From: a virus
Strand: one strand, 5' to 3'
Virus record (IMG/VR): IMGVR_UViG_3300046007_001070
Location: 1-33,038 of that record
Length of the DNA stretch: 33,038 nt
Positions 1-33,038 of this stretch are shown in pieces (position 1 is the first letter of the stretch; each line of letters opens with the position of its first letter). Below the pieces are notes generated by a model. That model ran no database searches, had not been told where the DNA came from, and was given only the letters and a program-made list of their open reading frames with translations. The translations under genes and the position numbers were made by a program.

Positions 1-3000
1 GGGCTACTGAAGAAAGCTGAGACTACTCAGGCAGGACGCCAGTGGGCGCAGTACGCAGACCCCGACACCCAACCCAAGTGGTCGGAACTCTCCGATGCCC
101 AGAAAGAGCAGTGGCGCAAGGCGGTCATCGACGACCGCAAGCCCAGCATCGCTGCTGCCGAGGAGATCGCTCCACCAAAAAAAGCCGAGGCGGCACCAGC
201 CGCCGTCCCCGCCGCCCTTCCTGAGACAGACGCCGAGTTGTTGGCCGATGCCATCCGCAACGCGGAAGGGGCCACGGATACGCGCAGCTTCAAGGCGGCT
301 ATCGCCACGGTGGTCGAGTACGCCTTCTTCGACACCGATCCCAACAACCGCGCACTGGGCGAACAGGCACGTGCCTTCCTTGCGAACACGCAGTTCAAAG
401 ACGGGCAGCAGTCGAGCATCGACGAAGTGTTCTTGGATCAAGCCAACACGAACCTGCAACTTACTGCCGTTGTCAAAGACAAAGAGCGCCCGTGGTTCAC
501 CTACGCGGTGAGCCGTAACCTTGTCCCGAGTCTCACGGCCAAGATCATCAACATGCCTGCGGTCTACAAATCGCGGCAGTCGCCTGTCAGTGGTGTGATC
601 GCCACGACCAAGCCGGTGGAGACTACTGCCCAGCAGATGACTGAGACGCCACAGGCCAAGCTGGGTGAGTTGATCAGCGACTTGATCTCGCAAATCCGCA
701 CTGTGTCGGCGCTCAATCAGGAAGTGAAGTTCCGTGGTACGACGTATCCCAACATCGTGGAACTTGCCAAGGAACTCTATGCCAAGACCGATGCGGCTGG
801 TCGCAAGTACATCGTTCGTGGCTACCCGCTGAGTGAGTACTTCACCGCCAAGGGCGAGCCGAAGATGCTCAAGTCGGGTGGTCGATTCCTCATCTCTACC
901 AAGGTGCTGTCCACTGCCGAGCAACGCAAACTTGAGCAGGAGCAGAAGGAAGCTGCGAAGGCGCTCGCTGAGGCCGAAGCTGAGGCCCGTGCTGCCGAGG
1001 CTGAACGTGCGCGTCTGGAGAAGGAGGGGTTCCGTGAGGAAGATTCTTGGGATAATGACGACGGTATGTTCTATCGTGATGACGGAGCCGAGATTCCGTC
1101 CACGGTGCCTATCGGTCGCATCCGGTTACTGGTCCAGAGTTTCCTGAACAAGCTCCGCGCCAAACCCACAGTTCACATATACGCCAACGTCGCAGACCTC
1201 AAACAACGCAACCCGGAACTCTACGCACGGGCTGCTGCCGCGCGGCAGCAAGGTGATTTTGATACGACTAAGGCGGCTGGCTACTCGTTTGGGCAACCCG
1301 AAGCCGAAGGCACCTTGCTTACTCGTCGCCAGTTTTTGCGCGGTGTGGGTGCTGCCCTTGGTTCATTGAATCTACCCAAGCCATCCAAGGAGATGGAACT
1401 CAGTCTGCTGACTGATGCGTGGAATGCGTCCATTGAGGTCTACAACGCTTGGTTTAGAACAGCGGCAAAGTTTGCTCGTACTGAATCCTTGCGCGATTTT
1501 GCGCTAGCGCAAGCTGGCACAAACGGTGAAAGCCTGATGGATGTTGCACGAACCAAGAGGTTGCGCGACTTCCTCTATAACGTCGAATACAACGAAGCCT
1601 ATCAAGGTGATGGGTACGACTACGCACTTAGTGAACTGTTAGCAAAAGATGGTGTGTCCGCACTAGCCGATTTGCATCAGGCTATGCAGCAGATGCGGCA
1701 GCAGTTTGTAGATCAGGCGGGACAGACTAAAGACAAGTTCCCCGGTGCGCACGTCATCATCTTCTCCGACTTCATCCGCACTGAGCAGCAACTGAAGTTT
1801 GTCCTTGCGCACGAGACGCTGGGTCACTTTGGTTTCCGGGGTGTTGTCCCCAAGGCCAAGCTCAACGAGACGCTCAACCGCATCTACGACATCGACCCCA
1901 CGGTCCAAGCTGGTGTGGATGCCATGCTCGCAGCCAACGAGGGGATGTCCAAGACAGAAGCCATTGAAGAATTTCTTGCCGATAACGCAGCCGACCTCGA
2001 CACGTCCATCATCGCTCGCATCTGGAACGTACTGAAGAACTTCCTCAACAAGTTGGGATTCCAGTTCCAAGACGATGAAGCTCGCTACTTCGTGAACCAA
2101 GCGCGGAAGTACGTGCGCCGTGGTGGTACCGGGCAGTTTGTCAGTGCTCGTGCTGTCGTGGGTGACATGGAGCAGATGGATCAGGACCGCGACGACGGGC
2201 GCTATGCTCGCTATGCCGCTGGTGATCTGGCTTCCAAAGCGTTTGGACTGAGCGGACTGAGCAGACCCTACAGCGCCACGGGTGGACTGATGGGTGCAGC
2301 GCAAGCCTTTACCGACCGCATGTTCGGTGCGCGACGCGATGTGCCGGGGTTGGTGGCGAACCTGCTGGAGCAACTGCAAACGCTGGACAACAAGGCGCGA
2401 CGCAGCGACGGACTGAGCCAGATTTACCGTATCTTCGAGAAGCAGCAGCAACTGGCCCGCTCGCTGTTGTCCAAGTACCAGCGGATGACATCGTTCTCGC
2501 ATTCGCCGGATGTGGGTTTCTTCGGTGCGGGTGTGTCCGAGCAGGACAAGGAGAAGGCTGGCGAGTTGTTGGCGCATGCCGCCCTCCTGCGCTCGCAGCA
2601 AGTGACCGATGAACTTCTGAAGAAGTACCCTGACCTCGTGATGATCGACGCCGCAGGCAACGTCACGGTGGACCCACGGGTGCGGGATGAGATCGAGAAG
2701 GCTGGCTTTGTTACTGCCGAGGAGTTCCGCAAAGGCTTCGACATTGAGTACCGGGACGGCGAGGATAAGGTCATCTCCAAAGTCCGGTTCCAGTTCGATG
2801 TCGATGAGAACAGTCCGATCTGGCAGGTCTACAAGGAGATGCGCGAGACGGTCAACGAGGCTGCCATCGACCTCATGCTGGCTAACTTCGAGACGGCTCA
2901 GATCGAAGGCAAGCGTGTCATCTCTGACCTCAACACCAAGCGTCGTGGTGCCAACGTGTTTACGCAAGATGATCTTGCGGCGATCCGGCGTGCGGCAGAT

Positions 3001-5775
3001 ATGTACAAGAACATGCGCTACGCAGGCAGTGACGTGGCAAACGCTGGTGTGGAGATCAAGCGCAAAGCAGATGAGACATCGGAGGAGTTCCTCGTAGCGT
3101 TTGGCCGTGCGCTGTTCAACGACGATGTGTACGCAGTGTGGATGAAAGACCCAGCCGCCAAGCCTGAGATTCAACGCGATCTCGCGGAGTTCCAGAAGGC
3201 TGAGTACGACGATCTACGTGCTGCGCTTCCGAGTCTACGGGCCAAGGTCAAGAGCGACCAGCAGTCGTTTGCGGTACAGAAAGCAATCCGCGACTTGTTC
3301 CTGTTTGATCTGCAATCGAAGAACGCAGACTACTACGCCAAGCGCACGATCCTTGGTTCCTACGTACCGTTCACGCGCCGTGGTTCCGAGCAGGTGCGGC
3401 TTGTGGCAGTCGATGCCCGAGGCAACCCCATCGCGCTGGACGAAAACGTGCGAGCAATCCTGCCGTACTTCCAGTTCAATAGTCGTAGCGAAGCTCTGAA
3501 AGCTGCCGAAGAACTCGATAACGAATTCGGTGGTGGTAACGAGTGGACGTTGCTGGATGATGCGGGTGCAGAGATCAAGGTGCGCTTCAAGGCTGAAGTA
3601 TCGAAGGTGCGCCAGTCGCCCGATCTGACCGAGGCTGTGAACTTCAACGAGTTCGTATACGTCCTGAACCGGCTGAATATCAACCTCACGCCGCAGGCAC
3701 GGGAACGTGTTGTCACGACACTGACGAACCAGAATGCTCGCGCACGCCGTAACCTCCAGCGTTCGGGTACTCCGGGCTGGGACAAGGATGTGGTGCGTTC
3801 AATCTCGGAGCATCTGGAGACATCTGCTCACGTCGCCGCGAAGAAACTCTATCGCCACCGGCTCGATGACATCCTGCTCAACGACTCGAACTGGTTGGGT
3901 GATGACCAGAAACTTCGTGCGTTGAAAGCTGCTGTCGATAACGCGACTTCCGATGGCGAACGTGCTCGCGCCAAACGCGCATACGATGAGTACGCCTACA
4001 TGTACCGCTACATGAAGGCGACCGGTAAGGGCAACACCGTTGAGATCGATGGGCAACAGGTACCCACTCTCGGGCGTGGCGAAGACTACCGCGAAGAAGC
4101 CAAGAGTGTCCTGCGCTGGTACAGCGAAGCGGGCAACATCGAAGACTCCACCGAGGACATGCTGTCGGGTGAAGCGGGTTCGCGGCTCAAGATGTTGACT
4201 GTGTTGATGCAGTTGGGCGGCTCCGTTGCCACCGCAGTTATCAACCTTGCTTCGCTGGCGACGCATAGTCTTCCCTATCTCGCCCACTACAACTCCTCGC
4301 GGGGGTTTGGAGGTGGGTACGGTTTCGCTAAAGCCCATACCGCCCTGTGGAAAGCGGCGCGGGATGTCGTTAATCCGAAGCTCGCAGACGATGCGTTCCT
4401 GAACGATCTGGTTGAAGGCCGCGAAGACATCACCCGGTTTAACTTGACCGAGGATGAAGCTCGGTTCCTGTTTGAGCAGACCGAAGCTGGCACCCTGCAA
4501 GCAGCGCAGTTCAACGCGCTTGTTGGCACCGCCCGTGGCAAGGTGTTCAACAACAAAGCCCAAGCTGCAATCAAGCTGTGGATGTCGATGTTCTCCTACA
4601 CCGAGCAGGCTAACCGTCGCGTCACGGCACTGGCTGCGTACCGGCTGGAGAAGGAGCGCCTGCAAGCTCAGGGTGTGACCGACGAGAAGCAACTTATTGC
4701 TGAGGCAACCGAAGCAGCACGGCGGGCGGTGAACACCGCGCAAGGCGAGTACGCCATGTTCAACCGGCCAGAGATGGCACGAGGCAACGTCTTGCAGTAC
4801 ATCTTCATGTACAAGCAGTTCGTGATCATCACCGTGCAGTTGCTGCGTTCGATGCCGATCAAAGGGCAACTGCTGATGCTGGGCTTTTTGTTGGTGGCCT
4901 CGGGCCTGAAGGGTCTACCGTTTGCTGAAGACATCTTCGACATCGTGGACACCATCTCGCAGAAGCTGGGCCTGAAGACCCCGAGCATTGAAAAAGCGAT
5001 GGCCGAGTGGATCGACGATGTGGCTCCGGGCGCAACTCCGTATGTGATGCGGGGTATCCTTGACCGTATGACCGGTGCCACGATGTCTACACGTTTTGGC
5101 ATGGGCGATCTGGTGCCGCTGACTGGTGCGTTCAAAGCGGGCGCTGACCCGGCTCGTGAGGTAGCGGACTTCGCGGGTCCGGTGTTTGGTGGTATCTCAG
5201 GGTTGGTCGGTACGGTTGGATCGCTCGGGAAATATGGTGCGGAAGTGATCGGGTTGCGCGATGACACCACGTCACTCACCAGCATCCTGCGCGACTCCCC
5301 TGTGGCTGCGGTACGGGCGATCACAGATGGTCTGCTGTACCTCAACGACGGCATGATTACCAACGCACGTGGACAAGTTGTGGCGAAGGAAGCGCCCTAC
5401 CACGTAATCCTTACGCGGATGCTGGGCTTCTACCCGGCCATTGCCACTGAGCAGAACGACATCGTGCGGCTGTCCAAGCAGGTAGCGGATTACGGCAAAG
5501 CAATCAAAGCGGAGTATGTTTCTGCGTATGTGAAGGCCAAGCTCGACAACGACACTGAGCGTATGAACGAGATCGCCAAGGACGTGGAAGCGTGGAACGA
5601 GGACGCCAAGGGCACCGGGCTGGAGATCACATCGTTTGTACGCTCGGCCAATCGTGCTGCGCTCGAAGCGTCGCGGCCTACCGCACTGCGCTACCTCAAG
5701 TCCGCGCCGAAGCAGATGCGTCCTGAAACGATTGAACTGCTGCGGATCAACGGGCTTGAGGATGAGATTCGCTAG
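1..5775 (+). CDS. Giant polyvalent virion protein with LPD38-like region, 5' end outside window
   Basis: The frame is open from the first base, so the start lies upstream; 1924 residues are visible. In window numbering there is an alanine/glutamate-rich coiled coil at about 307-344, a Tat-like TRRQFLRG at 441-448, and a zincin-like HETLGH at 604-609 followed by an acidic EEFLAD segment that could give a third ligand. Hydrophobic segments lie near 1399-1430 and 1620-1645. The stretch from YTEQANRR through NRPEMARG to FMYKQF resembles the LPD38 region (large polyvalent protein-associated domain 38) of phage polyvalent proteins. Such proteins are generally thought to be packaged in the virion and delivered with the DNA, which suits the length and membrane segments. 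Peptidase activity is inferred from the motif only. The gene is convergent with the primase gene and shares a CTAG stop with it. Confidence 0.85.
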   Translation, partial: GLLKKAETTQAGRQWAQYADPDTQPKWSELSDAQKEQWRKAVIDDRKPSIAAAEEIAPPKKAEAAPAAVPAALPETDAELLADAIRNAEGATDTRSFKAAIATVVEYAFFDTDPNNRALGEQARAFLANTQFKDGQQSSIDEVFLDQANTNLQLTAVVKDKERPWFTYAVSRNLVPSLTAKIINMPAVYKSRQSPVSGVIATTKPVETTAQQMTETPQAKLGELISDLISQIRTVSALNQEVKFRGTTYPNIVELAKELYAKTDAAGRKYIVRGYPLSEYFTAKGEPKMLKSGGRFLISTKVLSTAEQRKLEQEQKEAAKALAEAEAEARAAEAERARLEKEGFREEDSWDNDDGMFYRDDGAEIPSTVPIGRIRLLVQSFLNKLRAKPTVHIYANVADLKQRNPELYARAAAARQQGDFDTTKAAGYSFGQPEAEGTLLTRRQFLRGVGAALGSLNLPKPSKEMELSLLTDAWNASIEVYNAWFRTAAKFARTESLRDFALAQAGTNGESLMDVARTKRLRDFLYNVEYNEAYQGDGYDYALSELLAKDGVSALADLHQAMQQMRQQFVDQAGQTKDKFPGAHVIIFSDFIRTEQQLKFVLAHETLGHFGFRGVVPKAKLNETLNRIYDIDPTVQAGVDAMLAANEGMSKTEAIEEFLADNAADLDTSIIARIWNVLKNFLNKLGFQFQDDEARYFVNQARKYVRRGGTGQFVSARAVVGDMEQMDQDRDDGRYARYAAGDLASKAFGLSGLSRPYSATGGLMGAAQAFTDRMFGARRDVPGLVANLLEQLQTLDNKARRSDGLSQIYRIFEKQQQLARSLLSKYQRMTSFSHSPDVGFFGAGVSEQDKEKAGELLAHAALLRSQQVTDELLKKYPDLVMIDAAGNVTVDPRVRDEIEKAGFVTAEEFRKGFDIEYRDGEDKVISKVRFQFDVDENSPIWQVYKEMRETVNEAAIDLMLANFETAQIEGKRVISDLNTKRRGANVFTQDDLAAIRRAADMYKNMRYAGSDVANAGVEIKRKADETSEEFLVAFGRALFNDDVYAVWMKDPAAKPEIQRDLAEFQKAEYDDLRAALPSLRAKVKSDQQSFAVQKAIRDLFLFDLQSKNADYYAKRTILGSYVPFTRRGSEQVRLVAVDARGNPIALDENVRAILPYFQFNSRSEALKAAEELDNEFGGGNEWTLLDDAGAEIKVRFKAEVSKVRQSPDLTEAVNFNEFVYVLNRLNINLTPQARERVVTTLTNQNARARRNLQRSGTPGWDKDVVRSISEHLETSAHVAAKKLYRHRLDDILLNDSNWLGDDQKLRALKAAVDNATSDGERARAKRAYDEYAYMYRYMKATGKGNTVEIDGQQVPTLGRGEDYREEAKSVLRWYSEAGNIEDSTEDMLSGEAGSRLKMLTVLMQLGGSVATAVINLASLATHSLPYLAHYNSSRGFGGGYGFAKAHTALWKAARDVVNPKLADDAFLNDLVEGREDITRFNLTEDEARFLFEQTEAGTLQAAQFNALVGTARGKVFNNKAQAAIKLWMSMFSYTEQANRRVTALAAYRLEKERLQAQGVTDEKQLIAEATEAARRAVNTAQGEYAMFNRPEMARGNVLQYIFMYKQFVIITVQLLRSMPIKGQLLMLGFLLVASGLKGLPFAEDIFDIVDTISQKLGLKTPSIEKAMAEWIDDVAPGATPYVMRGILDRMTGATMSTRFGMGDLVPLTGAFKAGADPAREVADFAGPVFGGISGLVGTVGSLGKYGAEVIGLRDDTTSLTSILRDSPVAAVRAITDGLLYLNDGMITNARGQVVAKEAPYHVILTRMLGFYPAIATEQNDIVRLSKQVADYGKAIKAEYVSAYVKAKLDNDTERMNEIAKDVEAWNEDAKGTGLEITSFVRSANRAALEASRPTALRYLKSAPKQMRPETIELLRINGLEDEIR

Positions 5776-8615
5776 ACTGCTTTGAGTTGACCGAATGCGA
5801 GGTTGTCTAGGGCTTCATCCGCATCGGTCAACATGCCCTGCAATCGTGGATGGTTGAGGTTCAGTCCGACAACGTAAGACTGTCCGACCTTGATCGGCGT
5901 GTCCTTGGCGAGATACGCCTTGTTGGACTTGGGCGTGGCGATGATACCTTCGCCTGTGAACTCGTTGAGGAATGTCTTGTAGTCCGCACCGCGCTGTGCC
6001 AACCAGCGCCGCAAGTGTGTTCGGTCTAGCATGACGGTGCCGTTGCTAACCACATCCGCATTGGTCTTGCGGTAGAAATCGAACCGGACTCGCACCTCAC
6101 CACGGGGCACACGGTTGTAGTCCATCGTGGGCTTCTGTGTGCCGGTGTGGAATATCTGAACCTGTGTGTCTGCGTTCTCGTTCAGGTACTCGGACAACAG
6201 GTCGAACGCATCGACCTTGAACTCGGACACGGTGCGCCGTATCGCACCCACCTGCGACAGAACCCACTCGATACCGGGCTTGTGGTCGAACCCAATCAGT
6301 CCCCACTCGGTTGCGAGTTTTGCAGCAAGGTCAGCGAGGATGATGGACTGCTCCCAGAACCGTTCCTCGCCAGCGAAGTCTGCCTTGTACTCCACGCGGA
6401 AGCGTTCGGTGGCTTCGGCAATCGCCGCCCGTATGCCTGTCTCGCCGAGTTCCAGCAGCTTGCTAATAAACGCACGTCCGACATACCCATAGTTGTTGGT
6501 GATAAATTCGTAGACCTTGCGACCGGCTGTGCTGTCGCGTGTGAAGATCGGTTTGGGCGGTACGCTGATTTCAAGGATACGAGCAAGCTGCGCGTCTGTG
6601 TCCAGACCGGAAGCGATCAGCTTGGAGTTCATCGACTTGTTGGTCGATACGATCACAGGCATTGCCCACGTCTTCGCGTCTCGCTCCTCGGCATTGCGGT
6701 TCATCCGCGCCTTGTCGCGTCCTTGGCTCACCCAGTATGCGAAGTCACCGACCTCACGGTCATCCATCATGGTCACTTCGTCGATGGTCATTGGCATGTG
6801 TGCGTACAGACCCATGCGGCCAAACAACGTGTTCTGTGTGAACTTGGCTGCGAAGTGCAGCTTCTCTGGGTTACCGTAGATCGACTGCACCCACATCTGC
6901 GCCAGTGACTTGCCGCCACCGGTCGGACCGTACAAAGATACTGTCAGTCCCTTGAGTCCTGTGAACGCATAGAGCGGACCGGACAGCCCGACCGCCAGTG
7001 CAAACATGTGAGAGCGCAGGTCTGCCTTGGATAGCAGCGACGTGAAGCCGATCCAGTCTTCCATCGAACCGGCGGTACCCCATAGCTCATGGCCCAGTCG
7101 CGCTGAACCTGCCGCCAGATTGATAGATTCCTCGCTGACGGTTCCGTCAGTGTTGCGCCGCAGAATCGTGTCACCAATCACAAACTGCGAGAAGTTCTCT
7201 TTCCACCCCATCGTGGCATAGAGGTTTGTCATGGCGCGTTTCTGCCGCAACTCGTCCATGTATGAGCGCAGCATAAGTTGGAAGTACCCTGTTTGATTAC
7301 GGTTGTTGAGGAGGATGCCTTGGTCGGCAATGACGGTTGCGAAGTCGCGGTGTCCTTCGGTCAGCATCGCTTGACGCATGACAAGTTCTTGCCACCCGGC
7401 ATGCGGACGATTCCAACAAAAACGCACCGTCTCGTACCCCAGTCCTTCGTCCCGACCATAGGACACTGGGTAGATGTCGAACTTGCAAATGTCGATGTCT
7501 GTCTCGTCGATGGTCATCTTGATGCCATCCTGAGTACGCTTGAACGGACGCGGCATCGGGATGTCGGTGGCTGCTGGTACAGGTACGTCGGTAGCGGGCG
7601 CTACTTCCATGTACTGGATACCGAGACGCGCCGGTGTGCCCACCTTGTCTTTGAACTTGCAACCCTTGCATCCACCCGGCTTGAGTTCCTCAAACTTCTT
7701 GCAGGTTGTCGGGCCAGTCGTTGCCTGCTTCCAATGCTGCAACTTACCCAGCGTCGCGTTCGCGTTGTACTTGGGGTGGTTCTCTGACCACGAGATGGCA
7801 GTCGCCTCGGGGTCTTGGCAGTACCCAGCCACCCCGATCAGGGCGTACCAGAAGGGTTCCTCGACTTCTGACTGGTTCTTCACACCCCATCCGATCTGCT
7901 GGCACTTGGTGGCGATGACCACTGGGTTGGCAGGTGGGAAGTCTGCTTTCACCTGCAACGCTTGTGCCAACATGCTGCCCTGTGTGTGCGCGGGGTGGCT
8001 CATTAAATGAGCCTGTGTGTACCGCGACAAGCACGACGCCATCTGCTCGACCGGGATGGGCTGCGCATCAATCAGCAACTTAACCTCGGTTCCGCTCTTG
8101 GGGTTCTTGGTCCCGACGGGTCGCAGCACCCGCGCACTGTCGGCAGGTACAGCCGGGTCAATGGCAAAGCCTTTGTCCTTCGCTGCCGCCTTCATAGCCT
8201 CGGCCAGCGGCTTCCAGCGTGCTGGTTCCAGCGCCTCGGTCAACACCCAGTAGATGTGCAGTCCGTTGCCTGAGTGGATGATCATGGGCTTGGGTAGGCC
8301 CATCTGCTGTATGAACTGACCAGTCGCAGCCAGTCCCTCCTTCCACGTAGGGAAGGGCTTGTTGTCTCCACAGTCCACGTCCAGTGCGATCAGCTTGGTT
8401 GCCCGGACGTTCTCTTGTTTTCGGCTCCCCTTCTCGACAAACGATGAGACAGCGAAGTATGTGTTGTTGCCGCGCTGGTCAAGACCAACGACGGCGTTTG
8501 CGAGTTCTTCTACCGAAGCAAAGAATCCCTGTCTGCGTCCGTCAGGATTGATGACTGTCGTGACATAGAAACCTTCCGATGGTAGAACCCGCTGAAGAAA
8601 ATTCAACGTGTTCAT
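5772..8615 (-). CDS. Primase-helicase (AEP-type primase plus DUF927-like helicase)
   Basis: A 947-residue protein. The N-terminal part carries archaeo-eukaryotic primase signatures: LDVDCGD at 78-84 with metal-binding D79/D81, and SGNGLHIYW at 115-123. A putative zinc knuckle follows at C305, C316 and C319. The C-terminal half is a P-loop ATPase of the DUF927 type, with Walker A GPTGGGKS at 563-570 and Walker B TIDE at 610-613. It probably makes primers and unwinds DNA at the phage fork, together with the family-A polymerase encoded upstream in the same array. The start chosen is ATG at 8615, preceded by AGGGG; the open frame extends 40 codons further, but that extension crosses an 8-bp hairpin and the preceding gene. 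It is the last gene of the leftward array. Confidence 0.88.
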   Translation of the reverse strand: MNTLNFLQRVLPSEGFYVTTVINPDGRRQGFFASVEELANAVVGLDQRGNNTYFAVSSFVEKGSRKQENVRATKLIALDVDCGDNKPFPTWKEGLAATGQFIQQMGLPKPMIIHSGNGLHIYWVLTEALEPARWKPLAEAMKAAAKDKGFAIDPAVPADSARVLRPVGTKNPKSGTEVKLLIDAQPIPVEQMASCLSRYTQAHLMSHPAHTQGSMLAQALQVKADFPPANPVVIATKCQQIGWGVKNQSEVEEPFWYALIGVAGYCQDPEATAISWSENHPKYNANATLGKLQHWKQATTGPTTCKKFEELKPGGCKGCKFKDKVGTPARLGIQYMEVAPATDVPVPAATDIPMPRPFKRTQDGIKMTIDETDIDICKFDIYPVSYGRDEGLGYETVRFCWNRPHAGWQELVMRQAMLTEGHRDFATVIADQGILLNNRNQTGYFQLMLRSYMDELRQKRAMTNLYATMGWKENFSQFVIGDTILRRNTDGTVSEESINLAAGSARLGHELWGTAGSMEDWIGFTSLLSKADLRSHMFALAVGLSGPLYAFTGLKGLTVSLYGPTGGGKSLAQMWVQSIYGNPEKLHFAAKFTQNTLFGRMGLYAHMPMTIDEVTMMDDREVGDFAYWVSQGRDKARMNRNAEERDAKTWAMPVIVSTNKSMNSKLIASGLDTDAQLARILEISVPPKPIFTRDSTAGRKVYEFITNNYGYVGRAFISKLLELGETGIRAAIAEATERFRVEYKADFAGEERFWEQSIILADLAAKLATEWGLIGFDHKPGIEWVLSQVGAIRRTVSEFKVDAFDLLSEYLNENADTQVQIFHTGTQKPTMDYNRVPRGEVRVRFDFYRKTNADVVSNGTVMLDRTHLRRWLAQRGADYKTFLNEFTGEGIIATPKSNKAYLAKDTPIKVGQSYVVGLNLNHPRLQGMLTDADEALDNLAFGQLKAV

Positions 8616-8630
8616 TGTGCCCCTGCTTTG

Positions 8631-8652
8631 GCGAGGGGATCGCTCCCCTCGC
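8631..8652 (-). other. Perfect 8-bp stem-loop before the primase-helicase gene
   Basis: GCGAGGGG and CCCCTCGC are separated by a six-base loop and sit between the helix-turn-helix gene and the primase-helicase start. There is no U-tract on either strand, so it does not look like an intrinsic terminator. It could stabilise or process the mRNA, or tune translation of the primase, whose SD lies about ten bases downstream. Confidence 0.6.
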
Positions 8653-8656
8653 AACC

Positions 8657-8938
8657 TCATTGTTGATTCAACAACGCGACGAGACGCTCCTTCCGCTGCT
8701 TCTGATCGGCGGCAATGATCTCTGGCATCGGCCAACTATGCTCGGTCATTACCGCCAGCAGTCGCTTCAGCATACCCCGCACGATCTCATCGCTGGACTT
8801 GCGAAGGGGCTTGCCCCTTACCCACCCATAATAAGTCATGCGGGAGACTCCCAACAACTCGGCCATATCCGAAGTTGTCAGGAGCATGTGTTTGCGAAGC
8901 GCCTCGACCTTGGAGAAGTCGAGTGGCTTAGGCGTCAT
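8657..8938 (-). CDS. Small helix-turn-helix DNA-binding protein
   Basis: 93 residues. The segment LTTSDMAELLGVSRMTYYGW (about 20-39) has the spacing of a helix-turn-helix in the XRE/Cro-like class: a short helix, a GVSR turn, and a recognition helix. The C-terminal half is a basic and leucine-rich helix that could dimerise. The ATG overlaps the end of the ssDNA-binding-like gene by 11 bases and has GAGGTGA as its SD. Its place between the putative SSB and the primase-helicase suggests either a transcriptional regulator of the array or a replication accessory. Binding specificity cannot be read from the sequence. Confidence 0.8.
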   Translation of the reverse strand: MTPKPLDFSKVEALRKHMLLTTSDMAELLGVSRMTYYGWVRGKPLRKSSDEIVRGMLKRLLAVMTEHSWPMPEIIAADQKQRKERLVALLNQQ

Positions 8939-9908
8939 CTGCGCTCACCTCCCCAACCAGTGCGGCGATCTCGTCAGCCAAAGATGTTGCTGCTGCTTGT
9001 GGAGCCGGTGCCGCAGCCGGAGCAGGTGCTGCCTTTGCCGCAGCTTTGGGAGCCGCCTTGGGTGCGCCGAAACCACGCTTAGGAGCAGCAGCCTGTGCGG
9101 GTGCAGGGGCAGGTGCAGGTTCCTCAACGGGTGCCACTGCCTTGACAGCGGGTTTCGGCGCAGCCGGTGCCGGGGCAGCGATCTTGGGCACTGCCACGGG
9201 TTGACGAGGAGTCTCGCCAGTGATCTCCTTGACTTGCTCGCTACCAAACAAACCATCAACAACTCCTTGTACGTCTGCGTCAAGGAAGCCGCCGAAGGTG
9301 AACTTCAGTTTCGGGAACGATGCGTCAGTGTCGAAGGATACACGAGTCTTCACGATCTCGGGAGGGATACCACGCACCGCCAACTCTTTCTGGTACTGGT
9401 TCAGACCCTTGAGCGCAGCCGGTGTAACCGACAGCAGGTAGACCGGACCGGACGGATCATCAGCCGACACAACGGCCAGTCGCTTCTGGTCCGCACAGGC
9501 TTTGATCTGCTGGCCTTGCGGAGTCACTTTGCTACCCCATGCGTTCTGTGGGCACGAAGCACACAGGTCGTTCTGCGGCTCGGTGGACTCTGGATCGGGA
9601 CCGATACCATCCAACGAGAAGCAGTCAGGTGCTTGCGGTTCCGAGTCAGGCATCCATGACTTGGCATACCACGTCTTGGACAAACGGGGGTTGGCACCGA
9701 CGATCACCACATCCAGCGTGGTCGAGTCCAGCACAGTCTCGGTGTCACCCTCAACGATACGGAAGCGGCTGGCCTTGATACTGATACGTGGGAACGACTG
9801 CCCGGATGACAGGCCACCAGTCAGTGCAGCACCGAGGACAGACGGTACGCCGACACGGGCAGCGAGATGGGCGGGGACTTGCAGGTTAACGGGAACGATG
9901 TTGCTCAT
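8928..9908 (-). CDS. Candidate zinc-containing ssDNA-binding protein with acidic tail
   Basis: 326 residues in three parts. A compact N-terminal core (about 1-215) has four cysteines at C96, C116, C119 and C138, spaced for one zinc site (C-x19-C-x2-C-x18-C). A long alanine/proline/lysine linker covers about 235-305, and the C terminus is short and acidic (DEIAALVGEVSADDA). This architecture, a folded core plus flexible linker plus acidic tip, is that of replication ssDNA-binding proteins such as T7 gp2.5, T4 gp32 and bacterial SSB, and T4 gp32 also binds zinc. I see no clear OB-fold motif by eye. The neighbours are a helicase, nucleases and primase, which supports the role. The function is inferred; the ORF itself is secure. 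Confidence 0.75.
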   Translation of the reverse strand: MSNIVPVNLQVPAHLAARVGVPSVLGAALTGGLSSGQSFPRISIKASRFRIVEGDTETVLDSTTLDVVIVGANPRLSKTWYAKSWMPDSEPQAPDCFSLDGIGPDPESTEPQNDLCASCPQNAWGSKVTPQGQQIKACADQKRLAVVSADDPSGPVYLLSVTPAALKGLNQYQKELAVRGIPPEIVKTRVSFDTDASFPKLKFTFGGFLDADVQGVVDGLFGSEQVKEITGETPRQPVAVPKIAAPAPAAPKPAVKAVAPVEEPAPAPAPAQAAAPKRGFGAPKAAPKAAAKAAPAPAAAPAPQAAATSLADEIAALVGEVSADDA

Positions 9909-9923
9909 TGTGAGACTCCTTGG

Positions 9924-10328
9924 TTAATCTTCGGACTTGGCACCGGGTTTGCGGATGTTCACCTCCAGCTTGGTGCCATATGTCACACCGGGGGGAACTT
10001 GTTTGGTCTGCTCGATGTAGCTGCGCACAGCCACCTTGCTGACCGCTTTGTTGAGTAGGTCGTATGCCTCGTTGTCACGGATGAACTTCAGCACTTCGTC
10101 CCAGTTCTCTACGTTGGCGTAGTCCGCAGTGGTCAGGAACGCAGTGCCGTGCGGAGACTTGAAGCTGGTCAGTCCCTGCTCATCCATGCATTGTTTGAGG
10201 TACGCCTCCAGCTTGACCATCTTCCCTGTGATCGTGGCAACTTCTTCCTTGACCTTGGCTTCGATGGCTTGCTTCTGTCCACGCAACTTCATGTACGTGG
10301 AGATCACGTCATCTATCTTGATTGTCAT
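9924..10328 (-). CDS. Unknown replication-region protein with N-terminal coiled coil
   Basis: 134 residues. The N-terminal 60 residues are a charged amphipathic helix suited to a coiled coil; the rest is a small mixed domain ending in a basic TKLEVNIRKPG stretch. The ATG at 10328 was chosen because GGTGAT sits four bases upstream; an alternative ATG at 10334 overlaps the helicase stop but has an SD that is too close. It lies between the SNF2-type helicase and the putative ssDNA-binding protein, so a replication or recombination accessory role is possible. I do not recognise the family. Confidence 0.78.
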   Translation of the reverse strand: MTIKIDDVISTYMKLRGQKQAIEAKVKEEVATITGKMVKLEAYLKQCMDEQGLTSFKSPHGTAFLTTADYANVENWDEVLKFIRDNEAYDLLNKAVSKVAVRSYIEQTKQVPPGVTYGTKLEVNIRKPGAKSED

Positions 10329-10333
10329 TGTCA

Positions 10334-11899
10334 TCACCTTTGCGTTTGTTGTTGGATCAGGTCCAGCAGTAAGCCTTGCAGCTTCTGCTTGTTCTTCAGC
10401 CGCTCGTACATCTTGTGCTCAAGGTCTGTTGCCTCGATGTGGATCACGTTCGATACGTTGCGTTTGCCGATACGCTCGATGCGTCCATTGGCTTGTACGT
10501 AGACTTCGTTGCTGTTGATCGGTCCATACCAGACGATGGTGGATGCAGCAGTCAGAGTCAGACCGTGCGCCATCGTTCCGGGGTGGGCGATCAGTACGTG
10601 GGGATGCTTCTGATTCTGGAAGTCGTGGAATATCTTGTTGCGTTGTGTGCTCGACACTTCGCCGTTGACGACACCCACTGTCCAGTGTTTGCTCAGTTCC
10701 TTCTCCAGCATGTGTAGTGTCCCGGTCAGCGGCACGAACAGGATCACCTTCTCACCCGCTTCCTCGATCACCTCCTTCACCAAGTTGATACGTGGAGAGC
10801 AGTCGATCTCGATGTTCTGACCGTCATCGCCATACGCCACGCCGCAAGCGATCTGCACAAGTTTCTGAATCTTCACAGCCTCATTGACTGCGGTGATGGT
10901 CCCACCAGCTTTCTTCTCCTGCGCCATCTCGGTCACGAAGTGCCGCAGCATCTGCGCATAGTGCTTCTTCTGCTCCGCAGTCAGGTCCACTTGCCGGGTC
11001 TGGATGATCGTCTCCGGTAGGTCGAAGCACTCGTCCCGTGTGTACCGCACAGCAGGTTGCAGGATGTGCTTCACAATTTCCACAGACTCGGGGCGCGGCA
11101 CGAACTTCCACTGCCCGATCTTCATCATCACCTGCTCACGGAACGCCGTGTATGTCTTCGTGAGGTAGGGCGAACCCACCAGCTTGGCAAGCGCCCACGC
11201 ATCGGTTGGATCGTTGGGAGTCGGTGTGCCAGTCATCAGCCACAGGCGTGTGGCAGGGTTCTGCTCGATCCACTTGCGGAATATCTTGTACCGCTGCGTC
11301 GAAGGGTTGCGCAGCACCGCCGCCTCATCGACGATCACAAGGTCAAACATATTGTGGCAGTGCGGTGCGATGATGCTGAACCCGTCGTGGTTGATGATGT
11401 AGAAGTCCACGTCCATGCCGAGCAGTTTGAGTCGGCGCTCCGCAGTCCCATGCAGCACGGCGAACTTTCTATGCACCAGTCCAGTGAAGATGCCGTCGCC
11501 CCATACACGCTCCAACGTGCTGAGTGGTGAGAGGATGAGTACCTTCTTGACCTTCTTGGTCTTGATCAGGTAGTCCGCTGCCCACAGTGCGCTCTGCGTC
11601 TTGCCCGTGCCGATCTCGTTCAGCACAAGCCCACGATGATGTAGCGTGAGGAACGCTGCCGTCTCTCGCTGGTGGTCGTATGGCTTGTAGTTACCGGGCC
11701 AGTCGTAGTAGTGCAGGATGGGGCTGGGTGCCTTGATACCGAGGTTGCGCAGCACCTTGACTTCATCGAGCCTGTGCGGTGTCACCACGATGGGTACACC
11801 ACGCACCTCGTAGGGCCGCGCAGTCGGAATGCTGTCGAGCACCCGGTTCGGATTGTTCAACTTGAGGGCCAGAGCTTTGGCCTTCTCAACCACCAACAT
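10334..11899 (-). CDS. SNF2-type DEAD/H-box helicase
   Basis: 521 residues with a full superfamily-2 motif set: Q-like YDHQRE at 74-79, motif I NEIGTGKT at 94-101, motif II DEAA at 191-194, motif III MTGTP at 222-226, and motif VI QANGRIERIGKR at 469-480. The GRIERIG form of motif VI is typical of the SNF2/Rad54-like group used by phages, which translocate on double-stranded DNA to drive replication restart or recombination. The start is ATG at 11899, directly after the nuclease gene. Pairing with VRR-NUC is common, and the two may act on branched DNA together. Confidence 0.9.
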   Translation of the reverse strand: MLVVEKAKALALKLNNPNRVLDSIPTARPYEVRGVPIVVTPHRLDEVKVLRNLGIKAPSPILHYYDWPGNYKPYDHQRETAAFLTLHHRGLVLNEIGTGKTQSALWAADYLIKTKKVKKVLILSPLSTLERVWGDGIFTGLVHRKFAVLHGTAERRLKLLGMDVDFYIINHDGFSIIAPHCHNMFDLVIVDEAAVLRNPSTQRYKIFRKWIEQNPATRLWLMTGTPTPNDPTDAWALAKLVGSPYLTKTYTAFREQVMMKIGQWKFVPRPESVEIVKHILQPAVRYTRDECFDLPETIIQTRQVDLTAEQKKHYAQMLRHFVTEMAQEKKAGGTITAVNEAVKIQKLVQIACGVAYGDDGQNIEIDCSPRINLVKEVIEEAGEKVILFVPLTGTLHMLEKELSKHWTVGVVNGEVSSTQRNKIFHDFQNQKHPHVLIAHPGTMAHGLTLTAASTIVWYGPINSNEVYVQANGRIERIGKRNVSNVIHIEATDLEHKMYERLKNKQKLQGLLLDLIQQQTQR

Positions 11900-11900
11900 G

Positions 11901-12206
11901 TCACGTCACCTTCTCTTGGATGAATCGTTCTAGTTCTGCGCAGGAGTCTTCGTCGAACACGAGGAACCACCGACCACCTGCTGCCTGAATCTCTTTGCCG
12001 CAGCGCACCTGTAGTGCCGTTGGCTTCTTGGTTTTGTCTGCCTTCACTTCGATACCCACGAAACCACCTTCAACGATGGCGATGATGTCGGGGATACCTG
12101 CCCTACCAAACCCGTTCGATGCTGGCATGAAATGCCAGACGTGGTACTTGTCCAGCACTGCCTTCACCATCCGCTTCACTTTGCCTTCCGGCGTAAGAGC
12201 ACCCAT
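11901..12206 (-). CDS. VRR-NUC domain endonuclease
   Basis: 101 residues forming a stand-alone VRR-NUC fold. The catalytic signature is GRAGIPDIIAI (D40), then GIEVKA (E53, K55), then a glutamine helix at about Q66 (TALQ). The family belongs to the PD-(D/E)XK nucleases and in other systems cleaves Holliday junctions or other branched DNA. It has a strong AAGGAG SD and lies two bases from the SNF2-type helicase gene, with a Cas4-like nuclease on its other side. A role in resolving replication or recombination intermediates, or trimming DNA before packaging, is inferred. Confidence 0.9.
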   Translation of the reverse strand: MGALTPEGKVKRMVKAVLDKYHVWHFMPASNGFGRAGIPDIIAIVEGGFVGIEVKADKTKKPTALQVRCGKEIQAAGGRWFLVFDEDSCAELERFIQEKVT

Positions 12207-12238
12207 GTTACGCTCCTTTACAGCAATGTCAAGTAAGG

Positions 12239-12895
12239 TTAAACCCTAGCGAAATCACAGTCGTGCCGAGCAGGGCAGTAGCGGCACAACCCAGAGGGAC
12301 GAGCGGGCCAGTTGTCATGCTCCAACGAAGCGTGGATACGCTGGATGCGTTTCATAATCTCAGCCCACACGGCGTTGACATTTACACGACTGTATGTTTC
12401 TGTGTCCATCTCCATGCTGCGCAGCCACACGAGTGAGGTCTTGACCCGCTGCACTTCGGGGTAGTGCTTGAACACCTGCGCTGCGAAGATTTCCATCTGG
12501 AAGAAGTCGGGGTTGCGCTTGCCGGTCTTCCAGTCCATCACTACCGCGTCGCTGCCGACCACCACCAGCACGTCGAGCTTGCTCCGCAGCCATGCGTCAG
12601 GCTCCCACCAACCTGTTGGTGTAAGGTTTTCGGTCAGAACCAGTTCCTTCTCGATGTGCAGTTCGCCCCTGCTGGCAAGCCGCTCGACCGACGCACACAG
12701 CGGCTCATACGCTACAACTTCTTGGTCGATGTCTTCCCCCTTCAAGCGTTTCTCTAGCAAGGCATGTATGCGCTCGCCATACTTCGATGCCTCACCTCCC
12801 TCATCCACGATGTCTTTGAGTACGCGCTGCCGGAAGTAGCGCAGCGGACAGTTCTCGTACAGTTTGATCGACGAGTAGGAGTGCGATAGGCGCAT
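12239..12895 (-). CDS. Cas4/RecB-like PD-(D/E)XK exonuclease with 4-Cys Fe-S motif
   Basis: 218 residues. The nuclease core has H44 (ERIHALLE), E82, D108 (LDVL), DWK at 121-123 and the QMEIFA motif at 133-138. One N-terminal cysteine (C16) and three C-terminal ones (C204, C207, C213) match the iron-sulfur cluster layout of Cas4, AddB and related nucleases. These enzymes resect DNA ends for recombination. The ATG at 12895 is preferred because it puts the family's SYSSIKLYENCP segment near the N terminus; an upstream GTG adds five residues and lies inside a hairpin. Neither start has a good SD. No CRISPR array or other Cas protein is present, so this is a recombination nuclease rather than an adaptation factor. 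Confidence 0.87.
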   Translation of the reverse strand: MRLSHSYSSIKLYENCPLRYFRQRVLKDIVDEGGEASKYGERIHALLEKRLKGEDIDQEVVAYEPLCASVERLASRGELHIEKELVLTENLTPTGWWEPDAWLRSKLDVLVVVGSDAVVMDWKTGKRNPDFFQMEIFAAQVFKHYPEVQRVKTSLVWLRSMEMDTETYSRVNVNAVWAEIMKRIQRIHASLEHDNWPARPSGLCRYCPARHDCDFARV

Positions 12896-12904
12896 GGCAA
12901 TAGA

Positions 12905-12921
12905 CCGCACGGGTAGTGCGG
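12905..12921 (-). other. 6-bp hairpin over the Cas4-like gene start region
   Basis: CCGCAC and GTGCGG pair around a five-base loop about ten bases upstream of the chosen ATG. The 3' arm contains the alternative GTG start. As the gene lacks an SD, the hairpin may influence its translation. It is short and could be chance. Confidence 0.35.
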
Positions 12922-12950
12922 TGTCAGGTCGTTGGAATCCCCAGTGTACT

Positions 12951-13178
12951 CTATGGCGTCATGCGTAGCAATGCGTCGTACTTGGCGAGTTCGATCATGC
13001 CAACGAACGCTCTCATGTCCTCCAGCCCAGAGGAGAATCGGTGGTAGTCGTCTCCGATCTTCACGAAGATCAGTATCTCTGTGGCATCCGGGCTTTCCTT
13101 GACTTGGTTGATGGTGGCCTCCAGAAGTTGGAGGACATCTTGGTTGCGTGGTGCGCGTTTGATCTCAGCGATGGACAT
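12951..13178 (-). CDS. Unknown 75-residue protein downstream of DNA polymerase
   Basis: A short acidic protein with a predicted alpha-beta pattern: an N-terminal basic helix, a hydrophobic strand (EILIFVKIG), and two C-terminal helices. Its ATG overlaps the polymerase stop by one base (TGATG), so translational coupling to the polymerase is likely. I do not recognise the family. Similar small proteins follow polymerase genes in other phages, so a polymerase accessory role is possible but not shown. Confidence 0.8.
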   Translation of the reverse strand: MSIAEIKRAPRNQDVLQLLEATINQVKESPDATEILIFVKIGDDYHRFSSGLEDMRAFVGMIELAKYDALLRMTP

Positions 13179-15037
13179 CAGGTATCTCCGTAGTTGGCAG
13201 CTTTGCCAGACTCACAGGCAACGGGCAGACCCGGTGCCCACTTGGGTGGGGTAGACATCACGGCAACAAGTTTGGCTTCAGCTTCCTCAGCCTCTGCCTG
13301 CGGTGCGGTGATGATGATCTCGTCGTGGACTTGGAATGCCACGTGGTAGGTCTGTCCGATTGCAGCCATCTGCTCACGGATGACGATAGCAGCGAGAGCT
13401 TGGATCAGGTTCTCCGTCACCTTGCCACCGTAGATGCGGGTCCACGGTATGTCATCGGTGGCAGCGCCCAGCAGCTTTTCTTTTACTACCTTGCGGTAGG
13501 AGCGAGCATCCGAGATGTACTCGAAGCCACTCTGGTTTTGCCGCAGTGCCGGGTACTGAATCCTCAACGTGTTGGGCAGTGTGATGCCGTCCTTGTCGAA
13601 GGTCACCACGTCATGCAGGGTACCGTCGCCACCGTTGAGCATCTTAGTCAGCATGTCGCCACACCGCTGCCAGAACTGCACGATCCTGAAGTTCTTGGCA
13701 CGATAGATTCGGACGATGCGCTCGGCTTCGCTGGTGTCCACCTTCACACTGATGCCGCCTTGTCCTATCTCCAGTGTGCGCCGCAGCTTCTCAGCACCCA
13801 TGCCGTAGCCGAGTCCGAGAATGCAGGTCTTGCCAACGAACCGTTCTACCTTGTCGGCCTTGGTGATCTTGCGACCGTAGACTTCAGTTGCGAACTCCGA
13901 GTACACATCCCGCTTCTCACGGAACGCATCGACCAGATCGGACTGCCCCGCGATATACGCCACCATGCGGGCCTCGATCTGTGAGGAGTCACATGCGATG
14001 ACAACCTGCCCCTCCGGTGCCTTCAGTGCCTTGCGTATGGTCGTGTTGCCCCGGCTCGGCAGGTTCTGAAGGTTGAGTTTGTCGCCCCCGGAAAAGCGCC
14101 CCGTGTGCGCCCCATAGTAATTAAGCATGATGGGCAAGCGCCCCCGCCCCGCCACGCCGATGAGTGCCTCGGTGCGCGTCTCCTCGATGGTGGACTTGAC
14201 GCCCAAGCGAGCGGACACTAACGCTTGCACACGTATATCAGGATGTTCCAGTAAGTCGGTGAACCCCTTGTCGGTTTTGCTGAACGCCCATGTCTCCTTG
14301 CCTGTGGTCGCACTCACCTTGCGCGGTGGCGGTACACCCAACCCAACAAGCGCCGCCGCAAACTTGCCGTTGGACATGATGTCGGCGGTCGAGACATCCA
14401 CCTCCTCCATCAGCTTGGCTTTGCGCTCCCGCACTTCGACAAGGTGCTTCTCCAGTAGCGGCATGTCGAGTTCGATCACTGGCTCGGTATACATGCGCAG
14501 CGTCTGGTCAATCACCAACAACTCGCTCGATGGGAAACCGACCTTCAGCTTGTCGAACAGCGCCTTGGTCATGTCCACATCGTTGATGCAGTACTTGCCG
14601 TACTGAGCGAGGTCAGCCTCAGTGAAGTCAGCCTTGCGCTTTCCAAGCGCGGCCACTACCTCATCGCCCTTCTTGCCCAGCCCATAGTACGCAGCCAGCG
14701 CAGCGAGACTGCCACCCACCGTGATGTTGTGGGATGGTCGGGCCATGCTCAGTGTGTCCAGCCACAGCCTCGGACGGATACCGAAATGCCACGACAGGAT
14801 GGCACCATCGAACGCTGTGTTGTGACACAGGATCGCTCGCTTGCTGTAGTCCAGTGACTTGAGAAATCTGCCGGGGTTGTCGCCGCTGTACCAGTCGGTC
14901 GGATAGTCGTTGACTTTGACACCCACACCGATCACCTCGAACAGCGGACTGCGGATGTACGCCTCGGTGGTCATCTTCGACAAGCTGTATTCCTTGTCGT
15001 AGTAGGTTTCAAAGTCGATGGTCACGATGTCCATCAT
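13178..15037 (-). CDS. Family-A DNA polymerase with 3'-5' exonuclease
   Basis: 619 residues. The exonuclease domain shows DFET (D8, E10), HNTAFDG (D77) and INDVD (D153), so proofreading is probably active. The polymerase domain has GRFSGGDKLNLQNLP at 313-327, motif A ACDSSQIEARM with D350, motif B RFVGKTCILGLGYG with R399, K403 and Y411, and motif C VHDEI with D572. This is the phage replicative type related to bacterial Pol I, without a 5'-3' exonuclease. The ATG overlaps the preceding gene by four bases. It is shorter than T7 gp5, and no thioredoxin-binding loop is evident by eye. Confidence 0.95.
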   Translation of the reverse strand: MMDIVTIDFETYYDKEYSLSKMTTEAYIRSPLFEVIGVGVKVNDYPTDWYSGDNPGRFLKSLDYSKRAILCHNTAFDGAILSWHFGIRPRLWLDTLSMARPSHNITVGGSLAALAAYYGLGKKGDEVVAALGKRKADFTEADLAQYGKYCINDVDMTKALFDKLKVGFPSSELLVIDQTLRMYTEPVIELDMPLLEKHLVEVRERKAKLMEEVDVSTADIMSNGKFAAALVGLGVPPPRKVSATTGKETWAFSKTDKGFTDLLEHPDIRVQALVSARLGVKSTIEETRTEALIGVAGRGRLPIMLNYYGAHTGRFSGGDKLNLQNLPSRGNTTIRKALKAPEGQVVIACDSSQIEARMVAYIAGQSDLVDAFREKRDVYSEFATEVYGRKITKADKVERFVGKTCILGLGYGMGAEKLRRTLEIGQGGISVKVDTSEAERIVRIYRAKNFRIVQFWQRCGDMLTKMLNGGDGTLHDVVTFDKDGITLPNTLRIQYPALRQNQSGFEYISDARSYRKVVKEKLLGAATDDIPWTRIYGGKVTENLIQALAAIVIREQMAAIGQTYHVAFQVHDEIIITAPQAEAEEAEAKLVAVMSTPPKWAPGLPVACESGKAANYGDT

Positions 15038-15303
15038 CTCAATATCCTTTTCTTTGCTTTGAACGCAGTCATGTATTCCTCGAACTTGGGGTCCACCATA
15101 GCGAGGTAGTGCAGGAACTCACACATCTCTTTGAACATGCGGATGTCGGCCACTGAAAGTTGCTCATGCTCGTTGTTGCTATCGTGTAATGTGAGCGCCC
15201 CTGCTGCGCCGAACGGGCCACCGCTGTTGACACTCATAGTCTGATTGGTATTGTTCGATGTCCACGTATTACTTGTCGTCACGGTAGATGGCTTGCTGCT
15301 CAT
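15034..15303 (-). CDS. Unknown small protein with Ser/Thr/Asn-rich N terminus
   Basis: 89 residues. The first half is low in complexity and rich in serine, threonine and asparagine; the second half is helical with aromatic residues (MFKEMCEFLHYLAMV) and a basic end. The start at 15303 has a GAGGTG SD and lies inside the DUF3310 gene, giving a 35-base overlap. A later ATG at 15237 has no SD. The stop overlaps the polymerase start. No family recognised. Confidence 0.7.
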   Translation of the reverse strand: MSSKPSTVTTSNTWTSNNTNQTMSVNSGGPFGAAGALTLHDSNNEHEQLSVADIRMFKEMCEFLHYLAMVDPKFEEYMTAFKAKKRILR

Positions 15304-15520
15304 AGAGCACCTCAAGAAGTTTTTCCATGTAGTGCTGACCCTTGGCAACCTCCATCGGTGCCTCGTCCTTGCTACCCATGCGCATCAGATACTTCAGTGC
15401 GCCGCCTCGGTAGTAGCCAATGCGTTGCTCGATGGGCCATGTGTCTACGACATTCCACGGCTCAACACCCATCATCTTATAGTGGTCGCCACCCACCTGT
15501 CGGCTGTTCGCAGTACTCAT
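15269..15520 (-). CDS. DUF3310 / T7 gp1.7-like protein
   Basis: 83 residues. The VGGDHYKMMGVEPWNV segment, followed by a tryptophan-rich helix, GALKYLMRMG and a final amphipathic helix (HYMEKLLEVL), is the hallmark of the DUF3310 family. That family includes T7 gp1.7, which has been described as a nucleotide kinase; many relatives are uncharacterised. The start ATG at 15520 follows AAAGGAC; the longer open frame adds 32 residues without an SD. A role in nucleotide metabolism next to the polymerase gene is plausible. Confidence 0.85.
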   Translation of the reverse strand: MSTANSRQVGGDHYKMMGVEPWNVVDTWPIEQRIGYYRGGALKYLMRMGSKDEAPMEVAKGQHYMEKLLEVLYEQQAIYRDDK

Positions 15521-15530
15521 ATCAGTCCTT

Positions 15531-15710
15531 TCAAAATGGTGCATCTTCTGTGTTGGCAAGTTCATCTTTGCGATCCTTTCGTTGCTGCTTCTCGTTCCAT
15601 TTGGCAACAAGTTCACGTTCCTCCGGCGTCTTGAACGGCCAGTTCCAACGTGCCATTGTCATGCCGCTTGGGTGCATCTGCATTGCTGGTGGTATCTCCT
15701 TGCGTCTCAT
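15531..15710 (-). CDS. Unknown 59-residue charged protein
   Basis: Starts MRRKEIPPAMQ, is rich in methionine and proline near the N terminus, and has a strongly charged helical C-terminal half. The ATG overlaps the previous stop (ATGA) and has CGGAG upstream. The WNWPFKTPEERELVAKW segment recurs in small phage proteins as far as I recall, but I cannot assign a function. Confidence 0.7.
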   Translation of the reverse strand: MRRKEIPPAMQMHPSGMTMARWNWPFKTPEERELVAKWNEKQQRKDRKDELANTEDAPF

Positions 15711-16075
15711 CTGAACACTCCGAACTTCTGGCGCAGTCTCCTGCTGTTCTTGCGGCACACTTGGTCAACCACATCCAGCACACCATCCACGCTGGGCTGT
15801 CGGTTGGGGTTGAAGAACGTCACCTCCGCAGTCTTCACGAAGCCGATCAACAAGTCAGTGGGATACACGTTGTCGCGTATGGCGTAGTACAGTGTCGCCA
15901 CCCATCGCTCGTGCTCCCACTGCGGGGCATCCCAGTGCGGAACACCCCGGCGCTGAAGCGCAACTTGTTGGCACAAGACATCAATCACACCCACCTTGGC
16001 TCGTAACTGCATGCCGTTCTTGAACCGTCGCAAGGCTCGCAACCACTCTCGTCGTCGCTCCTCGTCAATCTGCAT
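15707..16075 (-). CDS. Unknown 122-residue basic protein
   Basis: Arginine-rich at both ends, with a central helical part containing WEHERWVATLYYAIRDNVYP. It overlaps the zinc-ribbon gene by 11 bases and the next gene by four, so it is translationally embedded in the array. A GAGGG SD lies upstream. No domain recognised; the charge would suit a nucleic-acid-binding or inhibitor role, but that is a guess. Confidence 0.75.
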   Translation of the reverse strand: MQIDEERRREWLRALRRFKNGMQLRAKVGVIDVLCQQVALQRRGVPHWDAPQWEHERWVATLYYAIRDNVYPTDLLIGFVKTAEVTFFNPNRQPSVDGVLDVVDQVCRKNSRRLRQKFGVFR

Positions 16076-16253
16076 CGCTATACCCTCGGTACAGTTCTGC
16101 CCACCGATCCTGCGGCACCTCGATAGTCTTCAACCGAGTACCACAGGACCGGCATATCTTGCGTCGCTCAACGTAGAACATGTCGAGGTTGGGATCACGA
16201 TACTGTCGTGTCTCAATACACTGCATTGTGACGCCACACTCAGCACACTTCAT
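16065..16253 (-). CDS. Small zinc-ribbon protein
   Basis: 62 residues with two knuckles, MKCAECG near the N terminus and ICRSCG about 30 residues later, together a four-cysteine zinc ribbon. The layout resembles the N-terminal zinc ribbon of NrdR and of small phage transcription regulators. The start is one base from the preceding stop, with a weak GGGGTG SD. It may bind DNA or RNA polymerase; the target is unknown. Confidence 0.8.
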   Translation of the reverse strand: MKCAECGVTMQCIETRQYRDPNLDMFYVERRKICRSCGTRLKTIEVPQDRWAELYRGYSDAD

Positions 16254-16254
16254 G

Positions 16255-16884
16255 TCACACCCCGAACTTGGCAGCGGTACTCATGGCAGTCAGCTTGCCG
16301 AGGTCAACGTCGATGGTCACTTCTTTCTTTTCCTGCACCTTGATCTCACGGTGACGATCCTTGTACTCATCGGGGATCAGTTCCCAAAGCGGAGGCCAGA
16401 CCTTCAGTGCAGGTGCCAGCGTAGCGTGTGCTTCGATTACCTTCGTAACCATATCGACAAACTCATCCTGTCGCTGCACGGCTGCACGAACCCTCTCGTT
16501 CCATGCCTGAACCTCAGCCTTGAAGTCAGACCACACCACATGATCTTTGAGTGTGATCTCCTCGCGGTAGGAGTACTCTCGCTTCGCAAGGTCGGAGTGC
16601 GGAAACGAATACGGCCACGGCTGCGGTGATGCGAACGTAAACTCAAGGCCACACGACAAGTCACCGATCTTCTCGATCTTGATCCGGTTGACGGTGTTCA
16701 GCCAGCCCACAGGAAGTTGTGAGATGAGCGGCTTGACTTCAAGGAACATCGTGTCGTAGATACTCTGGCCCCATGCGTTGTCAGGACGGGTCGCCGTAGC
16801 CCGATCAATGGGAGGGCGCATCTTGATCTTCGCTTTTGCTTTGATTGCGTCACAGAGTTCTTTGCTGAATCGTACTGTTGCCAT
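16255..16884 (-). CDS. Possible Nmad5-like nucleotide-modification-associated protein
   Basis: 209 residues. It begins VRFSKELCDAIKAKAK, has LPVGWLN in the middle after a helical segment, and ends with a helix followed by LKVWPPLWELIP. This order recalls phage proteins labelled Nmad5 (nucleotide modification associated domain 5). The resemblance is by eye only, so the family call is tentative. The protein appears soluble and has no visible catalytic motif. It lies in the middle of the leftward array between two small proteins. If the call is right, the phage may carry modified bases or handle modified nucleotides, yet no clear base-modifying enzyme is in this window. Confidence 0.55.
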   Translation of the reverse strand: MATVRFSKELCDAIKAKAKIKMRPPIDRATATRPDNAWGQSIYDTMFLEVKPLISQLPVGWLNTVNRIKIEKIGDLSCGLEFTFASPQPWPYSFPHSDLAKREYSYREEITLKDHVVWSDFKAEVQAWNERVRAAVQRQDEFVDMVTKVIEAHATLAPALKVWPPLWELIPDEYKDRHREIKVQEKKEVTIDVDLGKLTAMSTAAKFGV

Positions 16885-16885
16885 G

Positions 16886-17128
16886 TCAATCTCCTATCAG
16901 TTGTCCGATGTTGGTAGGGCGGTAGGTCGGTTCAATCAGTTCTCTAATACCGGGCGGTATCTTGGGCAGTGGAAACCAACCCACGTACCAGTCTCCTTTG
17001 CCATCCCAGTAGCCGGTCTGTGCCAGCCCTGCTCTGTTAAGTAGCAGCACCTTCGGCCCGGTCGGGCATGTATCCATCGAGCGATAGATCAGAGTGGGGT
17101 CTGTGATCACCTCTTTGTTGCTTGCCAT
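16886..17128 (-). CDS. Unknown 80-residue protein
   Basis: Has a strong GAGGAG SD. The sequence holds a GDWYVGWFPLPKIPPG stretch resembling the end of small DUF551-like phage proteins, where a tryptophan and PLP motif recur. No catalytic residues evident. It is one base from the next gene in the array. Confidence 0.75.
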   Translation of the reverse strand: MASNKEVITDPTLIYRSMDTCPTGPKVLLLNRAGLAQTGYWDGKGDWYVGWFPLPKIPPGIRELIEPTYRPTNIGQLIGD

Positions 17129-17137
17129 GTCGGCTCC

Positions 17138-17371
17138 TCATTGGATCGTGGACTCGGATACAACCATGCGAGACATGATCTCGCCCAACTGCCATGTCAC
17201 TGCGGTGAAGAACTCATCCTTCGACAAGGTGGACTGCGCACCTGCCAATGCAATCAACGTGAGCAGTGCATTGACCCGGATACTGAACTCACCTGTATCC
17301 GCATTGATCGTGTCGTTGATCTTGGATACAAGCGCCATGACGTTAGCGTGGTACTCGGCTTCATCTTTCAT
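17138..17371 (-). CDS. Unknown 77-residue helical protein
   Basis: Starts at ATG 17371 overlapping the preceding stop (ATGA), with GGAG upstream; a longer open frame reaches 114 residues but runs into the neighbour. The protein is predicted mostly helical, with an alanine/leucine central helix (VNALLTLIALAGA). It is not long enough for a confident membrane call. No family recognised. Confidence 0.7.
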   Translation of the reverse strand: MKDEAEYHANVMALVSKINDTINADTGEFSIRVNALLTLIALAGAQSTLSKDEFFTAVTWQLGEIMSRMVVSESTIQ

Positions 17372-17562
17372 AGCTCCACTCCAAACCGTTCGATGATGTC
17401 GTCCATCACCTGATAAGCGCCTCTGCTGTCGGCGATACGCAAGCATTCCTTGATAATCAACTCGGCGAACTTTTCTGTCCATTCAGAAAGATGTCCATTG
17501 TAAATACCACCATTGGTTTGTTTATGAGCCTCAATAAGCAGTTCTTGAATTCGCTCGTTCAT
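17368..17562 (-). CDS. Small conserved-type phage protein, function unknown
   Basis: 64 residues beginning MNERIQELLIEA and containing EKFAELIIKECLRIAD, a phrase that recurs in small accessory proteins of many tailed phages. The start at 17562 has GGAG six bases upstream and directly follows the VWA gene stop. The function of this group is not known to me. It may be co-translated with the AAA/VWA triad. Confidence 0.78.
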   Translation of the reverse strand: MNERIQELLIEAHKQTNGGIYNGHLSEWTEKFAELIIKECLRIADSRGAYQVMDDIIERFGVEL

Positions 17563-17563
17563 C

Positions 17564-18727
17564 TCACATCTCCACGATGTCACCGAAGGGCGCTTTGCCC
17601 GGATCGGTCGTTACCCACAGGACAGGTGCGTCGGGCTGCTCACCGAACGAGTTGCAGCACAGGTCAGTAAGGAACACGATGGCAACCGGCTCGATACCTA
17701 GTTCGATGATCTTCGCAAAGACCGGAGCGAAGTCAGTGCCGCCACCACCATGAGGCTTGATGTCGAGGTCATCCTCTGGTCCGTAGGATTCAACATGGCT
17801 GATGTCGCTGTCGAAATACATCACGTGGATACGTGCTGGCACAAGATCATCCTTGACCTTGGTAATCTCCGCTGCGAACTGGTTGATGGTGCGCTGATCG
17901 ATGGACCCTGAGCAGTCCACTGCGAACACCACTTCGCCCATCACCTCACCGCTGACACTGGGCAGGTACAGTCCTTGTGCAATGAAGCGACGATTGAACC
18001 GGGCAAAGGATCGCTGGTCGGTCCGTGCTTTGACGAGGAACCTCTGCATCACATCACGCCAGTCCACCTTGGGTTGCAGCACCTCGTCCACCAGACGCTG
18101 CATGTTGGCACTCAGTTTGCCCATCATCTTGGCAGCTTGTGCCGCTTGCGCCACCTTGACTTTCATCTCCGCTTGCTGCTGTGTCTTCTCAGCCGGTGAA
18201 CCCGGAGCATCTTCACAGTTGTCGAGCGGATCGCCGTGCCCACCATACCCACCGCCATCGTCATCATCCTGATCTGGCAGCAGGTTGTAGATACCGTCTG
18301 ATGTACCGCCACCAGCTTGGTATATCTGGTCGTTGAGAAGTCCCTGCTTGGGCATCTTGCCGATGTGTTCATCGGTCAACAACTTGTTGATCACATAGTC
18401 GCCAGCCATGTTCCAGCGCCTACCCTGACGCTCCCCACGTCGGTAGTTGTGCTCCAGCATGGGGTGGAAACACTCGTGGGCTACAAGGAACTTGAGTTCC
18501 TCATCGGTCAGCGTACTGATGAAGTCCGGGTTGAACTTTACATACTTGCCGTTGGTTGCTGCCGTTGGCACCTCACGGGTGATGATGAACGGCAGGTTGA
18601 GAGCGATGGTGCCTACGAACGGATGCTCCAAGACCAGTGCAGTCTTGGCTTTCGCCAGTCGGATGTTGAGTTTGGCTTCCTCTTGCGGAGTGAGCGGCTT
18701 GGTTTCAGTCGGTGCTAGGGTTGTCAT
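17564..18727 (-). CDS. HExxH metallopeptidase-like plus VWA protein (DUF2201-type)
   Basis: 387 residues. The N-terminal domain has HECFH at 84-88 followed by H93, a gluzincin-like site. An acidic glycine-rich linker covers about 152-173 and a glutamine/alanine-rich helix follows. The C-terminal VWA-like domain has the MIDAS motif DCSGS at 271-275, then FDSDI, GGGGTDF and FLTD. This matches the DUF2201 arrangement of a putative metallopeptidase fused to a VWA-like domain. In MoxR-type systems such proteins are the metal-binding partner of the AAA ATPase. The ATG overlaps the DUF3150-like gene stop by one base, so the pair is probably coupled. Substrate unknown. Confidence 0.9.
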   Translation of the reverse strand: MTTLAPTETKPLTPQEEAKLNIRLAKAKTALVLEHPFVGTIALNLPFIITREVPTAATNGKYVKFNPDFISTLTDEELKFLVAHECFHPMLEHNYRRGERQGRRWNMAGDYVINKLLTDEHIGKMPKQGLLNDQIYQAGGGTSDGIYNLLPDQDDDDGGGYGGHGDPLDNCEDAPGSPAEKTQQQAEMKVKVAQAAQAAKMMGKLSANMQRLVDEVLQPKVDWRDVMQRFLVKARTDQRSFARFNRRFIAQGLYLPSVSGEVMGEVVFAVDCSGSIDQRTINQFAAEITKVKDDLVPARIHVMYFDSDISHVESYGPEDDLDIKPHGGGGTDFAPVFAKIIELGIEPVAIVFLTDLCCNSFGEQPDAPVLWVTTDPGKAPFGDIVEM

Positions 18728-19575
18728 CACTTGGCTCCCATGAATACGGACATTGCGTCCATGATTTTCTTGGCTTCTGCTGCCGTGTCACGGCGCAGGT
18801 CGGGGTCGTTACGCAGTGCTTCAGGATGTTTGATCAGCTTGCCCTCAACTTCTTGTCGCAAGGCTTCGAGGTTGGGATCGTCACTGAAGTTGAGACGAGG
18901 CAGGATGGCGCAGATTTCCCGAGCGTTCTCCACCATCGAGTCACGGAAGATCGCTTTGGGATCGGCCAGCTTCTCAGCCATGTGCTTTACTCTGTCGTAC
19001 AACCGAGTCCATACCTCCTGCATTGCAGTGGACTGCGCTTGCTGCACCCTGCGCTCAACATCTTGCTGGATGCGTGACAGTTCCTCGCTGCCGATGCTGA
19101 CCCTGAAGTCAGTGCTCGGTACCGGGAAGATCGCCATGTCCATGCGGAACTTGTCTGCCAACTCGAACCGCATGGGATAGTCAGCCGGATCGTAAAGCTG
19201 CCCCAGTACACGCTGCGCATCCACCTTGAGACTGTCGTAGTTGTCCACGAAAGTCTGCACCAGCGACTCCCACTCACCCTTCTCCTTACGGAAGTCAGCC
19301 ATGAAGCTGAGGTAGTTGGCAGTGGGCAGCATCATGGTGCCTTCGATACCCCACGGCAGCGTGTTCTCGTAGAACTTGGTACGGATTTGGGTTGTCTTCT
19401 TGTGGATGTTGTCCAACAAGGAGTTCATAGGCAGCAGCGCCTTGTTGTAACGACCCTGATCCACGAAGTTGTGGAAGGTATCAGCCACCTGCCGAGTGGC
19501 TTTCTTGTCGTACTTCCGGGCAGTCCACTGACTGATGTTAAGTTGCACGAGCAGAGCACGGTCATTGAGATTCAT
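18727..19575 (-). CDS. DUF3150-like protein, middle member of AAA/VWA triad
   Basis: 282 residues, almost all predicted helical, with long charged segments; the centre is marked by PWGIEGTMMLPTANYLSF and the region after it by DPADYP. Position and features fit the DUF3150 family, commonly encoded beside MoxR-type ATPases and VWA proteins in phages. The start at 19575 follows GAGGAG; the longer open frame adds 29 unlikely residues. It probably bridges the ATPase and the VWA protein or is their substrate adaptor; this is inferred from gene order. Confidence 0.8.
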   Translation of the reverse strand: MNLNDRALLVQLNISQWTARKYDKKATRQVADTFHNFVDQGRYNKALLPMNSLLDNIHKKTTQIRTKFYENTLPWGIEGTMMLPTANYLSFMADFRKEKGEWESLVQTFVDNYDSLKVDAQRVLGQLYDPADYPMRFELADKFRMDMAIFPVPSTDFRVSIGSEELSRIQQDVERRVQQAQSTAMQEVWTRLYDRVKHMAEKLADPKAIFRDSMVENAREICAILPRLNFSDDPNLEALRQEVEGKLIKHPEALRNDPDLRRDTAAEAKKIMDAMSVFMGAK

Positions 19576-19603
19576 AGTTGTCACTCCTCTGTAAATGGAT
19601 GGG

Positions 19604-20590
19604 TTAGAACAGCACGTCCTGATGACTGATCGACCACTTCGTAAACGCTTGTGTGTTGGCAAGGTCAGGGTTGCGACGGCAAGCGTAGGAGACGGTCAGT
19701 ACACTGAACTCAGGGGGCATACGCTCGGCATAGGTACAGACCCGTTCCAAGTTGGACTCGGTAGCCCGCTGGGACAGAGCACCGGCCAGTGCATACAGTG
19801 TTGCCGGGTCTTTGGGAACGTCAGCAGTTTGAGGGTTCAGCAGGATTGCATCGGGGTTAGGCAGCTTGCGCCAGATACGGATGAACCCTACGAACTCGGC
19901 GGCTGCACCCTCACCCACTGCACCCTTGAAGCACTCGAACTCAGCTTCGGCAGGGACAGTACCCAGCACATCACTGACACCCTCCACCCATGAACGAGGC
20001 GTCGGGTTCTGGTCACGCTGCGGATCGAAGTCATGCAACAAGTTGGGACGGAAACGAAGGAACGATGTGACCTCAGCCTTGACACCGTTGTCGATCATCC
20101 ACTTGGTAGAGTCGTCGAGGTGTGTCTCCAGTTCAAGCACAGTCTCGCGGTTACGCAGGTGACTCAGGATGCGGTTGGCACCAGCACGGTCAGCTTGCCT
20201 GTTGCCAGTGGAGATAACCTGCCACCCATCGGGCATGGATACACCATGCAGAGTCCGGGCCTGACAGATATTGGCAAGCACTTTCTGAAGGTCAGCACCC
20301 GCTTGGTTGCGGTCATCGAACAGCAGGATGCCAGCATCGGGAGCCTTGCCCTTGACCGGGAACCAGTCTGGCAACTTGTAGTGGAGCGACTGCTCCCCGT
20401 CGGGAAACAGAATACCAAAGTCCTCGACCAGCATGGTCGGCATGTGACGCTCGACGATGGGCACATCCAGTTCACTGGCAACTTCGTGGACGATGGTTGT
20501 CTTGCCACCACCGGGAGCACCCTCGATACAGACGGTACGCTGCATGGGGAACAGGGACTTCAGGGTTGCTTTGAGAAGTTCGGCTCGCAT
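19604..20590 (-). CDS. MoxR-type AAA+ ATPase
   Basis: 328 residues. Walker A is GAPGGGKT at 24-31. Walker B is ILLFDD at 88-93, with aspartate in place of the usual catalytic glutamate. A sensor-1-like STGNRQAD lies near 120-127, and RNRE follows as a candidate arginine finger. The C-terminal lid is helical. MoxR ATPases act as chaperones that assemble or remodel metal- or VWA-containing partners. The start at 20590 has AAGGAG and is one base from the preceding stop; a longer frame adds 23 residues through the neighbour. The gene opens the three-gene set with the DUF3150-like and HExxH/VWA genes. Confidence 0.9.
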   Translation of the reverse strand: MRAELLKATLKSLFPMQRTVCIEGAPGGGKTTIVHEVASELDVPIVERHMPTMLVEDFGILFPDGEQSLHYKLPDWFPVKGKAPDAGILLFDDRNQAGADLQKVLANICQARTLHGVSMPDGWQVISTGNRQADRAGANRILSHLRNRETVLELETHLDDSTKWMIDNGVKAEVTSFLRFRPNLLHDFDPQRDQNPTPRSWVEGVSDVLGTVPAEAEFECFKGAVGEGAAAEFVGFIRIWRKLPNPDAILLNPQTADVPKDPATLYALAGALSQRATESNLERVCTYAERMPPEFSVLTVSYACRRNPDLANTQAFTKWSISHQDVLF

Positions 20591-20591
20591 G

Positions 20592-20765
20592 TCACTCTCC
20601 TTTGAATTTGCGATGGTCAGGGCCGTAGGAAACCACGAAGTCACCACCGAGGCTGTCACGGATACGCTTGGCTTCGGACTTCGTTGGGAAGGTCAGGATG
20701 GTGTGGTCATCGTCGCGGACAGGTTGCCCCTGTTTTCCACGTCGCAGCATGAATAGACGTTTCAT
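20592..20765 (-). CDS. Unknown 57-residue basic protein
   Basis: Begins MKRLFMLRRGKQGQPV and continues with FPTKSEAKRIRDSLG and a C-terminal VVSYGPDHRKF. It starts in an ATGA overlap with the upstream gene and has AAGGAGA as SD. The compact beta-alpha-beta pattern recalls small phage proteins that modify or mask host factors, but I cannot name it. Confidence 0.8.
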   Translation of the reverse strand: MKRLFMLRRGKQGQPVRDDDHTILTFPTKSEAKRIRDSLGGDFVVSYGPDHRKFKGE

Positions 20766-20923
20766 TTGTTCTCTCCTTTGGACTTGAGTTCAGAGGGCGG
20801 TACCCACCCCATTTCACGGAAACGCTTGAGGATGTCAGTCTGTGCAGCAGGTATGTACCTCCAGTTGGGGTTGAGAATATGGTGTGGGTTGTCAAGCCAC
20901 GATGGGTGTTTGGGTTCTGTCAT
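20762..20923 (-). CDS. Unknown 53-residue protein
   Basis: Begins MTEPKHPSWLDNPHHILNP and contains WRYIPAAQTDILKRFREMGW. It is flanked by overlaps with both neighbours: a one-base overlap upstream and ATGA downstream. The SD GGAGG is the end of the preceding gene. The W/P-rich first half and short helix are visible; function unknown. Confidence 0.78.
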   Translation of the reverse strand: MTEPKHPSWLDNPHHILNPNWRYIPAAQTDILKRFREMGWVPPSELKSKGENK

Positions 20924-21087
20924 CACTCCTCCTGTATGTCGAGAACACCGAGAACCATGAACGCCAACCCTACGAGGATGGCACCAGTCAAGGCTATGTA
21001 CTCTGTGATGGTTGCAGTCGGTGGCAGGAACCCGATACCCCCTACGGCACCGAAGCAGAGCAGGAAACCGATAACGAAGAACTTCAT
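20923..21087 (-). CDS. Small two-helix membrane protein
   Basis: 54 residues with two hydrophobic helices: FFVIGFLLCFGAVGGIGFL near the N terminus and YIALTGAILVGLAFMVLGVL in the second half, joined by a short PPTAT turn. The acidic end is IQEE. The start is an ATGA overlap with the zinc-ribbon gene and a GGGAGGG SD lies upstream. It could be a holin-like or superinfection-exclusion protein, but its place in the early array argues against a lysis role. No gene name justified. Confidence 0.8.
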   Translation of the reverse strand: MKFFVIGFLLCFGAVGGIGFLPPTATITEYIALTGAILVGLAFMVLGVLDIQEE

Positions 21088-21305
21088 CTCACAAGCCCTC
21101 CCTTGTTGTTGATACCCTTGAGGTCATCGGGATCAGTGCAGAGGAAATAGTTGCTCTTGTGCATGGGAACCACAGTCCGCTTGACCTGTTTGGACAACTT
21201 CTCTGCACAAGGCATACAGGTTGGTCGTGGATGGTAGCGACGATGCGGTTCAACCCGGACTGCATAGCAGTGAGTGCAGATGGGTAGGTGATAGTCTTCA
21301 GCCAT
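21084..21305 (-). CDS. Zinc-ribbon protein with two CxxC pairs
   Basis: 73 residues. CTHC near the N terminus and CMPC about 20 residues later form a four-cysteine zinc site, followed by a basic helix (KLSKQVKRTVV). This is a common architecture for small phage nucleic-acid- or protein-binding factors. The start has AGGAG upstream and overlaps the neighbouring stop by eight bases. Function unknown. Confidence 0.8.
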   Translation of the reverse strand: MAEDYHLPICTHCYAVRVEPHRRYHPRPTCMPCAEKLSKQVKRTVVPMHKSNYFLCTDPDDLKGINNKGGLVR

Positions 21306-21498
21306 TGTCGTCCACTCCTGTAAAGTTGAGCTTCATTGCGTGTATCCAGTAGTCGGCTTCGGTCCCACCGTGGCGATAGTCAGCGATATACGCTGCTCTA
21401 GCAGCGGCAGCACTCTCTTTGTCGGTATGCACCGACAGCAGTGTCGGGGTGTCGTCAGCAAGGGACTCCACCACCCAAACATGAGTCATCGTTGTCAT
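21298..21498 (-). CDS. Unknown 66-residue protein
   Basis: Begins MTTMTHVWVVES and has an alternating strand-helix pattern with TDKESAAAARAAYIAD and EADYWIHAMKLN. The start at 21498 follows GAGGAG; an earlier start would overlap the preceding gene. Proteins with VWVVE near the N terminus followed by an E/K-rich helix occur in several phages. No function assigned. Confidence 0.78.
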   Translation of the reverse strand: MTTMTHVWVVESLADDTPTLLSVHTDKESAAAARAAYIADYRHGGTEADYWIHAMKLNFTGVDDNG

Positions 21499-21509
21499 GC
21501 TGGTACTCC

Positions 21510-21905
21510 TCACATGCCATGAGCACTGAGCCACGAGGGATCACGCTGCTCTCTGGGTTTGGATAATGTGGTGCCGAGAATGCGAGCTTTGGCAAGGGTT
21601 TTGTACCCCCCACGGTAGAGTTGCAACATCTGGGTTTTTGTAAGCAGCACAGTGGGGCAGTGTGGATGGGTCTGGCTACGGTGTCTGGTTGTAGAGCGTG
21701 AATGCGACTCACTGTTCTCGAACCATGTATCGTTGACATAGATGAACAACGGCCAGTGAGGACCATAGCTGCATACAACGTAACCGTTGTCCCCCGAGTC
21801 AATGGATGATGGGTTGACACAGAACCACGAACCGTACAGGTTACTGCCCTCGAACGGATGCTGCTTCTGGACGTATTGTCTAGCGTTTATGTTGGCTATC
21901 TTCAT
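21510..21905 (-). CDS. Unknown 131-residue protein
   Basis: Has a strong GGAGG SD six bases before the ATG. The first half contains aromatic strands (GSWFCVNP, YVVCSYGPHWPLFIYVNDTWFEN), which suggest a beta-rich fold; the second half is basic and holds TKTQMLQLYRGG. An overlapping open frame in another phase (21455-21820) lacks an SD and was set aside. I do not recognise the family. Confidence 0.75.
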   Translation of the reverse strand: MKIANINARQYVQKQHPFEGSNLYGSWFCVNPSSIDSGDNGYVVCSYGPHWPLFIYVNDTWFENSESHSRSTTRHRSQTHPHCPTVLLTKTQMLQLYRGGYKTLAKARILGTTLSKPREQRDPSWLSAHGM

Positions 21906-21947
21906 GGGTACCTCCGATAGAAAGGTGCGCGTGGACGTTTGCCTTTG

Positions 21948-22280
21948 TTAAATATTTGCTGGTTTGGCGTAGTCAGCCGTGTCGAGCAGCTCGAAGAACT
22001 TCTCTTCCATCTCGTAGACTTCGTTGAAGTCCGCGCCGCTCTGCTGGTACGCGGACAGCACCATCGCGAGGAACTCCCATGGTCCACGGAACTCGTCCCT
22101 CGCTTCGTTGCGGAAGAGCAGGTACGCTTCTTCGTACATCGTGCTTGGCGAGACGATGGTGGCTAGGTATTCACCTTCCGCGTTCAACACTTTGATCCTC
22201 TCGCCTTCTGCGTCGCGGAAGTAGAGGAAAGGTTTGGTGTTGACGAACTGGCACATCTGGTTGAATCGCATGGCTCGCAT
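21948..22280 (-). CDS. Unknown 110-residue protein
   Basis: Begins MRAMRFNQMCQFVNT; the first half is beta-rich (YFRDAEGERIKVLNAEGEYLATIV is the central region) and the second is helical and acidic, ending in YEMEEKFFELLD. The start at 22280 is set by GGAGAGCAACATG, which also starts two genes right of the control region. A hairpin with a U-tract lies just upstream, so expression may depend on readthrough. Function unknown. Confidence 0.78.
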   Translation of the reverse strand: MRAMRFNQMCQFVNTKPFLYFRDAEGERIKVLNAEGEYLATIVSPSTMYEEAYLLFRNEARDEFRGPWEFLAMVLSAYQQSGADFNEVYEMEEKFFELLDTADYAKPANI

Positions 22281-22292
22281 GTTGCTCTCCTG

Positions 22293-22326
22293 AAAAAGCG
22301 GGACAGGGCAGTGGTCGGCACTGCCC
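22293..22326 (-). terminator. Hairpin with delayed U-tract upstream of the 110-residue gene
   Basis: GGGCAGTG pairs with CACTGCCC around a five-base loop; eight bases later on the - strand come five T residues. The distance between stem and U-tract makes it an imperfect intrinsic terminator. The U-tract runs straight into an AGGAGAGCAAC ribosome site. Confidence 0.5.
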
Positions 22327-22334
22327 AAACCGTG

Positions 22335-22523
22335 TCACTTCATCAAAAGCCGGGTCTGGAAACCCTGCTCTACAAGTTGTTGCTGGAAAGCACAGGCTGC
22401 ACTATCCCGTTTGAACCACTGGAACCGCAGAGTATCGCCGTCTATCCACTTGACAATGAACCGGGAAGTCTCAGGTTTGCGGTGTTTACGGGGTGCTTTG
22501 TAGGGGGCAGTGGTAACTTTCAT
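22335..22523 (-). CDS. Unknown 62-residue basic protein
   Basis: The start at ATG 22523 (MKVTTAPYKAPRKHRKPE) has GGAG eight bases upstream; a TTG at 22604 would add 27 residues overlapping the neighbour and lacks support. The protein is strongly basic at the N terminus and has a WIDGDTLRFQWFKRD strand pair, then a helix. It ends before the hairpin at 22293-22326. Function unknown. Confidence 0.72.
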   Translation of the reverse strand: MKVTTAPYKAPRKHRKPETSRFIVKWIDGDTLRFQWFKRDSAACAFQQQLVEQGFQTRLLMK

Positions 22524-22578
22524 CGCTTTCGCTCCAGTAAAGTGCAGTGTGAGACGGCACACTGCAAACCGTAGTTCA

Positions 22579-22752
22579 TCACGCTTCCAACGACAGGTCT
22601 TCAAGGTGAGTCAACAGAGCATCAAAGTCTTCGTCTGGACCAAGGATGTTAGCCAGCATCAGTACTCTATCGATGTCCACATCGAAGTCTTCAACCAGTG
22701 AATTCAGATAGTCTCTACGATCCTTGAAACCGTTCTTTTGATAGATGTCCAT
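22579..22752 (-). CDS. Unknown 57-residue acidic protein
   Basis: Begins MDIYQKNGFKDRRDYLNSL and is rich in aspartate, glutamate and leucine; almost entirely helical. AGGAG lies six bases before the ATG. The acidic, helical, DNA-mimic-like composition is typical of small phage inhibitors, but no target can be named. It is the second gene leftward of the control region. Confidence 0.8.
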   Translation of the reverse strand: MDIYQKNGFKDRRDYLNSLVEDFDVDIDRVLMLANILGPDEDFDALLTHLEDLSLEA

Positions 22753-22765
22753 GTCAATCTCCTGA

Positions 22766-23050
22766 TTACGCCAGTTTGGTTACAACGACTTTGCTCGGTG
22801 CTTTACGTTCCGGCAACAGAGCAATGTAAGGCTTACCCCAACGGTCAGACATAAGTACCGGTGTATCACCACCAGTGTCAGGTTTGAATACTCTAACTTC
22901 CATCTTGTGTTTCTTGCTCAGTGCAAGCATAGTTGTGTAAAGTTCAGAGACATTATCATGTGTAAACTTGCCGTCTGCATCAGCCTTGACCACAAGCTGA
23001 TTCTTGTTATTGCTAAATACAGAAACTTTACCTTGGTAAATCTTAGCCAT
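22766..23050 (-). CDS. Unknown 94-residue protein, paralogue of the protein at 24131-24427
   Basis: The first gene leftward of the control region. It starts MAKIYQGKVSVF with AAGGAG as SD. The C-terminal half has GGDTPVLMSDRWGKPYIALLP and ends VVVTKLA. The gene at 24131-24427 has the same plan: a G-[KS]-VS start, DGKF/EGKF, a KKHK helix, GG[DT]xPVL, then PYIALLP and an identical VTKLA end. Both also share a promoter-like box. I do not recognise the family; being promoter-proximal suggests early and abundant expression. Confidence 0.85.
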   Translation of the reverse strand: MAKIYQGKVSVFSNNKNQLVVKADADGKFTHDNVSELYTTMLALSKKHKMEVRVFKPDTGGDTPVLMSDRWGKPYIALLPERKAPSKVVVTKLA

Positions 23051-23107
23051 GATGGCTCCTTAGAAGGTGTGTAGAAGCTGTATAAAGCCCAGCCCCGCGG
23101 CCCAGCC

Positions 23108-23136
23108 AGTATCGCCCAGGGCGCCGCCGGCGTCAA
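23108..23136 (-). promoter_or_regulatory. Leftward promoter for the main early array
   Basis: On the - strand TTGACG is followed by exactly 17 bases and GATACT (5/6 and 4/6 matches to the sigma70 consensus). Transcription would start roughly 50 bases before the start codon at 23050. The -35 box sits in TCGGCACTTGAC, which recurs upstream of the paralogous gene at 24131-24427. Confidence 0.6.
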
Positions 23137-23143
23137 GTGCCGA

Positions 23144-23715
23144 CCTGTTTTCCAAGATAATGTGTAATGTTAAGGGACTTGAAGCGAGTTTGATCTAAGT
23201 TTACAGAGTAAATAATCTACGAAAATGTGTCAAGTTAGATCGTGCGTAGATCGTGGAAGTCATTGATTTTATTGGATATTGCAGTGCACAATCTAAATAA
23301 TCTACAATTTTGGAGATAATGTCGCACATAAAATGTGGAGCGCCCCTTTGTACAGTAGGGTTTTTCTGCCCGTTGATGTGAACCTATATGAGAAAAAGCT
23401 ATATTTTTTATATCATCTATATCAAATAATAGGTACAGTCCATGTGGTATCCTTGCGCAAGTGGTTGATTTTGCTCGCTTTTTGGGTAACTATACACGTG
23501 TAAACTTGTAAGGTTTTGTGATCTAAATGTACAGTTATCGTGTCAATGTATTGTTTAGATCAATAGATTGTGTCAGTTTAGCCATGAAACTGTACATTTT
23601 GCCTTGTTCTGCCGTGTAAACGCGCGATTGACAGCGAGCCATGACCCCCCGACGTATAGTTTCTAGAGACTTATCCTAAACTCCCCCAGCAAACACCTCT
23701 CCACAGTACGCAGAC
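23144..23715. promoter_or_regulatory. AT-rich non-coding control region, candidate origin/operator
   Basis: No ORF with a credible start and ribosome site is visible. The hexamer TAGATC or its complement occurs five times, at about 23192, 23236, 23247, 23520 and 23556, accounting for every GATC in the region. TAGATCGTG is repeated at 11-bp spacing (23236-23255). TAAATAATCTAC is repeated at 23209-23220 and 23294-23305. An 18-base element TGATCTAAGTTTACAGAG at 23191 recurs in altered form at 23519. A 12-bp inverted repeat lies at 23525-23599, and the palindrome TACACGTGTA at 23493-23502. An A+T tract at about 23392-23432 could melt easily. On the - strand, TTGACA at 23233-23228 and TACTCT 17 bases on form a second weak leftward promoter candidate. 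Confidence 0.6.
23525..23599. repeat. Perfect 12-bp inverted repeat
   Basis: AAATGTACAGTT at 23525-23536 and its exact complement AACTGTACATTT at 23588-23599 are 51 bases apart. Inside and overlapping them, TGATCTAAA (23519-23527) and TTTAGATCA (23554-23562) form a second inverted pair. This arrangement fits a dimeric or looping DNA-binding protein. Confidence 0.8.
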
Positions 23716-23740
23716 AAAAGAAAACCCGCCTTGCGGCGGG
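23716..23740 (-). terminator. Strong intrinsic terminator, leftward
   Basis: On the - strand CCCGCC-GCAA-GGCGGG is followed by TTTTCTTTT. The loop is a GNRA tetraloop. It lies eight bases after the stop of the 28-residue gene and separates the small-gene cluster from the control region. Confidence 0.9.
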
Positions 23741-23748
23741 CTGTGGTG

Positions 23749-23835
23749 CTAGAAGCTCATCAGTACAACAAGGACGAAGTACAGGGCAGGGGCCAGAACG
23801 ATGGCAGTAATCACTGCTTTGGTCTGCTCAGACAT
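23749..23835 (-). CDS. 28-residue single-span membrane micro-protein
   Basis: A short polar N terminus (MSEQTK) precedes one hydrophobic helix (AVITAIVLAPALYFVLVVL) and a short SF end. The ribosome site is GGAGAGCAACATG, shared with two other genes nearby, and a terminator follows at once. The good SD, codon structure and flanking signals argue that it is translated. It would insert in the host inner membrane; whether it affects the host or superinfecting phage is unknown. Confidence 0.72.
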   Translation of the reverse strand: MSEQTKAVITAIVLAPALYFVLVVLMSF

Positions 23836-23851
23836 GTTGCTCTCCGTGGGG

Positions 23852-23878
23852 AAAAGGAACCCGGCTTGCGCCGGGTTC
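23852..23878 (-). terminator. Leftward terminator-like hairpin
   Basis: A 9-bp stem (GAACCCGGC/GCCGGGTTC) with a GCAA loop on the - strand is followed by CCTTTTCCCC. The U-tract is short, so termination may be partial. It lies six bases after the stop of the 61-residue gene and runs into the SD of the micro-protein. Confidence 0.7.
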
Positions 23879-23884
23879 TGGTTG

Positions 23885-24070
23885 CTAAAAATCGCAGAGC
23901 GCGAAGATTTTTTGTCTCACGTTCCCGAGTTCTTTTTGCAGCCGATCATGCTGCTCGATGAGTTCTACTGGTAGAACCGTTTTCTGCCCGTGAGGGTTTT
24001 CGGTTTTCCAGATGATGAACTCTTGCGAAGTCGCTTCAATCCAGACTGTCCTAGTTTTCGTGGATTCCAT
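23885..24070 (-). CDS. Unknown 61-residue protein
   Basis: Begins MESTKTRTVWIEATSQEFIIW, an N-terminal strand pair, and continues with a helical C-terminal half (VELIEQHDRLQKELGNVRQK) that could form a coiled coil. It has the shared GGAGAGCAACATG start and lies between two hairpin terminators, so it is a small self-contained unit. No function recognised. Confidence 0.8.
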   Translation of the reverse strand: MESTKTRTVWIEATSQEFIIWKTENPHGQKTVLPVELIEQHDRLQKELGNVRQKIFALCDF

Positions 24071-24083
24071 GTTGCTCTCCGTG

Positions 24084-24118
24084 GGAAAAGAAACCGTCTG
24101 GCTTTACCGGCCAGACGG
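24084..24118 (-). terminator. Leftward intrinsic terminator
   Basis: On the - strand CCGTCTGGC and GCCAGACGG pair around a seven-base loop and are followed by TTTCTTTTCC. It lies 12 bases after the stop of the 98-residue gene. The U-tract leads directly into the SD of the 61-residue gene. Confidence 0.85.
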
Positions 24119-24130
24119 AGGGAAGTGCTC

Positions 24131-24427
24131 TTACGCCAGCTTCGTCACGGAACCGCGCTTGGCGCTACCATCGCGCTTAGGTAACAGTGCGATGTACGGG
24201 TTACCGTAACGATTCGCCAACAAGACCGGTTCAGTGCCACCGTCAGGAGTGAACAAGCAGTACTGGTTCACTGGGAGCTTGTGCTTTTTTGCTAGCTGCG
24301 TCATCGTGCTGTAGCACTCTGCCGCGTTAGCTGCACTGAACTTACCCTCGGGATCACGCTTGAGAGCGATCTCGCCTTTGGTGTTACGAACGATGGACAC
24401 CGAACCTTCAAAGGTTTTTGCACTCAT
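24131..24427 (-). CDS. Unknown 98-residue protein, paralogue of the protein at 22766-23050
   Basis: The start at ATG 24427 (MSAKTFEGSVSIV) has GGAG seven bases upstream. The open frame extends 94 codons further, but that part runs through the GC-rich tandem repeat and promoter-like sequence and has unnatural composition. The protein shares its plan and final residues with the 94-residue protein left of the control region: EGKF, a KKHK helix, DGGTEPVLLANRYGNPYIALLP and VTKLA. Function unknown; the duplicate suggests a dosage or specialised role. Confidence 0.83.
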   Translation of the reverse strand: MSAKTFEGSVSIVRNTKGEIALKRDPEGKFSAANAAECYSTMTQLAKKHKLPVNQYCLFTPDGGTEPVLLANRYGNPYIALLPKRDGSAKRGSVTKLA

Positions 24428-24517
24428 GGCAAACTCCAGTTGGCGACCGGTTGTTAAAGAGCGGGTGAGCCGGTCAACCTCACCAGCCCGTCGGTTGCAT
24501 TTGCAATCGACAATTTC

Positions 24518-24546
24518 AGACTCACACAAGTTGACATCGGTGTCAA
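24518..24546 (-). promoter_or_regulatory. Weak leftward promoter for the small-gene cluster
   Basis: On the - strand TTGACA is followed 17 bases later by GAGTCT. The -35 is perfect and the -10 poor, but the box TCGGCACTTGAC and the 17-base spacing match the promoter of the paralogue. TTGACA-tcgg-TGTCAA here is also a 16-bp inverted repeat that could be an operator. Confidence 0.4.
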
Positions 24547-24563
24547 GTGCCGAGGGCCAACGT

Positions 24564-24619
24564 GCGCAGGCGCGGACGCGCAGGCGCATGCGTGCAGGCG
24601 CGAACGCGCAGGCGAGCGC
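24564..24619. repeat. Four imperfect 14-bp tandem repeats, very GC-rich
   Basis: Units GCGCAGGCGCGGAC, GCGCAGGCGCATGC, GTGCAGGCGCGAAC and GCGCAGGCGAGCGC follow one another exactly. A degenerate GC-rich stretch continues to about 24640. The period is not a multiple of three and no credible gene covers it, so it is not coding. It lies between the leftward small-gene cluster and the rightward late promoter. Confidence 0.75.
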
Positions 24620-24770
24620 GAGCGTGAGCGGGTGCGGAGGGGGGTACACATGGCTCGGCGCAGGCAGGCCCCCCGGTTGTGTTCCAAACCTCTCACCACA
24701 CAACCCCAAAAAAGCACGTGTAAAGTTAGCCTCCTAACCTAACACTCTAAACATCCCAATACCCGCGCCC

Positions 24771-24799
24771 TTGACACTCCCGTCTGCCCCTCCTATATT
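24771..24799 (+). promoter_or_regulatory. Rightward late promoter, near consensus
   Basis: TTGACA is followed by exactly 17 bases and TATATT (6/6 and 5/6 matches to sigma70). It precedes the packaging and head genes. The expected start site, about seven bases after the -10 box, falls on the A of the first ATG at 24806, so the first transcript is predicted to be leaderless. Confidence 0.85.
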
Positions 24800-24805
24800 C
24801 AGCGC

Positions 24806-25294
24806 ATGGACAACCTGCCGCTCTATCACACCAAGTGGAACGACCGCCTCTCGTTTGATGTGGCCCTCATGCTTGAGGGCAGTGGCGAGTCATTGCACGA
24901 AGTTTTAACAAGGCACAAAATCGACGCTGTGCATCTCCTAGCCTTTAACAAGGACCCCGTGTTCTTGAAGAAGGTGGAGCACTACCGCCAAGAAATCCGC
25001 GACAAGGGGCTGACGTTCAAACTCAAGGCCCGCGCACAGGCTGAGGAACTTCTCACAACGTCGTGGTTATTGATTCACGACCCCGCTGTCTCCCCGGCAG
25101 TCAAGGCCGACCTGATCAAGTCCACCGTCAAGTGGGGTGGTCTGGAGCCGAAGGATGCCTCTGTGGAGAGTGGCGGGGGTGGCGTCAAGATCACCATCAA
25201 CTTGGGTAACGACCCCAAGGATGCCCGCACCATTGAGTTGACACCGGAGGAAACGGATGTCCCTGCCGTCGAGTATTCAGAATCAGTTCACTGA
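24806..25294 (+). CDS. Putative small terminase subunit
   Basis: 162 residues. The first half is helical with a conserved-looking SLHEVLTRHKIDAVHLLAFNKDP segment that could be a DNA-binding helix-turn-helix. A second helical region follows (AQAEELLTTSW, LIHDPAVSPAVKADLIKS), then a glycine-rich stretch and an acidic C terminus. Being the first gene before the large terminase suggests the small subunit that recognises the packaging site; the sequence alone does not prove it. No SD precedes the ATG, in line with a leaderless start from the adjacent promoter. A later ATG at 24869 lacks an SD too. Confidence 0.75.
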   Translation: MDNLPLYHTKWNDRLSFDVALMLEGSGESLHEVLTRHKIDAVHLLAFNKDPVFLKKVEHYRQEIRDKGLTFKLKARAQAEELLTTSWLLIHDPAVSPAVKADLIKSTVKWGGLEPKDASVESGGGGVKITINLGNDPKDARTIELTPEETDVPAVEYSESVH

Positions 25295-25466
25295 CTCGTA
25301 TGAGGGTGTGCCCGCAGCAAGGCTGAAGTCCTCGGCTGAGGCCAAGAATCTCGAAGCTGCTTTGCGGGCGCACGGCACGTCCTACCAGACCAAGATCAAC
25401 AAGTCCAAACGCACGGGGCGAGAGTTCATCGTGCTGCTACTGACACGGGCACCCAATGCCGCTTGA
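25257..25466 (+). CDS. Unknown 69-residue protein between terminase genes
   Basis: GGAGG lies six bases before the ATG. The protein overlaps the small terminase gene by 38 bases and the large terminase start by 11, so all three are coupled. It contains RLKSSAEAKNLEAALRAHG, a helix, then a basic KSKRTGREFIVLLL strand. It may be a packaging accessory. No family recognised. Confidence 0.75.
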   Translation: MSLPSSIQNQFTDSYEGVPAARLKSSAEAKNLEAALRAHGTSYQTKINKSKRTGREFIVLLLTRAPNAA

Positions 25467-26844
25467 CATCAACTATACGCCCCCGCCCACGGGCAAGAAG
25501 TTCATGGCGTCGGACGCCAAGATGCGCGTTCTCATGGGGCCGGTGGGCAGTGGCAAGAGCGTGACGTGCTCGTTTGAGATCGTGCGCAGGGCATCGATGC
25601 AAAAGCCCAACGCCAATGGCATTCGCAGGACACGGGCGGCTGTGGTGCGCGAAACCGTGCGGCAGTTGCAGGACACGACGATCAAAACCTTTCTCGACTG
25701 GTTTCCACCGGGGGTGTGCGGCAACTACATGCGCACCACCAAGACCTACTTTTTCAAAGTGGGGGATGTCGAGTGCGAGATTATGTTCCGGGCGTTGGAT
25801 GATGCCGACGATGTGGCTAACCTGAACTCGTTGGAGTTGTCGTTCGCGTGGTTTAACGAGTGCCGGGATATTCACCCTGACATCGTGGACGCCATGTCAA
25901 AACGGATCGGGCGGTTTCCGTCGGCCAAGGACGGTGGCCCCACGTGGCATGGGATGTGGGCTGATACCAACCCGCCGACGATGGATACGTGGTGGTACTA
26001 CCAGATGGAGGGGCTGGACCCCAAAGATGGAGTCTCCCCCAACAACAACGGGTGGGCTGTGTTCCGACAGCCTTCGGGTCGCAGTGCCTTAGCAGAGAAC
26101 ATTGAGAATCTGCCGGAGGGATACTATGACACGCAGGGTCGCAGCGAGGAGTACATCCGGGTTTACATCGACGGCGAGTACGGACTGTCCTCGGCTGGTA
26201 TGCCGGTGTACAAGTACTTCCGGCCTGACTACCATATGGCTGCGGCTCGACTACGCCCGGTCATTAACGGGGTCAGACCCGTTGTTGTCGGGATGGACTT
26301 GGGGCTTACCCCAGCGGCTGTTGTCGGGCAGCAAGACCCGAGAGGTCGAGCCTTGATACTGGACGAGGCTGTGTCGTTCGACATGGGCATCCAGCGGTTT
26401 GTGCGCACCATGCTCAAACCCTTGCTGTACGAACGCTTTCCCGGTGCGCCGGTGCTTGTCGTGGTGGACCCGGCGGGGGTGCAGCGTGCCCAGACTGACG
26501 AGCGCAGCGCAGTTGATATAATCAAAGCAGAAGGGCTGCGGGTGATACCGGCCAAGACCAACAGCGTGTCGGCTCGCATCAACGCGGTGGACTCCTACCT
26601 GATGCGGCAGGTGGACGGCGACCCCGGTTTCCTCGTAGACCCCCGCTGCACGCATCTCAAAGCGGCGATGATGGGTGGCTACCGGTACCGCCCCAAGGGC
26701 GACGGCGACATCGACAAGAACAAGCACTCCCACGTGGCTGAGGCGCTACAGTACCTGATGCTGCACATTGCTTCGGCGGGGGAAGGGCACTACCTGCCCC
26801 AGCGCCGGGAGATTCGCACCCTTGCGGCTGCTGGGTGGACGTGA
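25456..26844 (+). CDS. Terminase large subunit
   Basis: 462 residues. The ATPase domain has Walker A GPVGSGKS at 28-35 and Walker B FAWFNE at 130-135 with catalytic E135, followed by a WADTNPP segment at 168-174 in the place of the coupling motif. The C-terminal nuclease domain has the first acidic residue at D281 (GMDLGLTP), then VVVDPAG (D338), and ends with KNKHSHVAEALQYLM. It drives DNA into the prohead and cuts the concatemer. The ATG overlaps the upstream gene. A terminator follows within about 50 bases. Confidence 0.93.
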   Translation: MPLDINYTPPPTGKKFMASDAKMRVLMGPVGSGKSVTCSFEIVRRASMQKPNANGIRRTRAAVVRETVRQLQDTTIKTFLDWFPPGVCGNYMRTTKTYFFKVGDVECEIMFRALDDADDVANLNSLELSFAWFNECRDIHPDIVDAMSKRIGRFPSAKDGGPTWHGMWADTNPPTMDTWWYYQMEGLDPKDGVSPNNNGWAVFRQPSGRSALAENIENLPEGYYDTQGRSEEYIRVYIDGEYGLSSAGMPVYKYFRPDYHMAAARLRPVINGVRPVVVGMDLGLTPAAVVGQQDPRGRALILDEAVSFDMGIQRFVRTMLKPLLYERFPGAPVLVVVDPAGVQRAQTDERSAVDIIKAEGLRVIPAKTNSVSARINAVDSYLMRQVDGDPGFLVDPRCTHLKAAMMGGYRYRPKGDGDIDKNKHSHVAEALQYLMLHIASAGEGHYLPQRREIRTLAAAGWT

Positions 26845-26892
26845 TACAGTGACCGAGGTAGTGTTGTCATTGTCTCCTTCGTGGATGGATTG

Positions 26893-26926
26893 GCCCCGGC
26901 GAGCGATCTCCGGGGCTTTCTTTTTC
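26893..26926 (+). terminator. Rightward terminator after large terminase
   Basis: GCCCCGG and CCGGGGC form a 7-bp stem around a ten-base loop, followed by TTTCTTTTT. It ends terminase transcription just before a new promoter. Confidence 0.85.
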
Positions 26927-26927
26927 C

Positions 26928-26956
26928 TTGACAGTGGGTATACTTGTTGGTAGAAC
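26928..26956 (+). promoter_or_regulatory. Rightward promoter before portal gene
   Basis: TTGACA, exactly 17 bases, then TAGAAC (6/6 and 4/6 matches). It begins two bases after the terminator, so head genes may be transcribed independently of the terminase. TATACT at 26939 is too close to the -35 to be used with it. Confidence 0.65.
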
Positions 26957-26974
26957 CCGCCCAAAGGAGTCGGC

Positions 26975-27034
26975 ATGGCAACCAAACCGTTTACGATGTA
27001 CTCGACCAACACCTGCTCGTACTGGGACAAGTAA
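26975..27034 (+). CDS. 19-residue ORF before portal, glutaredoxin-like N-terminal motif
   Basis: Encodes MATKPFTMYSTNTCSYWDK, with a strong AAAGGAG SD, and its TAA is followed immediately by the portal ATG in the same frame. The portal gene has no good SD of its own, so this ORF probably loads ribosomes for it. FTMYSTNTCSYWDK resembles the first strand and active-site region of glutaredoxins (FT-x-YS-xxx-C-xx-C-DK), with tryptophan in place of the second cysteine. It could be a leader peptide, a functional micro-protein, or the remnant of a longer gene. Confidence 0.6.
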   Translation: MATKPFTMYSTNTCSYWDK

Positions 27035-29101
27035 ATGGCTGGTCTGACATTCCTGCGGGTTGTGAGCAACTCGGAGTTGGCGCGGCAAGAGAAGGAAGCC
27101 GCAGAACGTGCCGTGCAGGAGCGTCAGAATCAGCCTGTCATCATCGGGCTGGTTGGGTATTTGCGTGAGTGTTGGGATGCGGCGCAGATGGCGAAGCGCC
27201 CCATCGAGCAGAAGATGCTCCAAGCCTTACGGCAGCGCAACGGCGAGTACGAAGCTGACAAGCTGCGCCAAATCCGGGCGCAGGGCGGCTCCGAGGTTTA
27301 CATGATGATCACGGAGGTCAAGTGCCGTGCTGCCGAATCATGGCTGCGCGACATTCTGCTTGACAGTGGTGCTCCTCCGTGGGACTTGCAGGCGACCCCC
27401 ATCCCCGATCTCAACCCGGCGCAGGCCCGTGAAGTGCAGGCCATGTTTGCGGAACGGGTTCTGAAACTTGTTGAGGAGTACGGCAAGGCTCCCAACATCG
27501 AGGAGATGCGGGAGTTGCGCGAGATGGTGTCGCAGGACTACCGTTTCGGTCTGCTGCGGGAGGCCCAGCTTCGGGCCGACAAGATGAAACTCAAGATTCA
27601 GGACCAGTTCGCGCAAGGCGGCTGGGGTGATTCGTTCAACGATTTCGTTACCGACCTCGTGACATTCCCCTGTGCCTTCATCAAAGGGCCGGTCGTGCGT
27701 CGGCAGCGGGCGTTGGGGTGGAAGATCGATGCGACCGGTCGGACAGTTGTGGAGCCGATTGAGCGCCTTGGGCCGGAGTATGAGCGGGTTGATCCGTTCT
27801 ACATCTACCCCGAGCCGGGGATCAGCACCATCCACGAGGGCTACCTGTTCGAGTACCACCCCCTGAGCCGGATGCAGCTTGCTGATCTGATCGGGGTACC
27901 GGGCTACGACGATGACGCGATTCGACAGGTGCTGGAGATCGGCAACGGTCAGTCGTGGATGAATGAGGATGTGGAACTTCAGAAGAACGAGGAGGAGCGC
28001 AAGTACTACTCGTACATGCGGCCTACGACTGAGTTCGATGCGCTGGAGTTCTGGGGTAAAGTCAGCGGCAAGATGCTGCGCGAGTGGGGGCTGTCTGAGG
28101 AAGATGTACCCGACGAAGCCCGTGAGTACGATGCCAACGTCTGGGCGGTGGGCAACATCGTCATCAAGGCGATCCTGAACTACGACCCCCTTGGCGAGAA
28201 GCCGTACTGCAAGACCTCGTTCATCAAGTGCCCCGGTGCGTTCTGGGGTAAGGGCATCCCTGAGATCATCGAAGACTTGCAGGGTGTGTGCAATGCCGCT
28301 GCTCGTGCGCTGGTCAACAACATGGGTATCTCCTCGGGGCCGCAAGTCGAGGTCAACGTCGAGCGTCTACCCCCCAACGAAGACATCACGCAGTTGGCAC
28401 CGTGGAAGATTTGGCAGACTATCAACGATCCTGTGGGGTCGAGTGCGCCTGCGATCCGTTTCACGCAGCCCGACTCACGTGCTTCTGAACTCATGGCGGT
28501 CTATGAGAAGTTCAGCCGGTTGGCTGACGATCACTCGGGGATTCCGGCCTACGTCTACGGTGATCTCAACGTGCAAGGCGCTGGCCGCACGTCCTCCGGC
28601 CTATCTATGCTGATGGGCGCGGCTGGCAAAGGGATTCGCCAAGTTGTGATGCACATCGACAGTGATGTGGTCAAACCCATCGTGATGCGTCAGTTTGTCT
28701 ACAACATGCGCTACGATGAGGATGAGTCTATCAAGGGCGATGTTGAAGTGGTTGCCAAGGGCGCGATCAATCTCGCGGTCAAGGAAACCGTCAACATCCG
28801 TCGCATCGAGTTCCTCAACGCAACCGCCAACCCGATTGATCTTGAGATTCTCGGGAAGGAAGGACGCGCCTCTATCATCCGTGAAGTGGCGAAAGGGTTG
28901 CAGATGCCTGTGGAAGAAGTTGTCCCATCTCGGGAGAAAGAGGGCTACACGAGTCGCATTACCGCGAGGGCGAACGCTGTTGCTGCACAGCAGCAGGCAC
29001 AGCAGCCCGAAGGCGGTACGCCTCAACAGCCTGATGGTTCTCCCAAAGGTGGGATGGCGGCTAACACGGTAGTAAGCCGTGCCGGGGGGATGGCTGCATG
29101 A
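27035..29101 (+). CDS. Portal protein
   Basis: 688 residues, between the large terminase and a putative scaffold gene, which is the usual place of the portal gene. The N terminus is helical and charged. The middle contains GWGDSFNDFVTDLVTFPCAFIKGP and GPEYERVDPFYIYPEPG. A further stretch near NVQGAGRTSSGLSMLMGAAG is typical of large podovirus-like portals. The C terminus is glutamine/glycine-rich. The portal forms the ring through which DNA is packaged and ejected. Its ATG follows the 19-residue ORF stop directly; weak GGGA is the only SD-like sequence. Confidence 0.87.
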   Translation: MAGLTFLRVVSNSELARQEKEAAERAVQERQNQPVIIGLVGYLRECWDAAQMAKRPIEQKMLQALRQRNGEYEADKLRQIRAQGGSEVYMMITEVKCRAAESWLRDILLDSGAPPWDLQATPIPDLNPAQAREVQAMFAERVLKLVEEYGKAPNIEEMRELREMVSQDYRFGLLREAQLRADKMKLKIQDQFAQGGWGDSFNDFVTDLVTFPCAFIKGPVVRRQRALGWKIDATGRTVVEPIERLGPEYERVDPFYIYPEPGISTIHEGYLFEYHPLSRMQLADLIGVPGYDDDAIRQVLEIGNGQSWMNEDVELQKNEEERKYYSYMRPTTEFDALEFWGKVSGKMLREWGLSEEDVPDEAREYDANVWAVGNIVIKAILNYDPLGEKPYCKTSFIKCPGAFWGKGIPEIIEDLQGVCNAAARALVNNMGISSGPQVEVNVERLPPNEDITQLAPWKIWQTINDPVGSSAPAIRFTQPDSRASELMAVYEKFSRLADDHSGIPAYVYGDLNVQGAGRTSSGLSMLMGAAGKGIRQVVMHIDSDVVKPIVMRQFVYNMRYDEDESIKGDVEVVAKGAINLAVKETVNIRRIEFLNATANPIDLEILGKEGRASIIREVAKGLQMPVEEVVPSREKEGYTSRITARANAVAAQQQAQQPEGGTPQQPDGSPKGGMAANTVVSRAGGMAA

Positions 29102-29313
29102 TCAAGCCCGAACCTCAAGTCGTGAAGGCGCTCGCGTTCTTTGTCCGTCAGCACCCGGAAGTTTTGGCGTGGCTGAAGGATTGGGAGTTGCGAGAGTTGA
29201 AGCGACTTCCAAGCGCGGTAGAACACCCAGCAGTCTTTCAGGGGCGCTGTCAGGTGTTGGGCGAGATTGCCAGTCTCGCTGAAGAAGCCCCTGCTTTGGC
29301 GGCAAAGTTATGA
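29098..29313 (+). CDS. Unknown 71-residue head-region protein
   Basis: Begins in an ATGA overlap with the portal stop. It is helical, with MIKPEPQVVKALAFFVRQHPEVLAWLKDWELREL followed by a second helix pair. Small proteins at this place sometimes assist head assembly or scaffolding. No motif identifies it. Confidence 0.75.
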   Translation: MIKPEPQVVKALAFFVRQHPEVLAWLKDWELRELKRLPSAVEHPAVFQGRCQVLGEIASLAEEAPALAAKL

Positions 29314-29357
29314 CGAAACTCGCCGTCTAATCACGCACACCGATAGGAGCGTTCAAC

Positions 29358-30410
29358 ATGGCCCTTCCAGAGCAGATTCGTAAACAGACTGAGGCAGTTC
29401 AGGAGTTGTACAAGCAACTCAACCCGGACACCAGCGCAGGCACCCCCGCAGAGGGCGCAGCCAATGGCGGTGCTTCGTCCGTTGAGGCTTCCACTGGTAC
29501 ACCACCTGCCGACAGCGCACCTGTTGCGACCAATCCTGCTCCGTCGCCCACTGATGAGCCGAGGACGGGCGATGACAATGTATCGGAAGACCCCAACTCT
29601 GAGACGTATGCTCAGAAGTGGCGCACTCTCCAAGGCATGTATAACGCTGAAGTTCCGCGTCTGCACCAGCAGAACCGCGAAATGTCCCAGCGTGTGCAGC
29701 AGATGGAGCAGTTGCTGGCTTCCATTTCTGCTCAACAAGCTACACCTGCTACTCCTCAAGTCGCTGACAAACTTGTCACCGAGCGAGATGTTGAGGAGTA
29801 TGGGGAGTCGCTTGACGTGATGCGCAAAGTGTCCCGCGAGGAACTTGTTCCCGTTGCACAGCGCCTCGCTCAGATTGAGCAGACCTTGCGTCAGATGCAG
29901 ACGAGCGTAGTTCCGCAGGTTCAAGCGGTCGCTCATCGCCAACAACAAAGCGCAGAGCAGCAGTTCTGGTCCGATCTGTCTACGGCGGTCCCCAACTTCC
30001 GTCAGATCAACGACAACACGGCGTTCCAGTCGTGGTTGTTGCAAGCCGACCCTCTCACGGGTATTACGCGCCAGACCTACCTTGATGATGCTCAACGTGC
30101 GCTAGACGCAGGACGTGTTGCCAATTTCTTCCGTGCTTGGCTGGAGTCCACTGGACAAGCCACCGTTGCTCAATCCACTGGTGCCGCACCAACCTCTGAG
30201 TTGGAGAAGCAGGTTTCCCCCGGTCGCTCACGTAGCACCGGAACGCCTGCGACCGCCAAACAAGGCAAGGTATACACCCCGCAAGACATCCAGAAGTTCT
30301 TCAATGATGTCCGGTCGGGGAAGTACAAAGGCCGAGAGCAGGAGCGGGACCGTATCGAACGCGACATCTTCGCTGCACAGCGAGAGAATCGCATCCAAGT
30401 GAATGCTTGA
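29358..30410 (+). CDS. Scaffolding protein
   Basis: 350 residues. The N terminus is followed by a long proline, alanine, serine and threonine linker (about 28-75). A glutamine-rich helical region follows (HQQNREMSQRVQQMEQLL), and the C-terminal end is basic and helical (GREQERDRIERDIFAAQREN). The gene sits directly before the major capsid gene and has a TAGGAG SD. Scaffolding proteins show this disordered plus helical make-up and a basic C terminus that binds coat protein. The call rests on position and composition, as scaffolds share little sequence. Confidence 0.8.
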   Translation: MALPEQIRKQTEAVQELYKQLNPDTSAGTPAEGAANGGASSVEASTGTPPADSAPVATNPAPSPTDEPRTGDDNVSEDPNSETYAQKWRTLQGMYNAEVPRLHQQNREMSQRVQQMEQLLASISAQQATPATPQVADKLVTERDVEEYGESLDVMRKVSREELVPVAQRLAQIEQTLRQMQTSVVPQVQAVAHRQQQSAEQQFWSDLSTAVPNFRQINDNTAFQSWLLQADPLTGITRQTYLDDAQRALDAGRVANFFRAWLESTGQATVAQSTGAAPTSELEKQVSPGRSRSTGTPATAKQGKVYTPQDIQKFFNDVRSGKYKGREQERDRIERDIFAAQRENRIQVNA

Positions 30411-30426
30411 TTAGAGGAGTTTTATC

Positions 30427-31350
30427 ATGTCTTTCCCAGTCTCCCCCGGACGCCCGAATTATTCGGGTAACTTCATCCCCGAAATCTGGTCGGGCAAACT
30501 GATCGAGAACTTCTACGATGCCACCGTGCTCGCAGCGATCTCGAACACCGACTATGAGGGCGAGATTCGCCAGTATGGCGACACCGTGAACATCCGCACC
30601 ACGCCGGAAATCACGATCCGTGACTACGTGAAGGGCCAAACCCTGACCGTTGAGAATCCCGACAAGCCCAAGCTCCAGCTTGTCATCGACAAGGGCGAGT
30701 ACTTCGCGTGCGTCGAGGACGATGTGGACAAGGTTCAGTCGGACATCAACCTGATGGATACTTGGTCGAAGGACGCCTCTGAGCGTATGAAGATCAAGAT
30801 CGATCAGCGCGTGCTCACCGACATCCTGCCCGGTATTGCTGCGGCCAACAAGGGTGCCGCCGCTGGTGCCATCTCTGCGTCGTTCAATCTGGGTACGAAC
30901 GCTTCGCCTTTGACTGTGACCAAGGATGGCGCTGGTGCCACCACTCCGGTGGTTGACCTGCTCGTCGATCTGGGCACTGTGCTGGACGAGGCCAACGCTC
31001 CCGAAGACAACCGCTTTGTGGTCATCCCTGCCAAGATGGCTGGTCTGATCAAGAAGTCGGAACTGAAGGACGCTGCCCTGACCGGCGACAGCATGTCGAT
31101 TGTTCGTAACGGTCGTCTGGGTATGATTGATCGTTTCACCGTGTACGTGAGTCACAACCTGTACAAGACCTCTGGTAAGTACAGCATCATCGCTGGACAC
31201 AAGTACGGCTTCACTTTCGCTTCGCAGATGACCAACATGGAAACCATCCGCAGCGAGAGCACCTTCGGCAACATCATCCGTGGCCTTCAGGTCTACGGCT
31301 ACAAGGTTGTGAAGGGCGAAGCTCTGGCGCAAGCCGTCGTTCAGTTCTGA
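30427..31350 (+). CDS. Major capsid protein
   Basis: 307 residues with GAGGAG just upstream. It begins with a short extended region, then FIPEIWSGKLIENFYDATVLAAISNTDYEGEI and GDTVNIRTTPEITIRDY, a pattern of many phage coat proteins. A helical spine (EDDVDKVQSDINLMDTWSKDASERMKIKID) and a beta-rich C-terminal part follow. It comes directly after the scaffold gene. It is probably of the HK97 fold, as are nearly all tailed-phage coats, though this is inference. Confidence 0.88.
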   Translation: MSFPVSPGRPNYSGNFIPEIWSGKLIENFYDATVLAAISNTDYEGEIRQYGDTVNIRTTPEITIRDYVKGQTLTVENPDKPKLQLVIDKGEYFACVEDDVDKVQSDINLMDTWSKDASERMKIKIDQRVLTDILPGIAAANKGAAAGAISASFNLGTNASPLTVTKDGAGATTPVVDLLVDLGTVLDEANAPEDNRFVVIPAKMAGLIKKSELKDAALTGDSMSIVRNGRLGMIDRFTVYVSHNLYKTSGKYSIIAGHKYGFTFASQMTNMETIRSESTFGNIIRGLQVYGYKVVKGEALAQAVVQF

Positions 31351-31382
31351 TCGGTCACACTCACATTTGAAAGGAAACTGAA

Positions 31383-31844
31383 ATGACTGCTTTCACCGAC
31401 TCTCTTGGCTTCAACCAAGGCACGGCTGCATTTCCGGCTGAAGTCACCTCCATCTCGAAGTTCGAGGTCAAACTCGACTTCGCCGCAATCATTGCGGCTC
31501 GCGCTGCTGCTGGCGCGACTGCTCTGGCTGCTAGTGATTCGATGGAGATCGTGAAGCTCCCGGCTGGCTCTGTGGTTCTATCCGCAGGTTGTCAGGTCAC
31601 CAAAGTCGAATCGACCAACACGACCGGGACTTTCAGTCTTGGTACGACTGGCGGTACGACCAACCTGTACACCAATGCGCTTGCCAACAACGCTCTGGCC
31701 TATGGCATTGCCAACCTCGCCAATCCAGTCGTCTACGGCTCTGCGGATACCATTGACCTCCTGCTCAACACGGCGGCGCCGACGGACTGCGTGGTGAACG
31801 TGTTCGCCATCGTGGCAAACGTCAAGGCGAACTACGTGGCGTAA
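31383..31844 (+). CDS. Putative head decoration or fibre protein
   Basis: 153 residues, rich in alanine and threonine and beta-like throughout, with STNTTGTFSLGTTGGTTNLYTN and an alanine-rich centre. It follows the major capsid gene directly and has an AAAGGA SD. This is the usual place for a decoration or stabilising protein. A small hairpin with a UUCG loop follows the stop. The role is inferred from position and composition. Confidence 0.65.
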   Translation: MTAFTDSLGFNQGTAAFPAEVTSISKFEVKLDFAAIIAARAAAGATALAASDSMEIVKLPAGSVVLSAGCQVTKVESTNTTGTFSLGTTGGTTNLYTNALANNALAYGIANLANPVVYGSADTIDLLLNTAAPTDCVVNVFAIVANVKANYVA

Positions 31845-31850
31845 CTTGAT

Positions 31851-31866
31851 AGGGGCTTCGGCCCCT
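31851..31866 (+). other. UUCG hairpin after the first putative decoration gene
   Basis: AGGGGC-TTCG-GCCCCT. The C(UUCG)G tetraloop is among the most stable known. There is no U-tract, so it is less likely a terminator than an RNA-protecting or processing element. The same type recurs after the next gene. Confidence 0.75.
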
Positions 31867-31886
31867 GTCTCTGAAAGGGGATCATC

Positions 31887-32456
31887 ATGGGTGTCTATAC
31901 CGGCATAGCCCAAGACAATCCGACGCTCAATGGGGGAACGGCTTACAACCTGAACCTTACTGGGACGCCGCAGATTGGGGGCGTTAGTCTGACCGCGACG
32001 GCGGCTGAGATCAACAACGTGGCCGATACGTCGTCGCGTCTGGTCACAGCCGATGCCGCAACTTTGGCAGTCACCGCTGCTGCGCACGATGGCAAGGTTA
32101 TTGTCTTCGACCGTGCGGCTGGTGTGACGGCGACGTTGCCTGCGGCAACGGGGTCTGGCGCGACGTTTCGCTTCACTGTGAAGACGCTCGTTACCAGCAA
32201 TAGCTACAAGATTCAGGTTGCGGACAACACGGACGTTATGTCTGGCTCGTTGTTTGTGACCGATCAGGCGGCTGGGACTGGTACTGAGTTCAGCACGGTG
32301 GCAGCGAGTGATACGATCACGATGAACGGCAGCACGACCGGTGGTCTGGCTGGCGGGATTCTGACGTTGATCGATGTGGCAGCAAACCTCTACGCGATTC
32401 ATGGCAACATCGTCGCTACGGGTGTTGAAGCTACGCCGTTTAGCGCAGCGGTGTAA
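31887..32456 (+). CDS. Putative capsid decoration or fibre protein
   Basis: 189 residues, rich in alanine, threonine and glycine. It contains VSLTATAAEINNVADTSSRLV, a repeat-like phrase often seen in phage fibre and head-decoration proteins, and later beta-like segments with conserved small residues. A GGGGAT SD precedes the ATG. It is followed by the second UUCG hairpin. The N-terminal segment suggests a trimeric, fibre-like fold. Confidence 0.65.
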   Translation: MGVYTGIAQDNPTLNGGTAYNLNLTGTPQIGGVSLTATAAEINNVADTSSRLVTADAATLAVTAAAHDGKVIVFDRAAGVTATLPAATGSGATFRFTVKTLVTSNSYKIQVADNTDVMSGSLFVTDQAAGTGTEFSTVAASDTITMNGSTTGGLAGGILTLIDVAANLYAIHGNIVATGVEATPFSAAV

Positions 32457-32459
32457 CGG

Positions 32460-32479
32460 CAGGGGGCTTCGGCCCCCTG
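32460..32479 (+). other. UUCG hairpin after the second putative decoration gene
   Basis: CAGGGGGC-TTCG-GCCCCCTG, an 8-bp stem with a short GTTTCT after it. It matches the hairpin at 31851-31866 in loop and closing pair and has the same place between a stop codon and the next SD. Confidence 0.75.
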
Positions 32480-32495
32480 TTTCTAGGAGACTTGA

Positions 32496-33038
32496 ATGCC
32501 GACGAATCTGACTGGGCAGACTATTGCCAGTACCTACGACCAACTGTTGCATCTTGACGGTGGTCCCGAGGCGGCTGAGAAAGTCGTCTACAGCGGCACG
32601 GGCGTCGCTACGGCGCTAAAGGTCGGTACGCAGTCGGTGTCGGTGGACAACATTCAGTTGGATGGAAACACCATCCAAGCTCTGACCGGCAACCTCACCC
32701 TTGGCTCCAGCATCGCGTTTGGGAGCGCCAGTAACGCACGCACGGCGCTTGGCCTCGGTACGATTGCCACACAAAATTCCAACAGCGTCACGATTACAGG
32801 CGGCGCTATCTCGGGCGTGACGTTCAGCGGGTCGTTCTCCGGTATCACGGCGATTGATTCGGCAACTTTTACGACAAGTGCTACGGCTGCTGGGGTCACG
32901 CTCACCGGCAACACGTTGTCGGCCGATGGCACTGATGTCAATATCAATATCAATATTTCCCCAAAAGCCTCGGGAAACGTCGTTATCACTAGGCTAGCTG
33001 CTACAAATCCGCAGTTCCTGTCTTCTATCCTCGATCTC
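32496..33038 (+). CDS. Fibre-like structural protein, 3' end outside window
   Basis: 181 residues are visible, with AGGAG before the ATG. The sequence holds ARTALGLGTIATQNSNSVTITGG and other T/S/G-rich stretches, the hallmark of phage tail or head fibres and of the chains that precede receptor-binding domains. The ORF is open to the last base of the window, so its length and C-terminal domain are unknown. It probably contributes to host attachment or virion surface. Confidence 0.75.
   Translation, partial: MPTNLTGQTIASTYDQLLHLDGGPEAAEKVVYSGTGVATALKVGTQSVSVDNIQLDGNTIQALTGNLTLGSSIAFGSASNARTALGLGTIATQNSNSVTITGGAISGVTFSGSFSGITAIDSATFTTSATAAGVTLTGNTLSADGTDVNININISPKASGNVVITRLAATNPQFLSSILDL

Follow-up and report, generated by a model that had tools for sequence, protein, structure and literature searches.

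A conserved ATPase, DUF3150 and zincin-VWA gene cluster in a phage replication operon: a possible MoxR-VWA-type remodelling complex

What do three adjacent genes in the replication operon of a tailed phage encode, and on what might their products act together? The window, which is the whole stretch of DNA that was analysed, is a 33,038-base virus record from a tailed phage, and the features that bear on this question are as follows.

25456-31350, plus strand: terminase, head-tail connector/portal, scaffold-like and major capsid genes
19604-20590, minus strand: MoxR/midasin-type AAA+ ATPase of 328 amino acids (phrog_1297 at 3.5e-65, midasin profile match, motifs)
18727-19575, minus strand: DUF3150-family protein of 282 amino acids, from the ATG at 19575 (relatives and structure match)
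17564-18727, minus strand: zincin-VWA protein with DUF2201_N and DUF2201 (Pfam), ATG at 18727, alternative GTG at 18730
16255-16884, minus strand: Nmad5-like gene, directly downstream of the VWA gene (Pfam Nmad5 at 1.8e-4, below the cut-off)
13178-15037, minus strand: family A DNA polymerase of the same co-directional block, context and not a component (family matches and synteny)
Minus strand, replication block: primase/helicase, possible SSB, Gam-like protein, SNF2-type helicase, VRR-type endonuclease, PD-(D/E)XK exonuclease and the family A DNA polymerase

The three-gene cluster is located upstream of the polymerase gene on the same strand and runs from the ATPase ATG at 20590 to the last base of the VWA-gene stop at 17564. 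The coordinates, the three genes and the Walker A, Walker B (including Asp in place of Glu), HECFH and DCSGS motifs had been given in an earlier note made from the sequence, and all are correct on re-check. A gap of 28 nt, within which a ribosome-binding-like AGAGGAG is present, separates the ATPase stop from the DUF3150 ATG, and the DUF3150 TGA overlaps the VWA ATG by 1 nt (TGATG). The dN/dS values (approximately 0.10-0.13 for the ATPase, 0.14-0.25 for DUF3150 and 0.10-0.15 for VWA) indicate purifying selection and, together with the Pfam and PHROG scores, reveal that the cluster is real and not a product of chance. Additionally, the Nmad5-like, nucleotide-modification-associated gene neighbours 201 of 225 DUF3150 loci, some of which overlap, and may form a functional unit with the trio.

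Families and motifs of the three proteins

Among the solved structures in the PDB, the best match of the ATPase profile is to the AAA+ modules of midasin (2e-25), which places the ATPase in the MoxR/midasin group. Its motifs are Walker A GAPGGGKT (K30), Walker B LLFDDRNQA (D92-D93, in which Asp replaces Glu) and sensor-1 N130, with R148 as the candidate arginine finger and R199 as sensor-2; K30, N130, R148 and R199 are near-invariant in the alignment.

The zincin-VWA protein matches the Pfam families DUF2201_N (putative metallopeptidase, 2.5e-43) and DUF2201 (VWA-like, 1.9e-27), both far above the cut-off, and PHROG 1314 (phrog_1314) at 1.6e-100. This PHROG is labelled "HNH endonuclease", and the label was rejected for this protein, as the Pfam matches are to DUF2201_N and DUF2201 and include no HNH family; its use for phrog_1314 and in many phage records (e.g., H2, H5, H6 and H7) appears to be a labelling error that has propagated. 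The HECFH motif corresponds to H84-E85-H88, with D110 as the candidate third zinc ligand, and the MIDAS (DCSGS; DxSxS-T-D) consists of D271-S273-S275-T331-D355. These MIDAS residues and H84, E85, H88, H93 and D110 are unchanged in 131-132 of the 132 distinct sequences, among them that of phage N4. The exception for HExxH is a Variovorax plasmid protein (L162, 6007-7305), which carries ATVLH with an intact MIDAS and shows that at least one trio can do without cutting. In the structural model (pLDDT 87), the VWA domain is clearly recognisable (Z 13, 126 residues, rmsd 2.4), and the zincin part weakly matches the M48 peptidase 3c37 and selecase MJ1213.

The middle protein was described in the earlier note as helical and DUF3150-like, of which the family assignment stands by way of relatives and the description of the fold is only partly right. 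Against the Pfam family DUF3150 (PF11348, cut-off 24.9 bits), the window protein itself is below the threshold, with no match up to E=1. Among its relatives, 23 of 37 match the family with E-values of 1 or lower (the best being 8.8e-4), and a Tannerella MAG homologue (L154), which is 33% identical to the window protein, reaches 36 bits and is thus above the cut-off. The profile of the middle protein matches a DUF3150-annotated homologue from a Cupriavidus plasmid at 8e-58, and its AlphaFold model (pLDDT 86) matches the model of a viral "DUF3150 domain-containing protein" at 2.3e-18. The window protein is assigned to the DUF3150 family solely via the Tannerella relative, the Cupriavidus homologue and the structure match.

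The model is not purely helical, because an N-terminal alpha/beta part precedes a C-terminal four-helix bundle. No PDB fold is matched by the model at E < 0.001, with the N-terminal part barely covered, and residues 160-281 resemble generic four-helix bundles with Z up to 11.5, a value that is not meaningful for helical bundles. The computations were mostly performed on 18727-19572, which leaves out the first residue, so residue n of the model is residue n+1 of the protein. A search of the open literature found no paper naming DUF3150. This component is the little-known part of the cluster, and the combination of all three can be seen only in a few records, where each gene is annotated on its own.

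Linkage, distribution and the Walker B residue

Conserved adjacency, which had been set beforehand as the test of whether the genes form a system, is observed throughout 80 viral contigs fetched through the DUF3150 gene: the VWA gene adjoins DUF3150 on the same strand in all 80, and the ATPase gene precedes it in 77, the other three contigs ending within about 210 bases upstream of DUF3150. Over the fetched loci, many of which overlap, the order ATPase-DUF3150-VWA is present in 207 and a contig-limited DUF3150-VWA in 14; the order ATPase-VWA-DUF3150 is present in three, namely L167 and two from the same Tannerella MAG (L154). DUF3150 without a partner gene was never seen among these loci. The pairwise distances of the ATPase, DUF3150 and VWA proteins correlate over 13 divergent trios (r 0.56-0.80).

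Trios are also present in phage MinM2, in the Tannerella MAG and on four large plasmids, from Cupriavidus, Burkholderia, Variovorax and Rhodovastum, the first two of which are typed conjugative. DUF3150 is distributed over several unrelated phage groups and Burkholderiales plasmids, in the sampled loci always together with the pair. Among 395 Bacteroidota genomes, the Pfam family was detected only in the one from which the search began, and DUF3150 is absent from the N4, phiFa, Callisto and D519 genomes, searched at E up to 10. Scans of viral contigs with the plasmid DUF3150 and the N4 and L219 ATPases yielded no new groups, and none of the three genes is present in the stretches read of the polymerase-related Pseudomonas phages Rollin and KPP25. 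On the conjugative Burkholderia plasmid pBcn842-1 (L156), the trio lies directly upstream of VirB-type secretion genes.

The gene order in the window clade is ATPase, DUF3150, VWA, Nmad5-like, two small genes, PolA, exonuclease, VRR, SNF2 and Gam, in an operon that is co-directional with the primase and diverges from the terminase, portal, scaffold and capsid genes. Rhizobium phage RHph_TM27A carries ATPase, VWA, PolA, exonuclease, VRR, SNF2, Gam, SSB-like and primase genes without DUF3150. In 14 IMG/VR contigs related to the RHph_TM27A ATPase, DUF3150 is found in none, the VWA gene in 12 and, within the stretch covered, a downstream PolA in eight. Because this group keeps the order without DUF3150, DUF3150 is an optional part of a module that otherwise occupies the same place. 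A comparison of this shared replication neighbourhood between phages that have DUF3150 and phages that lack it, and between Walker-B Asp and Glu, offers a direct way to probe the machine and the contribution of its third subunit.

The Walker-B Asp is present in all 78 distinct ATPases of the window clade, and Glu is present in the five sequences from outside it. In a wider sample, Asp is found in two groups, the window clade (DDRNQA) and another with good support (DDxGQA/S), the latter comprising three Burkholderiales plasmids, the Tannerella MAG and the viral contigs L167, L219 and L220. Every sampled operon with the Walker-B Asp contains DUF3150, and all examined operons without DUF3150 have Glu (N4, D519, phiFa, Callisto, four plasmids and 15 RHph_TM27A-type loci); Glu is also kept in four DUF3150-containing lineages (MinM2/L237, L161, L173 and L180). 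The association of the Asp with DUF3150 is suggestive, but it depends on only one or two substitutions in a tree whose rooting is weak. The Asp could mean weak hydrolysis and need not mean an inactive ATPase. Natural DD Walker B motifs occur in DnaA and IstB.

Comparison with known systems and proposed action

The earlier note had placed the novelty of the locus in its phage context, which is not tenable. The ATPase and the zincin-VWA protein are homologues of N4 gp24/gp25, which belong to the 14-gene core of N4-like phages (PMC4193335), and Iyer et al. described a MoxR/metallopeptidase-vWA pair from jumbo phages in 2021 (PMC7824862). The pair often occurs without DUF3150: a tblastn search of phage records found a VWA relative in 525, and a relative of the window DUF3150 in only three. 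In N4 (Schitoviridae core), the ATPase and the DUF2201 zincin-VWA protein are homologous to those of the window, in the same order and with HExxH and MIDAS kept; however, the genome has no DUF3150, and Walker B is DE and not DD. The jumbo-phage pair has, by description, the same domain architecture, whereas DUF3150 is not mentioned in that report (PMC7824862), and in jumbo phage Callisto the pair is separated by other genes.

Among systems with a third gene, the cyanophages MinM2, Pag-Yong1 and Pra-JY27 carry ATPase, DUF3150 and VWA in the order of the window but differ in extra small genes between the components, a DE Walker B and an identity of 25-29%. The operons of Cupriavidus pRK1-1 and Burkholderia pBcn842-1 share the three genes, their order and the DD Walker B, although they are located on conjugative plasmids and not in a phage replication operon. 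Such relatives suggest that the system is useful to several kinds of mobile DNA and not to virions alone. VMAP ternary MoxR-vWA systems also have a third conserved gene beside MoxR and vWA, but in the order VMAP-MoxR-vWA against MoxR-DUF3150-vWA in the window (PMC7159879); this difference in order, together with listed Pfam matches of the middle protein that include no VMAP family, led to the rejection of this identity. A known defence system was also rejected, as the models of such systems give only short P-loop matches for the ATPase and none for DUF3150 or VWA. CbbQO, NorQD and RavA-ViaA likewise pair a MoxR-class AAA+ protein with a VWA partner, whereas their VWA proteins are, by published descriptions, without a zincin, and their targets are cellular enzymes.

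On the basis of homology, MoxR-VWA remodelling, which the earlier note had suggested, is the best-supported mechanism. The chances are about even that the three genes encode one MoxR-VWA-type, ATP-driven remodelling complex, which would act in replication or host takeover and would not be a part of the virion. The AAA+ protein would, as in its homologues, form a ring; the zincin-VWA protein would dock on this ring and grip a target through the MIDAS metal site; and the zincin, held next to the target, would probably clip it, because the zinc site is kept intact. DUF3150 may be a dedicated subunit that is not always present, and would most likely serve as a substrate adaptor or as a regulator of the ring, whose hydrolysis would be tuned by the Walker-B Asp. 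The most likely target would be a host protein or a complex engaged in replication or transcription. A ring-VWA complex is supported by the nearest PDB sequence match, as midasin is an AAA+ ring that itself carries a VWA domain, and the logic of MoxR-VWA partnership is established in CbbQO, where the MIDAS of CbbO binds an acidic residue of Rubisco (PMC4660213), and in NorQD, where a VWA finger of NorD is inserted into the NorQ ring (PMC13036017). Three observations count against the proposed complex: the Variovorax plasmid trio without HExxH; the Walker-B Asp, with its potentially weak hydrolysis; and phage RPP1, whose gp24/gp25 homologues lie close to the genes of four virion proteins (PMC4193335), an arrangement compatible with a role in assembly.

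It is possible, if somewhat doubtful, that the trio represents an undescribed three-component machine of mobile elements, common to phages and conjugative plasmids, in which DUF3150 would fit a hydrolysis-tuned ring (Walker-B Glu to Asp) and would give the N4-type pair a new target or control.

The alternative of a non-proteolytic chaperone, in which the zincin fold would be a binding domain only and the trio would remodel a partner or put metal into it, as NorQD does, is rather unlikely. Both NorQD (PMC13036017) and CbbQO (PMC4660213) function without proteolysis, and the Variovorax homologue lacks HExxH; however, HExxH and D110 are otherwise kept across the 132 proteins, from N4 to the window. 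Counter-defence, i.e., a complex that disassembles or cuts a host defence protein, would explain the spread over phages and plasmids and is consistent with the presence of the trio on unrelated mobile elements and with the rarity of DUF3150 in the Bacteroidota genomes. It is nevertheless improbable, because the pair is part of the N4-like core and not patchy (PMC4193335), and the trio is syntenic across the window clade, unlike typical accessory counter-defence genes.

Quite improbable is virion assembly or processing, in which the ATPase-VWA pair would help to build the particle and the zincin would process structural proteins, as proposed for the jumbo-phage pair by analogy with an archaeal virus pair (PMC7824862) and in line with the RPP1 arrangement, since the window and related phages carry the trio in a replication operon on the strand opposite to the terminase, portal and capsid genes, N4 transcribes gp24/gp25 in the middle phase (PMC4193335), and homologues are present on conjugative plasmids, which form no virion. 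Capsid maturation, one of the roles mentioned in the earlier note, is made less likely by the gene position. The replication-side position, the middle-gene timing in N4 and the presence on plasmids are the reasons for which the remodelling complex is assigned to takeover or replication.

Elsewhere in the window, a plus-strand open frame of 1845 amino acids (238-5775) matches two PHROGs that have no assigned function, and only in its final 500 residues.
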